Origin: Oscillospiraceae bacterium
GTDB lineage: Bacteria > Bacillota > Clostridia > Oscillospirales > Acutalibacteraceae
Assembly: GCA_015065545.1 (NCBI GenBank)
Contig: SVQA01000006.1
Coordinates: 62,001 to 126,000, forward strand
Length of the DNA: 64,000 nucleotides
Direction of reading: 5' to 3'
Shown here in pieces: positions 1 through 64,000 of this stretch. A model generated the notes under the pieces. It searched no databases and had not been told where the DNA came from. It worked only from the letters and a program-made list of their open reading frames with translations. The position numbers and the translations under genes were made by a program. Every line of letters begins with the position of its first letter. Within the stretch, counting starts at the first letter, position 1.

Positions 1-108
1 ATTCATTGCAAAGAGCATCACATTCTTGAAATTGACCATAGAGGTGAAACCTTCGGAATTTATATTCCCTGCTATGAATTACCGATTTTTGAGGAATTTA
101 TAAAATAA
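1..108 (+). CDS. C-terminal fragment of an unidentified protein (5' truncated by window)
   Basis: Frame 1 open from base 1 to TAA at 106-108, ...HHILEIDHRGETFGIYIPCYELPIFEEFIK*. Confidence 0.5.
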   Translation: MHCKEHHILEIDHRGETFGIYIPCYELPIFEEFIK

Positions 109-131
109 ATTTTAAAGCTAAAGGTGATTTT

Positions 132-689
132 ATGAAGCGTATTCTGTCTATAATTCTCATCCTTGTGGTAACATTATGCTTTAGTGCCTGCTACAAAATA
201 GACAGCGACAGTAAATCCGACTATTCTGCTTTTTATGATAAAATGGGCAGTATTTTACCCGAAACCCAATCAATGTTTCCTCATCCCGAAGTGATGGAGT
301 CCATTGATGACATATATCTGTATTATTCTGATTACGACCTGCTTGACAGTTTTTACACAATATATCTGGAGTGTAGTTTCACATCCGAAAGTTTTGAAAC
401 CGAAAAACAAAGAGTTCACAACGAATGCGGTCCTGCTCTTTTAAATTCGGATTCATTCTCCTACGAATCCGAATACATAGAGCAATTCATAGAACAGGAT
501 TCGGACAGCTTCACAAACATTCAGCTCTCCTATGTTCTGTTTGACAAAGAAAACAATAAAATAATTTATGTAGCCACCTTTGAAAAAGCATACGAATCCA
601 AGCTGAAAACATCAAACATTCCGAGTAAATATCTCCCAAAAGAACTAAATAAATTATTAGACGAAGAAAGCACAGACATCAGTATTTGA
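132..689 (+). CDS. Putative lipoprotein of unknown function
   Basis: ORF with N-terminal hydrophobic segment and lipobox-like FSAC. Confidence 0.7.
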   Translation: MKRILSIILILVVTLCFSACYKIDSDSKSDYSAFYDKMGSILPETQSMFPHPEVMESIDDIYLYYSDYDLLDSFYTIYLECSFTSESFETEKQRVHNECGPALLNSDSFSYESEYIEQFIEQDSDSFTNIQLSYVLFDKENNKIIYVATFEKAYESKLKTSNIPSKYLPKELNKLLDEESTDISI

Positions 690-705
690 CGTCTGTGCTT
701 TTAAT

Positions 706-1191
706 TTACAACAACGTGCTTATCCAATACACAAAACCATAAATTACACTTGCAAGGGTGCCATACACAATAACAGGACCTGCTATTGTAAAAATCTTTG
801 CACCGACACCGAGGATATACCCTTCGCTTTTAAACTCAATTGCAGGAGCGGCTATAGAATTTGCAAAGCCCGTAATGGGAACCAAGGTGCCTGCGCCTGC
901 GTGCTTTGCTATTTTATCATACACACCAAATATGGTAAGCAACACTCCCAGAAGCACCAAGGACACCGAGCAAAGAGTCTTTGCATCCTTCTCCTGTACT
1001 CCCATATTCGTATAAATTGTAACAAGTCCCTGACCCAAAGCACAGATTCCTCCGCCTACAAGAAAAGCCTTCAAGGTATCCAGAAAAACGTGACTCGGTG
1101 GGGACTGCTTTTTTACAAGTTTTGCATATTCTTTTTTATTCAATCTCATCACCACTATTATGATTTCCAAAATTTCTTTTATTATTTTCAT
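706..1191 (-). CDS. spoVAC: Stage V sporulation protein AC-like membrane protein (start may be internal, near 1149)
   Basis: SpoVAC-like motifs: KAFLVGGGICALGQ, PITGFANSIAAPAIEFKSEGYILGVGAKIFTIAGPVIVYGT. Confidence 0.85.
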   Translation of the reverse strand: MKIIKEILEIIIVVMRLNKKEYAKLVKKQSPPSHVFLDTLKAFLVGGGICALGQGLVTIYTNMGVQEKDAKTLCSVSLVLLGVLLTIFGVYDKIAKHAGAGTLVPITGFANSIAAPAIEFKSEGYILGVGAKIFTIAGPVIVYGTLASVIYGFVYWISTLL

Positions 1192-1270
1192 TATTATATG
1201 TAAAATAAGTGTTTCTTTTCTTTAAAACTTGTTGTATAATATAGGGTGATATAATATTAGGAGCAGCAAA

Positions 1271-2401
1271 ATGGCAGAACACTATCTTGATAATTCCGCT
1301 ACCACAAGGGTATCCGAGTCAGCAGCGAAGAAAGCTTATGACATAATGACATCAGAATATGCCAACCCCTCTTCTCTTCACTCTTTCGGCTTTTGCGCCG
1401 CAAAGGAATTGGAGTGTGCCCGAGAAAAAGTTGCAAAGACTTTGGGTGCAGATTCTTCCGAGATAATATTCACCTCGGGCGGTACAGAGGCTAATAACCT
1501 TGCTATCCTCGGCACAGTTGAGGCTTTGAAACGAAGAGGCAATAAAATAATCACCACCGCAACAGAGCACAGCTCAGTTTACGATACAATGCTAAAGCTC
1601 CAAAAAGACGGCTTTGATGTAATATTCATAAAGCCCGACGAAAGCGGCAACATAAATCCCCTTGATGTTATAAATGCCGCCGATGAAAAAACAATTCTTG
1701 TAAGCATTATGCTTACAAACAACGAAACAGGTGCCAATTATCCAGTAAAAGAAATATTCACACAGATTAAAAGAAGATTCCCGCAGGCAATTCTCCACAC
1801 CGACGCTGTTCAGGCTTTCGGAAAGTGTGAGATAAAAGTAGCCAAGCTTTCCTGCGATTTGCTGACAGTTTCGGGTCACAAAATTCACGCTCCAAAAGGT
1901 GTGGGGGCTCTGTATGTAAAAAAAGGTGTCCGCCTTATTCCCCGAACCTTTGGCGGCTCACAGGAGAAAAAGCTTCGCACAGGCACCGAGTCCACTCCCC
2001 TTATCTGTGCTTTTGGTGTTGCTTGCGAGGAAATCGACACAGAAAAAAATATACAAACAGCAAAAGAGCTTAATACATATTTAAGAAATAAACTTTCCAC
2101 TATGGAAGGTATCAGAGTAACCTCTCCCGAGGATGCATCCCCCTTTGTTCTTAATTTCTCCGTTTTAGGTATAAGGAGCGAGACTATGCTTCATCACCTT
2201 GCATCAAAGGGAGTCTATGTTTCCAGCGGAAGTGCCTGCTCCAAGGGTGCAAAATCCCATGTACTCTCCTCTATGGGACTCTCTGATGATATTATCGACA
2301 GTGCCATAAGAGTAAGTTTTTCCAAATTCAACACACTATCCGACTGTGACGCACTCATAGATGCACTCACAGGTGGTATGAATACACTTGCAAAAAGGTA
2401 A
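1271..2401 (+). CDS. nifS: Cysteine desulfurase (NifS/IscS family)
   Basis: YLDNSATTR, SGGTEANNLAI, TDAVQAFGK, SGHKIHAPKGVGALYV, SSGSACSKG. Confidence 0.93.
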   Translation: MAEHYLDNSATTRVSESAAKKAYDIMTSEYANPSSLHSFGFCAAKELECAREKVAKTLGADSSEIIFTSGGTEANNLAILGTVEALKRRGNKIITTATEHSSVYDTMLKLQKDGFDVIFIKPDESGNINPLDVINAADEKTILVSIMLTNNETGANYPVKEIFTQIKRRFPQAILHTDAVQAFGKCEIKVAKLSCDLLTVSGHKIHAPKGVGALYVKKGVRLIPRTFGGSQEKKLRTGTESTPLICAFGVACEEIDTEKNIQTAKELNTYLRNKLSTMEGIRVTSPEDASPFVLNFSVLGIRSETMLHHLASKGVYVSSGSACSKGAKSHVLSSMGLSDDIIDSAIRVSFSKFNTLSDCDALIDALTGGMNTLAKR

Positions 2402-3574
2402 ATGAATATGAAAGAAATTGTACTTATCAAATTAGGTGAGATAGCTCTCAAGGGTCTTAACCGTTATGCCTTTGAGGACGCACTCAAAAAAAATATTAAA
2501 AGCGCACTCTACGGCTGCGGATACTTTAAGGTATCAATTGCCCAGTCTACAATCTACGTAACTCCTCAATCCCCTGTTGATATGGATGAGGTATGCGACA
2601 GAATCTCCAGAGTTTTCGGTATTGTAAGTTTCACAAGAGCTTGCGTATGCGAAAAAAATATGGACGATATATTTGCAAAGGCTCCCGAATATCTTGAGGA
2701 CGCTTTAAAATACGCAAAGACATTTAAGGTAGAAGCAAAACGCTCGGATAAAAAATTCGAGCTTAAATCTCCCGAAATCTGCCGTGAGGTTGGAGGTTTA
2801 CTCCTTGAGAAATATCCTCACCTCACCGTTGATGTTCACAATCCCGATGTTAAGGTGGTTGTTGAGGTAAGAGATTTCGGTGCATATATCCACGCAGGAA
2901 ACCTTAAGGGTGCAGGCGGTATTCCCGTTGGCACAGGCGGCAATGCAGCAATCCTCATAAGCGGCGGTATCGACTCCCCTGTTGCCGCATATATGATGGC
3001 AAAACGCGGAGTTAAGCTTACAGCAATCCACTTTGCAAGTCCTCCCTACACCTCAGAGAGAGCAGAGGACAAGGTACAAAGACTTCTCAAGAAGGTATGC
3101 CGTTATGCAGGCCCCATAACAATGCTCACAGTCCCCTTCACCAAAATTCAGGAAAAGATTAAGGACGAGTGCGAAGAAGAGCTTTTCACAATTATTATGC
3201 GCAGAATGATGATGAAGATTTCTTCTCTCATTGCAGAAAAATACGAATGTGCCGCTCTTATCACAGGCGAGAGTCTGGGTCAGGTTGCAAGCCAGACCAT
3301 ACACGCAATTGCCTGCACAGATGAGGCATCCGATATGCCCGTATTCCGACCACTTATCGGTATGGATAAAGAGGAGATTATTCAGATTTCCCGCAAAATT
3401 GACACCTTCGATATTTCCATCGAGCCCTTTGAGGACTGCTGTACGGTATTCACACCAAAGCATCCTCGTACACGACCAGTACTCAGATTTGTTAAATATG
3501 CAGAAGAGGATGCTCACCTCTACGACCTTATTGAAGAAGCAATAGAAAACGTTAAGATAACCGAACTCAGATAA
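2402..3574 (+). CDS. thiI: tRNA 4-thiouridine synthase ThiI (no C-terminal rhodanese domain)
   Basis: THUMP-like N-terminus, PP-loop ISGGIDSPVAAYMMAKRG, ITGESLGQVASQT. Confidence 0.93.
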   Translation: MNMKEIVLIKLGEIALKGLNRYAFEDALKKNIKSALYGCGYFKVSIAQSTIYVTPQSPVDMDEVCDRISRVFGIVSFTRACVCEKNMDDIFAKAPEYLEDALKYAKTFKVEAKRSDKKFELKSPEICREVGGLLLEKYPHLTVDVHNPDVKVVVEVRDFGAYIHAGNLKGAGGIPVGTGGNAAILISGGIDSPVAAYMMAKRGVKLTAIHFASPPYTSERAEDKVQRLLKKVCRYAGPITMLTVPFTKIQEKIKDECEEELFTIIMRRMMMKISSLIAEKYECAALITGESLGQVASQTIHAIACTDEASDMPVFRPLIGMDKEEIIQISRKIDTFDISIEPFEDCCTVFTPKHPRTRPVLRFVKYAEEDAHLYDLIEEAIENVKITELR

Positions 3575-3592
3575 AACTTTTTATTTGGAGGA

Positions 3593-5917
3593 ATGTTTAT
3601 GAGAACCGAGATTTATTCCGTGCGTTCAGATGCACAGGAGATTTCCTACATAAACAATAATATAAGGAAAATCGCAAATGCCATAAACGAAAAGGCAGGC
3701 ATAAAAATTCTGTACAAAACCGAGATTGATGCAAATGCAAAGAGAATCAAGGCAGATCTTGACGAATCCCTTATTGCAGACAATCCTCCAGAGCTTTATG
3801 TTTTTCTCAATGCTCTGGATACAAAGGACATCAGCTCCTTCTATACCCTTTTCGCACCCTTTATCGAAGGTCTCGAAAAAGAGGTACGCAAAAGATACGA
3901 GAGCAGAAACATAAAAACCCAGTCTTATCCTCACATTCAGATTTACACAATCGACGGTCTTGACGGAGATTACCCTGCTTACTGCTTCACCTTTAAAAGA
4001 AGAAAGTTCCTGGCACTGCCAAGAATCACCCTTGTGGGCGCAGCGCTTACAGACTATGTCAGCAAAGCTATTCTCAAAGCTAAAGAAATTTTTGCCGAGA
4101 ACTTTGATAAATGTCCCGACGGCTATATCTACAGCAGCGAAAAGCCTGTTTCGGCAAAAGACAAAATGGTTGCTTTCTTCACTCAGGGTAAACAAAAAAC
4201 AAGCAACCCTGTAGAAGACACTCCCGAAAAACAAGAAGCTCCAAAAGTGCACGAGCCTGCTCCTTCCAAAGAAAAAGCTGAAGAAAGCAAAGAGAAGCCA
4301 AAAGCTCCTGCTCCCGCAAAAGAAAAAAAGCAAAAGAAAAATAAAGAAACCGCTCCCGCAAAATCACCTGCAAAGGAAAAGGAAATCCCCTCAACCCCTG
4401 CAGAAGAAATTAAGGATAAAAAGGAAAAATCCGGCTTCAAGAGCTTCTTAAAGAGCTTCATTCCTATGAAGGGCGATTCAAAGAAAAATCTTATTCTCAA
4501 AATTATTGTGCTTCTGGCTATCGTTGTTTTCATTGTGGGTGCATTTCTCCTGCTTAAATTCTATGTTATCGACCCCAAAGCAAATGACAATGCTATGAAA
4601 GACATTCAGTCAATCTTCTATTCCGATTCCACAAGCGAAACCTCTATAGAAGAAGTCACAGATTCCGAGGGTAATGTAATAGAAACCGTTGTTACTACCA
4701 ACAAAGAAAAGAACCGCAACTGGAAAGGTGTTCAGAAAATCAACAAAGAGATTGTCGGCTGGGTACAGCTTAACAAAACCGACATTGACTATCCTGTTCT
4801 TTACCATAAGGGCGACAATGCCGATTCTCAGTTCTATCTTTATAAAAACTACAAAAAAGAATACTCTGACTTCGGAAGCATCTTCCTTGATTACCGCAGT
4901 AAGAAGGCTGATGCCCGCCACGTTATTCTTCACGGACACAATATGGGCAGCGATAAAGATGCAATGTTTGGCTCACTCATCCGCTACACAATCAAAGACG
5001 GAAGAACCAAGGCAAACACCGATTACTACAAATCCCATGCCATCATCAACTACGATACTCCCAAAGAAAACGGCGAGTGGGTTGTATTTGCCGCTATGAA
5101 GCTGGATGTATCCAACGATAAGAAAAATGTATTCAACTATCTTTTAGGCGAGTTTGAAAACGATGCTCAGTTTATGAACTTTGTTTATAACATCAAAGAG
5201 CGCTCATATTTTGATGTAAATATACCCATAAACGAAACCGACAGACTCCTCACCCTCTCTACCTGTTCTTATGAATCCGATAATATGCGTACAATCATTG
5301 TTGCAAGAAAGGTAAGAGAAGGCGAAGATGTAAGCAAATACATCAAGGGTGTCAAAGGCAAAACCCCTGCAACAACCGTCAGCTCAGACTTCAGCTCTGA
5401 ATTCAAAAACATCAAATGGTACGACGGAACAGCCAAACCCAAGGGCGACGGCACTCTGGAATTCTTTGAGCAGAGCGAAATGTTCACCGTTAAATTCTAC
5501 GATGCAAACGGCAAGGTTATCCGCACAGAGCAAGTACTCAAGGGTAAAGACGCAAAGGGCATTACAGGCGAACCCCCTCAGAAGAAATCTGACAGCAAAT
5601 ACCGCTACAGATTCTTAAAATGGAGTGTAAGCTATAAGAATGTACAGAAAAATCTCGATGTAAAACCTGTTTACGAAAAATTCCTTTTAGCACCTCCCAC
5701 CACAGAATCCAAAGAGGAAATTCCCGAGCCTACACAGCCCATTGTAATCACACCTGATCCCACCACAACCACCACTCCCCCTGTGGAGCCTACAACCACA
5801 ACCGCTTCTGTACCTGAGGTGTCTACAACAACCCCTCCCCCCATAACAGAACCGGCTGTAATAACCACACAGGCACCTGATGAGCAATCTCCCATCGAAG
5901 AGGTACCTGCCGCATAA
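3593..5917 (+). CDS. Multidomain class B sortase: cytoplasmic N-domain, Lys/Pro/Glu-rich linker, TM helix, sortase, InlB-B-repeat-like domain, Pro/Thr-rich tail
   Basis: DIDYPVLYHKGDN..FYLYKNY, GSIFLDYRS, HVILHGHNM, LLTLSTCSYE..RTIIVARKVR (class B sortase with catalytic H and TLSTC); C-term MFTVKFYDANGKVIRTEQVLKG...YRFLKWSVSYKNVQKNLDVKPVYE. Confidence 0.87.
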   Translation: MFMRTEIYSVRSDAQEISYINNNIRKIANAINEKAGIKILYKTEIDANAKRIKADLDESLIADNPPELYVFLNALDTKDISSFYTLFAPFIEGLEKEVRKRYESRNIKTQSYPHIQIYTIDGLDGDYPAYCFTFKRRKFLALPRITLVGAALTDYVSKAILKAKEIFAENFDKCPDGYIYSSEKPVSAKDKMVAFFTQGKQKTSNPVEDTPEKQEAPKVHEPAPSKEKAEESKEKPKAPAPAKEKKQKKNKETAPAKSPAKEKEIPSTPAEEIKDKKEKSGFKSFLKSFIPMKGDSKKNLILKIIVLLAIVVFIVGAFLLLKFYVIDPKANDNAMKDIQSIFYSDSTSETSIEEVTDSEGNVIETVVTTNKEKNRNWKGVQKINKEIVGWVQLNKTDIDYPVLYHKGDNADSQFYLYKNYKKEYSDFGSIFLDYRSKKADARHVILHGHNMGSDKDAMFGSLIRYTIKDGRTKANTDYYKSHAIINYDTPKENGEWVVFAAMKLDVSNDKKNVFNYLLGEFENDAQFMNFVYNIKERSYFDVNIPINETDRLLTLSTCSYESDNMRTIIVARKVREGEDVSKYIKGVKGKTPATTVSSDFSSEFKNIKWYDGTAKPKGDGTLEFFEQSEMFTVKFYDANGKVIRTEQVLKGKDAKGITGEPPQKKSDSKYRYRFLKWSVSYKNVQKNLDVKPVYEKFLLAPPTTESKEEIPEPTQPIVITPDPTTTTTPPVEPTTTTASVPEVSTTTPPPITEPAVITTQAPDEQSPIEEVPAA

Positions 5918-5944
5918 AAGTACAAACCACAATCCGAGAAAGAA

Positions 5945-6376
5945 GTGAACCTTATGAAATGTGACCTTATTTTCTATCTTGCACGCAGAACAAGCTACTG
6001 CGAAAAAGCGCTGAAAAAGCAACTGGAAGAGCTTGGTTTAGAGCTTAATATCGTTACAGCTTCCACCACTCCTCTTATGCTGGGTGAAAAACTTGTTACT
6101 TCCTTTGGGCGTTGCAATTTAGTATTCATAATCGGCGGCTTAGGATTTTCCGGCAAATCGGGACTTTCTGATGTACTATCAAAGGCACTCTCTGCAACAA
6201 AGGTCACAGCCTCGGATATTAAAAAGCTCAAGAATAATTTAGGCAAGCAGTACGGATACGTTATCCGTCAGGGTAAGCAGATGATAGTAGCTCTCCCCGA
6301 CAAACCCGAAGAACTTTCCGATATGTTCTCACCCGCTCTTGTAAATTGCCTGAAAACCTCTTTTGACTTAACTTAA
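5945..6376 (+). CDS. Small MoCF/CinA-N-like domain protein
   Basis: LVFIIGGLGFSGKSGLSDVLSKAL and QMIVALPDKPEELSDMF resemble MoCF/CinA motifs (GGLGPT..., ALPGPPxEL). Confidence 0.5.
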   Translation: MNLMKCDLIFYLARRTSYCEKALKKQLEELGLELNIVTASTTPLMLGEKLVTSFGRCNLVFIIGGLGFSGKSGLSDVLSKALSATKVTASDIKKLKNNLGKQYGYVIRQGKQMIVALPDKPEELSDMFSPALVNCLKTSFDLT

Positions 6377-6381
6377 CACAC

Positions 6382-6417
6382 AAAACAGCAGTTCACTATT
6401 TTATGAACTGCTGTTTT
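6382..6417 (+). terminator. Rho-independent terminator
   Basis: aaaacagcagttca / tgaactgctgtttt 14-bp arms followed by T-rich tract. Confidence 0.85.
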
Positions 6418-6545
6418 ATTTTACTATATTCATTTCCAAATCTTAACGCACTTTAAATATTATTTGGTTTAAAATCAAAAACCTCTTTATTTTATAAAAC
6501 GATTGTGATATTATTAAAATAGGTAATTTTGTCGATATTAAAAGC

Positions 6546-7250
6546 ATGATTTTCTTTTTTAATAAAGGGGATATAAATATGGTATATTTTGTAGAAGACG
6601 ACGACAATATCCGTGAGCTTGTGGTCTACACCCTGACCTCTACAGGACTTTCTGCAAAGGGTTTTTCAAACCCCAAAAAATTCTGGGATGCTATGGCAGA
6701 AAAGACTCCCTCTATGGTGCTTCTTGATATTATGCTTCCCGAAGAAGACGGACTTTCTATTCTGCAAAAAATCCGTTCAAATAAAGAAACCGAGAAGCTC
6801 CCGGTTATCATCCTCACCGCAAAGAGTGACGAGTACGACAAGGTAAAGGGACTTGACTTAGGTGCAGATGATTACATTCCCAAGCCCTTCGGAATGATGG
6901 AGCTTGTTGCACGAATCAAAGCGGTGCTCAGAAGAACCGAAAATACCGACTCACAATCAGAAGAATATATAGCAGGTCCTCTTACAGTTTCTCCAAAAAA
7001 GCACAAGGTAAAGGTAAACGGCGAAAAGGTCGCCCTCACACTCAAAGAATTTCAGATGCTCTGTCTGCTTCTTGAGAACAAAGGTCTTGTTCTCTCCCGT
7101 GACCAGATACTCAATAAAATCTGGGGCTATTCCTTCGACGGCGAGAGCCGTACCGTTGATGTTCACATAAGAACTCTTCGAAGCAAGCTGGGCGAAGCAG
7201 GCGATCTTATCATCACTGTCCGCGGTATCGGTTACACAATCGGAGAATAA
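6546..7250 (+). CDS. OmpR/PhoB-family response regulator
   Basis: Receiver domain EDDDN, LLDIMLPEEDG, LTAKSDEYDKVKGLDLGADDYIPKPF; winged-helix DNA-binding C-terminus SRTVDVHIRTLRSKLG; start may be the internal MVYFVEDDD. Confidence 0.94.
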   Translation: MIFFFNKGDINMVYFVEDDDNIRELVVYTLTSTGLSAKGFSNPKKFWDAMAEKTPSMVLLDIMLPEEDGLSILQKIRSNKETEKLPVIILTAKSDEYDKVKGLDLGADDYIPKPFGMMELVARIKAVLRRTENTDSQSEEYIAGPLTVSPKKHKVKVNGEKVALTLKEFQMLCLLLENKGLVLSRDQILNKIWGYSFDGESRTVDVHIRTLRSKLGEAGDLIITVRGIGYTIGE

Positions 7251-7252
7251 TT

Positions 7253-8581
7253 ATGAAACGAAAAATATTTTTTGCAGTTCTCATAAGCTGTATTTCTGTA
7301 ATCTTTATATGCGTATTTCTTATTGCAGGCTTTCTGTTTAACTACTACCGAGAACAGCAGAACAGTAACCTTAAAAGCCAGCTTGGTTACCTTGTTCACA
7401 TGGCAGAGGAGCACGATTTAGAACACCTAACCCAGCTCGATTCTTCCCAGAAGATTATTGTTTTCAGTGAAGATGGCAGCACTATTCTGTCAAATAATGT
7501 TTCTCTCGAAATTCCGCAAAAAGCAATCAACGAGATAATAAGCGAGTCCACAGCTTCAGAGCAAGGACATCACACAAGTACAATGAGCTTTTCAAAGAAA
7601 ATCGTTGCCTTTTCCCAAAAGCTCAATAACCGCTCTGTGCTGGTAATAGCCGACACCCACCATACCTACATAGCTCTGCTTGCCAGCATTTCCGGATATG
7701 TTCTGATGGTTTTGGTTGCAGCGGCTCTGCTCTCGCTTCTTCTTGCACGTATTCTCTCCCGAAGAATACTGAGACCCGTCTATGAACTTGACCTTTCAAA
7801 TCCTCAGAAATCCTCGGTTTATCCCGAGCTTACACCCCTTATAGACAAAATCAACGAGCAAAACGAAGAAATCCGACAGAGAATGCTCCATATCGAAAAC
7901 GAGCACGAGGCTCAGGATAAAATGCGTCGGGAATTCACCGCAAATGTTTCGCACGAGCTAAAAACTCCCCTCACCTCTGTTTCAGGCTTTGCAGAGCTTA
8001 TTCGCGACGGTCTTGTAAAAGAAGAGGATGTGCCTCGTTTTGCAGGCAAGATTTATGATGAATCCAAGAGAATGATTACCCTTGTTGGCGATATTATCAA
8101 GCTCTCCCAGCTTGACGAAAAAAACATCTCTGTAAAATTCGAGAAGGTTGACCTTTACAATTGCTGTGAAGCCGTAATAATGAACCTTGAACCGCTGGCT
8201 GCAAAGCGTAACATTACCTTTGAGCTTAATGGGGACCACTGTGAAATAAACGGTGCAGAGCTTATTATTGAAGAAATCATACACAACATCTGCGAAAACG
8301 CAGTCAAATACAATAAAGAAAACGGAAAGGTCACGGTTTCACTTCGTCAATGCATCGACGGTGTAGAACTTTCTGTCACCGACACAGGCATTGGCATAAA
8401 GAAAGAAGACCTGCCCCATATCTTTGAGCGATTCTATCGTGCCGACAAGAGCCATTCAAAAGAAATCGGCGGTACGGGACTTGGACTTTCCATTGTAAAG
8501 CACGGTGCCCAATTCCACAACGCCTACATATCTGTTGACAGCACCTACGGCGAAGGCACCACAATCCGTATACTTTTCTGA
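7253..8581 (+). CDS. Membrane sensor histidine kinase (PhoR/WalK-like)
   Basis: H-box FTANVSHELKTPLTSVSGFAELI; N/G boxes NICENAVKY, DTGIGIKKEDLPHIFERFYR, GGTGLGLSIVKH. Confidence 0.94.
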   Translation: MKRKIFFAVLISCISVIFICVFLIAGFLFNYYREQQNSNLKSQLGYLVHMAEEHDLEHLTQLDSSQKIIVFSEDGSTILSNNVSLEIPQKAINEIISESTASEQGHHTSTMSFSKKIVAFSQKLNNRSVLVIADTHHTYIALLASISGYVLMVLVAAALLSLLLARILSRRILRPVYELDLSNPQKSSVYPELTPLIDKINEQNEEIRQRMLHIENEHEAQDKMRREFTANVSHELKTPLTSVSGFAELIRDGLVKEEDVPRFAGKIYDESKRMITLVGDIIKLSQLDEKNISVKFEKVDLYNCCEAVIMNLEPLAAKRNITFELNGDHCEINGAELIIEEIIHNICENAVKYNKENGKVTVSLRQCIDGVELSVTDTGIGIKKEDLPHIFERFYRADKSHSKEIGGTGLGLSIVKHGAQFHNAYISVDSTYGEGTTIRILF

Positions 8582-8608
8582 TAAAACTTCAAAGGGAGTG
8601 AATATATT

Positions 8609-9769
8609 ATGAATAAAAAACTCAGTTCAAAAGCAGTGCCGTCACCTGCACTTAAAAGGGACTTTAATCTTGACTTAATCCGTATTATCGCCTTCTGCTT
8701 TGTACCCAGCGTACACTTTTTCCTTCACGGCGGTTTTTACAGTCACGATGTATCTACAGATAAAATGGAAACTATGCTTTTCTTCCGCACCCTATTTCTT
8801 CTGTGTATTCCTCTGTTTTTGCTCCTCACAGGTTATCTGCAGGGCAACAAGGAAATTGAACCGAACAAAAAGTATTTCTTCAAAATCACCAAATTCCTTA
8901 TTCCCTATCTTATAATAATGCTCATCGACCTTATTATAATTGACGAGATACTCACCCCTATGCGTCCCTCTGCATATCCCGAATACACAATGAAAAATTA
9001 TGTTCAGAACTTTACATCCTTTACTCACTACTCCTGGTATGTAGAGATGTACATAGGTCTATTCCTGCTTATTCCCTTCCTCAATATGATATGGCGAAAT
9101 GTAAAGACAAAGGGTGCAGAAATCTTCCTTATCTTAAGCCTTGTGGCTATCACCATTCTCCCCGCCGCTTTCAATGTATTCGATTTCAGCAAAGACAGTA
9201 TTATGTCTGTTGCCGATACATCCAACTGGAAGCTCTGGCCTTCCTGGTGGACAAAGCTTTATCCCATAACCTACTACTTCACAGGTGCCTGCCTTGCAAG
9301 GCACAAGGAACGCTTCAAGATAAACCCCTTTATCGCCCTCTTTATTTTCCTTGCAAGCTGGTTTGGTGTAGGCAAGTTCGTTATTGAAAGAATGCAGGAC
9401 GTTAAACCCTCCATTATGGCATTCACCGACTATAACAGCCCCGGCATCTTCCTTATGGGTGTTACACTCTTCATATTTGTAAACTCAATTCCCTTTAACC
9501 GAGTTCCTATGTTCATAAGAAAATTTGTGGGCAAACTCTCTGACCTTACCTTCGGAGCATATCTTGGAAGCTGGGCACTGGACCAGCTCTTCTATCCTAT
9601 TTACTTTAACAAGAGAACTCCCGTTTTTGAAGACCGCTGGGACTTCTACCCCTTCGCAATGTTCATTGTAGTTCCCACAGCCTTTATCGTTGCTTACCTT
9701 ACAGACCTGCTTTATCGCACAGGTAAGGAGATATTCAATGTTAAGATAAGAAAAAAGAAAGCTGAATAA
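8609..9769 (+). CDS. Membrane acyltransferase, family 3 (OafA/WecH-like)
   Basis: RDFNLDLIRIIAFCFVPSVHFFLHGG N-terminus and multiple TM segments. Confidence 0.85.
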   Translation: MNKKLSSKAVPSPALKRDFNLDLIRIIAFCFVPSVHFFLHGGFYSHDVSTDKMETMLFFRTLFLLCIPLFLLLTGYLQGNKEIEPNKKYFFKITKFLIPYLIIMLIDLIIIDEILTPMRPSAYPEYTMKNYVQNFTSFTHYSWYVEMYIGLFLLIPFLNMIWRNVKTKGAEIFLILSLVAITILPAAFNVFDFSKDSIMSVADTSNWKLWPSWWTKLYPITYYFTGACLARHKERFKINPFIALFIFLASWFGVGKFVIERMQDVKPSIMAFTDYNSPGIFLMGVTLFIFVNSIPFNRVPMFIRKFVGKLSDLTFGAYLGSWALDQLFYPIYFNKRTPVFEDRWDFYPFAMFIVVPTAFIVAYLTDLLYRTGKEIFNVKIRKKKAE

Positions 9770-9784
9770 CAATAGCAAAACTTT

Positions 9785-9807
9785 AGCCGCAGATAACCTC
9801 TGCGGCT
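9785..9807 (+). terminator. Rho-independent terminator
   Basis: agccgcaga-taacc-tctgcggct followed by tatttttg. Confidence 0.8.
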
Positions 9808-9944
9808 TATTTTTGTAACCCTAATTTTACATAGATTTAACATTTAAGTATTTTAGATTTTACATTTATTTGATATTATTTTAACATGAGATTTTTACAA
9901 AATCAGACAAACAAAATATAATAAGTACGAAAGGTCGTATACTT

Positions 9945-11726
9945 ATGGTAATGCAACTTGAAGATATTTTCAAGCTAATCACAGGTCTGGCACTTTTCCT
10001 TTTCGGTATGAACGCCATGGGCGACGGACTTGAGCGTGTAGCAGGCAACAAGCTGGAAACTCTTTTATGGAAGCTTTCCTCTACTCCCACAAAGGGTGTG
10101 CTCCTTGGCACAGGTGTTACCGCTGTTATTCAGTCCTCCTCAGCTACCTCTTGTATGGTAGTAGGCTTTGTAAACTCCGGTATGATGAAGCTTAAGCAGG
10201 CAATCGCAATCATCATGGGTGCCAACATAGGTACCACCGCAACCGCCTGGATTCTCTCGCTCTCTGCAGTTGATGCCGGCGGAGACAGCACAGCTTGGTG
10301 GACAGATTTACTCTCCACCACTTTCATCAGTGCAGTTTTCGCTTTTATAGGCGTAATCTTTATGATGTTTGCCAAAAAAGCAACTCTCAAGCACACCGGT
10401 AACATTATGCTGGGCTTCTCTGTACTTATGAGCGGTATGAAAATGATGAGCGGTGCTATGAGCGGTCTTGGAGACAGTCCTATGTTTGCAGATATGATGT
10501 CCTCCTTCGATAACCCCCTCTTAGGTGTTCTTGCAGGTGCCATCATCACCGCAGTTTTGCAGAGTGCATCTGCTTCCATCGGTATTCTTCAGGCACTTTC
10601 CGCAACAGGTGTAGTTTCCAATACATCTGCACTTTATCTTACAATCGGTATGTGTATCGGTGCTTCCATGCCTGTACTTCTCTCTGCTATCGGTGCAAAC
10701 CTTAACGGTAAACGTGCTTCCATCATCTACCTTATCTTCAACACCATCGGTGCTATTATTTTTACACCTGTCTGCTATGGTCTCGACATAATCTTCGGAT
10801 TCCCATTTATGTTAGAGGATGCCAACGTAATCAGCATCTCTCTTATCAACACCGTATTTAACCTTGCAACAACCATTGTTCTTCTTCCCTTTATCGGTCA
10901 GTTTGAAAAGCTGGTTTGCTTACTTATCAAGGATAAAGGCAACGAAGCCGACAAGGAATACGATATACTTGACCGTTTGGATGAACGTTTCCTCGAAAAC
11001 CCTGCTGTTTCAATTGAGCAAAGCCGTGACGTTCTTGCAGAAATGGCTCAGAAATCTCAGCGTAACCTTTTCAGAGCAATCGCTCTGCTTAACAATTATG
11101 ACGACAAAGAATATGATACAGTTCAGCAAAAAGAAGAGGTTATTGATAAATTCGAAGACAGACTTGGCACCTATCTTGTCAAGATAACCGCTCTTGACCT
11201 GAGCGCACAGCAGAGCAAGGAAGTATCCAAGTTCCTGCACACAATCGGCGACTTTGAGCGTATTGCTGACCACGCAGTAAACATTTCCCACGTTGCGAAG
11301 GAAATTCATGAAAAACAGCTTTCCTTCTCACACGAAGCACAGAAGGAGCTTCAGATTCTTGCTTCTGCTGTAACTGAAATCGTAAATCTCTCAATCGACT
11401 GCTTCTTAAACAAAGCCGACAACTCAATCTTCCGTGTTGAGCCTCTGGAAGAAATGATTGACCTGCTCTGCGACGAGCTCAAGCTTCGCCACGTTAACCG
11501 TATTCAGAACGGAAACTGTACTCTCAATCAGGGCTTTGTATTCTCTGACCTTATCACAAACTATGAGCGTATCGCTGACCACTGCTCCAACATCGCAGTT
11601 GCTCTTATTGAGCTTAATATGAATGCAATGGATATTCACGCATACTTAAACGATGTTAAGGAAAACAAAAATCAGCAGTTCCTCAAGTACTACGACGAGT
11701 ATAAGGTTAAGTATGCACTCACCTGA
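9945..11726 (+). CDS. Na+/Pi cotransporter family protein with C-terminal PhoU-like domain
   Basis: LFLFGMNAMGDGLE, TAVIQSSSATSCMVVGFVNSG, MGANIGTTATAW repeats; C-terminal PhoU-like helical segment with FERIADHAVNI / YERIADHCSNI. Confidence 0.93.
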   Translation: MVMQLEDIFKLITGLALFLFGMNAMGDGLERVAGNKLETLLWKLSSTPTKGVLLGTGVTAVIQSSSATSCMVVGFVNSGMMKLKQAIAIIMGANIGTTATAWILSLSAVDAGGDSTAWWTDLLSTTFISAVFAFIGVIFMMFAKKATLKHTGNIMLGFSVLMSGMKMMSGAMSGLGDSPMFADMMSSFDNPLLGVLAGAIITAVLQSASASIGILQALSATGVVSNTSALYLTIGMCIGASMPVLLSAIGANLNGKRASIIYLIFNTIGAIIFTPVCYGLDIIFGFPFMLEDANVISISLINTVFNLATTIVLLPFIGQFEKLVCLLIKDKGNEADKEYDILDRLDERFLENPAVSIEQSRDVLAEMAQKSQRNLFRAIALLNNYDDKEYDTVQQKEEVIDKFEDRLGTYLVKITALDLSAQQSKEVSKFLHTIGDFERIADHAVNISHVAKEIHEKQLSFSHEAQKELQILASAVTEIVNLSIDCFLNKADNSIFRVEPLEEMIDLLCDELKLRHVNRIQNGNCTLNQGFVFSDLITNYERIADHCSNIAVALIELNMNAMDIHAYLNDVKENKNQQFLKYYDEYKVKYALT

Positions 11727-11751
11727 TAACCTACATAAACAAATAAAAATT

Positions 11752-11783
11752 AAGCGACAATCCGAAGGGACTGTCGCTTTTCT
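11752..11783 (+). terminator. Rho-independent terminator
   Basis: aagcgaca / tgtcgctt hairpin then tctttt. Confidence 0.8.
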
Positions 11784-11796
11784 TTTGCTCAGAAAA

Positions 11797-11820
11797 AAGG
11801 CAGTTCACGCGAACTGCCTT
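11797..11820. terminator. Bidirectional-looking terminator hairpin between convergent genes
   Basis: aaggcagttc-acgc-gaactgcctt with A-tract left and T-tract right. Confidence 0.75.
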
Positions 11821-11838
11821 TTGTTTTATAATTTCAGG

Positions 11839-13098
11839 TTATCTCCACTCTTCCTTGAGAACGGGATTGTATGAGGGAGCTATTATCATATCCCTCTGCA
11901 CATTTGTGTAAGGGAGCTGCCAGCCTGCAAACTCGTAGATATAGTAATCATCATCAGGTCTTTGCGGATCGGGAGGCGGCGTTGCATCCTTGCCCTGACT
12001 TACCGTCTGGGTCTTTATAATTTCTCCGTTACAATCTGTAAAGGAAACTGTAAAGGTACTTCTGCCCTTAACAGCAGGCAGCCACTCATTACCCTCAAGA
12101 TCCCCCTTGCCGTCATACCATGGAACATTATCACTGTTGTACTCTGTTCTGAAGGTGGTAAGCTCGGGTCTCTTTGTAGCGTAGTCTGTGTAATAGACAT
12201 CAGGCCACAAGGGATCGGGATTAAGCTCAGCTTTATCGATATACGCCTTTACATTCTCTCCTGCCCTTACTTTTCTGGCAACAACAACTGTACGAAATTC
12301 CGAATATTCATAGGAGCAGGTTGAAAGGGTAATAATCTGATCATTCTCATTCATAGGAACGGGAATATCAAAGAGTGATCTCTCTTTAAGGTTGTAGATA
12401 TAATTCATATACTGGGCATCACTGGTAAAATCACCTATAAAGTAATTGAAGAATTCGCCGTGACGCTCTAATGTGTTTGTCTTATAAACCGCAAAGATTA
12501 CCCATTGCTCCACGCCTTTCTCGGTATTAAAGAATAGTGTGGGAGCCTTTTTATATACATCCAGATTGCCGGAATACTTACCATAATCCACCAAGTCTGC
12601 ATACATAGAGCCGTTGTTCATATTGTGGCCGTGAGTAATAATGTTTTTGGAATTAACACCCTTACTGCTTCTGTAGTCAATAAACACACTGCCTGCAAAG
12701 AGATAGGATTTGTCAAAATTGCGGTGCAGATAATACTGCTCACCCGCTCCGTCACCTTCATGCTCAAGCACAGGATAGTTTACATCGGTATTGGGAATGT
12801 GAATCCAACCCTTTATTTCGGTATTGATGCTCTTAAGCTTATCCCAATCCTGTGTAAGTGTATATTCCTCACCATTGGGCAGAGTGGGAGTTGTGTTTTC
12901 AGTAGGAGCATCTGTAAGCTCTGTGCTGCCGTTTTGAGTGCTTTCATCGTATGTAGATACATTGGCTTCGTCTGCAGTTGCAACAGATAAATCCACACCA
13001 CAGCTTCTGAAAATCAGCACAGCACCAACCACAGCACCTACAAGAAGCACCAATGTAAGTACCACGGCAAGTATGGTTTTTTTAGTTTTACCTTCCAC
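11839..13098 (-). CDS. Class B sortase with C-terminal InlB-B-repeat-like domain
   Basis: DVNYPVLEHEGDGAGEQYYLHRNF, GSVFIDYRSS, NIITHGHNM, IITLSTCSYEYSEFRTVVVARKVR; C-term STFTVSFTDCNGEIIKTQTVSQG...YEFAGWQLPYTNVQRDMIIAPSY. Confidence 0.88.
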   Translation of the reverse strand: MEGKTKKTILAVVLTLVLLVGAVVGAVLIFRSCGVDLSVATADEANVSTYDESTQNGSTELTDAPTENTTPTLPNGEEYTLTQDWDKLKSINTEIKGWIHIPNTDVNYPVLEHEGDGAGEQYYLHRNFDKSYLFAGSVFIDYRSSKGVNSKNIITHGHNMNNGSMYADLVDYGKYSGNLDVYKKAPTLFFNTEKGVEQWVIFAVYKTNTLERHGEFFNYFIGDFTSDAQYMNYIYNLKERSLFDIPVPMNENDQIITLSTCSYEYSEFRTVVVARKVRAGENVKAYIDKAELNPDPLWPDVYYTDYATKRPELTTFRTEYNSDNVPWYDGKGDLEGNEWLPAVKGRSTFTVSFTDCNGEIIKTQTVSQGKDATPPPDPQRPDDDYYIYEFAGWQLPYTNVQRDMIIAPSYNPVLKEEWR

Positions 13099-13189
13099 AT
13101 TATCACCTCAAATGAAGTCATATATAATATTTTATCATATAATAAAGCCCTTGTAAACCTAAAAGAAAAAAGTTAATATTTCCAAAAAA

Positions 13190-13213
13190 CAGGAGCGCCA
13201 AAAGGCACTCCTG
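13190..13213 (-). terminator. Terminator hairpin downstream of gpmI
   Basis: caggagcgcc-aaaa-ggcactcctg (one mismatch), A-tract to the left (T-tract on minus). Confidence 0.7.
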
Positions 13214-13231
13214 CAAAAAACAAAATATTTA

Positions 13232-14743
13232 TCAGCAGATAATAGATTTACCTGTCATTTCCTCGGGCTGCTCAAGACCGAGAATCTGAAGCATTGTGGG
13301 AGCAATATCTGCCAGCACACCGCCCTCGCGAAGTGAGCAGGGATAGCCTGCAACGCAGAACTTAACAGGGTTTGTTGTGTGAGCTGTGAAGGGTGAGCCG
13401 TCGGTATCAACCATTCTGTCAGCGTTGCCGTGGTCAGCAGTGATAAGCATTACACCCTCCATCTTCTCGATAGAAGCAGCAACCTTACCTACACAGCTGT
13501 CAACTGCTTCAACTGCATCTACAGCCGCTTGGAACACACCTGTGTGACCAACCATATCGCAGTTAGCAAAGTTAAGAATAATAACATCGTACTTGCCGCT
13601 CTCAATAGCCTCACAGCACTTGTCACATACCTCGTAAGCACTCATCTCGGGCTGTAAATCATAGGTTGCAACCTTGGGAGAAGCCACAAGGATTCTGTCC
13701 TCGCCCTCGCTCTGCTTCTCAACACCGCCGTTAAAGAAGAAGGTTACGTGAGCATACTTCTCTGTTTCTGCAATTCTGAGCTGAGTAAGACCCTTTTTAG
13801 AGAGATACTCACCAAGAGTATTTGTAAGAGACTGGGGCTTGAATGCAACCTGAACATTTGGCATAGTTGCATCATACTGAGTCATACATACATAGTAAAG
13901 AGGGAAGAAACCATTTTTTCTCTCAAAGCCGTCAAATGCCTCGTCCACAAAAGTACGGGTAATCTCTCTTGCTCTGTCGGGACGGAAGTTGAAGAATACA
14001 ACAGAGTCGTTTGCCTCAATTGGAAGACCACCCTCGATAACTGTAGGAAGAACGAACTCGTCTGTTACACCCTCTGCATAGGAGTTTGCAACAGCCTCTA
14101 CAGCATCCTTGCACTGTACACCCTCACGCAGTACCATAGCATCGTAAGCCTTAACTACTCTCTCCCAACGGTTATCTCTGTCCATAGCGTAGTATCTGCC
14201 CATAACTGTAGCAATAGTACCTACACCGATTTCCTTGCACTTCTGTGCACACTCTGCAACAAAATCCTTGCCGCTTGAAGGAGGTACGTCACGACCGTCA
14301 AGAAATGCATGGATGCATACCTTCTCAAGACCCTTACGCTTTGCCATTTCGAGCAAACCGTAAAGATGTGTGTTGTGGCTGTGAACACCGCCGTCGGAAA
14401 GAAGACCCATCAGATGAAGTGTAGAATTATTCTTAATTGCGTTGTCGATAGCACCACACAGTGCCTCGTTCTCAAAGAAATCACCGTCTTTGATAGACTT
14501 TGTAATACGAGTCAGTTCCTGATATACAATACGGCCTGCACCGATGTTTGTGTGTCCAACCTCACTGTTACCCATCTGACCATCGGGAAGACCAACGTCC
14601 ATACCCGAAGCACCGATAGCGGTTGTGGGATTATCACGAAAAATTCTGTCAAGGTTGGGTGTGTTTGCAGCATAGATAGCATTACCTGCTTCGGGTGCAA
14701 TACCGAAACCGTCAAGAATACATAAAATCAGAGGTTTTTTCAT
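13232..14743 (-). CDS. gpmI: 2,3-bisphosphoglycerate-independent phosphoglycerate mutase
   Basis: [72 protein letters not shown] at 14743 preceded by GGAGAT (ORF track extends to 14794). Confidence 0.95.
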
Positions 14744-14862
14744 TTTAATCATCTCCAATGAGTTTTTATAATAAGCAACTTTGAGAGGAACCACCCCTCC
14801 GAGTTTTCAACAAAACTCACATCCGCAAGGAATACCCTGCGGATGCAAAATAAAATCAAAAA

Positions 14863-15630
14863 TTAAACTGAAGCAAATTCTACAATCTTTGCAAACTTCT
14901 CTGCTATGAGAGAAGCACCGCCGATAAGACCGCCGTCAACGTTAACCTTGGAAAGAAGCTCCTCGGCATTTGCATCGTTCATAGAACCGCCGTACTGGAT
15001 TGTTGTAGCCTCTGCAACCTCTTTACTGTAAAGCTCAGCAATAACATCACGGATAATGCCGCAAACCTCGTCAGCCTGATCAGAAGTAGCTGTAAGGCCT
15101 GTACCGATAGCCCAAACAGGCTCGTAAGCAATAACGATTCTCTTCATTTCCTCTGCAGTTACCCCCTGAAGAGCAATCTTTGTCTGCATTCTGCAAAGCT
15201 CTGCTGTGATGCCCTGCTCACGCTCTTCTTTAAGCTCGCCAACGCAAAGAATAACAGTAAGACCTGCATCCAGTGCTGCACGAATTCTCTGGTTAACAGT
15301 TACATCTGTCTCGCCGAAGTACTGACGACGCTCGGAGTGACCAAGAATAACATACTCAATACCCATAGCCTTGAGCATATCTGCAGAAATCTCGCCTGTG
15401 AAAGCGCCGCTCTTTGCCCAGTGGCAGTTCTCTGCACCAATCTTTACATTAGTGCCCTTTGCAGCCTCAAGTGCAACCGCAAGGTCAACAAAGGGAACGC
15501 AAGCGATAACGTCACAATCTGCATCTTTAACGAGAGGAATCATCTCTGTGATAAGAGCCTTAGCCTCGTCGGGAGTTTTATTCATTTTCCAGTTGCCGGC
15601 GATAATAGTCTTTCTTGTAGCCTTGTTCAT
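14863..15630 (-). CDS. tpiA: Triosephosphate isomerase
   Basis: AGNWKMNKT, VILGHSERRQYFGETD, IAYEPVWAIGTG, IQYGGSMNDANAEEL. Confidence 0.96.
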   Translation of the reverse strand: MNKATRKTIIAGNWKMNKTPDEAKALITEMIPLVKDADCDVIACVPFVDLAVALEAAKGTNVKIGAENCHWAKSGAFTGEISADMLKAMGIEYVILGHSERRQYFGETDVTVNQRIRAALDAGLTVILCVGELKEEREQGITAELCRMQTKIALQGVTAEEMKRIVIAYEPVWAIGTGLTATSDQADEVCGIIRDVIAELYSKEVAEATTIQYGGSMNDANAEELLSKVNVDGGLIGGASLIAEKFAKIVEFASV

Positions 15631-15675
15631 TTTATTAACATCCTTTCTTTACGAAAAATCAAATATTTACACAGA

Positions 15676-15704
15676 TAAGGGCGGAGTAATTTCATCCGCC
15701 CTTA
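15676..15704 (-). terminator. Hairpin between pgk and tpiA
   Basis: taagggcgga / tccgccctta inverted repeat. Confidence 0.6.
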
Positions 15705-15719
15705 AAATTTAGTCAAAAA

Positions 15720-16928
15720 TTATTTGTCAGCAATAACTGCAACACCGGGAAGAACCTTACCCTCAAGATACTCAAGAGAAGCACCACCGCCTGTGGAGAT
15801 GTGGCTCATCTTGTCAGCGAAGCCAAGGTTGATAACTGCTGCAGCACTGTCGCCGCCGCCGATGATTGTAGTAGCATCTGTCTCTGCAAGAGCCTGAGCA
15901 ACTGCGATAGTACCCTTTGCAAATGTGGGATTCTCGAATACGCCCATAGGACCGTTCCAAACAACAGTCTTAGCACTCTTTACAGCCTCTGCGAACATCT
16001 CTGCTGTCTTGGGACCGATGTCAAGACCCATAAGGTCTGCGGGAATCTCTGCTGTGGGAGCAAATGTTGCCTCTACCTCTGCGTCGATGGGATCGGGGAA
16101 ATCCTTTGTGCAAGCTGTGTCAATAGGAAGAAGGAGCTTCTTGCCGAGCTGCTCTGCCTTAGCGATCATATCCTTGCAGTAGTCAATCTTTGTATCGTCA
16201 ACGAGAGATGTACCAACTTCGCCGCCCTGTGCCTTAACGAATGTATAAGCCATACCGCCGCCGATGATGAGTGTATCACACTTCTCGAGGAGGTTGGAGA
16301 TAACGTTGAGCTTGTCTGCAACCTTTGCACCGCCAAGGATAGCAACGAAGGGTCTTACGGGATTCTCAACTGCGTTGCCGAGGAAAGCAATTTCCTTCTG
16401 CATAAGGTAACCAACGGCTGTGTCCTTGATGTGCTCTGTAACGCCTGCTGTGGAGCAATGTGCTCTGTGAGCAGAACCGAAAGCGTCCATTACGAATACT
16501 TCTGCAAGAGAAGCAAGCTCAGAAGAGAAAGGCTCAAGGTTCTTTGTCTCTTCTTTTCTGAAACGAGTGTTCTGAAGAAGAACTACATCGCCGCTCTGCA
16601 TAGCTGCAACTGCCTTCTTTGCGTTCTCGCCAACAACCTCGTCGTCGTTAGCAAAAACAACCTCTTTGCCGAGGAGCTCGGAAAGACGAACTGCTACAGG
16701 AGCAAGAGAGAACTTCTCTTCAGGACCGTTCTTGGGCTTACCGAGGTGAGAGCAAAGGATAACCTTGCCGCCGTTCTCGATGAGCTTCTTGATTGTGGGA
16801 AGAGCAGCAGTAATTCTGTTATCGTTTGTGATAACGCCCTCTTTGAGAGGAACGTTGAAGTCGCAACGAACAAGAACTCTTTTGCCCTTTACATTGATGT
16901 CTTCTACTGTTACTTTGTTAAGATTCAT
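15720..16928 (-). CDS. pgk: Phosphoglycerate kinase
   Basis: [67 protein letters not shown]. Confidence 0.97.
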
Positions 16929-17185
16929 TGTAAAAACCCTTTCCTATATAGAATGTGTGTTAAAAAATAAACAAATTTAACCATCTACATTATACATCAA
17001 TATAAATGCAGTTGCAAGCATTTGGAGTGCATTTTTTCAGAAATTTACAGTATTAATATGCTAATAAAAACAAATAATATGCAAAATGATATTTTTTATA
17101 AAACCATACCCTTTTAAAGAGGATAAAATCAATACTGTAACATAGACTATATCCCTGTTCTTTCCTATATTGAAAGGCAGGAACT

Positions 17186-17695
17186 TTAATCTGCCTCACT
17201 CCACAAATGGCGGTGAAGCTCGCCTTTGCTCTGAAGTGACGGATAGTCCCACTGCCGTAAAGTTTCATAAACTGCAATGGCAACGGAATTGGAAAGATTA
17301 AGGCTTCTTGCATCGTCAATCATGGGAATACGCACACAGGTCTCTTTGTTTTTGAGGAGAAGCTCCTCAGGTAGTCCCTTGGTTTCTTTGCCGAAAACAA
17401 GAAAAGCCTTGTCGGGATACTCCATATCCGAATGACGTTTCTGTGCCTTTGTTGTAAAATAGTAAAAATTACCGTCGGGATTCTTATTGTAAAAATCCGC
17501 AAGATTTTCGTAGTATGTAATATCCAGAAGATACCAATAATCAAGTCCTGCTCTTTTGAGCTTTTTATCGTCAACCTCAAACCCCATAGGTCGCACCAGA
17601 TGGAGCTTTGCTCCCGTTGCGGCGCAGGTACGGGCAATGTTTCCGGTATTTTGTGGGATTTCGGGCTCTACGAGTACAATGTTGAGTTCTGCCAA
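17186..17695 (-). CDS. trmL: tRNA (cytidine(34)-2'-O)-methyltransferase, SPOUT family
   Basis: NIVLVEPEIPQNTGNIARTCAATGAKLHLVRPMGF, VFGKETKGLPEEL, RSLNLSNSVAIAVYE. Confidence 0.93.
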   Translation of the reverse strand: MAELNIVLVEPEIPQNTGNIARTCAATGAKLHLVRPMGFEVDDKKLKRAGLDYWYLLDITYYENLADFYNKNPDGNFYYFTTKAQKRHSDMEYPDKAFLVFGKETKGLPEELLLKNKETCVRIPMIDDARSLNLSNSVAIAVYETLRQWDYPSLQSKGELHRHLWSEAD

Positions 17696-17780
17696 AACTT
17701 ATCACCTCTAACACATTCTAAACCGATAATACTAATAATGCAAGTTTTTTGCTTGCAAAATATTTGGGGAGGTAAAGAAA

Positions 17781-17963
17781 ATGGCAAAAGGCGCAATGAA
17801 CGTAGCAAAAGGCGTAGCAGTCGGTATGATAGCAGGAGCGGCGGCTTCTATGGTAGGCAAAAAGATGATGGATAAAAACAAAAAGTCCTTAAAGAAAAAA
17901 ACAGGAAAAGCCCTTAAGGAAATGAGCAGTATTATGGACTCCGCGTCCTATATGTTCAAGTAA
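17781..17963 (+). CDS. Small 60-aa Ala/Gly/Lys-rich protein of unknown function
   Basis: Good RBS (ggggagg) upstream of ATG; MAKGAMNVAKGVAVGMIAGAAASMVGKKMMDKNKKSLKKKTGKALKEMSSIMDSASYMFK. Confidence 0.65.
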   Translation: MAKGAMNVAKGVAVGMIAGAAASMVGKKMMDKNKKSLKKKTGKALKEMSSIMDSASYMFK

Positions 17964-17989
17964 GGAGCTAAGAGCGTTGGTTTTTGATA

Positions 17990-18042
17990 ACTCCTCCTCA
18001 CCGAGGAGGGTGAATTTCGCAAAGACGAAATTCGGGAGGAGT
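17990..18042. repeat. Nested palindromic intergenic element (cruciform/REP-like)
   Basis: Outer arms actcctcc/ggaggagt; inner hairpin gaatttcg-caaaga-cgaaattc; inner cctc..gagg. Confidence 0.6.
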
Positions 18043-18064
18043 AAAATCTCAAAACAAGCAAAAG

Positions 18065-18094
18065 GCACCCTGCCCGAAATTCAGGACAGGGTGC
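18065..18094 (-). terminator. Terminator hairpin downstream of dockerin gene
   Basis: gcaccctg / cagggtgc inverted repeat, T-rich on minus strand beyond. Confidence 0.65.
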
Positions 18095-18107
18095 GTACTG
18101 CTTAAAT

Positions 18108-18740
18108 TTAATTATAGCTATAAATATAATTTGGAGAAACTACTTCCAGGTCATAATTTCCACGATACTCAAGAGCCTTAATAGCTTCAATAATATTATT
18201 TTTGGAGGGATTAGCAATAATAAGCGTATATCCCAAATACTGTCCTTCGTAGCATTCTCCGATAGGCATCAATGACTCAAAATTATACTCTGGGAAATCA
18301 TCAAGAGTATAAATATGCTGGAATCCTTCTTTTGGAAGAATGACAATCGAATCATCCTCAAATCTCGACTCTGCATTAATTTTCTCCGAAAAAACGCCAT
18401 ATTTGCTTTTCTCTATCTCTTTGCCTATCAAGCTACTTTTCATATTCGATCCTGCCACAAATTTTTGAATTTCAGTTGCACTTTTCACTGTGGGTTCTAT
18501 TGAACCAATAATATATTTTTGTGTTGCAGACAACAAGCAAATACCTGCAACAGATTTCTGAACAAGTGTAGCATCTTTAACCGTTACCACACCGTCCATA
18601 TCCACATCGCCGTAAATGAACTTTTCAGGTCGAGTATATGTAGCTTCTGCAGATACACCAAACACATTTAAGCCTGTAAGCATAAGAACAATAACTAATA
18701 CAACAGATAAAAGTTTAAAAGAAATTCTCATTAAAATCAC
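18108..18740 (-). CDS. Secreted dockerin-type-I-like protein with C-terminal protease-propeptide-like domain
   Basis: Signal peptide; GDVDMDGVVTVKDATLVQKSVAG dockerin half; C-terminus NIIEAIKALEYRGNYDLEVVSPNYIYSYN reminiscent of inhibitor I9-type prodomain. Confidence 0.7.
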   Translation of the reverse strand: MILMRISFKLLSVVLVIVLMLTGLNVFGVSAEATYTRPEKFIYGDVDMDGVVTVKDATLVQKSVAGICLLSATQKYIIGSIEPTVKSATEIQKFVAGSNMKSSLIGKEIEKSKYGVFSEKINAESRFEDDSIVILPKEGFQHIYTLDDFPEYNFESLMPIGECYEGQYLGYTLIIANPSKNNIIEAIKALEYRGNYDLEVVSPNYIYSYN

Positions 18741-18760
18741 CTCATAAACACATTAAGTGT

Positions 18761-19786
18761 TTATAACTCAATTCCTGCTAAATATTTCTGAATTGCGGTA
18801 GCGTCTTTTACAGTAACCGCTCGGTCATAATCAAAATCTGCATTTGAAATAGGAAGTTTTTCATTATAACTCCTCGAATAAATAGTTACGTCATAATAAC
18901 CCTTAAAGCCTGCGAGCATTTTCTGAATATATGTTGCATCCTTTATGGTAAGTTTTCTGTCATTATCCATATCTCCCAGAAGTTTTCCTATTTTAGCTTC
19001 GGTAAAGACACTTTCAATACCTTCTACACCTGTTTCGTAAGCTTCTTCTAAGCTATACAACTCATCTGTTTGGGGCATATATATTGCATATCCAAAAGTA
19101 AAAGGAGTATATCCGTAATCCGCCCTGACAATATATCCTCCTAAAATTGTACTTTCTACTCCGTAATGACTATCCCTATCACCATAAACAAATACCAACA
19201 CATAGTCAGGTGTTCTCTCATCTGCTGACGAACTGTTATCCGAATAATACCCATATTTTTCGCTATAAACAATCTCATTATCCGAGTCGTTTAGTTCTTC
19301 TTGAGAAAATAGTTTTTGAATAACATCATCTTCGTATTTATTCTTGGGATTCGGAGAATAACCTCCATATACTATGGTGTACTCGTAAAAATGCTCAATA
19401 GGTGTAAGGTCATCAACAAGACCATCTTTCCACGCCTCTTCAATTGTATATATCTTTCCGTCAATCTTAACATACAAGGATAAAGCCGAGTGACTGTTAG
19501 ACAAAGGTGAATATATGTGCCACCGTCCGAAATCTTTAGAACAAGCCATGGTATCTGCACCTCTCCAGGACGCAACCGCACAAACGAACTCCATGCCGTC
19601 CGCCTCTGCGTAATCATAGATATATACCTTCGGATTTTCACCCAGATATGAGTTGGGATTATTTCCTCCGAAATAGTCAAAAAGTTCCTGATAAAGCGTG
19701 TCTTTCACCTCTACTGCATAAGTGCCAAAGGAACTAATAGAAATTATCATAGCTAGTACCATAACAAAGGCTAAAATCCTCTTCAT
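18761..19786 (-). CDS. Secreted protein with C-terminal dockerin-like module
   Basis: Signal peptide; GDMDNDRKLTIKDATYIQKMLAGF...ADFDYDRAVTVKDATAIQKYLAGIEL. Confidence 0.8.
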   Translation of the reverse strand: MKRILAFVMVLAMIISISSFGTYAVEVKDTLYQELFDYFGGNNPNSYLGENPKVYIYDYAEADGMEFVCAVASWRGADTMACSKDFGRWHIYSPLSNSHSALSLYVKIDGKIYTIEEAWKDGLVDDLTPIEHFYEYTIVYGGYSPNPKNKYEDDVIQKLFSQEELNDSDNEIVYSEKYGYYSDNSSSADERTPDYVLVFVYGDRDSHYGVESTILGGYIVRADYGYTPFTFGYAIYMPQTDELYSLEEAYETGVEGIESVFTEAKIGKLLGDMDNDRKLTIKDATYIQKMLAGFKGYYDVTIYSRSYNEKLPISNADFDYDRAVTVKDATAIQKYLAGIEL

Positions 19787-19993
19787 ACAATCACTCCTTA
19801 CTAAAATATCAGGTATATTTACCTGCTCACTTATTAGACGAAGTAAGTAACTAAAACCTCACAGAAAATTTTAATTCATTTTTCTATAAAATCCGCACCT
19901 TCCCTAAGCTCAATTCTATCACAGTAGACGTTGTTTGTCAACGATATTCACCTCTCTGTAATATCATAATTTACACCTATCTGAGATAACAAA

Positions 19994-20022
19994 AGGCACT
20001 CTTCGAAATCCGAAGAGTGCCT
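19994..20022 (-). terminator. Terminator hairpin downstream of M23 peptidase gene
   Basis: aggcactcttcg-aaatc-cgaagagtgcct, TTTTGTTATC on minus strand beyond. Confidence 0.75.
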
Positions 20023-20049
20023 CTGGTTTATAGCATATTATATTTTGAA

Positions 20050-21510
20050 TTAACCGTCGATATAAGTTTCGCCCTTTGTGTAAAGCTCAGGGTCAACCTG
20101 AACGCCGTCCTTAATAATCTCAAAGTGGAGGTGGTCGCCTGTGGAGTAGCCTGTGGAACCGACACCTGCAATAGCCTCGCCCTTGAGTACCTTGTCGCCT
20201 GTTTCAACATAGAGCTCACAAGCATGGGCATACATTGTCTGGAAGCCGTTGCCATGGTCAATAATTACATAGTAGCCGTAGCCTGAGTTATCATAGCCTG
20301 CCCAGGTAACAGTACCTGAGTCGGATGCTACAATATCCTGACCGTAAATGCCGTTCCAGGAAATATCGATACCATTGTGGAAGGTACCCCAACGATACTC
20401 ATAAACACTGGTAACGTTCTTTGTATAGGGTACAGGCCAAGTGAATGAGCCTGTTGCACTGTAGCTTTCCCTTGTGCCCACAACAAGAATCTGATCAACA
20501 GGTTCTTCTACAAGCTCTGTGGACTGAACAATTGAGTCTGTCTGCACACCGTCAATATAGACAAGTCTGTAAAGCACGCTCTCTTTGCCGGGCTTACCCT
20601 GTTGCTTAACCTCGCAGTAGGTATCAAGCTGGGATTCGTCGTACTCGTAAATAGTTGTAAAATATCTGTCGTACTCAACAGTAAGGTCTGTTTCCAGTCT
20701 TATAGAAAGGTTAAGCTTTGCACTTTCGATAATTTCCTGGGTTGATTTGATGGAATCAGCCGCATAAACACCGTCAAGAATCTTTACGTCGTTCTCGAAT
20801 GTTGTTGTGGTAGTTTCGTCGTAACGAGCCTTTGCATCGTTCAAAATCTTGGTAAGCTCTGCGGTGAGAGTCTTCTTATCCTGAGTTGCACCGTAAAAAA
20901 CATCGTCAATATAAAGACCTGAGGTCTGGGATACAACTGCGTCACTGCTGTCAACCAGCTTCTCGTAAACTTCTGTTACGGAGGCATTGTGTGAACCGTT
21001 TAAAGAAGGATAGCCAATCTGCATCAGAGGTGTAGAGGTTTCGGATGCAGTAGTTTTAGAAAGAGCATTGTGCATCTGTGCAGATGCCTTTGTAAGTACA
21101 TTCTCGTTCTCAATAGTTGCAATGTACTTGCCGTCAACACTAACCTGAAGAGGACTGTCATTTAAGGTCCAGAAGCAAATTGTGAGGATAAGCACTACTG
21201 CTGCTGTAATTGGTGCAAGAAGTGTTGCAATACCCTTGGGACTTCTCATGGACTCAAAGTAAGAGGAGCTTAAGTGGAAATGACGGATGCCCTTAAAAAA
21301 TTTTTTAGGTGTAAGAGTAGACCAGGTAATGTCACCCAGCTTCTTCTTTACAGCCTTTAAATCTCTGGAAACTTCTTTGGGGATTCTCTTTATAAATCTT
21401 ACAAGCTTCTTTGCTGTACTGATATTATTTTTACTGTTATTTTTCTGATTCTTTTTGTCAAGAGATTTGATTTCGCCGTATCCCTCAACACCGATAAACT
21501 TCATACTCAA
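20050..21510 (-). CDS. Membrane-anchored M23 family metallopeptidase
   Basis: HNGIDISWNGIYGQDIVASDSGTVTWAG, GYYVIIDHGNGFQTMYAHA, VGSTGYSTGDHLHFEI; N-terminal cytoplasmic segment plus TM. Confidence 0.92.
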   Translation of the reverse strand: MSMKFIGVEGYGEIKSLDKKNQKNNSKNNISTAKKLVRFIKRIPKEVSRDLKAVKKKLGDITWSTLTPKKFFKGIRHFHLSSSYFESMRSPKGIATLLAPITAAVVLILTICFWTLNDSPLQVSVDGKYIATIENENVLTKASAQMHNALSKTTASETSTPLMQIGYPSLNGSHNASVTEVYEKLVDSSDAVVSQTSGLYIDDVFYGATQDKKTLTAELTKILNDAKARYDETTTTTFENDVKILDGVYAADSIKSTQEIIESAKLNLSIRLETDLTVEYDRYFTTIYEYDESQLDTYCEVKQQGKPGKESVLYRLVYIDGVQTDSIVQSTELVEEPVDQILVVGTRESYSATGSFTWPVPYTKNVTSVYEYRWGTFHNGIDISWNGIYGQDIVASDSGTVTWAGYDNSGYGYYVIIDHGNGFQTMYAHACELYVETGDKVLKGEAIAGVGSTGYSTGDHLHFEIIKDGVQVDPELYTKGETYIDG

Positions 21511-21571
21511 ACAAAAATCTCCTTAATGTAATCGGGGCATAATATATTCGCTAAAATTGATTTGTGTTAGT

Positions 21572-21609
21572 TGTTACAAGCTTGTAACCATTGTAACACA
21601 CTTTGTAAT
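21572..21609. promoter_or_regulatory. WalR-box-like TGTWAH repeat cluster upstream of M23 peptidase
   Basis: TGTTAC-aagct-TGTAAC (21572-21588) matches TGTWAH-N5-TGTWAH; further TGTAAC at 21592 and TGTAAT at 21604; includes 16-bp palindrome gttacaagcttgtaac. Confidence 0.5.
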
Positions 21610-21711
21610 TATACCTTAAACAAAGTAAAAAAACAACCCTAAAATCAATTTTTTGGAACATTAGCCACTGTACACAAAGGAGATTAGCACTTTTTGTTCA
21701 ATTTAACGACA

Positions 21712-22167
21712 TTATTTGTATCTTACATCAAAGATAGTCCAGTCCTTGATTACATCAAGGTAATCTCTCATAAGCACCTTTGCTCCCTCAACATCATGGT
21801 CAAGGTAGTTTCCGCACTCTTTCCGCTCTGCTCCGGGAAGCACACCTTCATGGGCAATTCCCTGTTTGAGGGTTTCCTTAACAAGCTCAATTGCAGCTTT
21901 GTTTGAAAGATCGCGGACAATAAGGTAAAAGCCCGTGCGGCATCCCATAGGACCGAAATATACAACATTGTCGGCATACTTTGAGTTTCTTGCATAGGTT
22001 GCAAAAAGATGCTCCAAAGAATGCAGAGCTGCATTCTCAAGGAATGGAGGAGTGTTGGGTTTAACAAATCTCAGGTCATAGGTAATGATGTCCCCGTCAA
22101 TTCGTGACACATACATACCCTTCTGAAGAGTATCGTGGTCAACTGTAAAACTTGCAATTTTATTCAT
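21712..22167 (-). CDS. luxS: S-ribosylhomocysteine lyase LuxS
   Basis: SFTVDHDTLQKGMYVSR, DLRFVKPN, LHSLEHLFATYAR, YFGPMGCRTGFYLIV. Confidence 0.96.
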   Translation of the reverse strand: MNKIASFTVDHDTLQKGMYVSRIDGDIITYDLRFVKPNTPPFLENAALHSLEHLFATYARNSKYADNVVYFGPMGCRTGFYLIVRDLSNKAAIELVKETLKQGIAHEGVLPGAERKECGNYLDHDVEGAKVLMRDYLDVIKDWTIFDVRYK

Positions 22168-22181
22168 AAAACTTACCTCTC

Positions 22182-23246
22182 TTAATAATCTTTAAAGCAT
22201 ATATTAAGGTCAACATTTCCCGATATTCCGTCAACAGTACCCGAAGCTGTATACTGCCAGATCATATAATTATAATAAAGTCCGGGAGTATCGTTATAGA
22301 ACGCGTACCACAAATCAATATCGGAAAGCTGTGCCAGGTCATATTTATAGTATGCCAGAGCGGCACCTGTATATAAGCAGGGAGTATAGCCCTCTGCCTT
22401 TACTTTGTCGCAGAATGCTCTTGCACATTTTGTGAGTATATCGGGAGAAATATTCTCAGTTCTTGCACCGGTCACTCCCTCAATAGTTTCCCAGTCAAAA
22501 GCAAGAGGATAATCTAAGGCTTCACCCTCAAGCAAAGAAACAGAAAACTCCGCTTCTTCTATTGCTTCCTCCTCGGTTACAGCCTGAGAGAAGAAGTAAG
22601 CGCCTACCTTGATTCCTGCAGCACGGGCAGCACGAAGATTCTCAAGGAAAAGCGAGTCAGCATACATAACACCTTCCTCACCCCAGCCTCTGCCGCCTAT
22701 GCGAAGCATTGCAAAATCCACACCTGCGTCTTTTACTCTCTGCCAGTCGATTTCGCCGTTATGCTCGGAAACATCAACTCCCACATAGGAGCGGAGTCTT
22801 TCGCCTTCGTAGTAATACTTGAAGCCGTTGCTGTCCTCGCGGAAATTTTCTTCCTTATAAATACTCACAGGCACACCTGAAATTGCAGGAATAGCCACAT
22901 CCCCGTAAGCCGGGTTATATGTATATATACGGTCACTTTCCCCTGCCAATGCCACTTGGGAGTTTTTATTATAAATGCCTCTGTTTTCGCTGTTTATTGC
23001 ATCTATTTTATCCGACAATCTGCTCACAGAGCTTGCCACAATCACAAGTGATACAGACAAAGCAATTACAGCAACAAGCAGTACTGCCATTACAGGATTT
23101 ATATATCTGCTAAGTCTTACTATTATATTCTTTGAGCCCTTAGTTATAGTCTCGCTTTCTGTTGCTGCTTCATTTAAAACTTCATTATTTTCTTCAAATG
23201 TTTTATCATCTTTAATCTCTGTTTCTAAGCTCATATTTCCACCCAC
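22182..23246 (-). CDS. Membrane-anchored GH25 family lysozyme
   Basis: TM near N-terminus; VGVDVSEHNGEIDWQRVKDAGVDFAMLRIGGRGW, KVGAYFFSQAVTEEEA, LAFDWE, LYTGAALAYY, IWQYTASGTVDGISGNVDLN. Confidence 0.93.
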   Translation of the reverse strand: MGGNMSLETEIKDDKTFEENNEVLNEAATESETITKGSKNIIVRLSRYINPVMAVLLVAVIALSVSLVIVASSVSRLSDKIDAINSENRGIYNKNSQVALAGESDRIYTYNPAYGDVAIPAISGVPVSIYKEENFREDSNGFKYYYEGERLRSYVGVDVSEHNGEIDWQRVKDAGVDFAMLRIGGRGWGEEGVMYADSLFLENLRAARAAGIKVGAYFFSQAVTEEEAIEEAEFSVSLLEGEALDYPLAFDWETIEGVTGARTENISPDILTKCARAFCDKVKAEGYTPCLYTGAALAYYKYDLAQLSDIDLWYAFYNDTPGLYYNYMIWQYTASGTVDGISGNVDLNICFKDY

Positions 23247-23397
23247 CTTTTATGCCGCAAAATGCGACAAATATAGAATAACATAAAAAAGAGGGAATGT
23301 AAATATTTTATGGGCTTTATAGTCAAGTCTTGAAATAAATACAAATTGATTGTATAATTATAATAAGGTATTATTTTTTAAAAAAGGAGGGATATGG

Positions 23398-23640
23398 ATG
23401 AACACAACTGAAAACGACTTTCAAAGAACAATCTGTTTACTTGAAGAAGTTGACAACTGCTCTACTATTTCAGAGCTTTTTGAGCTTGTCAGAAATGAGA
23501 AGATAGACATCCGTATGCAGACTTTGTGCAGTGCATCCAACATCCCGCCAAAAATGTTTAACCACGATCCCGAATCCATGGAGCCTGCATTTGAAAGGCT
23601 CAAAAAACTCGTAAAGCTGGCAATTGAGCATAACAGATAA
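23398..23640 (+). CDS. Small (~80 aa) protein of unknown function
   Basis: aaaggaggg RBS just before ATG at 23398 (ORF track extends upstream to 23350). Confidence 0.6.
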   Translation: MNTTENDFQRTICLLEEVDNCSTISELFELVRNEKIDIRMQTLCSASNIPPKMFNHDPESMEPAFERLKKLVKLAIEHNR

Positions 23641-23658
23641 CACTTAAACAATAAGCGA

Positions 23659-23686
23659 AACCGTCCCGAGATTTATCGGGACGGTT
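23659..23686 (+). terminator. Rho-independent terminator
   Basis: aaccgtcccga / tcgggacggtt followed by attttttac. Confidence 0.8.
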
Positions 23687-23700
23687 ATTTTTTACTTAAA

Positions 23701-24861
23701 TTATTCTTCAGAAGTACCTTCCTCGGCTACACTTACCTTTTTAGCTGATTTCTTTTTGAAGGTAAACTTCTTTTTTGGAGCTGTATCTCCGTTTCCGACA
23801 GGCTTCCAAAGCTGAATTATTCCGCCCTCCTGAAGCTTCACAAGGATTATAATGGTAACGGGGAAAAGCATCATACCGATAACACCGAAGGTCTTGAGTC
23901 CCACATACATAGCAATGAGTGTAACAATGGGAGGCAAACCCACCTGCTGACCGATAATTCTGGGCTCGATAATATTTCTGACAACAAGAATTGTAATATA
24001 CATTACAAGCAAACCTATACCAAGTACAAAGTTGCCCATAAGCATTGCGATAATGCCCCAAGGGATAAGCACCGCACCTGTACCGATAACAGGAAGAATA
24101 TCGAGCACCGCAACAACAATTGCAAGCACAACCGCATAGTCAACCTTAAGAATACTCAAACCGATAAACAGCTCCGTAAATGTAATGAACATAATGATAA
24201 TATATCCGCGGAGCATTTTGAGGATATTGGTAACGAAAAGCCGCTTTGCATTGATAACAATCTTTGCTTTTTTCTCGCTGAGCTGAGCAATAATAAAATC
24301 TGAAACCTTTCGGTAATCCTTGGTAAGATAGCAGGAAGCTACAACCGAGAAGATAACAGAAATAAGCACTCCCGTACCCTGAGTTAAAAATCCTTCTGCA
24401 AAAGAAGTAGCAAAGCCTGCCAGACCGCTCACCAGAGTTTCGACCACAGTACCGGGGGCATCCTGCATTGCTGTGTTTACTCCTTCGGGAAGATTCTTGG
24501 AAAAGCTTGAAAACCAAAGCGAAATATCTGCAAAGGTCTGCTTAATATCGGGAACAATCCCCATAAGCCAATCCGCAAATCCGTCTGCTTCTTCTACAAG
24601 CTTCCAGATAATCAAGCCTATCAGTGCAAACAATGATATAAGCACCAGAAGCACCAAAGCTATAGACCAGAAGGTTCTTGATACCTTCGTTTTTTTCGTT
24701 AAGTAATCAACAGGTTTCTGCAGCACAATTGCCACGATAAAACCGATTATGAAGGGAAGTGTCCACACCGCAATGTACTTCATAAAGAAGTAGATGAGGA
24801 AAAGCACAATTCCTATAAACAAGACATCGATTATGAGTCTTCTTTTTTTCTCTGTTGTCAA
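23701..24861 (-). CDS. AI-2E transporter family membrane protein
   Basis: Multiple TM segments; DILPVIGTGAVLIPWGIIAML, EPRIIGQQVGLPPIVTLIAMYVGLKTFGVIGMML. Confidence 0.9.
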   Translation of the reverse strand: MTTEKKRRLIIDVLFIGIVLFLIYFFMKYIAVWTLPFIIGFIVAIVLQKPVDYLTKKTKVSRTFWSIALVLLVLISLFALIGLIIWKLVEEADGFADWLMGIVPDIKQTFADISLWFSSFSKNLPEGVNTAMQDAPGTVVETLVSGLAGFATSFAEGFLTQGTGVLISVIFSVVASCYLTKDYRKVSDFIIAQLSEKKAKIVINAKRLFVTNILKMLRGYIIIMFITFTELFIGLSILKVDYAVVLAIVVAVLDILPVIGTGAVLIPWGIIAMLMGNFVLGIGLLVMYITILVVRNIIEPRIIGQQVGLPPIVTLIAMYVGLKTFGVIGMMLFPVTIIILVKLQEGGIIQLWKPVGNGDTAPKKKFTFKKKSAKKVSVAEEGTSEE

Positions 24862-25042
24862 AATTTTTACACCTCTTATTTATTACATCAGACTCTTTAA
24901 TATGTAAAATTATAAAGATATATATATAATATCACCTAATTTAAAATTTGACAATATGTATAACAAAATTCTCCCAACTTAATTGACGAAACAACATATA
25001 TATTATATACTGTTTATATACTCGTTTTAAGGAAGTGCTACA

Positions 25043-26482
25043 ATGAAAAAAATAGTTTCGATTTTCACAATCCTTGCATTGCTTTTATCCTGCTTTGCAA
25101 TCATTGGTATGTCAGTTTCTGCTGCCACCCACAACTTCACTTATAAGGCTCTCTCAGAGACTACCGCAGAAATCACAGGCTATTCCGGTGACGGCGGCAA
25201 CTTAACAATTCCCGAAAAAATAGACGGCCTTGAGATTGTAGCCATTGGTAACGAGGCGTTTTATCAAAACAAAACGCTCGGCAACATCACTCTTCCCGAC
25301 ACTGTTGAAACTATCGGTCACAAAGCTTTTTCAGGCTCTTTCATCAAAGGCATCACAATGACCGACTCTGTTGTTGAAATCGGCACCAATGCTTTCTCCT
25401 ACTGTATTTACCTTGAAAATGTAACACTTTCAGGCGGACTTAACGCAATCAGCAACAACGCTTTTTCTTACTGTACCCGACTTAAAAGCATTGTAATTCC
25501 CGAGGGCATCAGCCATATTGACATAAGTGCATTTCAGAGCTGCAATCATCTTTCGGATGTAAAGCTCCCCACAACAATCGATACTATCGATGAATACGCC
25601 TTTGCATACTGTGCCATTACAAAGATAGTTTTGCCTGAAGGTCTGGAAGATATAAAAAATGTAGCCTTTTTCCAGTGTGAAAAACTTGAAACCTTAACAA
25701 TCCCCTCCACAGTAAAAGAAATCGGCGACTTTGCGTTTTCCGGATGTCTGGCTCTTAAGAAGCTCACTATCTGTGACGGTTTAAAGAAAATCGGCAACTA
25801 TGCTTTTGATGCTTGTCCCTTCAAAGAGGTTACCGTGCCCGACTCTGTAGAGGAAATCGGACTTTATGCCCTCGGCTTTACAGATTATTTGGTTGAAATT
25901 GAAAAAACCGAGGATTTCACAATTACCTGTAAAAAGGACACAGCAGCATACAACTACGCTACTGAAAACCTCATTAACATAAACCTTATTGAAGATGAGC
26001 CTGTGATAGAGCCCTCATCAAGCACAAATGGCGAAATTCCCACAGTGCCTACCTCAAGCTCAACAGTAGAGATTCCTACAACTCCCACCTCAAGCTCAAC
26101 AGAGGAAATCCCCTCTGCCCCCACCCAAAGCTCCACTCAGGAAAACTCTTCTGTTCCCACACCAAGCTCTACCGAGGAGCTTCCCTCAATCCCAACATCA
26201 TCTTCAAAAACCACCAACACCTCCCCCACAGTGCCCACATCCTCATCTTCCGACATCACACCGCCTGCTCCCTCAAAGATGCTTGGTGATGTAGACACAA
26301 ACGGCATCGTTAACGTTAAAGACGCTACTGCCATTCAGAAGCAGATAGCAGGACTTGAGGTTATCCGTTATGACGAGTCAGTTGCAGATTCTGACGAAAA
26401 CGGCTCTGTAAATGTTAAAGACGCAACCGCTGTTCAGAAATGGGTAGCAGGTCTGCTCGAGAACAGTAACATCGGCAAATAA
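25043..26482 (+). CDS. Secreted BspA-type leucine-rich repeat protein with Ser/Thr/Pro linker and C-terminal dockerin-like module
   Basis: LRR_5-type repeats (IGNEAFYQNKTLGNITLPDTVETIGHKAFS...), S/T/P repeats, GDVDTNGIVNVKDATAIQKQIAGLEV...SDENGSVNVKDATAVQKWVAGL. Confidence 0.9.
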   Translation: MKKIVSIFTILALLLSCFAIIGMSVSAATHNFTYKALSETTAEITGYSGDGGNLTIPEKIDGLEIVAIGNEAFYQNKTLGNITLPDTVETIGHKAFSGSFIKGITMTDSVVEIGTNAFSYCIYLENVTLSGGLNAISNNAFSYCTRLKSIVIPEGISHIDISAFQSCNHLSDVKLPTTIDTIDEYAFAYCAITKIVLPEGLEDIKNVAFFQCEKLETLTIPSTVKEIGDFAFSGCLALKKLTICDGLKKIGNYAFDACPFKEVTVPDSVEEIGLYALGFTDYLVEIEKTEDFTITCKKDTAAYNYATENLININLIEDEPVIEPSSSTNGEIPTVPTSSSTVEIPTTPTSSSTEEIPSAPTQSSTQENSSVPTPSSTEELPSIPTSSSKTTNTSPTVPTSSSSDITPPAPSKMLGDVDTNGIVNVKDATAIQKQIAGLEVIRYDESVADSDENGSVNVKDATAVQKWVAGLLENSNIGK

Positions 26483-26495
26483 TAAAAAATGCTTT

Positions 26496-26521
26496 AATCC
26501 CTCTGTACTTGCAGAGGGATT
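26496..26521 (+). terminator. Rho-independent terminator
   Basis: aatccctctg / cagagggatt followed by tttttc. Confidence 0.8.
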
Positions 26522-26545
26522 TTTTCTTTGCCTGTTTACACGTAA

Positions 26546-26579
26546 AAAGCCTGTCTGCAAAACTTTACAGACAGGCTTT
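26546..26579 (-). terminator. Terminator downstream of EF-G-like gene
   Basis: aaagcctgtctg / cagacaggcttt. Confidence 0.7.
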
Positions 26580-26595
26580 AAGTGTTATTCTTTAA

Positions 26596-28662
26596 TTATT
26601 CTTCTGCTTCCTTCTTTGCTGCTTCGATAACCTTCTGTGCAACATTTGCGGGAGCATCCTCATAGCGAACAAAGTCAAAGCTGAAACGACCTCTGCCCTG
26701 TGTTACCTGACGGATGTAAGTAGAGAAGTCGTGCATCTCTGCCATAGGAACTTCCGCATCAACAGTCTGCTGACCATCTTCGCCGGGCTCCATACCCAGA
26801 ACTCTGCCTCGACGCTTGTTAACCTCACCCATAATATCGCCCATGTTTGCATCGGGAACAGTACACTTAAGCGAACCAACAGGCTCCAAAAGTGCAGGAT
26901 TTGCAACTGCCATACCATTCTTGAAAGCAACCTTGGCTGCCATCTTGAATGCCATTTCGTTGGAGTCAACAGGATGGTAAGAACCATCGTAAAGTGTAGC
27001 CTTAAGACCTACAACGGGATATCCTGCAAGGGGACCCTTCTGGATAGCTTCTCTCAGACCCTTTTCAACTGCAGGGAAGAAGTTCTTGGGAACAGAGCCG
27101 CCAACAACTCTCTCTGCAAACTCAAGGTCTGTGCAGTCACAAGGCTCGAACTCAATCCAAACATCACCGAACTGACCTGAGCCGCCGGACTGCTTCTTAT
27201 GTCTGCCCTGAACCTGAACCTTCTTACGAATTGCCTCACGATAAGCTACCTTGGGTTTCTTGAGAGTTACCTCAACATTGAATTTACTCTTAAGCTTACA
27301 TACTACTATATCAAGATGCTGTTCACCCTTACCGGAGAGAACCATCTCTTTTGTTTCTTTATCCGACTTAAATCCGAGGGAGGGATCTTCCTCAATAAGT
27401 CTTGCGATACCCTGTGCAACCTTGTCTTCTTCGCCGCTCTTCTTGGGGAAGATAGCCATAGAGAAGGAGGGCTTGTTGTACTGAGGACCTGCAAGAGTTA
27501 CAACTCTCTTGGGTGAGCAGAGTGTGTCGCCTGTAGCGGCAGAAGAAAGCTTGGGAATAGCACCAATATCACCTGCACCAACGAAGGGAACATCCACCTG
27601 CTTTTTACCTCTTACAAGGAATACCTTTGCGATTCTCTCGCTTTCACCTGTTCTTGCATTAACAAGAGGAGCATCAGCAGAAACCTTACCTGCAATAACC
27701 TTGAAGTAAGAAAGCTTGCCAACAAAGGGGTCAGCAACGGTCTTGAAGATAGTTGCAACTGTGGGAGCATTCTCGTCAACCTCAATCTTAACATCCTCGC
27801 CGTTTTCGTCCTTACCAACCTCTGCGCTGATAACAGCTGCAGGAGGTGTGTACTTAACGATAGCATCAAGAAGAACATCCATACCTGCCTGTGTGATAGC
27901 CTCAACACAGAATACGGGAGCAATGTCACCGGAGATAACAGCGTTCTTAATACCCTCGTTCATCTCTTCTGCAGTGAACTCCTCACCGCCGAAGAATTTA
28001 TCCATAAGTTCCTCAGAAGTTTCTGCAACAGCTTCCTTGATAGCATTTGTGTACTCATCAAGCTTTTCAAATGCAGGCATTGCAATTTCTGTAGCCTTGG
28101 AGCCATTATATGTATATGCCTTCTGATTTGCCAGGTCAATATATGCAGTAGCCTTACCGCCTTCTACAACAGGAACAAATACGGGACAAACATTGTAACC
28201 GTATCTTTCCTTAAGCTCGTCGATAAGTGCGTAATAATCTACGTTGGGATCACACATTCCGTTAACAATAAAGAATCTGGGACGCTTGCCTCTTCTTGCA
28301 AATTTAAAGCCACGCTCTGTACCAACGTTGATACCGCCCTTTGCAGATACAACGATACCTACGGAATCGGCTGCACGAATAGCCTCAACACAGCCTGCCA
28401 TATAGTCGTAAAGACCGGGAGCATCCAGAATATTAATCTTTGAGTCCTTCCACTCAACGGGAGCTGCTGCCAAGGCAACAGATACTTTTCTCTTAATTTC
28501 TTCAGGGTCAAAGTCCATAACAGTATTTCCGTCCTGAGTTTTGCCCATACGGTCGATAACTCCGGTCATAAACAGCATTGCCTCGGTAAGAGTAGTCTTA
28601 CCTGCACCGCTATGACCGGTAAGCGCAATGTTATAAATTTTGTCTGCTGTGTACTGTTTCAT
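26596..28662 (-). CDS. Elongation factor G-like GTPase paralogue
   Basis: GHSGAGKTTLTEAML P-loop, DAPGLYDYMAG, VNGMCDPN; EF-G domain IV/V motifs (GSGQFGDVWIEFEP, GRVLGMEPGEDGQQTVDAEVPMAEMHDFSTYIRQVTQGRGRFSFDF). Confidence 0.9.
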   Translation of the reverse strand: MKQYTADKIYNIALTGHSGAGKTTLTEAMLFMTGVIDRMGKTQDGNTVMDFDPEEIKRKVSVALAAAPVEWKDSKINILDAPGLYDYMAGCVEAIRAADSVGIVVSAKGGINVGTERGFKFARRGKRPRFFIVNGMCDPNVDYYALIDELKERYGYNVCPVFVPVVEGGKATAYIDLANQKAYTYNGSKATEIAMPAFEKLDEYTNAIKEAVAETSEELMDKFFGGEEFTAEEMNEGIKNAVISGDIAPVFCVEAITQAGMDVLLDAIVKYTPPAAVISAEVGKDENGEDVKIEVDENAPTVATIFKTVADPFVGKLSYFKVIAGKVSADAPLVNARTGESERIAKVFLVRGKKQVDVPFVGAGDIGAIPKLSSAATGDTLCSPKRVVTLAGPQYNKPSFSMAIFPKKSGEEDKVAQGIARLIEEDPSLGFKSDKETKEMVLSGKGEQHLDIVVCKLKSKFNVEVTLKKPKVAYREAIRKKVQVQGRHKKQSGGSGQFGDVWIEFEPCDCTDLEFAERVVGGSVPKNFFPAVEKGLREAIQKGPLAGYPVVGLKATLYDGSYHPVDSNEMAFKMAAKVAFKNGMAVANPALLEPVGSLKCTVPDANMGDIMGEVNKRRGRVLGMEPGEDGQQTVDAEVPMAEMHDFSTYIRQVTQGRGRFSFDFVRYEDAPANVAQKVIEAAKKEAEE

Positions 28663-28913
28663 AAAAATTTAACTCCTTTCGTGCCTTTGGCGGCAACGGA
28701 TATATGCGTACTCAAATGATTAGTAAACTATAAAAAACCAAACACTAAAAGTAACTGTTTTCATTATATCAAAGTGAATTTCATAACACAACATAAAATT
28801 GCCATAGTTCCCGAATTTTGACTTTTCGCACGGATTGGAACAAGCTCGTTTGTGCATTATGCACAATATTTTCTATTGCAGTTAAAAGTATTTACACTAC
28901 GATACCAAGAAAA

Positions 28914-28946
28914 GAGGTCTTGTCCCGAGTAAAAGGACAAGACCTC
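28914..28946. terminator. Strong hairpin terminator downstream of cysK
   Basis: gaggtcttgtcc-gagtaaaa... / ggacaagacctc; T-tract on both sides when read per strand. Confidence 0.75.
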
Positions 28947-28991
28947 AATGTTTTTTAGATTCTTAACCTTTGCAATAATCTATGCAAAAGC

Positions 28992-29924
28992 TCAGTCAAA
29001 TATACCTGTGGAAAGATACCTTTCTCCTGTGTCGGGCAAGAGAGCAACCACTCGTTTACCCCCATTCTCTTCTCTCTTTGCAAGCTCCATAGCTGCAAAG
29101 AGTGCCGCACCGGAAGAAATACCTACAAGATAACCCTCCGTTCTTGAGAGCTCTCTGCAAACTGCGAAAGCATCCTTCTCCCAAACAGGAAAAACCTCGT
29201 CAATAATTTCTGTGTCAAGTATATCGGGAATAAAGTTAGCGCCTATTCCCTGAAGTCCGTGAGAGCCCGCCTCGCCGCCTGAAAGGAGAGGAGATTTTTT
29301 GGGCTCCACAGCTATGATTTTTACATTAAGATTTTTGCTTTTAAGATATTTTGCCACACCTGTCAGAGTACCGCCTGTACCCACACCTGCCACAAAAACA
29401 TCAACAGCGCCCTCGGTGTCCTGCCAGATTTCAGGACCCGTTGTTTCAAAGTGGGCTTTTGCATTCGCCTCGTTTTCAAACTGAGAAGGCATAAAGCTGC
29501 CCTCATTTTCTTCGTATATCTCTCGGGCTTTTTTTATAGCACCACTCATACCCATTGAGCCGTCAGTAAGTACAATCTCTGCGCCGTAAGCTTTCAAGAG
29601 ATTTCTTCTTTCAACGCTCATTGTGTCAGGCATTGTAAGTATAACTTTATATCCGCGGGATGCCGCCACTGCCGCAAGTCCGATACCTGTATTACCCGAG
29701 GTGGGTTCAATAATAAGAGAGCCTTCTCTCAATATGCCTTTCTCCTCTGCGTCCTTTATCATATAGAGTGCCGCTCTGTCTTTAACACTTCCTGCAGGAT
29801 TGAAGTACTCAAGCTTTGCAAGAAGCTCCGCTTTAACACCCTTATCCTTTGTAAAGTTCTGAAGATTTACCAAGGGAGTAGAACCGATAACCTCTGTTAT
29901 ATCCTTATATATTTTCATATACAC
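28992..29924 (-). CDS. cysK: Cysteine synthase (O-acetylserine sulfhydrylase)
   Basis: IGSTPLVNL, NPAGSVKDRAALYMI, EPTSGNTGIGLAAVAASRGYK, GTGGTLTGVAKYLK, VGISSGAALFAA. Confidence 0.95.
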   Translation of the reverse strand: MYMKIYKDITEVIGSTPLVNLQNFTKDKGVKAELLAKLEYFNPAGSVKDRAALYMIKDAEEKGILREGSLIIEPTSGNTGIGLAAVAASRGYKVILTMPDTMSVERRNLLKAYGAEIVLTDGSMGMSGAIKKAREIYEENEGSFMPSQFENEANAKAHFETTGPEIWQDTEGAVDVFVAGVGTGGTLTGVAKYLKSKNLNVKIIAVEPKKSPLLSGGEAGSHGLQGIGANFIPDILDTEIIDEVFPVWEKDAFAVCRELSRTEGYLVGISSGAALFAAMELAKREENGGKRVVALLPDTGERYLSTGIFD

Positions 29925-30082
29925 ACATCCTTAAAAGTATATAAAAATTATACATCCCACTCCCCTTCTGTGTCAAGGAATTCTCTTTTATTCCCTTTAC
30001 TTTACAAATATAAAAATAATACTACAAATTCCTCAAAGCCTGTGCTATAATTGTTTTATAAACGGTCGAGGAGGACTAAAGG

Positions 30083-31357
30083 GTGAAAAACGTCGAGTAC
30101 TTTACACAATACACAGATATTCTGAGAGAAGAGCTTATTCCTGCAATGGGCTGTACAGAACCTATTGCCATAGCTTATGCCGCCGCAAAGGCAAGAGAAA
30201 TCTTGGGAGAAAATCCCGAGGAAGTCACAATAGACGTAAGTGGCAATATTCTTAAGAACGTAAAGAGTGTTGTAGTCCCAAATACCGAAGGTCTGCGTGG
30301 AATTCCTGCAGCTGTAGCAGTTGGAATTATTGCAGGAAATCCCGATAAGGAGCTGGAAGTTCTCTCGGAGATTACAGGTGAGCAGATTGCAAAGACAAAG
30401 AAGTTTCTCACAAACACTCCCATAACCGTAAACTTTGCCGACACACCCCACATCTTTGACATTATGATAACTCTTAAAAAAGGCGGAAACTCCTCCTTTG
30501 TCCGCATTGTAGAGCATCACACCAATATAGTGTGCATCAAAAAGAACGACGAAATTCTTTTTTCGAAAGAGATAGTAAAAGAAGAAAACGGACTCACCGA
30601 CTATAGCATTCTCAATATTAAAGATATAATATATTTTGCCGACAACATCTCCCTTGACTGCGTTTCTGAAATCCTAAACCGTCAGATAGAATACAATATG
30701 GCAATTGCCGAAGAAGGGCTAAAGAACTCCTACGGTGCCAACATCGGCAGTACTCTCCTCTCCCAGAACAGCACAGATATACATCAGAAAATGCGAGCTT
30801 ATGCCGCCGCAGGCAGTGACGCCCGAATGAACGGTTGTGAAATGCCCGTAATAATCTGCTCAGGCTCCGGCAATCAGGGTATTACCGCCAGCGTTCCCGT
30901 TATTGTTTATGCAAGGGAAACAGGCAAAACCGACGAGGAGCTTCTGCGTGCCTTGTGTATTTCAAACCTTGTTACAATCCATCTCAAAGCAGGCATCGGC
31001 AGACTCTCTGCCTACTGCGGAGTTGTAAGTGCCGCTTGTGGAGCAGGAGCGGGTGCGGCTTATCTTGAAGGAGGAAGATACGACACAATAGCTCACACCA
31101 TTGTAAATGCACTTGCTATGGACTCGGGAATTATCTGTGACGGTGCAAAGGCAAGCTGTGCCGCAAAGATTGCCTCCTCGGTAGATGCAGGGCTTTTGGG
31201 ACTTACAATGTACAAAAACGGAAACCAATTCTACTGCGGCGAAGGCTTGGTTGCAAAGGGTGTAGAGAACACCATCCGCAATATTGGCTCCCTTGCCCGC
31301 AATGGTATGGCAGGCACAGACAAAGAAATCATAAGGCTTATGCTTTTGAGCCCTTGA
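30083..31357 (+). CDS. UPF0597/CyuA-family L-cysteine desulfidase / L-serine ammonia-lyase-like protein
   Basis: GTG start after ggaggac; AMGCTEPIAIAYAAAKARE, CSGSGNQGITASVPVIVYA, AGIGRLSAYCGVVSAACGAGAGAAYLEGG, ICDGAKASCAAKIASSVDAG. Confidence 0.88.
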   Translation: MKNVEYFTQYTDILREELIPAMGCTEPIAIAYAAAKAREILGENPEEVTIDVSGNILKNVKSVVVPNTEGLRGIPAAVAVGIIAGNPDKELEVLSEITGEQIAKTKKFLTNTPITVNFADTPHIFDIMITLKKGGNSSFVRIVEHHTNIVCIKKNDEILFSKEIVKEENGLTDYSILNIKDIIYFADNISLDCVSEILNRQIEYNMAIAEEGLKNSYGANIGSTLLSQNSTDIHQKMRAYAAAGSDARMNGCEMPVIICSGSGNQGITASVPVIVYARETGKTDEELLRALCISNLVTIHLKAGIGRLSAYCGVVSAACGAGAGAAYLEGGRYDTIAHTIVNALAMDSGIICDGAKASCAAKIASSVDAGLLGLTMYKNGNQFYCGEGLVAKGVENTIRNIGSLARNGMAGTDKEIIRLMLLSP

Positions 31358-31366
31358 GAAGATTTA

Positions 31367-31396
31367 TTGACAAGCCAAAATACTTGATGATATAAT
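31367..31396 (+). promoter_or_regulatory. Sigma-A-type promoter for YcaO gene
   Basis: TTGACA (31367-31372) - 18 nt - TATAAT (31391-31396). Confidence 0.8.
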
Positions 31397-31426
31397 TTAT
31401 GTATTATTCTTAACAAGAGGTATTTT

Positions 31427-33238
31427 ATGCAATATATAGATGAAAAATTCAAAGACGCTTCACCCGAAGCAACCGTTGAAAAAATTATCAATATACTTAA
31501 ATCCATCAATATCGAGGTTACCGAAAACTGGCACGATTCAGGCATTGAAAACTGCCACAGTCTTACCCTTCACGCTGGAGGAAACTTACCCACCTCCAAC
31601 GGCAAAGGTGTTACAAAGGCTTTTGCCCGAGCAAGTGCTTACGGCGAGTTTATCGAGAGATTGCAGACAAGCCTTTTCTTTTATAAATTCCAATCTTTTG
31701 AAAACGACCCGGAAGTAAACCTTCAGTGCTTCGCTCCCGACGGCAAATACTTCACCAAAGAAGAACTCCTAGAAAATGCAGATTGGTTTGACTGCCTCGT
31801 AAAAAACTACAAGGGGCTGACACGAGAATCCCTTGCAAAGCAGTGCGAAATCTATGCACACACAAACGACGGCAAGATTCTCTGCTTACCCTTCTATAGT
31901 ATTTTTGAAGATAAATATGTTTACTTACCCATAGGCTTTGTTGAGTATATGTACGGCTCAAACGGCTGTTGTGTAGGCAACACAAGGGAAGAAGCCCTCG
32001 TGCATGCACTCTCCGAAATTATGGAGCGAATTGCCAGCACCGGTGCTATCCTCAGCGGCAAGTCTTATCCCGAAATTCCGAGAGAAACCCTTGATTCATT
32101 CCCCACTGTCAATAAAATCCTCAAAAGGCTGGATGAATGCGAGGATCTGGACGTTGCAATTCTTGATTGCTCTTTGGGAAACGGCTTCCCTGTTGTATGT
32201 ACAAGAATCATCAATAAAATCTCTCACAGCTATCATATAAACTATGCCGCTGACCCGATTCTTGAAATTGCAATAGAGCGCGGACTTACAGAAACCTTCC
32301 AGTCCAGAAACCTGAGCACAATTGCTTTAAACGAAACCAAACCAATACTCTCTGGCATAAGTAAAAACGGACTCTCTTCAAATATGATCAATCAGTTGGA
32401 AACAGGTAACGGCTGGTTCGGTGCTGATTTCTTTGCAGAAGAAATTACCTGTGCAAAGCCTGCCACAAACTTTAAAGATAATTCCGACAAAACCAATGCC
32501 GAGCTTCTTAAAATGCTCCTTGAGCTTTACAAGGAGATTGGAAATCCCGTATTGGTCAGAAATTATAATTTTCTGGGATTCCCCTGCTATCTGGTTGTTG
32601 TACCAGGACGCTCCGAGGCTCGTCCGCTGAAGCTCACAGAGCCTATAAACGAGTATGCCATCGGCGATTTTGTAAGCGGAATCCTTCGCAATCCCAAAAA
32701 GTACGATAAATTCGATATGAGTATGGTTACAACCTTCAACAAAATGATTGAGGGTATCAACTCAAAAAGAAATAATTTCAGAAAACTTGCAGGACTCCCC
32801 CTTACAGCAAACTCCGATTCTAACCGCATCCTCTGGAATGTAACAATGGCATACATCTCCCTTTGCACAGGCGACATAAAGAGTACGATTAAATATACGG
32901 ATGCTCTCACAAAAGTATGCCACTCAGAAGACAGAGACTACTTTGCCTGTGTAAGACAGTATCTTACCCTCAAGCACAGCGGCATCACCGATGACAAGAT
33001 CTTCGTTATTCTCAAGAAGTTCAACAAAAAAGCTGCCCTTGAAAAATTCGAAGTTAACCTTAAGAACAATACATTCTTTGACGAGTACCTCCTTGAGTGC
33101 GACACAAGAAACTGTGAAAACTGCAGATATAAAAAAGATTGTCATTACGACTATATCCGTACCTTCACAAAAAACGCAGGCGAGGTTTACAAGACCTTCA
33201 CCGATGGACAGAGCAAAGAAAACTTTGTTACTCTTTAA
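31427..33238 (+). CDS. YcaO-like domain protein with C-terminal Cys-rich motif
   Basis: GNLPTSNGKGVTKAFARASAYGEFIERL, GCCVGNTREEALVHALSEIMERIA; C-terminal CDTRNCENCRYKKDC. Confidence 0.88.
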   Translation: MQYIDEKFKDASPEATVEKIINILKSINIEVTENWHDSGIENCHSLTLHAGGNLPTSNGKGVTKAFARASAYGEFIERLQTSLFFYKFQSFENDPEVNLQCFAPDGKYFTKEELLENADWFDCLVKNYKGLTRESLAKQCEIYAHTNDGKILCLPFYSIFEDKYVYLPIGFVEYMYGSNGCCVGNTREEALVHALSEIMERIASTGAILSGKSYPEIPRETLDSFPTVNKILKRLDECEDLDVAILDCSLGNGFPVVCTRIINKISHSYHINYAADPILEIAIERGLTETFQSRNLSTIALNETKPILSGISKNGLSSNMINQLETGNGWFGADFFAEEITCAKPATNFKDNSDKTNAELLKMLLELYKEIGNPVLVRNYNFLGFPCYLVVVPGRSEARPLKLTEPINEYAIGDFVSGILRNPKKYDKFDMSMVTTFNKMIEGINSKRNNFRKLAGLPLTANSDSNRILWNVTMAYISLCTGDIKSTIKYTDALTKVCHSEDRDYFACVRQYLTLKHSGITDDKIFVILKKFNKKAALEKFEVNLKNNTFFDEYLLECDTRNCENCRYKKDCHYDYIRTFTKNAGEVYKTFTDGQSKENFVTL

Positions 33239-33269
33239 ACAACAGATTATATAAAAAGGAGATGTTATT

Positions 33270-33584
33270 ATGACACCAAAAGCAATGAGAACTTTAGGAA
33301 CAATAATGCTTATAGTCGGTATCTGCATGGCGGTACCCGGTATCATCGGACTTGTTACATCTGATGATTTTGATATAAAGGAAATTTTTGTATTATTTTA
33401 CCTCTTTGGAACACTGATTGGTTTAGGCAGCATTCCCCTGCTTATCGTTTCGGGCATTAAAATACGTAATGCAGAAAACAAAACAGCAAGAGAAGAAATT
33501 TACGGCTACTGTCCCAAATGCGGCAACCCCAGACGCCGTGAGGATACCTTCTGCAGCAATTGCGGAACACAGCTTCCTTACTAA
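33270..33584 (+). CDS. Membrane protein with C-terminal zinc ribbon
   Basis: Two TM segments then YCPKCGNPRRREDTFCSNCGTQLPY. Confidence 0.8.
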   Translation: MTPKAMRTLGTIMLIVGICMAVPGIIGLVTSDDFDIKEIFVLFYLFGTLIGLGSIPLLIVSGIKIRNAENKTAREEIYGYCPKCGNPRRREDTFCSNCGTQLPY

Positions 33585-33608
33585 AATTAAACATATTATC
33601 AATGAAAG

Positions 33609-33640
33609 GGCTATGGCATTTAAAATGCCATAGCCTTTTT
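33609..33640. terminator. Terminator between convergent genes
   Basis: ggctatggcat / atgccatagcc followed by ttttt. Confidence 0.8.
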
Positions 33641-33641
33641 A

Positions 33642-34541
33642 TCATAAATTCTTATCAATAAACTCAATAATAGGTTTTATATTCACCTTATCTCTGTTTT
33701 TCACAAACCAATTGAACGAGGCTTTCAGTCCTTCTGAAAGAGAAGTTATATTTTGCATAAGTGCCTTTTGTCTTGACACATCCAACGAATACTCGTAATC
33801 ATAAAAACTGAAATACTGTTTTTGGTCTATATCTCGGTGAACTCTCACATATTCAACTTTCTTGCCCACTGCTTCATAGCAAAGCGTTACCCAATCCTTT
33901 ACACTTATACATTCTTCATTACCCACATTATAAACTCTATATGCGGGTTGTTTTTCTAATAATAAGTCCAAAAATCTGCACAAGTCCAGAGCATAGAAAA
34001 ACTGCAGTTTCATCTCGCCGTCTTTGGGAAGATAGAAAGGTCTGTCTGCAAGAGCACAATCAAAAACAAAGCCCTCTCTGTAAACATTATTTCCTTCGCC
34101 ATAAAGATAAGGAGGACGCAGGATGTAGGCATCAGACACTCGTGCCAAAAGAGCCTTTTCAGCCTCTACCTTTCCTGTGCTGTAAGCACCCCATATTTTA
34201 TTATCACCTATTGATAAATCCTCCGAAAAAGGCTGTGCTGCTGTTTCGGGATATACCGCACTTGAGCTTATAAGTATATATTTCTCAAATACTCCGAGTC
34301 CATCAAGAAGTAAATTTACATCCGCCCCATTATAAGCCGTAACATCAAAAACGACATCAAAATGGTGCTCTTTGAGCACATTCCCCAAATTGTGCCTGTC
34401 TGCTTCAATAAGCTTTACTCCTGCACTTTGCGGCTTTGTGTTGCGGTTAAGCACATAAACCTCGTATCCTTTGTCCACATAATATTCGGCAATGTATCTG
34501 CTTAAAAATTGTGTGCCCCCTGTAACTAACACCTTTTTCAT
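33642..34541 (-). CDS. NAD-dependent epimerase/dehydratase family protein (SDR)
   Basis: KKVLVTGGTQFLSRYIAEYYV Rossmann start, DVTAYNGADV, SSSAVYPE, AYSTGKVEAEKALL. Confidence 0.88.
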   Translation of the reverse strand: MKKVLVTGGTQFLSRYIAEYYVDKGYEVYVLNRNTKPQSAGVKLIEADRHNLGNVLKEHHFDVVFDVTAYNGADVNLLLDGLGVFEKYILISSSAVYPETAAQPFSEDLSIGDNKIWGAYSTGKVEAEKALLARVSDAYILRPPYLYGEGNNVYREGFVFDCALADRPFYLPKDGEMKLQFFYALDLCRFLDLLLEKQPAYRVYNVGNEECISVKDWVTLCYEAVGKKVEYVRVHRDIDQKQYFSFYDYEYSLDVSRQKALMQNITSLSEGLKASFNWFVKNRDKVNIKPIIEFIDKNL

Positions 34542-34572
34542 ATTATCGCTCCTTTTAAGATTCCTGCAAAAT

Positions 34573-34602
34573 AAGCCTGTACCTCTTTTCGAAGTACAGG
34601 CT
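34573..34602. terminator. Terminator hairpin
   Basis: aagcctgtac / gtacaggctt. Confidence 0.7.
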
Positions 34603-34614
34603 TTGTTTTAAAAA

Positions 34615-36552
34615 TTAATAAAGTTTTGCACCTGCGGGGATGCGGTTAGAAACCATAAGGAGATTCAGTTTCTCCTCGCCCTCTTCTGTGTGCACAGCAG
34701 AGAGGAGCATACCGCAGCTCTCAATACCCATCATAGCTCTGGGAGGCAGATTTGTGATTGCCACAAGAGTCTTACCCACAAGCTCTTCGGGCTCATAGTA
34801 TGCGTGAATACCGGAGAGGATTGTTCTATCCTCGCCTGTGCCATCGTCAAGTGTAAACTTAAGGAGCTTCTTGGATTTGGGAACAGCCTCGCAAGACTTA
34901 ACCTTAACAGCTCTGAAGTCACTCTTTGAGAAGGTCTCGAAGTCAACGCAGTCTTTAAAAAGAGGCTCAATTTCTACCTTAGAGAAATCGATAACTTCCT
35001 CTACTGTCTCTTCCTCTGCTTTTACAGAGGGAGCCTTGTTGGCACGCTTGCCCTCTTCAATAGGCTTCATTGTGGGGAAGATGATAACATCACGGATAGA
35101 AGCAGAGTCGGTAAGAAGCATAACAAGTCTGTCGATGCCCATACCCATACCGCCTGTGGGAGGCATACCGTAGGAAAGAGCTGTGAGGAAATCCTCGTCA
35201 ATCTCGTTAGCCTCATCGTCGCCTGCTGCGCGGAGCATCATCTGATGCTCAAAACGGCTTCTCTGGTCAATGGGGTCATTAAGCTCTGTGTATGCATTAG
35301 CAAGCTCACGTCGTGTTACAAAGAGCTCGAAACGGTCAACAAGAAGAGGATTGTCTGCCATACGCTTTGTAAGGGGAGAAACCTCAACAGGATAATCTGT
35401 AATAAATGTGGGCTGAACAAGCTGTTCTTCAACGAACTCTTCAAAAGCGGTGTTAAGGATATTACCCCAAGTATCAGTTGCCTTAACCTCAAGGTTAAGC
35501 TCCTTTGCAACCTCTTTTGCCTTCTCTGTGTCGCCCATAAATGCACCGAAGTCTACGTTTGCATACTGCTTAACAGCATCAATCATAGTCATTCTCTTAA
35601 AAGGCAGAGAAAGGTCAATCTTCTCACCCTGATACTCAATCTGATCTGTACCGTTGGCAGAAACACAGCATCTGTTGATAATCTGCTCTGTACGCTCCAT
35701 CATACCGCGAAGGTCAGTGAACGCCTCGTAAATCTCGATAGTTGTAAACTCGGGGTTGTGCTTAACATCCATACCCTCGTTTCTGAAGAGTCTGCCGATT
35801 TCGTAAACTCTCTCCATACCGCCAACAATAAGACGCTTTAAGTAAAGCTCTGTAGCGATTCTTAAGTACATATCAAGGTTTAGGGTGTTATGGTGAGTAA
35901 TAAAAGGACGTGCATTAGCACCGCCTGCAATTGTAGAGAGCACGGGAGTCTCTACCTCAAAATAGTTAAGAGAATCCAGATATTTTCTGATTTCGGATAC
36001 GATTCTTGTACGCTTCTTGAATGTATCCATAACATCGGGATTCATAATCATATCAACATAACGCTGACGATAGCGAAGGTCGGGGTCCTTAAGACCATGG
36101 AACTTCTCAGGGAGAGGAATAAGAGATTTAGCAAGAAGCTTTACAGCGGTAGCGTGAACAGAAATCTCACCCATCTGTGTTCTGAAAACAAAGCCCTTAA
36201 TCTCTGCAACATCGCCGATGTCCCACTTCTTAAGGTCTGCGTAAGCGTCTTCGCCCAAATCGTCAAACTTAGCAAAAATCTGGATCTTGCCGGTAACATC
36301 CCACAAATCCATAAACATAACCTTGCCCTTGCCGCGCTTGGACTTTATACGGCCTGCAACGCAAACGGTCTTGCCCTCAAGCTCCTCAAAGCTTGTGGCA
36401 ATATCTGTGCAATAGGTGTCTCTCTGGGAAGTGTTTACCATAAAAGGATCTTTACCTGCCTGCTGCAAAGCGGCAAGTTTGTCCATTCTTATCTGCTGCT
36501 GTTCGCTTATATTTTCCTTAGGAGCCTTTATGCCCTGATTATTCTCGCTCAT
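34615..36552 (-). CDS. lysS: Lysyl-tRNA synthetase (class II) with C-terminal tRNA-binding (Trbp111/EMAPII-like) domain
   Basis: Class II motifs (FRNEGMDVKHNPEFTTIEIYEA, GMGIDRLVMLLT); extra C-terminus DFRAVKVKSCEAVPKSKKLLKFTLDDGTGEDRTILSGI...LVGKTLVAITNLPPRAMMGIESCGMLLSA. Confidence 0.95.
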   Translation of the reverse strand: MSENNQGIKAPKENISEQQQIRMDKLAALQQAGKDPFMVNTSQRDTYCTDIATSFEELEGKTVCVAGRIKSKRGKGKVMFMDLWDVTGKIQIFAKFDDLGEDAYADLKKWDIGDVAEIKGFVFRTQMGEISVHATAVKLLAKSLIPLPEKFHGLKDPDLRYRQRYVDMIMNPDVMDTFKKRTRIVSEIRKYLDSLNYFEVETPVLSTIAGGANARPFITHHNTLNLDMYLRIATELYLKRLIVGGMERVYEIGRLFRNEGMDVKHNPEFTTIEIYEAFTDLRGMMERTEQIINRCCVSANGTDQIEYQGEKIDLSLPFKRMTMIDAVKQYANVDFGAFMGDTEKAKEVAKELNLEVKATDTWGNILNTAFEEFVEEQLVQPTFITDYPVEVSPLTKRMADNPLLVDRFELFVTRRELANAYTELNDPIDQRSRFEHQMMLRAAGDDEANEIDEDFLTALSYGMPPTGGMGMGIDRLVMLLTDSASIRDVIIFPTMKPIEEGKRANKAPSVKAEEETVEEVIDFSKVEIEPLFKDCVDFETFSKSDFRAVKVKSCEAVPKSKKLLKFTLDDGTGEDRTILSGIHAYYEPEELVGKTLVAITNLPPRAMMGIESCGMLLSAVHTEEGEEKLNLLMVSNRIPAGAKLY

Positions 36553-36631
36553 ACAAAAATTCCTTTCCTGTGAACATTTACTGCAATAATAAATTGCGAA
36601 AGGGCGACCTTTAAGCCGCCCGAGATATCGC

Positions 36632-37108
36632 TTATTTCTTGGAGATTTCGAGGATCTTAAATCCTATAATACCCGAAGGAGTCTCAACCTCTACCACGTC
36701 ACCAACACCGTGACCGATAAGAGCCTTACCGACAGGAGATTCGTCAGAAAGCTTTGCCTCTTTTGGATTAGCCTCGCTGGAACCTGTAATCATATAGGTA
36801 ACCTCTTTCGAAAGCTTGAGGTTTTCAAGTCTTACAACAGAGCCTACATGTACAGTTTCGGTAGAAATATTGGTTTCATCAATAACAACTGCCACCTTGA
36901 GAGTTGCTTCGATAGTTGCAATTCTTGCCTCAAGAATACCCTGCTCGTTCTTTGCATCCTCGTACTCGCTGTTTTCAGAGAGGTCACCAAAGGAACGTGC
37001 AACCTTGATTTTTTCTGCAACTTCCATTTTCTTTTCGCCTGTGAGATATTCCAGCTCCTCAACCAACTTCTGATATCCTTCAGTTGTGAGCATAACGGAT
37101 TTAGCCAT
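36632..37108 (-). CDS. greA: Transcription elongation factor GreA
   Basis: [61 protein letters not shown]. Confidence 0.95.
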
Positions 37109-37172
37109 TGTGGGATCATCCTTTCAAATTCTATTTACATAAATATCATTATATGATTATTTTTACTATATG

Positions 37173-38006
37173 TCAAGTACCGAACTTCTCCTCAAAATAT
37201 TTCTTTAAGGATAAGGTTGTCTGGGAATCTGCGTGGTTTGCACAGACGAAGGGTACGAGTGAGCCTATGGAATAAACATTACACAAAGAATACAAAGCTC
37301 CGCCAAAAGATTCCGCATCTGTACCCTGCGGACGAAGGCTGTCAAGCTCCTTGGGAAGTCGGAAAGAATATTTATAATAAACCGAACAAGGCAAAGAAAC
37401 CTTCGGACACACCGACGTAAGCACTACAGCTTTAGGCATAGGAAAAAACCTCTCCTTAATAACTGCAGGGGCGATGATAAATCCACAGCTTCCCAAAGCA
37501 GAAATGCACCTCACAGGCCGAAGCATCGCTCCTGTTTCAGATATAATCTCCTCTGCCATAGCCGAATACATCTTCATATTCTTTGTTACCACTACCATAT
37601 TATCCGTATATTTAAGAAGGAAGGGCACAAAAGATGCAAAATCTCCCGTTGGGTCATACAGCCCCACCCGAAGCTCTTTTGGCACACTCTCCATTATATC
37701 CAGCACCTCCAAAGCCATATTGGTACAAAGACGCTGACGAAGCTCCACGGGTACAAAGGGTACAAAATCTGCCGAGGGGTCAACTTCCTCTTTGCCGCTG
37801 TAAACTACTTTGCCGCCTTCTTTACTAATCCTTTTTCCAATTTTCTTCCAGTTTACCCTGCCATTTCTTGCCACATAGTCCAGATATCCGATTTTAAAGT
37901 TTTTATTATCCGCATAATAGTATTTCATCGAATTGTGAAGAAACCTTCCCCATATCCTCAAAGAACCTTTTGGCTCCCAGCATTCAACATTCAAAACCGT
38001 AAACAT
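37173..38006 (-). CDS. Protein of unknown function
   Basis: Single long ORF with no competing frame; no family recognised. Confidence 0.65.
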   Translation of the reverse strand: MFTVLNVECWEPKGSLRIWGRFLHNSMKYYYADNKNFKIGYLDYVARNGRVNWKKIGKRISKEGGKVVYSGKEEVDPSADFVPFVPVELRQRLCTNMALEVLDIMESVPKELRVGLYDPTGDFASFVPFLLKYTDNMVVVTKNMKMYSAMAEEIISETGAMLRPVRCISALGSCGFIIAPAVIKERFFPMPKAVVLTSVCPKVSLPCSVYYKYSFRLPKELDSLRPQGTDAESFGGALYSLCNVYSIGSLVPFVCANHADSQTTLSLKKYFEEKFGT

Positions 38007-38063
38007 AAAAAACCTCCCGCATTAACTTATAAAGTATATGCGGGAGGATATTTGTTTATTATT

Positions 38064-38507
38064 TTACTCTGCTTCGGTTGTGGCAGGTGCTTCGGTAGTA
38101 ACTGCAGAGGTTGAATTTTCCTCAGTTGCAAGCTCCTTATACTGCTCTTCTGCAAGCACCACAATTCTCGAACCGTTTGCAAGCACAAAGGTTGCAAATT
38201 CCGAATTAGAAAATTCGCTTTCGCTGTATTCCTGAGCGGTAAGCAAGAGCACTCTGCCATCATAGGAATCAACCAAAGCTTCTATTGTCTTCAGCTCTTT
38301 TTTCTCGGTATCAGCCTTATAGAAACTGTTTTCTCTCAAAAAATCGTCAACCGCCGCATAATTAGAAAACATCTGCTGTTTCTCGTTAAGGTCTGTAAGT
38401 TTTTTATTCATAGACTTAATCGCAATTGTATAAGCAAGAGTGAACACAAGAGCCGATACAATAAAAACAATGGCAATAACAATCGGAAGTGAAACTTTCT
38501 TTTTCAT
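38064..38507 (-). CDS. Small single-TM protein of unknown function
   Basis: N-terminal TM (VSLPIVIAIVFIVSALVFTLAYTI), tail TTEAPATTEAE; 12 bp downstream of M23 gene. Confidence 0.75.
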   Translation of the reverse strand: MKKKVSLPIVIAIVFIVSALVFTLAYTIAIKSMNKKLTDLNEKQQMFSNYAAVDDFLRENSFYKADTEKKELKTIEALVDSYDGRVLLLTAQEYSESEFSNSEFATFVLANGSRIVVLAEEQYKELATEENSTSAVTTEAPATTEAE

Positions 38508-38519
38508 ACGCCATTCTCC

Positions 38520-39791
38520 TTAATATCCCAATTCTGTTCTGGGGTCGTATTTTTCGCCGTAGTATCTGCACTCAAAATGGAGGTGAGGACCTGTGGAATA
38601 TCCTGTTGAACCGCCGTATCCGATAACCTCGCCTGCAGAAACATACTGACCTACATAAATTGTGTTGTAAGAAAGATGAGCATAAATAGTAGCTTTTCCG
38701 CCGCCGTGATCAATCCATACATAGTTACCGAATCCGCCGCCGCAACCGCAACTGCCGTATTTACCCCAGTTATGTGTACAACCGTTATACGAATCTATAA
38801 CAGTGCCCGAAGCCGCCGCAACTACTGTTGCACCCATAAAGCCCGGACCTGCAATATCAATACCGCCATGGTAGTAGCCTGTTCTCTCTTCGTAATATTC
38901 AGAACTTCTCCAGTAAAAACCGGGTACAGGCCATACATAACTGCCTGTGTATTCGGGAGTAGGACCTACTGTACCGCCGCTGTTTCCGCCCTGCTGTTGC
39001 TCAAGTCGTTCCTGTTCCAGTCTCTTCTGCTCCTCGTAATAATCCTCAATCTTCTGGTCGATCTCTGCTACCGCATCTTCTCTCTCTTTATGCAGTTCTT
39101 CTATGTCCTTTTTTTCGCCGTAAAGAGTTGCAAGAGCCTCCTGATTTTCTTCAAGCAAAGCATTAAGCTCGTCCTGATTCGCCTGAAGTGTAGTTCTTTC
39201 TTCCTCAATCTTTGCTTTATCCTGAGACAGAGTAGCCATAACTTCGTTTACCGAATCCAGCTGTGTTTCAATATCGTCAATAAGCTTTGCATCGCTTTCT
39301 GCAATACTCTCTACAAGCTGAACACTGTCAACAAAATCCGAAAAACTGCCTGCACCCAAAATTATCTCCAGAGTAGAAGCCTCTCCTGCTTTGTAAAGAG
39401 AGCAAAGCCTCTTTCGAAGCAACTCAAGTCCTTCCTCTGCTTCTCTGTTAAGAGCTTCTTTTTCGTCCTCTTTCTTTGCAATTTCGGTTTCATAATAAGC
39501 AATCTTCTCTCGGTTGAGAACAATCTGATCATTTATGTTTGTAATTTTCGCAGTCAAAGTTGCTATGTACTCCTCCTGCTTTTCGATTTCGCCTTCCTTC
39601 TGAGCCAGTTGTTCTTCGTACTCCCGAGCTTCCTGCTCCAGTCTTTTCTGTTCGCTCTCAAGCTCGCTGATGGTATCAGCGTTTATACAGATAACCGCAC
39701 CCATAACAATGATTACTGCAATAATCAAAGACAAAAGTCTTTTAAGCATCAAATCACCTCTTTGTTTTTCAAATACCTTCTGTTTTACCAA
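38520..39791 (-). CDS. Murein hydrolase activator (EnvC/PcsB-like): signal peptide, coiled coil, C-terminal M23 domain
   Basis: Signal peptide; long coiled coil; YYHGGIDIAGPGFMGATVVAAASGTVI, NYVWIDHGGGKATIYAHLS, GGSTGYSTGPHLHFECR. Confidence 0.93.
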   Translation of the reverse strand: MVKQKVFEKQRGDLMLKRLLSLIIAVIIVMGAVICINADTISELESEQKRLEQEAREYEEQLAQKEGEIEKQEEYIATLTAKITNINDQIVLNREKIAYYETEIAKKEDEKEALNREAEEGLELLRKRLCSLYKAGEASTLEIILGAGSFSDFVDSVQLVESIAESDAKLIDDIETQLDSVNEVMATLSQDKAKIEEERTTLQANQDELNALLEENQEALATLYGEKKDIEELHKEREDAVAEIDQKIEDYYEEQKRLEQERLEQQQGGNSGGTVGPTPEYTGSYVWPVPGFYWRSSEYYEERTGYYHGGIDIAGPGFMGATVVAAASGTVIDSYNGCTHNWGKYGSCGCGGGFGNYVWIDHGGGKATIYAHLSYNTIYVGQYVSAGEVIGYGGSTGYSTGPHLHFECRYYGEKYDPRTELGY

Positions 39792-40687
39792 CCCAAAAGC
39801 TCGTTACCCTCTTTTCTGAGGTAACGACCGATAGACACCATACTTCCCAGTGCGCCTATAAGAATACCTGCACCGATGAATGCAAGGGTCATCCACCAAG
39901 CCACCTGAGAATAAGGAATAAAGTCTATTGCAACAATATTACGCACTGCCTTTGCAACTGCATCATAAACTAACATTACCAAAGCAGAAGAAATCGCACC
40001 TGAGATAAGTCCTATCACCATACCCTCCACAACAAAAGGAATACGGACAAAGGTGTTTGTCGCACCAACTGACTTCATAATGCTGATTTCAAATCTTCTT
40101 GAGTACATAGTCATTCTGATGCTGTTGGAAATAATGAATACAGAAATTACCACAAGAGCAATTACTATCCATAAGCTGACAGTACTCACAAGCTCATTGA
40201 GGTTTGTAAGCCTCTGTGCAATCTCTCTGGTATCTCTTGCTGAGTCAACTCCGTCAAGAGCAAGAATATCTGCCATTGTTGCGTCATACTCGCCCAAATC
40301 TCTCAGTGTAACATCTACCGCATGAGGAAAAGGATTGCCCTCACCCAGCATGTGCTCATAAAGGTCTTCACGGAGCTTTTCCTGATACTCCTTGATAGCA
40401 TCATTCTTATCAACAAAGGCTGTCTTGGTAACATTCTTCATTCGGTCAATTTCGTCGATAATGTAAACAGCATCTCTGTCTGTTATCTCATCATCAAAGA
40501 AAACTCGGGTAACATTTGTACCGCCGATTTCATCCATAGTATGTGTAACATTAATGGTCAAAAGCTCTGCCACACCTGTAAGGAGCAGACAAGAAATAAG
40601 AACACCGATGGAAGCAATGCTCATCATACGGTTATTCCATAAGCTTTTTATACCTTCTTTTACCAAATATCCAAATCCGCTTCTCAT
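39785..40687 (-). CDS. ftsX: Cell division protein FtsX
   Basis: KEGIKSLWNNRMMSIASIGVLISCLLLTG, SNSIRMTMYSRRFEISIMKSVGATNTFVRIPFVVEGMVIG. Confidence 0.94.
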   Translation of the reverse strand: MRSGFGYLVKEGIKSLWNNRMMSIASIGVLISCLLLTGVAELLTINVTHTMDEIGGTNVTRVFFDDEITDRDAVYIIDEIDRMKNVTKTAFVDKNDAIKEYQEKLREDLYEHMLGEGNPFPHAVDVTLRDLGEYDATMADILALDGVDSARDTREIAQRLTNLNELVSTVSLWIVIALVVISVFIISNSIRMTMYSRRFEISIMKSVGATNTFVRIPFVVEGMVIGLISGAISSALVMLVYDAVAKAVRNIVAIDFIPYSQVAWWMTLAFIGAGILIGALGSMVSIGRYLRKEGNELLGW

Positions 40688-40689
40688 AA

Positions 40690-41379
40690 TTACTCCTCTG
40701 CCACAGGCTGCTCAGTATCCTTTGTATCGGATACAACAACACCTTTATCGATAGTAATAACTCGTCTGCCGAAGCTCTGAACCAAGTCGTGCTGGTGGGT
40801 AACAATAAGAATTGTAGTGCCACGCTTATTAATCTCGGAAAGAAGCTCAATAATCTCGTAGCTCATTTCAGGGTCCACGTTACCTGTGGGCTCATCAGCA
40901 ATAATCATTCTGGGATTATTTACAAGTGCACGAGCAAGACCAACCCTCTGCTGCTCACCGCCCGAAAGCTCGGAAGGATAGCGGTCAGCCTTCTGCTCAA
41001 GACCTACAAGCTCAAGAATATAGGGCACTCTTTTTTTGATTGCTCTGCCTCTGGCACCAACCGCATGCATAGCAAATGCTACGTTATCGTAAACAGTCAT
41101 TTTATCAATAAGTCGGAAGTCCTGAAATACAATACCCATTGTGCGTCGAAGCTTTGGCACATGGCGTCTTTTCAGTTTATCAAGCTGCATATCGTTTACG
41201 ATGATTGAGCCTGATGTGGGTATTTCTTCTCTCATAATAAGCTTTAAGAAGGTACTTTTACCTGCACCTGAGGAGCCAACGATGAATACGAACTCCCCTT
41301 TATCTATGGTAAGGCTTGCTTTGTTAAGGGCATGGGTACCCGTCGCATAAACCTTTGAGACATTTCTGAATTCTATCAT
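40690..41379 (-). CDS. ftsE: Cell division ATP-binding protein FtsE
   Basis: GSSGAGKSTFLKLI, RTMGIVFQDFRLI, LSGGEQQRVGLARALVNNPRMIIADEPTGNVDP. Confidence 0.95.
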   Translation of the reverse strand: MIEFRNVSKVYATGTHALNKASLTIDKGEFVFIVGSSGAGKSTFLKLIMREEIPTSGSIIVNDMQLDKLKRRHVPKLRRTMGIVFQDFRLIDKMTVYDNVAFAMHAVGARGRAIKKRVPYILELVGLEQKADRYPSELSGGEQQRVGLARALVNNPRMIIADEPTGNVDPEMSYEIIELLSEINKRGTTILIVTHQHDLVQSFGRRVITIDKGVVVSDTKDTEQPVAEE

Positions 41380-41466
41380 AACTTGTCCTGCCTTTATATA
41401 TATAAACTTACCGAGTATTTAAAATCAATAGCAAAATACTGGAAAAATAATTCTTTTACCGAAAAT

Positions 41467-41510
41467 CGCTTTGCACACAAATACCCCACAGGGTCGCTGT
41501 GTACAAAGCG
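41467..41510 (-). terminator. Hairpin downstream of PucR-like gene
   Basis: cgctttg..cac / gtg..caaagcg inverted repeat, 3' of the 41534-42619 gene. Confidence 0.55.
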
Positions 41511-41533
41511 AAATCAAAAACTAATAAACTAAC

Positions 41534-42619
41534 TTAATATTTAGCGGGGCTGGCTGTAAGATATTTCTTAACCATAAGTGCTACCTTGAACACGATAGCG
41601 TCCTCAAACTCTCTCAGATCAAGACCTGTAAGCTTCTTGATTTTCTCAAGACGATACACCAGAGTGTTACGGTGTACAAAGAGCTTTCTGGAGGTTTCGG
41701 AAACGTTTAAGTTGTTCTCAAAGAACTTCTGAATTGTAAAGAGAGTTTCCTGGTCAAGGCTATCAATGGAACCGCGCTTGAAAACTTCCTTTAAGAACAT
41801 ATCACAAAGAGTTGTGGGAAGCTGATAAACAAGACGGGCAATACCCAGGTTATCGTAGCTTACTATTGAACGCTCGGTGTCGAATACCTTACCAACCTCT
41901 AAAGCCACCTGTGCCTCCTTGAATGAATGAGCAAGGTCCTTGATACCCTGTACAGAAGTACCGATACCGATTGCGCAGTGAGTATAAAACTCACTGGAGA
42001 GGGTGTCCACAATGGAGCTTGCCAGCTTCTCAAGGTCTTTGCTGTCAATACCGGACTTGAGCTCCTTAACAAGAGCGATGTCGGTCTCATTGATATTTAT
42101 AACGAAGTCCTTGTTCTTATCGGGGAAGAGATTCTGAACTATATCGTATGCAGATACATCTGTTTTGGATGTAATCTTAATAAGCATACAAACTCTTGTT
42201 ACATCATTATTGAAGTGAAGCTCTCTTGCTTTAATGTAAATATCACCGGGAAGAATGTTGTCAAGAATAACGTTCTTGATAAAATTGCTTCTATCGTATT
42301 TCTCGTCATAATACTGCTTGATGCTTGCAAGAGAAACAGACAAAAGCTGAACATACTTCTGTGCCAACTCATCAGAGCCTGATACAAACACAGCATACTC
42401 TGCCCTTGCGCTGTTACCAAAAGCCTTGTAAGTACAGCCGTTGATAACAAAAGGAACTGTTGCGCTGAGGGTTTCAGAGTTGATGTTCTCATTAACCTCG
42501 CCGATTCGACCAAGCTCGGAGCAGGCGATAACTACGGAAGTCTCGTCCACAACACCGATAACTCTATCGATAGCGTCCTTCATCTGATGGATAATACCCT
42601 GAAATAATCTGTTAGACAT
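41534..42619 (-). CDS. CdaR/PucR-family transcriptional regulator
   Basis: C-terminal PucR-type HTH: FFENNLNVSETSRKLFVHRNTLVYRLEKIKKLTGLDLREFEDAIVFKVAL. Confidence 0.88.
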   Translation of the reverse strand: MSNRLFQGIIHQMKDAIDRVIGVVDETSVVIACSELGRIGEVNENINSETLSATVPFVINGCTYKAFGNSARAEYAVFVSGSDELAQKYVQLLSVSLASIKQYYDEKYDRSNFIKNVILDNILPGDIYIKARELHFNNDVTRVCMLIKITSKTDVSAYDIVQNLFPDKNKDFVININETDIALVKELKSGIDSKDLEKLASSIVDTLSSEFYTHCAIGIGTSVQGIKDLAHSFKEAQVALEVGKVFDTERSIVSYDNLGIARLVYQLPTTLCDMFLKEVFKRGSIDSLDQETLFTIQKFFENNLNVSETSRKLFVHRNTLVYRLEKIKKLTGLDLREFEDAIVFKVALMVKKYLTASPAKY

Positions 42620-43081
42620 ATCTTTGCCTCCACCTACATTAATGATTAGTAGTCAAAATCCCGAAGAGTTTGTGGGAATGATACCAAAAATAATATATTT
42701 TCATATACATATTACACAAAAAAAAATAAAAATGCAACCTTTTTTCAAAAAAAAACTTATTTTTTTATAAAAATTGCTGAAATCGAGTTTTAAAAGGCAA
42801 AAAAACACTCACAAAATAAACTTTTTCATCACCTTTTTTCTCGGTAATAAACACAATGAAAAACCACAGACAAGTTTTAAAGCCCATCCTGCACATCAAT
42901 AATTTGTATACTTTTACAAGTACAAAACAAATTCGGCAGTCATTTATCTTTCCTATATAATAAAGATACTACGCAGCAGAAGGTTTTGGAATAAAAGGCG
43001 GATAGCATCCGCCCCAACGCACCAAACAGCTACCAACTTAACTCTCTTTAAAATTTCGGCGGTCGTAGCTTCTAAATAAAA

Positions 43082-43112
43082 AACAGCAGAAAGCGTGATG
43101 CCTTCTGCTGTT
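43082..43112 (-). terminator. Terminator downstream of ugpC-like gene
   Basis: aacagcagaa / ttctgctgtt, T-rich on minus side. Confidence 0.7.
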
Positions 43113-43130
43113 AAAAATATACTCAAAAAA

Positions 43131-44249
43131 TTAGTTAACGATTGTACGCTCTGTTTCTTTATCAAAAATGTGGATTCTTGTAAGATCAAGACCAATCTTG
43201 ATTGTATCGCCGGGTTTAGCTGTGGATGTAGGAGCAACACGAGCTGTAAGAGGAGCACCGTTTACGTTTACATACAGATATGTTTCTGCACCCATAAGCT
43301 CTGTAACATCAACATTAGCTGTGATAATACCGTTGCCGTCTGCAATAGCATTAAGGAACTCAGGCTCATCGTGGATGTGTTCAGGACGGATACCGAAACG
43401 AACTTCCTTGCCGATGTAGGGAGTGAGCTTGCCATCTGCATTCTTTGCAACAGGAAGCTTAATCTCGTAGTTATCGAACTTAAGTCCAACGCCGTCACCC
43501 ATCTTGATGAGAGTTGCATCTGCAAAGTTCATCTGGGGAGAACCGATGAAGCCAGCAACGAATTCGTTACAAGGCATATCGTAAAGGTTCTGGGGAGTAT
43601 CAACCTGCTGAACAAAGCCATCCTTCATAACAACGATACGAGTACCCATTGTCATAGCCTCTGTCTGGTCATGAGTAACATAGATGAATGTTGTTCCGAG
43701 TCTCTGATAAAGCTTGGAGATCTCTGTTCTCATGTTAGCTCTGAGCTTTGCATCAAGGTTGGAGAGAGGCTCATCAAGAAGGAATACCTTAGGATCACGA
43801 ACAATAGCACGACCAAGAGCAACACGCTGTCTCTGACCACCGGAGAGAGCCTTGGGACGTCTTTCAAGGTACTGCTCGATACCGAGGATTCTTGCTGCTT
43901 CCTCAACTCTTCTCTTAATTTCGTCCTTAGGCATCTTTCTGAGCTTAAGACCGAAAGCCATATTATCATATACGGACATGTGGGGATACAGAGCATAGTT
44001 CTGGAATACCATTGCGATGTCTCTGTCCTTGGGAGCTACGTCATTACAAAGCATATCGCCGATGTAAAGCTCGCCCTTGGAAATATCCTCAAGTCCTGCA
44101 ATCATACGCAGAGTAGTGGATTTACCGCAACCTGAAGGACCAACAAGGATGATAAATTCCTTGTCTGCAATCTCAAGGTTGAAGTCTGTAACAGCGGTAA
44201 CACCGCCGTCATAGATTTTGTAAACGTGTCTGAGTGATACATTTGCCAT
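43131..44249 (-). CDS. Sugar ABC transporter ATP-binding protein (UgpC/MsmK family)
   Basis: GPSGCGKSTTLRMIAGLEDISKGELYIGD, ALSGGQRQRVALGRAIVRDPKVFLLDEPLSNLDAKLR, C-terminal TOBE regulatory region. Confidence 0.95.
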   Translation of the reverse strand: MANVSLRHVYKIYDGGVTAVTDFNLEIADKEFIILVGPSGCGKSTTLRMIAGLEDISKGELYIGDMLCNDVAPKDRDIAMVFQNYALYPHMSVYDNMAFGLKLRKMPKDEIKRRVEEAARILGIEQYLERRPKALSGGQRQRVALGRAIVRDPKVFLLDEPLSNLDAKLRANMRTEISKLYQRLGTTFIYVTHDQTEAMTMGTRIVVMKDGFVQQVDTPQNLYDMPCNEFVAGFIGSPQMNFADATLIKMGDGVGLKFDNYEIKLPVAKNADGKLTPYIGKEVRFGIRPEHIHDEPEFLNAIADGNGIITANVDVTELMGAETYLYVNVNGAPLTARVAPTSTAKPGDTIKIGLDLTRIHIFDKETERTIVN

Positions 44250-44494
44250 TATAAAAGACCTCCATATAACTGGTAAGATATAAAATATCAGATTACACTA
44301 TCTTAATCTAAATAATAATATACCACTTTTTATTGAGTTTCTCAAGTAATGTTTTCACTAAATATTGATAAGATATTTTATGTAAAACGAACAGAAAGAA
44401 AAATTTTACCCAAATACAGTACTGCTTTTTTGGTAATTTCTAATATATAGGGTCTTTTTTTGTATTACTCACATTATGCTGTGTTAAAAACATC

Positions 44495-45016
44495 TTATTC
44501 TGTCAATGCTTTAACACAGGCCGGATACACAAAATCTGTTATATGTGCTGCCACCACCCTGCCTTTATATACAATCAAAACTCCAAAAAGCTGTATCTCG
44601 CTCTCAGCCTCTTTCGAAAGCTTCAGTGTATACATTTCTGCCTGCTTGCCGCAGTATGGCATAAGGTCAAACCCTTGGGATTTCTGCAGGTTGTTATACT
44701 CTTCAAACTGTAAAGAGTCGCAAGGTATGATTATCTCCTCCACGGCTACTTCCTCTGCAGCATACGAGAATTGTTCAAAAAATTTTTCTCTATCTTCCTT
44801 GTTATACGCTTCAAGACGAAATTTTCCCACACCTTCGCAATAGGATACAGACGGCACTCTGTTTACCCGATACAGAATAAAACCTAAAACCGCCACCGCT
44901 ACAAACAAAACGGAAACAATTATCACAAAGCTTTTCTTTTTATAAAATCTTTGTTTTATATTCTCAACATCGCTTTGTTTTTTGAACATTCTTTTGGGTA
45001 TAATAAAAAAACGCAT
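44495..45016 (-). CDS. Single-TM protein, possibly DUF4830-like
   Basis: TM near N-terminus; C-terminal SEIQLFGVLIVYKGRVVAAHITD. Confidence 0.65.
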   Translation of the reverse strand: MRFFIIPKRMFKKQSDVENIKQRFYKKKSFVIIVSVLFVAVAVLGFILYRVNRVPSVSYCEGVGKFRLEAYNKEDREKFFEQFSYAAEEVAVEEIIIPCDSLQFEEYNNLQKSQGFDLMPYCGKQAEMYTLKLSKEAESEIQLFGVLIVYKGRVVAAHITDFVYPACVKALTE

Positions 45017-45067
45017 CCTCTCACCTCATAAATTTATATGAAGCAAGAGGATATGTTAATGCCTTAA

Positions 45068-46228
45068 TTATTTATCTTTTAATTCGTCGGTAACTATATG
45101 TTCTATATTCTTTGAAAGATTTAAAAGCTTATCCTTAAAGAACGTGGGATACACCTGTAATTCACCCAATTTTTCTAATGGTACCCAATGCATATACTCT
45201 CTGCCTGCAAAGCAATAGGTTTCCTTGTTTATGTCCTTTTTGCCCTGAGGCTTCATAAGAAAATAGAGAGAGATTTCGTGAAACTTCTTATCTTTCAGCA
45301 CCACCTCATCCACAAAGAAGTTCTCATGCACAAAGAGAAGTCTGTCCACCTCGTATTCTACACCCGTTTCCTCAAAGACCTCTCGTTTCACAGCATCCTC
45401 GGCGTATTCCATAAGTTTGACACCGCCGCCTACGCTGTAGTAATATTCGGCAGCATCGTTCTTTGCAAGGAGCACACAGCCCTCCTCAACTATTACTGCT
45501 CCTGCACGAAGCTGAAAATACCTGTCGTTAGAAATAAATCTGCAGTCCTCGTCCCTGTCATCATCAATATTATTTTCTAAAAGCAAATTGCAAAGCCCTT
45601 CAGCACTGTCGGCAAAAACCTCTGCCCCGGCTTTTTCCATATCCTCTTTTTTGCCATAACCGTAGGTAACACCGATAAAATCCACAGCATTTGCCACAGC
45701 ACCCTTTGTATCAAAATCTGTGTCACCAATCATAACAACTCCATCCTCAGAAGTTGCACCCAGAGTGCTCATAGCATAAGGAATAATGTCCTCTTTTTCT
45801 CGTCTGCCTATGGAATGATCAGAGCCGCAAAGAGCGTCCAGAAGCTCCGTAATTCCCAAATAGTCACATACATTCTTTGCAGAAATCTCATTTTTTGAGG
45901 TACAAACAGCTACCTTGGTACCGTGTTCCTTCAGTTTAAGAAGCATCTCACGTGTACCCTCAAAGAGAGAATTGCGAGGCTCGCCCTCTGTATCATAATA
46001 ATCAAGATAGATTTTAAGAGCTTCCTTGCTCTCCTCCTCAGAAAGTCCGCAAACCCTCTGAAATGTTCTTATAAGAGGAGGACCTATATATCTGCTGTAA
46101 TCGGACAAATCGGGTATTTCCTTGCCCATCTTCTCCATTGTAAGCTCTATACACCTTCTGATTCCCGGAGCACTTGCGGTGAGAGTCCCGTCAAGATCAA
46201 AAAGCACATAATCATATTTTCGTCTCAT
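45068..46228 (-). CDS. HAD-family phosphatase fused to NUDIX hydrolase
   Basis: HAD: YVLFDLDGTLTASAPGI, GDTDFDTKGA; Nudix box GGVKLMEYAEDAVKREVFEETGV. Confidence 0.92.
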   Translation of the reverse strand: MRRKYDYVLFDLDGTLTASAPGIRRCIELTMEKMGKEIPDLSDYSRYIGPPLIRTFQRVCGLSEEESKEALKIYLDYYDTEGEPRNSLFEGTREMLLKLKEHGTKVAVCTSKNEISAKNVCDYLGITELLDALCGSDHSIGRREKEDIIPYAMSTLGATSEDGVVMIGDTDFDTKGAVANAVDFIGVTYGYGKKEDMEKAGAEVFADSAEGLCNLLLENNIDDDRDEDCRFISNDRYFQLRAGAVIVEEGCVLLAKNDAAEYYYSVGGGVKLMEYAEDAVKREVFEETGVEYEVDRLLFVHENFFVDEVVLKDKKFHEISLYFLMKPQGKKDINKETYCFAGREYMHWVPLEKLGELQVYPTFFKDKLLNLSKNIEHIVTDELKDK

Positions 46229-46338
46229 TTTTTCGCCGCCTTACACTATGGTCTTGTAAAACATTTTTATTTATGATATTATATATGTTAATATATTTTA
46301 AGGCTACTTTCAATACAAAATTCAAAACAGGTGATAAC

Positions 46339-47097
46339 TTGACTTCAAAAAAGCGAATTCACACCATTGACGAAATCCGTGGCTTCTGCGTATTCTGTAT
46401 GGTATTTTTCCACTGCTTCTTCACCTACGGCTATATGTTCGGCAACGAATTTGCGAAAAATCTTTTTGATTTTTTTGAGCACATAAGTTTTCTTTTTTCC
46501 GCTACATTTATTTTGATATGCGGTATATCCTGCAGGCTCAGCCGCAACAACTTCCTGCGAGGCTCAAAGATAATCGGTGCCGCCTTATGCGTTACCCTTG
46601 TTACTCTTATTGTTATGCCTGATATGCCCATCACCTTCGGTATTCTGCACCTGCTCGGAAGCTGTGTGCTTATTTATTCACTTGTGGGAAGATTCACCGA
46701 TAAAATTCCGGTTATCCCCGGTGTTGCTGTTTGTTTTCTGCTCTTCATTGTCGCCTACAATATGCCCGAAGGCAGATACATCGGGTTTGGAGATTTAAGG
46801 CTTGATTTACCCTCAAAGCTTTATGAAAGTGATTTTCTTATGATGTTCGGATTTTTGCCTGAGGGCAAGGCTTACTCCGACTATTTTCCCCTAATCCCCT
46901 ATATCTTCCCCTTCTTTGCAGGCACCTTTATAGGCAAATTTGCCAAGGAAGAAAGGTTCCCGAAATTTATGTATAAGGCACGTATAAAGCCCCTGTCTGT
47001 ACTGGGCAGAAATGCGTTCTTTGTTTATCTTATTCATCAGCCCCTGGCTTACGGGGTTTTCTATCTAATCTCACTTATTGGAGGAGTTAAATTATGA
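46339..47097 (+). CDS. DUF1624 / heparan-alpha-glucosaminide N-acetyltransferase-like membrane protein
   Basis: KRIHTIDEIRGFCVFCMVFFHCFFTYGY, TM segments, LIHQPLAYGVFYLI; probable TTG start at 46339 (ORF track starts 46273). Confidence 0.82.
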   Translation: MTSKKRIHTIDEIRGFCVFCMVFFHCFFTYGYMFGNEFAKNLFDFFEHISFLFSATFILICGISCRLSRNNFLRGSKIIGAALCVTLVTLIVMPDMPITFGILHLLGSCVLIYSLVGRFTDKIPVIPGVAVCFLLFIVAYNMPEGRYIGFGDLRLDLPSKLYESDFLMMFGFLPEGKAYSDYFPLIPYIFPFFAGTFIGKFAKEERFPKFMYKARIKPLSVLGRNAFFVYLIHQPLAYGVFYLISLIGGVKL

Positions 47098-48188
47098 AAC
47101 TTGGTATTGTAGGTCTGCCCAATGTTGGCAAAAGCACACTTTTCAACGCAATCACCAATGCAGGCGCTCAGTCTGCAAACTATCCTTTCTGTACAATCGA
47201 GCCTAACGTAGGTGTTGTTGCAGTACCCGACAAACGTCTGGACAAGCTCGCCGAAATGTACGATCCCGACAAGTACACCCCTGCTACCATTGAATTCGTT
47301 GATATTGCAGGTCTTGTAAAGGGTGCATCCAAGGGCGAGGGCCTTGGCAACAAGTTCCTCTCCAACATCCGCGAATGCGATGCTATCGTTCACGTTGTAC
47401 GTTGCTTTGAAGATGACGATATTATTCACGTTGAAGGCAGTGTTGACCCTGTAAGAGATATTGAAACCATCGATCTGGAGCTTATCCTTGCAGATGCAGA
47501 AATGGTACAGCGCCGTATTGACAAGGCACAGAAGATGCTCAAAGGTGATAAAAAATATCAGGTTGAGGTTGATTTCTTCAAGCGTGTACTTGCAGAGCTC
47601 AACGAAGGCAAATCCGCTCGCTCTGTTGAATGCACAGAAGAAGAGGCTGCACTCCTTGCTACCTCTGACCTGCTCACATCCAAGCCCATTATCTATGCCG
47701 CAAATATGAGCGAGTCCGACTTTGCAAACGGCATTGAAAACAACGAAGGTCTTAAAAAAGTTTCCGAAATTGCCGCTTTGGAAAATGCCGCAGTACTTCC
47801 TATATGTGCTTCCACCGAGGCTGACATTGCAGAGATGGACTATGAAGACAAAATTATGTTCCTCGCAGATTTAGGTTTGGAGCAGTCGGGTCTTGACCGT
47901 CTTATCAATGAGTGCTACACACTCCTCGGTCTTATCTCTTTCCTCACAGCAGGCAAGCAGGAGGTTCGTGCCTGGACAATCAAAAACGGCACAAAAGCTC
48001 CCGGTGCAGCAGGCAAGATACATACCGACTTTGAGCGCGGATTCATTCGTGCAGAGGTTATAGCTTATGAGGACCTTATCGCTTGCGGATCTATGGCGGC
48101 AGCCAAGGAAAAGGGTCTTGTCAGAAGCGAAGGCAAGGAATATGTTATGAAAGACGGAGATGTTGTTCTCTTCCGCTTCAATGTTTAA
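47094..48188 (+). CDS. ychF: Ribosome-binding ATPase YchF
   Basis: [67 protein letters not shown]-terminal TGS domain. Confidence 0.97.
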
Positions 48189-48205
48189 TTAATATATCTA
48201 CTTTC

Positions 48206-48235
48206 ATCGGCTGTTTTAAAAAGGCAGCCGATATT
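48206..48235 (+). terminator. Rho-independent terminator
   Basis: atcggctg / cagccgat then attttttaa. Confidence 0.75.
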
Positions 48236-48319
48236 TTTTAAGTTTTTTCAAAAAGCCCGTGAGGTTTCGGATGTTTTAGTCGTCTAATAGATGAACAAAG
48301 GAATAAAGGAGGCTTTTCT

Positions 48320-49243
48320 ATGAAAAAAATATTATCATTTATTTGTATATTATCCATACTCTCAGCCATAAGTCTATCGGGAATTTCTGCCGTGCGTGCA
48401 CCCATAGCATCAGGCGATGTGGATTTAGCAGAAGACAGGAACATAAAAGATGCAACCCTTATACAGAAATATTTGGCAGGTATTGTTGAATTCACAGCAC
48501 TTCAGGAGCTTCTTGCGGACACAGACGGTGACGGAAAAGTCACTATTAAAGATGCTACTCTGATACAAAAAGATATTGCAGACATAGCCCGTATTGAAAC
48601 AGATGGACTCTTCCCTTATATGGGAGCTCATTACTTCTACCCTGATTATAGTTCAGGCAAAGCTATGAGCGGTGTGCCTGTGACATTCTACGTTTCAGCC
48701 TTTGCGTACGACGAACGCAGCAACCCCATAACCTACGAATTTTATGTAAATGACGAACTTGTGCAGGAAAGAAGCGACAAAAGCTCCTTCACCTATACTT
48801 TTGAAGAAGCAGGTTCCTACCATATAAGTGCTAAGCTTTACAGCAGATTTGATTTTACAGAGAGGCTTTTCGGCTACTATGATTATGTGGTAGTTGAGCC
48901 TTATGAGAGCGAAGAACCCGTAATCAAATCCATTTACTGCACAAGGCAGACACATTCAGACTTTTTGTTTGAAGTTTATGAAAAAGAGGAACTCACTTTT
49001 GTGGCAGAAGCTATATATGGCAGCGGTGAGTATGAATACGCCTTTATCCTTGACGGCAAAACCATACAGGATTTCTCGGAGAAAAACACCTGCACCTATA
49101 TGTTCAAGGAACCCGAATATAACAGCTTTGATGACCCCTATGTAAATCAGTACACTTTGCAGGTAATTGCAAGGAACAAGGGTACAGATACCTCAACCAC
49201 AGAAGAGTACCATCTTACTATATCAATACCCCTACCCGCATAA
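48320..49243 (+). CDS. Secreted protein with N-terminal dockerin-like module and PKD/Ig-like repeats
   Basis: Signal peptide; GDVDLAEDRNIKDATLIQKYLAGIVEF...ADTDGDGKVTIKDATLIQKDIADI; SFTYTFEEAGSYHISAKL PKD-like motif. Confidence 0.83.
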   Translation: MKKILSFICILSILSAISLSGISAVRAPIASGDVDLAEDRNIKDATLIQKYLAGIVEFTALQELLADTDGDGKVTIKDATLIQKDIADIARIETDGLFPYMGAHYFYPDYSSGKAMSGVPVTFYVSAFAYDERSNPITYEFYVNDELVQERSDKSSFTYTFEEAGSYHISAKLYSRFDFTERLFGYYDYVVVEPYESEEPVIKSIYCTRQTHSDFLFEVYEKEELTFVAEAIYGSGEYEYAFILDGKTIQDFSEKNTCTYMFKEPEYNSFDDPYVNQYTLQVIARNKGTDTSTTEEYHLTISIPLPA

Positions 49244-49256
49244 ACCAACAAAAGAC

Positions 49257-49290
49257 AAAATGCAGTCCGAAAATTCGGACTGCATTTTTT
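49257..49290 (+). terminator. Rho-independent terminator
   Basis: aaaatgcagtccga-aaat-tcggactgcatttttt. Confidence 0.85.
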
Positions 49291-49315
49291 GCTTAATTTT
49301 TAAACATAAAAAACG

Positions 49316-49333
49316 ACCACCCTATTGGGTGGT
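49316..49333 (-). terminator. Terminator of 5S rRNA transcript
   Basis: accaccc-tatt-gggtggt hairpin with A-tract on + left side (T-tract on minus). Confidence 0.75.
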
Positions 49334-49341
49334 AGCTTTAA

Positions 49342-49457
<116 letters not shown>

Positions 49458-49495
49458 ACTATTATTTTGTGTCGCTCTCTTCAAGCGACTTCGTT

Positions 49496-49524
49496 ATTAT
49501 ACACTCCCTTTTTAAAATTGTCAA
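49496..49524 (-). promoter_or_regulatory. Consensus sigma-A promoter of the 5S rRNA gene
   Basis: Minus strand TTGACA (49524-49519) - 17 nt - TATAAT (49501-49496). Confidence 0.85.
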
Positions 49525-49610
49525 CACTTTTTTAAAATTTTTTCAAATTTTTTATTTCTCACCAAAAATCAACAAAAAACAGGGATATTTTGAAAATTTA
49601 TTCTTGATTG

Positions 49611-49639
49611 TTGACTTAACACTTAATAAATAGTAAAAT
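49611..49639 (+). promoter_or_regulatory. Sigma-A-type promoter for binding-protein gene
   Basis: TTGACT - 17 nt - TAAAAT. Confidence 0.65.
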
Positions 49640-49698
49640 ACATTTATATATACTATTATATATAATACGAGATTTTTCTCCAAAATTCTTACGGAGGT

Positions 49699-51270
49699 AT
49701 GTATATGAAAAAACGTTTTATTTCAATAATTCTTGCAGTACTCACAGTGATTACAATGACACTCTGTCTGAGCGGATGCAAAAAGGTGGACGATAACTTT
49801 CCTGTCACCATAGGTCACACAGAAATCCCCGACAGACCAAAAAATGTTGCCGTGCTCTCGGATAATCTTGCTGACATTATTCTCTATATGGATGAATTCG
49901 AATCCCAGATTTGTGCAATAAGCGATTCCTGTACACAGACAGACCTTACCAAATATCTTGAATCCGTGGGCAGCGAAACCAATCCCAGCATTGACGACCT
50001 TGAGAGAAGCGGTGCAGAGTATGTACTCACCGACACTCCTCTTTCCGATAAGATTATCGAAAAGCTCGAAAGCAAGGGTATGACAGTACTTAACTTTATG
50101 GTACCCGAAAATGACAAACAGCTTCAGACCATCTACAACTCTTTAGGCACATTCTTTGGCGGTAAGCCTGACGGCAAACAAACAGCAGATGCTGCTTACT
50201 CCCGTCTTTTCACAACTCTTGAGGCAGCAGTAAAAGAAACCGAAGGCTCAAACATTGTTAAGGTTGCCTGCTACCTGTATCTCAACGAAGACGGCAAGCT
50301 CTGTACCTTTAACGGTTCCGATTGCAACGGAATGGTTCTTGACTACATCGGCGCTGTCAATGTTGCAAGCAATTTCGGAAGTGAAATTGTAGATACAAAT
50401 ATTCTAAACCTTTCCAAACCCGATTATATTTTCTTTGACGATCCTGAGGTGCTTAACTTCCTGCGTAGTGATGAGCAGCTTTCAAAGCTCTCTGCAGTTA
50501 AAGAAAACCGCACCCTTATGATTCCTAAGGAAAATCTTGAGCGTATGGGTGAAACTCTGATTGAAACCCAGAAGAGTATGCTCGGATTCATCTACGATAT
50601 TATTCCGAACGGAGAGGTTACTCCCGACGAGGCAGATGCCAAGTCCTATGCAGAGGACTACGGTATTACAATAACCGATACTATGTATCAGTATCTTGAT
50701 GATGCAGAGGATATTAAGATTATTCAGCAGCGTTTGATGGATTTGGGCTATCTTGTACTGGAGGACAACACTCCCACAACCTATTTCGGACAAAAAACCG
50801 AGACCGCTGTCCGTGATTTTCAGGATGCAAACGGTATTGAATCCACAGGCATTGTTAACAGAACAACCCTTAACAAGCTCTTCCTCTCCACCACTCTTTC
50901 TGTAACAGGTCAGCCGGTAGAACCTCCAAAGAAGCCTGCAACAACTCCCGAAGCAACAGAACCAACCAATCCTTCAAGCTCTCTAACCCCAAGCAACGAT
51001 CCCAACAAAACCTACGACATTGACCTGACACTCCGCAAAGATTTCGAAGTGAACTATGACGAAGGCTTTGAGGATGTAAGGGTAATTCAGGAGCGACTCC
51101 ACGACCTTGGCTTCTTTACTCCCGAAGAGGACTACTATACTAACATTTACGGCAACCAGACAGCCGAATCCTTCAAGCTCTTTGAAGCCGCAAACGGGCT
51201 TGAGGTTGACGGTATCGCATCTTACGAAGATCTGCTTGTTCTCTTCCCCAACAATAATCCTAATCAGTAA
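49699..51270 (+). CDS. Lipoprotein: periplasmic-binding (Fe/B12 type-like) domain fused to two peptidoglycan-binding domains
   Basis: Lipobox LSGC; RPKNVAVLSDNLADIILYM...IDDLERSGAEYVLTDTPLSDKIIEKLESKGMTVLNF; PG_binding_1-like DIKIIQQRLMDLGYLVLEDNTPTTYFGQKTETAVRDFQDANGIESTGIVNRTTLNKLF and DVRVIQERLHDLGFF...ESFKLFEAANGLEVDGIASYEDLLVLF. Confidence 0.85.
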   Translation: MYMKKRFISIILAVLTVITMTLCLSGCKKVDDNFPVTIGHTEIPDRPKNVAVLSDNLADIILYMDEFESQICAISDSCTQTDLTKYLESVGSETNPSIDDLERSGAEYVLTDTPLSDKIIEKLESKGMTVLNFMVPENDKQLQTIYNSLGTFFGGKPDGKQTADAAYSRLFTTLEAAVKETEGSNIVKVACYLYLNEDGKLCTFNGSDCNGMVLDYIGAVNVASNFGSEIVDTNILNLSKPDYIFFDDPEVLNFLRSDEQLSKLSAVKENRTLMIPKENLERMGETLIETQKSMLGFIYDIIPNGEVTPDEADAKSYAEDYGITITDTMYQYLDDAEDIKIIQQRLMDLGYLVLEDNTPTTYFGQKTETAVRDFQDANGIESTGIVNRTTLNKLFLSTTLSVTGQPVEPPKKPATTPEATEPTNPSSSLTPSNDPNKTYDIDLTLRKDFEVNYDEGFEDVRVIQERLHDLGFFTPEEDYYTNIYGNQTAESFKLFEAANGLEVDGIASYEDLLVLFPNNNPNQ

Positions 51271-51290
51271 ATAAATTTTACGCATAAAAC

Positions 51291-51316
51291 ACCGCCGCAG
51301 CTTTGGCTGCGGCGGT
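51291..51316. terminator. Terminator between convergent genes
   Basis: accgccgcag-ctttgg-ctgcggcggt followed by cagttttt. Confidence 0.8.
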
Positions 51317-51332
51317 CAGTTTTTGCATACAA

Positions 51333-52595
51333 TTATTTAACATATACGGTTCGGTCTGCACGGCCTTTTCTGCCTAAAGCATCTGTATAAAAGTACGATA
51401 CAACATATCTGCCTACCTTATCCTGAGGAATAGAACCGTCAATCTTATAATCATCTTCCATAAGAGTCATTCCTGTATCATAAACCTCAACACCGGATTT
51501 AAGGTCAGCCACCGTTCCGAGTTTTATGGTAAGATCATCCATACCCTTAAACACAGGTTTCTTTTCCATAAAAGGATTCTTGGGATTTGCATCTGTGGGG
51601 TCCCAGTTCTGAACATCACATTCAGGAGCAATCTTGATTGTTTTGGGCTTACCCAGAACATCCTCGCCTCCCTCGTTTACAAATCTGATTTGTGTTCCCT
51701 CTGTACAGTTATCATAAATCCACTTTGCATCACTCACAGAAAGACGGATGTCACCGTCTGTATAGGGTGTACCAAGCTTATTATAATCCTCTGTTATAAG
51801 AGAAGAGGCAGATTTCTTGCTGTATGCAGAAGAGGTAAAGCTGAGCTTATCTTCTCCATTCAAAGAGAAATTGGTACGATAACGATAATATGTGTCTTTT
51901 TCTTCACTGTTCCAGCCGTTACTGTCGCCAATCTTATCGTCTATATGATACAAGGCGATTTCGTCAGGGTTATCACTTTCATAAGTATCATAGATAGAAA
52001 TATCCTTAGCTGTTGAGCAAGCCATTGATCTTACACTCAGATAATAGTTACCCTGATTGTTGTAAGTGTATGCGGTTATACAGCCTGTTTCAAGATTTAC
52101 ATGCAAAGAATATAAATTCATAGTCTTGTTTGTCATATTCTGATCCAATGTAATCTTATTCTTGGTAGAGGTAATGGCTGTAGAGGTTTTTACAACCTCC
52201 TTCGTAGCTTCTTTAACAGTTACAACACAAGACACCGAAGCCTTCTCAACCCTTGCTGTAATGGTTGCCTTACCTACAGACAAAGCATCCACTCTGCCGT
52301 TACTGTCAACAGTTGCAACCTCGGGATTATCAGAAGACCACTTGAGCGCATAGTTGTAGTCAATCTTAACCTTTACATTAAGTCGGTCATACTCGCCAAC
52401 CTTCATCGTTTTTGTAGTACCGGAGATTGAAAGTCCGATAGCGTTCGCTTCATCTGTACTGGAAATTTCATCCGGTAAGGGAATACTCACAGCACAGCCG
52501 AAAAGCTGAAAAATCATAAAGAGCACAAGAAAAAGTGCAAAAATTCTAAATTTCTTCATGCCAAGTCCTCCTGACATTATTATAGATATTATCAT
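51333..52595 (-). CDS. Lipoprotein with bacterial Ig-like (BIG_2) domain
   Basis: Lipobox LFGC; LKWSSDNPEVATVDSNGRVDALSVGKATITARVEKASVSCVVTV. Confidence 0.85.
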   Translation of the reverse strand: MIISIIMSGGLGMKKFRIFALFLVLFMIFQLFGCAVSIPLPDEISSTDEANAIGLSISGTTKTMKVGEYDRLNVKVKIDYNYALKWSSDNPEVATVDSNGRVDALSVGKATITARVEKASVSCVVTVKEATKEVVKTSTAITSTKNKITLDQNMTNKTMNLYSLHVNLETGCITAYTYNNQGNYYLSVRSMACSTAKDISIYDTYESDNPDEIALYHIDDKIGDSNGWNSEEKDTYYRYRTNFSLNGEDKLSFTSSAYSKKSASSLITEDYNKLGTPYTDGDIRLSVSDAKWIYDNCTEGTQIRFVNEGGEDVLGKPKTIKIAPECDVQNWDPTDANPKNPFMEKKPVFKGMDDLTIKLGTVADLKSGVEVYDTGMTLMEDDYKIDGSIPQDKVGRYVVSYFYTDALGRKGRADRTVYVK

Positions 52596-52696
52596 TATAA
52601 ATCAAAAACTCTTTTGTCGCAAGATTTTTTTATATATACATAGAAAAAATTATATGCTATAATATAAATATCATCAGTATAAGGATAAGATTTTTT

Positions 52697-53848
52697 ATGA
52701 GCGAACAAAAATATTGTTCTGTAATGAAAAAATGCAGCGGATGTCAGCTTTCAAATATGGACTATGAGCGACAGCTTCGTTATAAACAAAATGAAATACG
52801 AATCCGCTTCGGAAGACTTTGCAAGATAAATAAGATTAAAGGTGCAGAAACCCCTCTGCATTACCGCAACAAAGCCCAGTTTGTTTTTAAAAAGATAAAA
52901 GGCAAAACGCAATGCGGCATATATCAGTCAACAGATAAAACAGTAATTATCACCGACAGCTGTGCTCTGCACACAAAGGAGCAAAACGAAGCCGCAAAGG
53001 TGCTTTGTAAGCTGTTTGACAGCTTTAAGATAGAACCCTTTGATCTTCATCGCCGCCGCGGTCTTGTAAAAAGTGTAATCGTAAGGCAGAGCTTTCACAC
53101 AAACGAGCTTATGATTGTTATTGTCTGTGACTATTCCAAAAACTTTCCTTCTGTCTCGGCTTTTGCTGAAGCTGTAAAAAAGGAAATCCCTGCCCTTGCT
53201 TCTCTTATTCTCACAAAGCATAAGGGTACAACCCTGACAGCGGGAGATAATCCCAAGATTATTTTCGGGAAAGATACAATTACAGACAGACTGCTTGGTC
53301 TTGACTTTATAATCAGCTACAATTCCTTTTTTCAGATTAACCCTTTGCAGACAGAAGTTCTTTACAAAACAGCCATAGATATGGCAAAACTTTCCGACAA
53401 TGACACAGTGCTCGATGCCTACTCAGGTACAGGTACAATCGGAATGATTTGTGCACCTCACTGCAAGAAGGTACATTCGATAGAAATTGTGGAAAATGCC
53501 GTCAAGGACGCAAGAAAGAATGCAAAGCTCAACAATATAAATAATATAGAAGCAGTATGTGCCGATTCTCAGGAATATATAAAAGAACTGTGTGAAACCA
53601 ACACACCCATCACCTGTGCAGTTCTTGACCCTCCAAGAGCAGGCTGCAGCAGAAGCTTTCTTGAATCCCTCGCAAGCTTGGCTCCGGAAAAAATAGTCTA
53701 TATATCCTGCAATATTGATACCCAGCTTCGAGATGTACGTTTTCTTTTAAAACAAGGATATACACTAAAAAAAGTACAGGGCGTTGATATGTTCCCCTAT
53801 ACTAAACACATTGAGTGTGTAGTTTTACTGAGCAAAACTACACAATAG
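52697..53848 (+). CDS. 23S rRNA (uracil-C5)-methyltransferase, RumA/RlmD family
   Basis: CSGCQLSNMDYERQLRYKQ, SFFQINPLQTEVLYKTA, VLDAYSGTGTIGM, VLDPPRAGCS, YISCN. Confidence 0.93.
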   Translation: MSEQKYCSVMKKCSGCQLSNMDYERQLRYKQNEIRIRFGRLCKINKIKGAETPLHYRNKAQFVFKKIKGKTQCGIYQSTDKTVIITDSCALHTKEQNEAAKVLCKLFDSFKIEPFDLHRRRGLVKSVIVRQSFHTNELMIVIVCDYSKNFPSVSAFAEAVKKEIPALASLILTKHKGTTLTAGDNPKIIFGKDTITDRLLGLDFIISYNSFFQINPLQTEVLYKTAIDMAKLSDNDTVLDAYSGTGTIGMICAPHCKKVHSIEIVENAVKDARKNAKLNNINNIEAVCADSQEYIKELCETNTPITCAVLDPPRAGCSRSFLESLASLAPEKIVYISCNIDTQLRDVRFLLKQGYTLKKVQGVDMFPYTKHIECVVLLSKTTQ

Positions 53849-53861
53849 AATACAAATACAC

Positions 53862-54428
53862 TTGCACCTTTACAACCGAGGAACTATGAAAAATTCAAAA
53901 ATTATAAGTCTGGTACAAATACCGCTTATGACGGTCATAATTGTCCTGTGCTCATGGATTTGTCTGCCCTTGCCCGTACCTATTACAATGCAGACCTTTG
54001 GCATATATGCAGCTCTTACACTTTTAGGCGGCAAGAAAGGGCTATGCTCTGTACTGCTCTACATACTTCTTGGAGCCGCAGGGCTTCCGGTTTTTGCAGG
54101 ATTTTCCGCAGGACTCTATCACCTTGTTTCCCCTACGGGAGGATATATCTGGGGCTTTGTTTTCTGTGCACTTTTTTTCCTTTTCACAGAAAAGTATGCA
54201 AAAAAATCTTCCTCGTCACAAACACTGTTTCTTTTTCTCGGCACACTTTTGTGCTATACTACAGGCACAATCTGGTTCTGTATCACAGTCGGCACACTGT
54301 CATCCCTTTGGTATGTCCTGATTCTCTGCGTAGTCCCATTCATATTTCCGGATTATCTCAAGATTAAGCTGGCTGTTTTTCTGTCAAAAAAGCTTAAACC
54401 CTTAATTAACAAAACTATCAAGGAATGA
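53862..54428 (+). CDS. bioY: BioY family biotin transporter S component
   Basis: VPITMQTFGIYAALTLLGGKKGLCSVLLYILLGAAGLPVFAGFSAGLYHLVSPTGGYIWGFV; start may be internal MKNSKI. Confidence 0.93.
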   Translation: MHLYNRGTMKNSKIISLVQIPLMTVIIVLCSWICLPLPVPITMQTFGIYAALTLLGGKKGLCSVLLYILLGAAGLPVFAGFSAGLYHLVSPTGGYIWGFVFCALFFLFTEKYAKKSSSSQTLFLFLGTLLCYTTGTIWFCITVGTLSSLWYVLILCVVPFIFPDYLKIKLAVFLSKKLKPLINKTIKE

Positions 54429-54432
54429 TAAA

Positions 54433-54981
54433 ATGAGTAAACCCTTTAAACATTTCAGAACAATCACAAAGCATCGTCATAAAGTCATCTCCCACTGCTT
54501 CAAAGCGGGCATCGGCTTTCAAGGACTTTTCCACGATTTGTCAAAATACTCTCCTGCCGAGTTTATTTCGGGCGCAAGATATTATCAGGGCACCAGAAGC
54601 CCAAATGAAGAAGAACGAGTTAAGTTCGGCTACTCAAAGGCATGGATGCATCACAAGGGCAGAAACCGTCACCATTTTGAATACTGGACAGACTACAATC
54701 CTCAGACAAAGATTGTAGAGCCTGTAAAGATGCCTTTGAATTATGTTGTTGAAATGTTCTGCGACAGAGTTGCCGCCAGCAAAATCTACAACGGCAAAAA
54801 CTACAAAAACACAGATCCTCTTAATTACTTTTTAAAGGCAAAGGCAAGACGAGTTATCAATAAAGAAACATCAGATACTCTGGAAAGCTTACTCGAAATG
54901 CTGGCAGAAAAGGGCGAGGCTGAAACCTTCGCTTACATAAAAGAAATGGTAAAAGAGTACAAAAAGCACAGAAAATCATAA
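54433..54981 (+). CDS. DUF5662-like protein
   Basis: FRTITKHRHKVISHCFKAGIGFQGLFHDLSKYSPAEF, AWMHHKGRNRHHFEYWTDYN. Confidence 0.75.
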   Translation: MSKPFKHFRTITKHRHKVISHCFKAGIGFQGLFHDLSKYSPAEFISGARYYQGTRSPNEEERVKFGYSKAWMHHKGRNRHHFEYWTDYNPQTKIVEPVKMPLNYVVEMFCDRVAASKIYNGKNYKNTDPLNYFLKAKARRVINKETSDTLESLLEMLAEKGEAETFAYIKEMVKEYKKHRKS

Positions 54982-55078
54982 AAACATCATCATTTTTATA
55001 TGAAACCTCTGCGTTGACAAAATCCACCTCTTTAATATAAAATTATATTCTCCACTAATTTAAGGGAGTTGAATATAT

Positions 55079-56092
55079 ATGAAAAAATTCCGCAATACGC
55101 TTTTAGTTATATTATCCGTTATTTCTATTCTTTTAAGTTATATTTCCGTTTCTGCAGAGGATACAGAGTATTATCTTAAAGATTTAGGAATGTCACTGAA
55201 CATCAGTGACACGCTCACAGTAAAAACAGCCGAAAACTCCACCCTCCCCAAAGGCTATTATTTAGAGGCAACAAATGAGGACAGCACCCTGCGAATTTCC
55301 ATAGCTATGGAGAAAAACGAAATAACAGAAAAGGTTGACTCCTTTGCAAATCAGTCATCAACATATCTGGATGAGCTGAAATTCAGCCTTCAGAACGAAG
55401 GCTTAAGCGAAGTTAAGGATGCCACCTACGGCTCTGTGCCCTTCCTTGATTATAAGCAGACCACAACATCCGAGTCAGGAGCAGAAACCTTTGAGCTTCA
55501 CAGTATAACCTGCATTGGCGGTATGTCTATTGCCATCGCTTCCGAGTCAATCGGCGACAACTTCACCTCTGACGAGCTTGCAGTCATTAAATCCGCTCTG
55601 GAGAGTATAAGCTTTGACAGTATCAAAACAGAGCAAAAAGAAACCGCAAAAAAAACAACAAAAAAATGGATACTCTCAATCCTTCTTATAGCTCTTGCAG
55701 GCGGTCTTGGAGTTTTCGTGTTCTTATATTTTAAGAAAGCCAAAAAGAAGAAGGCTTTTTTGGCACAGCACAAAGAAAATAGAAATTATGATGTACTGCG
55801 AGGAGCAGAGCTTTCTCACCGAAAAGCTGAGCAAAATAATTTAGGCGGTTACAAAACAAGCGCCGATTTCTTTGACGAGCATTTTGATAACACACCCGAC
55901 CAAAACATTCAGCAAAACAGTATTCCCGCAACCGAGAATACTCCCAAGAAAAAAGCAAGCCCCTTAACTCGAATGGGATATTTTGCAAAAAACCTCTCAC
56001 GAGAGATAAATAAATCCAAGGCAAAAAGCAAAAAATCAAAATCCAAAAAGAAAAGAAAGGCTGAAGACTTTGATATTTTCAGCACAAAATAA
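55079..56092 (+). CDS. Secreted/membrane protein of unknown function with Lys-rich cytoplasmic tail
   Basis: Signal peptide, one TM (WILSILLIALAGGLGVFVFLYF), basic tail KSKAKSKKSKSKKKRK. Confidence 0.75.
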   Translation: MKKFRNTLLVILSVISILLSYISVSAEDTEYYLKDLGMSLNISDTLTVKTAENSTLPKGYYLEATNEDSTLRISIAMEKNEITEKVDSFANQSSTYLDELKFSLQNEGLSEVKDATYGSVPFLDYKQTTTSESGAETFELHSITCIGGMSIAIASESIGDNFTSDELAVIKSALESISFDSIKTEQKETAKKTTKKWILSILLIALAGGLGVFVFLYFKKAKKKKAFLAQHKENRNYDVLRGAELSHRKAEQNNLGGYKTSADFFDEHFDNTPDQNIQQNSIPATENTPKKKASPLTRMGYFAKNLSREINKSKAKSKKSKSKKKRKAEDFDIFSTK

Positions 56093-56312
56093 GCCTCTTT
56101 TTTCTAATTTGGAAAGTTATTGTTATTTTCAATAAAAAATACAGAGAGCTGTTTAATAATTTTTACAGCTCTCTGTTTCTTTTTTCTCTCTTTTACTTGA
56201 CTAAAATTTCACAAAGTACTATAATAGGATATTATCATATATATTTATATATAAATTTAATTTTCGCATAGCAAAAAATCACGCTATGTAAAATACGAAA
56301 GGGTGTCAGTAT

Positions 56313-57398
56313 ATGTCAAGAGTTTACAATTTTTCCGCAGGTCCTTCCGTTCTGCCTGAGTCCGTTCTCAAAAAGGCAGCAGACGAAATGATGGACTATC
56401 AGGGCAGCGGCCAGTCCGTTATGGAAATGTCTCACAGAAGCAAGGTTTACGATGCAATCATTAAGGATGCAGAGGCTCTTCTTCGTGAGGTTATGGAGAT
56501 TCCCGATAACTATAAGGTTCTCTTCCTTCAGGGCGGTGCTTCTTCCCAGTTCGCAATGATTCCTTTAAACCTTATGACAAAGTCCGGCAAAGCAGACTAC
56601 GTTGTTACAGGTCAGTGGGCAAAGAAGGCAGCTAAGGAAGCTGCTCGCTACGGCAATGTTAATATCGTTGCTTCTTCTGAAGATAAGACCTTCTCTTATA
56701 TTCCCAAGCTTGATAAGGCTACATTTACTCCCGATGCAGACTACTTCCACATCTGCATGAACAATACAATCTACGGTACAGTTTACAACGAGCTTCCCGA
56801 TACAGGCGACGTTCCCCTTGTTGCAGACATTTCTTCCTGCATTCTTTCCAGAAAGATTGATGTAAGCCGTTTCGGCGTTCTCTACGCAGGTGCACAGAAG
56901 AATATGGCTCCTGCAGGTCTTACAGTTGTTATCATCCGCGAAGACCTCATCGGCAACGCTCAGGAGATTACTCCCACAATGTTCAACTATCAGACACATG
57001 CTGATAACGATTCTATGTTCAACACACCTCCCTGCTATACCATCTATATGGCTAAGCTTGTTCTTGAGTGGGTTAAAAACGAAATCGGCGGTCTCGACAA
57101 AATGTATGAGCTCAACCAGAAGAAAGCAGACCTTCTCTACAACTTCCTCGACAGCTCCAAGCTCTTCAAGGGTACAGTTGTAGCTGAAGATCGTTCCCTT
57201 ATGAATGTTCCCTTCGTTACAGGCGACGCTGACCTTGACGCAGAGTTCATCAAGGCTTGCACAGCTGCAGGCATCGTAAACATCAAGGGTCACCGCTCTG
57301 TTGGCGGTATGCGTGCATCCATCTACAATGCAATGCCTATTGAGGGTGTTGAGAAACTTATCGAAGTTATGAAGGAGTTTGAAGCAGCTCATGTTTAA
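56313..57398 (+). CDS. serC: Phosphoserine aminotransferase
   Basis: VYNFSAGPSVLPESVL, MEMSHRSKVYDAI, LFLQGGASSQFAMIPLNL, GAQKNMAPAGLTVVI, GHRSVGGMRASIYNAMP. Confidence 0.97.
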   Translation: MSRVYNFSAGPSVLPESVLKKAADEMMDYQGSGQSVMEMSHRSKVYDAIIKDAEALLREVMEIPDNYKVLFLQGGASSQFAMIPLNLMTKSGKADYVVTGQWAKKAAKEAARYGNVNIVASSEDKTFSYIPKLDKATFTPDADYFHICMNNTIYGTVYNELPDTGDVPLVADISSCILSRKIDVSRFGVLYAGAQKNMAPAGLTVVIIREDLIGNAQEITPTMFNYQTHADNDSMFNTPPCYTIYMAKLVLEWVKNEIGGLDKMYELNQKKADLLYNFLDSSKLFKGTVVAEDRSLMNVPFVTGDADLDAEFIKACTAAGIVNIKGHRSVGGMRASIYNAMPIEGVEKLIEVMKEFEAAHV

Positions 57399-58551
57399 TA
57401 TTCTTACACTTAACAAAATCGCCGCTATCGGTACAGACCGTTTAGGCGCAAACTATACAATCGGTGATGCAGTAGAAAATCCAGACGCAGTACTTGTACG
57501 CTCCGCTTCCATGCACGATATGGAAATGCCCGAGAGCCTGCTTGCAATCGCAAGAGCAGGTGCAGGTACAAACAACATTCCTGTTGACAAATGTGCAGAA
57601 GAGGGTATCGTAGTATTCAATACTCCCGGTGCAAACGCAAATGCTGTTAAAGAGCTTGTTATCGCAGGTCTTTTCTTAGCTTCCCGTGATATCGTGGGCG
57701 GTATCGACTGGGCTAAGGGACTCAAGGGCAAGGGCGCTGAGGTAGGCAAGCTGGTTGAAAAAGGCAAGAGTCAGTTCGTAGGTCCTGAAATCACAGGCAA
57801 AAAGCTTGGTGTTATCGGTCTTGGTGCTATCGGTATTCTCGTTGCTAATGCAGCGGTAGCTCTTGGTATGGAAGTTTACGGCTACGACCCCTTCCTCTCT
57901 GTTGACGCTGCATGGAAGCTCAACAAGGACATCGTTCACGCTGCAAGCACAGAGGAAATCTTCAAGAATTGCGACTACATCACTGTTCACATTCCTCTCA
58001 ACGATAAAACAAAGCATACAATCAACGCTGACACTCTCGCAATTATGAAGGACGGCGTTCGCATCCTCAACTACTCTCGTGACGGTCTGGTTGACTCCAC
58101 CGCTCTCCTCGAGGCACTCAAGAGCGGCAAGGTAGCAAAGTATGTTACAGACTTCGCTACAGACGACATCCTCTGCGAAGAAAACGTTATCTGTATGCCC
58201 CATCTCGGTGCTTCCACTCCCGAGAGTGAAGACAACTGCGCTGTTATGGCTGCAGACGAAATCAAGGATTACCTTGAGAACGGTAACATTGTTAATTCCG
58301 TTAACTACCCTGCTCTCAAGATGGCTCGTTCCACAGACACCCGTATCTGTGTTCTCCACTACAACAAGCCCAACGTTATTGCAACAATCACCAGCACACT
58401 TGCTGCTCAGGGTGCTAATATTGAGAATATGGAAAGCAAGAGCCGCGGCGACTACGGTTACATGGTAATCGATGTTGTAGGCTCCAATCCCGGTGCTGTT
58501 AAGGCAACTGAGGAGCTTGAGGACGTTATTAGAGTAAGAGTTATCGAGTAA
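57391..58551 (+). CDS. serA: D-3-phosphoglycerate dehydrogenase-like protein with ACT-like C-terminus
   Basis: ATG at 57391 overlaps serC stop; ARAGAGTNNIPVDKCAEEGIVVFNTPGANANAVKEL, GVIGLGAIGILVANAA, HIPLNDKTKHTI, MPHLGASTPESEDNCA. Confidence 0.94.
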   Translation: MFNILTLNKIAAIGTDRLGANYTIGDAVENPDAVLVRSASMHDMEMPESLLAIARAGAGTNNIPVDKCAEEGIVVFNTPGANANAVKELVIAGLFLASRDIVGGIDWAKGLKGKGAEVGKLVEKGKSQFVGPEITGKKLGVIGLGAIGILVANAAVALGMEVYGYDPFLSVDAAWKLNKDIVHAASTEEIFKNCDYITVHIPLNDKTKHTINADTLAIMKDGVRILNYSRDGLVDSTALLEALKSGKVAKYVTDFATDDILCEENVICMPHLGASTPESEDNCAVMAADEIKDYLENGNIVNSVNYPALKMARSTDTRICVLHYNKPNVIATITSTLAAQGANIENMESKSRGDYGYMVIDVVGSNPGAVKATEELEDVIRVRVIE

Positions 58552-58580
58552 TTTCCCCTTTCTTATATAACACAAAAAGC

Positions 58581-58615
58581 ACAGGCTGTATCGGTTTGAT
58601 ACAGCCTGTTTTTTA
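58581..58615 (+). terminator. Rho-independent terminator
   Basis: acaggctgtatc-ggttt-gatacagcctgt followed by tttttat. Confidence 0.85.
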
Positions 58616-58623
58616 TATCTTAT

Positions 58624-58661
58624 AACCGAAAGGGCGATGAATACTCATCGCCCTTTCGGTT
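58624..58661 (-). terminator. Long palindromic terminator-like hairpin
   Basis: aaccgaaagggcgatga-atac-tcatcgccctttcggtt 17-bp perfect arms. Confidence 0.65.
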
Positions 58662-58679
58662 GTATTCCAACACATAGTA

Positions 58680-60467
58680 TTATATTTTTATATCATAACC
58701 TGCCACATATTTCTGTATTGTGGTAGCATCGTTAATTCTAATTTCCGGTGTACCGGCTACATCTGCGGCATTCTCCTGAATCTGCTCAAGGGTAACAAGA
58801 TTTGCAAGATATTTCTGGATAAGCGTTGCATCCTTAACCGAAATCTTACCATCACCATCAACATCACCTCTTGAGTAGGGCGATACATCGCCGTCAAGAA
58901 TACCAATCATAAGGCCCTTCTCCTTTGCGTATGCAATTGCAGCAGAGTCTTTGTTTGCATAGATTATAACCCAAGGACAAAGACTGTACTCGGTTACCAT
59001 GTGGCAGTTAATATAAGTATTGTAGCCTATGGAGTACTGCGACAGATAGGTTACATTATCGGGAATTGTAATTCGTGTTAAGCTCTGACAATCGCCAAAA
59101 GCCACATCTGCTATATAATTTACTTTTGAGCCAAACTCAACTGATCTCAGGTCAACACATCCATAAAATGCACCGCGATGAATTTCGGTAACACTATCGG
59201 GAATTACCATATATCGAAGTTCTACACAACCCTTGAAGCAATTCTGTTCTATAACAGAAAGTTTTTCGGATAATGTAACATTTATAAGACTTTTGCAGTC
59301 CATGAAAGCTTCTGTGCCAAGTTCTTTTACAGTGTTGGGCATTACAAGATACTCAAGATTTGTACAGTTAATAAAGGCACGGCCGCCGATTCTTTCAAGC
59401 CCATCAGGAAGGGTAACCTCCCTGAGAGAACGACAATTCTCAAAGGCATAGTCTCCCAGATTTTTTACACTGCTTCCAACGCAAACGGTCTCAAGATTGT
59501 CACAGTTCGCAAAGAGACCACCGCTAATGCTTATAAGTCCGTCGCCCAAGGTAACTACCTCAAGGTTGTCACAATTAACAAAAGCACTTGCTTCTATATC
59601 GGTTACTGTATCAGGAATCGAAAGATACTCAAAATTGCAACCGGTAAAAGCATTTTTCTCTATAAGTTCCAGACCTTCAGGTAAAGTTATTTCATCAAGG
59701 CTGCTGCAACCTGCAAAGGCATATTGTCCGATTTTCTTAACGGTATTCGCTACCTTATATGTATTGTCTGCTTTTGCACGAGGATAAAGTAAGATTTCGG
59801 TTTGCTCTTTGTTCATCAGAACTCCGTCAACAGCACTATAGTATAGATTATCCCGTGCTACAGTAATTTCTTTGAAGTTTTTGTTACCCGAAAAAACACA
59901 ATTTCCAATCTGACGGATATGTGCAGGAATCTCAAAGCTCTCAAAATCGCAGGAATTAAAAAGCGAATCGGGAATAACAATAACCTTTTCAGGAATATTG
60001 ATGGATTTGAGCTTACTGCAAAGCTCAAAAGCACCGTTTCCTATACTCTCAAGACTATCGGGTAACACGATGCTTTCCAGTTTTTCACATTCTGCAAAGG
60101 CTGATTCACCGATTTTTTTAAGTCCCTCGTTGAGAGTAATCTCTTCAATACCAAGTCCCCAAAAAGCACCCCAATGAATTTCAGCAACAGTTGAGGGCAG
60201 AGTAATAGATTTTACATTCTCTCCCCACTCCATTGAGCCGCTGCCGGAAATATCCGTTACTGGATAACCTCCCAAAGTTTCGGGAATAACGATATGAATT
60301 TCTTCGCCTCTGTAAGCTGTAAAAACAGCTGTGCCCTCGTCAGTTACATAGTAATCAAAACCATCCTCCTGACCATAGCTGTATGCATTTGCCGATAAAG
60401 TAGGTATCGCACTAAAAACCATTAGTGCAACAAGGACTGCCGATAGTATTTTTCTCAGTTTTTTCAA
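58680..60467 (-). CDS. Secreted BspA-type leucine-rich repeat protein with C-terminal dockerin-like module
   Basis: LRR_5 repeats; GDVDGDGKISVKDATLIQKYLANLVTL...INDATTIQKYVAGYDIKI. Confidence 0.92.
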   Translation of the reverse strand: MKKLRKILSAVLVALMVFSAIPTLSANAYSYGQEDGFDYYVTDEGTAVFTAYRGEEIHIVIPETLGGYPVTDISGSGSMEWGENVKSITLPSTVAEIHWGAFWGLGIEEITLNEGLKKIGESAFAECEKLESIVLPDSLESIGNGAFELCSKLKSINIPEKVIVIPDSLFNSCDFESFEIPAHIRQIGNCVFSGNKNFKEITVARDNLYYSAVDGVLMNKEQTEILLYPRAKADNTYKVANTVKKIGQYAFAGCSSLDEITLPEGLELIEKNAFTGCNFEYLSIPDTVTDIEASAFVNCDNLEVVTLGDGLISISGGLFANCDNLETVCVGSSVKNLGDYAFENCRSLREVTLPDGLERIGGRAFINCTNLEYLVMPNTVKELGTEAFMDCKSLINVTLSEKLSVIEQNCFKGCVELRYMVIPDSVTEIHRGAFYGCVDLRSVEFGSKVNYIADVAFGDCQSLTRITIPDNVTYLSQYSIGYNTYINCHMVTEYSLCPWVIIYANKDSAAIAYAKEKGLMIGILDGDVSPYSRGDVDGDGKISVKDATLIQKYLANLVTLEQIQENAADVAGTPEIRINDATTIQKYVAGYDIKI

Positions 60468-60609
60468 ATTAATCTCTCCTTTACTGAATATAATAAAACA
60501 CGTCCCGTGTTTTTCCTTTCACTATTTAGACGAAATAAAAGCAAAAAACTCACACAATATTTTTAGTATTTAGGGATAATATTATTAAAATAACAACAAT
60601 AAAGAAAAA

Positions 60610-60632
60610 GACACATTCCAAAGAATGTGCCT
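60610..60632 (-). terminator. Terminator hairpin downstream of M23 gene
   Basis: gacacattcc-aaa-gaatgtgcc with A-rich left flank (T-tract on minus). Confidence 0.65.
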
Positions 60633-60666
60633 TCTCCTGGGGTTGCTATATCACTTAAAAATTATC

Positions 60667-61821
60667 TTAGAAAAGATCAAGCAAAAATTCGGGATTAAGC
60701 AAATCTCTGCGTCTGTTGTATTTTGAGCCGGAAACATAATCATAAGTTGATTTATTGGATGCATTGGAAAGCTTACCGGATGCAGTACCCATATAAAGCT
60801 CAAGATGAAGCATTGTGTCTCCGCCTATGTTGCTTTTTGCGATAGTTGCAATCTGCTGGCCCTGTTTAACTGTTGCGCCCTTACGCAGGTTTGTGCTAAT
60901 CTCGCAATATCTTGCAATAGTGCCATCTGCGTGCTGAACAGCTATAGCCTGCATTCCGCCGTAGAAGTTAGAGCTATACTCCACAACCTTACCTGCCTGC
61001 ATTGCGTACACAGGAACGCCTTTTCCGTTTTTAAAGTGGAAATCAATACCTGCGTGTGCTCTATTGCCCGAATCTCTTCTTGCACCAAAATAACGAGGTG
61101 CGCTCTTAACTTTGTAAAAATTAGTCTGCTTAAGAGGTGCTACCCAAGTATCAAGTGCTCTTGCTTCAAAAGCCTTTACGATGTCTTCTGTAACCTTAAA
61201 TTTATTGGAAACCAAAGTCTTTGTAGTTCCGGATGCATCAGTTGCCTTTACGACAAAGTTGTATGTACCTGCTGCAAGTGATCCAAATTTAATATACTTA
61301 TCAACGCTGCTGATATTATAGGATTTTGCGTTGGGTTTTACTGTCTTAACCTGAGCAGTTGCTGTGCCGTTTGTTTTATATACACCTACTGTAACAGAGG
61401 TAATCTTGTAATCCGAAGTAATCTTACCCTTTATGGAATAAGATTTACCCTGAATCAAGGACACGGGGTCGTAATTACCAGAGCCTATCTTCAGACTGCT
61501 CTTTGAGGAGTTGTATGCTTTCTCAAGAGCCGCCCAGGTGTTCTTACCTACAATACCATCAACGGTAAGCTTTTGGTCTTTCTGGAAGTTCTTAACGGCT
61601 TTCTCTGTGCCGCTACCGAAAATTCCATCAACCGTAAGCCCTGCATTGTCAACCTTGTTGAGCATGGTCTGCAGAGTTTTTACATCTGAACCCTTAGAGC
61701 CTTTTTTGACAGTACTGTAAGAAGCCGCCGAAACAGAAAGTCCGGAAACCACAAATGTACCCGCCAGCATAATAACTGCAAGCAGTATTGCCAATAATCT
61801 CTTAAACTTCATACAATTCAC
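60667..61821 (-). CDS. Secreted M23 peptidase with N-terminal peptidoglycan-binding domain
   Basis: Signal peptide; KGSKGSDVKTLQTMLNKVDNAGLTVDGIFGSGTEKAVKNFQKDQKLTVDGIVGKNTWAAL; RAHAGIDFHFKNGKGVPVYAMQAGKVVEYS, MLHLELYMG. Confidence 0.92.
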   Translation of the reverse strand: MNCMKFKRLLAILLAVIMLAGTFVVSGLSVSAASYSTVKKGSKGSDVKTLQTMLNKVDNAGLTVDGIFGSGTEKAVKNFQKDQKLTVDGIVGKNTWAALEKAYNSSKSSLKIGSGNYDPVSLIQGKSYSIKGKITSDYKITSVTVGVYKTNGTATAQVKTVKPNAKSYNISSVDKYIKFGSLAAGTYNFVVKATDASGTTKTLVSNKFKVTEDIVKAFEARALDTWVAPLKQTNFYKVKSAPRYFGARRDSGNRAHAGIDFHFKNGKGVPVYAMQAGKVVEYSSNFYGGMQAIAVQHADGTIARYCEISTNLRKGATVKQGQQIATIAKSNIGGDTMLHLELYMGTASGKLSNASNKSTYDYVSGSKYNRRRDLLNPEFLLDLF

Positions 61822-62031
61822 TCCTTTATTATCATAATAATAAGATACTCCTATATTACGCTAAAGTCAAGTATTTTTTTTACTATATGTTAATAATAAT
61901 GTGCAATTGTTAATAACTTGTATGTAAAAAACAACAATATCAACAAAAAAAGAGGTTTTCAAAAGCAAAACCACAACAAACAACAACTTTGAATCACATT
62001 AAATCAAGAAAAATTAAAAGCCGTATAAATC

Positions 62032-62060
62032 TTGACAGCATAAAAAAATAGGAGTAAAAT
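62032..62060 (+). promoter_or_regulatory. Sigma-A-type promoter upstream of mgtE leader
   Basis: TTGACA (62032-62037) - 17 nt - TAAAAT (62055-62060). Confidence 0.7.
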
Positions 62061-62130
62061 TATTTTTTAGAGTAAACTTATTTTGCTCTTTCTATATTAT
62101 ATTATTGTGAGGTGAAAGTTAATGGACGCA

Positions 62131-62249
62131 GGAAGTAGTACCGGCACTGTTCCCGGGCGAAGTTGCACTAATTCTTTTATTCGCAGTGCTTTCACTGCGT
62201 ACATTACCTTAGCACTTTAAAAACCCCGGAACCGTGTCTTTTTACTTCC
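62131..62249 (+). ncRNA. Candidate structured 5' leader (possible cis-regulatory RNA) of mgtE
   Basis: GGAAGTA (62131-62137) pairs TACTTCC (62243-62249); GGCACtGTTCCcGGG (62143-62157) pairs CCCcGGAACcGTGTC (62224-62238); internal perfect hairpin CGCAGTG-CTTT-CACTGCG (62182-62199). Confidence 0.6.
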
Positions 62250-62276
62250 GCCTATTAATTTTAGGAGGAAAAGACT

Positions 62277-63653
62277 ATGGAAAGGAATTATGTAACTGTC
62301 GATGTTACTATCGGCAAGCTCCTTGACGAGAAAAAATACAAAACTCTCAAGGACATCCTCAGCACAATGAATGCCTACGACATTGCTGTGCTTTTGGAGG
62401 ATATGCACGACTCAAAGATTCAACTTCTTTTCAGAATGCTGCCCAAAGAGCTTGCTGCTGATGTTTTCGTTGAAATGGACGAAGAAACTCAGGAGTTTCT
62501 CATCAAGGGCTTCTCTGATGCTGAGCTTAAAGAGGTTATCGGCGAACTTTCTGCCGATGATGCTGTTGATATTATCGAGGAAATGCCTGCAAACGTTGTA
62601 AAGCGTATTCTCCGTCAGGCAGACCCCGAAACAAGAAAACAAATCAACGAACTATTAAAATATCCCGATGACTGCGCGGGCTCCATTATGACAACGGAGT
62701 TTGTATCGCTGCGGCCCAATATGACGGTTGAGGAAGCTATCAAGCGAATCCGCCGTACAGGTGTTGACAAGGAAACAATTTACACCTGTTATGTTGTAGC
62801 CAGTGACGGCAAGCTCATCGGTATCACCACCATCAAAGACCTGCTTCTTGCAGAAGAGGACGAAGTCATCGAGTCTTTGATGGAAACAAACGTTATCTCT
62901 GTGGGCACTCTTGACGACCAGGAGCTTGTTGCCCAGACCATCAACAACTACGACTTCCTGGCTCTGCCTGTTGTAGATACAGAAAACAGACTCGTTGGTA
63001 TCGTTACCATCGACGATGCTGTTGATGTTATGGTTGAAGAAACCACCGAGGATATTCAGAAGATGGCGGCTATCGCCTCCACCGACAAGCCCTACACAAG
63101 AGTGGGTGTTTTTGAAACCCTGTGGCATCGTGTCCCTTGGTTATTACTTCTTATGATATCCTCAACTTTTACGGGTATAATAATCGCAGGCTACGAAGAA
63201 AGACTTGCAGGCTCTCTGATTCTCACAGCGTTCATTCCTATGCTGATGGGTACAGGCGGTAACGCAGGCAGTCAGTCCTCGGTTACTATTATCCGAAGCT
63301 TATCCCTTGACGAAATTGAATTCAAGGATATTTTCTGGGTTATGTTCAAAGAATGCCGTGTATCCATCCTTTGCGGTATAATACTCGGTGCAGTAAACTT
63401 CGGAAAAATCCTTCTTATCGATGGCTGGATGCTCCACAACGACGAAATAACCGTTTGGATTTCCCTTGTAGTAAGCTTAACCCTTGTTGTCACCATAATC
63501 GTTGCAAAGATCATCGGATGCTCTCTGCCTATGATTGCAAAGAAGCTTCATCTAGACCCTGCGGTTATGGCAAGCCCCTTCATTACAACTATCGTCGATG
63601 TAGTTTCCCTGCTTGTATATTTCTGGATAGCCACTTCTATACTCCATATATAA
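62277..63653 (+). CDS. mgtE: Magnesium transporter MgtE
   Basis: N-domain LSADDAVDIIEEMPANVVKRIL, CBS pair, GTGGNAGSQSSVTIIRSL, DPAVMASPFITTIVDVVSLLVYF; RBS taggagg. Confidence 0.96.
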   Translation: MERNYVTVDVTIGKLLDEKKYKTLKDILSTMNAYDIAVLLEDMHDSKIQLLFRMLPKELAADVFVEMDEETQEFLIKGFSDAELKEVIGELSADDAVDIIEEMPANVVKRILRQADPETRKQINELLKYPDDCAGSIMTTEFVSLRPNMTVEEAIKRIRRTGVDKETIYTCYVVASDGKLIGITTIKDLLLAEEDEVIESLMETNVISVGTLDDQELVAQTINNYDFLALPVVDTENRLVGIVTIDDAVDVMVEETTEDIQKMAAIASTDKPYTRVGVFETLWHRVPWLLLLMISSTFTGIIIAGYEERLAGSLILTAFIPMLMGTGGNAGSQSSVTIIRSLSLDEIEFKDIFWVMFKECRVSILCGIILGAVNFGKILLIDGWMLHNDEITVWISLVVSLTLVVTIIVAKIIGCSLPMIAKKLHLDPAVMASPFITTIVDVVSLLVYFWIATSILHI

Positions 63654-63667
63654 AAGAGGTCATCCGG

Positions 63668-64000
63668 TTGAAAAGAACAAATATCCTGTTTCTTATTGCC
63701 GCAGCGGCTCTCTCTATGAGTCTCTGCGGTATATTTTTTTACAGCGACACAAGAGTGGCAACCACAGCTCCCTGCATAAGCGAAGTAATTACCGATGCTG
63801 AGTTTAAAAGAGAAACCGCTCTTGATTATTTATCCCTTTGCTCTCTTGCTTATGATAGCGAAGAAATCACCAAGGAGCTGGCTGCCAGAGGTTACGGTGA
63901 AATTGAATACAAAGAAAAAAAGCAGGAAACAAACTACTCCAACGGCATTGCCTTTGCAATAGGCTATAAAAAGAATGAAGCAAACTATGTATGTATTGCA
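63668..64000 (+). CDS. Partial secreted protein, possibly lipase-like (3' truncated by window)
   Basis: Probable TTG start at 63668; signal-peptide-like ILFLIAAAALSMSLCGIFF; LDYLSLCSLAYDSEEITKELAARGYGEIEY... Confidence 0.5.
   Translation, partial: MKRTNILFLIAAAALSMSLCGIFFYSDTRVATTAPCISEVITDAEFKRETALDYLSLCSLAYDSEEITKELAARGYGEIEYKEKKQETNYSNGIAFAIGYKKNEANYVCIA

Follow-up and report, generated by a model that had tools for sequence, protein, structure and literature searches.

A conserved upstream open reading frame and competing helices in mgtE leaders of Clostridia: a candidate ribosome-mediated attenuator

The mgtE leader and its upstream open reading frame

The window analyzed here is a 64,000-nucleotide stretch of the genome of an Oscillospiraceae bacterium (assembly GCA_015065545.1, contig SVQA01000006.1, positions 62,001 to 126,000), near the end of which lies mgtE, encoding a magnesium transporter. 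The gene is preceded by a leader of about 210 nt, from the promoter to the mgtE ATG at 62277 (Table 1), and boxes resembling those of this promoter are found at the same location in relatives. An initial annotation of this DNA had described a TTGACA-N17-TAAAAT promoter, a leader of this length, a long-range helix (P2 in Table 1) with outer closing pairs, a 7-bp hairpin, and a CCTA/TAGG pairing by the mgtE ribosome-binding site (RBS); all of these are present in the sequence. Its description of the region as a structured cis-regulatory leader also holds, as the helices have the comparative support presented below. The free leader is predicted to fold at -61.1 kcal/mol, as compared to -48.3 ± 4.2 for shuffled sequences (z = -3.0; 0 of 200 shuffles as good), and no intrinsic terminator was found within it.

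Table 1 Features of the window (coordinates of the 64,000-nucleotide stretch)
Feature	Position	Strand	Remarks
5S rRNA gene	49343-49459	-	Sole Rfam match at gathering threshold in the window
Promoter TTGACA-N17-TAAAAT	62032..62060	+	11/12 consensus matches; TTGACA 62032-62037, TAAAAT 62055-62060
uORF Shine-Dalgarno GAGGTGA	62109..62115	+	Conserved GAGGYGA in relatives
P1 5' strand	62121..62129	+	Start codon and codons 2-3; extends outward via the spacer to the Shine-Dalgarno sequence
uORF, MDAGSSTGTVPGRSCTNSFIRSAFTAYITLAL	62122..62220	+	32 codons and TAA; ATG 62122, TAA 62218-62220
P2 5' strand, GCAGGAAGTAGTACCGGCACTGTTCCC	62128..62154	+	Codon 3 to codon 11; E -26.4, z -5.0
Local 7-bp hairpin CGCAGTG-CTTT-CACTGCG	62182..62199	+	Overlaps P1 3' strand
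P1 3' strand, TGCGTACATTA	62196..62206	+	Close to uORF end
P2 3' strand, CGGAACCGTGTCTTTTTACTTCCGCC	62227..62252	+	
P3 5' strand (anti-Shine-Dalgarno)	62232..62255	+	Same segment as P2 3' strand; E -13.6, z -2.3
P3 3' strand	62261..62279	+	mgtE Shine-Dalgarno sequence and start
mgtE Shine-Dalgarno AGGAGG	62263-62268		
mgtE, magnesium transporter	62277..63653	+	TIGR00400 470 bits; Pfam MgtE_N, CBS, MgtE

What the initial annotation overlooked is the core of the leader, a conserved upstream open reading frame (uORF) with its own Shine-Dalgarno (SD) sequence. In a DNA search covering 59 relatives, the best-conserved part of the leader was window 62109-62168 and not the long helix. The uORF peptide begins MDAGSSTGTVPGRS, and the consensus among homologs is M-[DE]-A-[GD]-[SG]-[SNT]-x-G-...-R-S. 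Conservation covers the first ~14 codons and does not extend to the C-terminal remainder; the homologous uORFs range from 18 to 57 codons, differ in length by whole codons, and start with ATG, TTG, or GTG only. Among 100 non-redundant uORFs, codons that differed ahead of the conserved Arg were conservative in frame 0 alone (mean BLOSUM +0.82); the two other frames scored -0.75 and -0.63, and the null from 200 column shuffles was -0.31 ± 0.27, with a maximum of 0.47. Position 2 was Asp or Glu in 98 of these 100 uORFs and position 4 was acidic in 20, while no acidic or proline cluster was found in the peptides.

The conserved Arg near codon 13 (window 62158-62160; codons 11-14 in homologs) is nearly always encoded by CGA. 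The first CGA past codon 8 was in frame in 75 of 86 cases, and positions 9-16 held 76 CGA codons versus 38 other Arg codons. This near-invariant CGA, which is part of neither P1 nor the P2 core, is not explained by either helix; the residues flanking the Arg vary (GRS, PRS, ERW, KRC). The Ser at codons 5-6 is always encoded by AGY.

Helices joining the uORF to the mgtE Shine-Dalgarno sequence

In the homologous leaders, P1 pairs the uORF SD and start with the 3' end of the same uORF, the 3' partner lying a median of 67 nt past the ATG. P2 pairs uORF codons 4-10 with the segment ahead of the gene SD, and P3 pairs this pre-SD segment with the gene SD itself. P2 and P3 are mutually exclusive, and in most leaders both draw on one and the same segment. 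Because P1 crosses P2, the two would make a pseudoknot if both form; for the same reason, nested folding cannot hold the two together. The loops between the helices vary widely in length.

Comparative support for the helices was obtained by a re-pairing test, in which the 5' and 3' strands were swapped between species in 2000 permutations. The native P1 pairs gave -20.2 kcal/mol versus -16.1 kcal/mol for re-paired strands (z = -17.7), and the z-scores of P2 and P3 were -8.8 and -10.1, respectively; for each of the three helices, 0 of 2000 permutations were as good. The upstream-region control gave z = -0.7; in a further control, pairing codons 11-17 with the 3' segment yielded z = -5.1, a signal that may be an extension of P2. 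It should be noted that kinship can influence these z-scores, close relatives improving the swapped pairs and not worsening them. Each P1 position in the SD and spacer shows several standard pair types, with spacer positions reaching six, and compensated variants of the near-invariant P1 core include GGATGC/GCATCT (L104), GAACGC/GCGTTC (L163), and GGAAAA/TTTTCC (L043). P1 is strong across homologs but weak in the window's own sequence (z = -0.8), where it competes with a local hairpin. The initial annotation had named covariation in homologous leaders as the evidence its helices called for, and the re-pairing test provides support of this comparative kind for P1, P2, and P3.

The stop codon of the uORF lies directly after P1. 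Using a fixed search window, we found the frame-0 stop ≤12 nt from the P1 3' end in 67-72% of the leaders, as compared to 11-20% for the other frames, and the ORF closed before P1 in 5 of 98 leaders in frame 0 versus 34 and 46 in the other frames. Judged by these sequence patterns, the uORF is conserved as a coding sequence and its extent is tied to P1. Since its core has the SD, start, and stop of a short coding sequence, a ribosome most likely reads it.

In the predicted fold of the free window leader, P2 is formed and the mgtE SD is open; when codons 1-9 are blocked, as ribosomes would do, the minimum-energy fold turns to P3 and the SD is hidden. Across 93 leaders, blocking codons 4-10 lowered the predicted SD accessibility by >0.1 in 18 leaders and raised it by that margin in 3 (p=7e-4), whereas upstream control masking gave p=0.6; blocking codons 11-17 lowered the accessibility as well. 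The effect was modest (mean -0.06), and for this reason thermodynamic masking was not used as main evidence. In the window, masking other regions of the leader, the upstream control included, also closed the SD, and the two states are therefore predicted to be close in energy.

Distribution, gene context, and M-boxes in series

The element was searched for with two sequence-only models, R1 and R2, consisting of the SD and 14 codons. In the same genus, an SD and uORF stand ahead of nearly every mgtE with intact upstream DNA, and no uORF was recognized in one leader (L063). At the order level, the element occurs in many genera (71 of 295 genomes, a tally that includes rpsG and other false matches); within the class, 36 of 391 genomes were matched, and within the phylum 12 of 349, a few weak matches of the latter being chance. 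The weak R1 matches in family f14 proved to be rpsG (MDAANNTGSAVKKRED...), and those of L154 and L159 lie inside a dnaX-like gene; these were discarded as false positives. A pattern scan of genome contigs returned 31 stretches, none of them genuine apart from L079 and L089, and a plasmid blastn search gave chance AT-rich matches only.

A total of 132 leaders were collected; the uORF is conserved in more than 130 leaders from Clostridia and beyond. The gene that follows is mgtE in ~117 leaders, a P-type ATPase in 11, a CNNM gene in one (L161), and an mgtE paralog in one (L163); for the two P-type ATPases tested, the nearest families were magnesium-translocating ATPases. A complete M-box is located just upstream of the element in 13 loci (L079, L113, L149, L156, L193-L195, L198, and L206-L210), and this series arrangement is found in 9 of the 11 ATPase leaders. 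Eight of the 13 loci were inspected, and in the majority of them a hairpin and U-run belonging to the M-box come between it and the uORF. A link of the element to Mg2+ is supported by this gene context of mgtE, Mg2+ P-type ATPases, CNNM, and M-boxes in series.

In two of the Mg2+ P-type ATPase leaders (L110 and L122), the uORF lies very near the start codon of the ATPase gene and overlaps it; P1 could not be detected in either, its position being occupied by a short GC hairpin. Locus L156 (genome G206) carries tandem uORFs behind its M-box, MDAGSRRKYSLN... followed by MESGSSKRSPEPDGR..., separated by a terminator-like hairpin. In L161, the uORF is divergent (MDDGGSTDAEDDNFALLVLHLIL); together with a long hairpin carrying a T-run, it stands ahead of the CNNM-family gene, which is possibly a further member of the regulon. 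Terminator-like hairpins replace the SD hairpin in L156, L161, and L163, which suggests that the front end of the element may also drive transcription attenuation. A second type of uORF, [MV]-T-[NS]-[GS]-D-S-[YC]-G..., follows a GAGGTGA in L064, L065, L213, L215, and L216, before a divergent mgtE paralog of the same genus and with intrinsic-terminator-like hairpins downstream of the uORF; this type may be a relative of the element that works by transcription attenuation.

A proposed attenuator and its alternatives

The leader is probably a ribosome-mediated attenuator, in which translation of the uORF would turn mgtE off and failed translation in low Mg2+ would turn it on. Its architecture is well supported and has the marks of a leader-ORF attenuator, namely, a short conserved coding ORF with SD, start, and stop (sequence and codon evidence), and exclusive helices, of which one shares bases with the ORF and the other hides the SD of the gene. 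We infer the ON/OFF direction, Mg2+ as the cue, uORF translation in vivo, and early ribosome abortion as the sensing step.

As proposed, P1 pairing could close the uORF by masking its SD and start, P2 would keep the mgtE SD free, and P3 would hide it. Ribosomes initiating on and crossing the uORF would melt P1 and P2; as P2 would be destroyed by this translation, P3 would then hide the mgtE SD and shut the gene off. Low Mg2+ would destabilize ribosomes, so that uORF translation would fail or abort early; a ribosome dropping off early would let P1 close the uORF, P2 would form, and mgtE would be translated. With a ribosome at the stop codon, the 3' strand of P1 would be covered; completed translation would therefore keep the uORF open, resulting in a self-reinforcing switch.

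This attenuator reading draws on the coding signature in frame 0 only, the frame-specific stop position, the re-pairing support for P1, P2, and P3, the switch from P2 to P3 upon masking, the Mg2+ transporter genes downstream, and the mgtQ precedent. Counted against it were the modest masking effect, the weakness of P1 in the window, the unexplained CGA codon, the closing of the window SD by control masking, and the z-score of the codons 11-17 control.

Leader ORFs read by ribosomes ahead of Mg2+ transporters are found in the enterobacterial MgtL and mgtM-mgtP systems. Those leaders encode Pro- and acid-rich peptides and act by transcription or Rho termination; in contrast, the Clostridia element has no proline cluster, and no terminator was found in the leader of the window. 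In Salmonella mgtQ, acidic codons 2 and 5 lower uORF translation and raise mgtB translation, the acidic early residues serving ribosome destabilization in low Mg2+, and the translation of the uORF and that of the transporter are inversely related (PMC8092293). Similarities to mgtQ lie in the short uORF with an acidic residue 2 ahead of an Mg2+ transporter and in alternative helices that take in uORF codons, one of them hiding the transporter RBS (PMC8092293). However, the ON helix of mgtQ is made of regions 2 and 3, with region 1 carried by the uORF, whereas that of the Clostridia element contains uORF codons 4-10. Furthermore, in the latter the 3' end of the uORF closes off the start of the same uORF (P1), this helix crosses P2, and the distribution of the element extends across Clostridia; no sequence relation was obvious by inspection, and homology is not claimed.

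The M-box (ykoK leader, RF00380) likewise controls mgtE and mgtA-type genes and stands in series with the element at the 13 loci above, but it is an aptamer without an ORF. In Mycobacterium tuberculosis pe20, an M-box controls a short uORF with a conserved N-terminus, the peptide being described as mycobacteria-specific (PMC12810186); the order of an M-box and then a short conserved uORF is similar, while the Clostridia element is usually without an M-box. Finally, the mgtE motif SRC-65-1, an orphan structured mgtE leader with its SD in a stem, has been reported from Thioalkalivibrio alone and put forward as a candidate riboswitch, its description mentioning no uORF (PMC11109978). It differs from the Clostridia element in taxonomic range, and the two are set apart by range and description, not by consensus.

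The same device could also be turned on by a ribosome that stalls at G/P-Arg(CGA)-Ser or terminates slowly at the stop codon, leaving P1 open while P2 forms (ErmC-like). Both the near-exclusive use of CGA for the Arg at codons 11-14 and the placement of the stop codon, at which a terminating ribosome would sit right over the 3' strand of P1, agree with such a stall; yet a ribosome at codon 13 would also cover codons 9-17, and with them the inner part of P2, masking codons 11-17 reduces rather than raises the predicted SD accessibility, and the residues around the Arg are variable. We therefore consider stalling unlikely. A true riboswitch, in which Mg2+ or some other ligand would be bound by the pseudoknot-like P1/P2 fold and the ORF would be incidental, would accommodate the conserved nucleotides outside the helices, the crossing helices, and the Mg2+ transporter context. 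Frame-specific codon conservation and the position of the stop would nevertheless be unexpected in a non-coding aptamer, the inter-helix loops are highly variable, and Mg2+ stabilizing P1/P2 would turn an importer on at high Mg2+, which is the wrong sign; this explanation appears quite improbable. The metal-responsive RNA entertained in the initial annotation, taken in the sense of a metal-binding aptamer, is probably not what the leader encodes; its conserved core is a coding sequence.

A functional small protein as the product of the uORF, with RNA pairing being secondary, would fit the conservation of the 14 N-terminal residues. It sits poorly with a C-terminal half that is unconserved and of such variable length, and with a uORF that is tied to Mg2+ transporter leaders and ends at P1, and we regard it as very improbable. 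A divergent M-box, also suggested initially, would share the downstream mgtE and a similar length; however, RF00380 has no match in the window, leader included, nor in the rest of its genome, in agreement with the earlier statement that this is not a classical M-box, and in 13 loci a complete and separate M-box precedes the element, mostly with its own hairpin and U-run where checked. The proposal is thus extremely unlikely. The covariance-model searches that had been suggested (M-box, T-box, and others) gave no significant match: at the leader, no Rfam family reached threshold and E-values up to 10 brought chance matches only, and with Rfam 15, the only matches in 60 loci besides the window were to M-box, tRNA, T-box, and TPP, and none of these corresponded to the element itself. 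No description of the element was found in the open-access literature (supplementary tables and subscription papers were beyond the reach of the search).

The position of the element before Mg2+ transporters across many Clostridia suggests that these bacteria use the ribosome as a sensor of Mg2+ shortage. We tentatively put forward that this ribosome-read attenuator is a widespread and previously undescribed Mg2+ sensor of Clostridia, apparently independent of mgtL/mgtQ, with a start-to-end latch and, where an M-box stands in series, AND-logic. If so, it would explain the control of Mg2+ uptake in many Clostridia, animal-gut lineages included, that have no M-box before mgtE, and ribosome-based Mg2+ sensing would have arisen outside Proteobacteria. 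It would also offer a testable device, in which the 3' end of a short ORF shuts off the start of that ORF. In genomes with the series arrangement, expression would require that two sensors of one ion, an RNA and the ribosome, both allow it; these tandem leaders place an aptamer and a translation-based sensor on one transcript, where the two can be compared in a natural setting.
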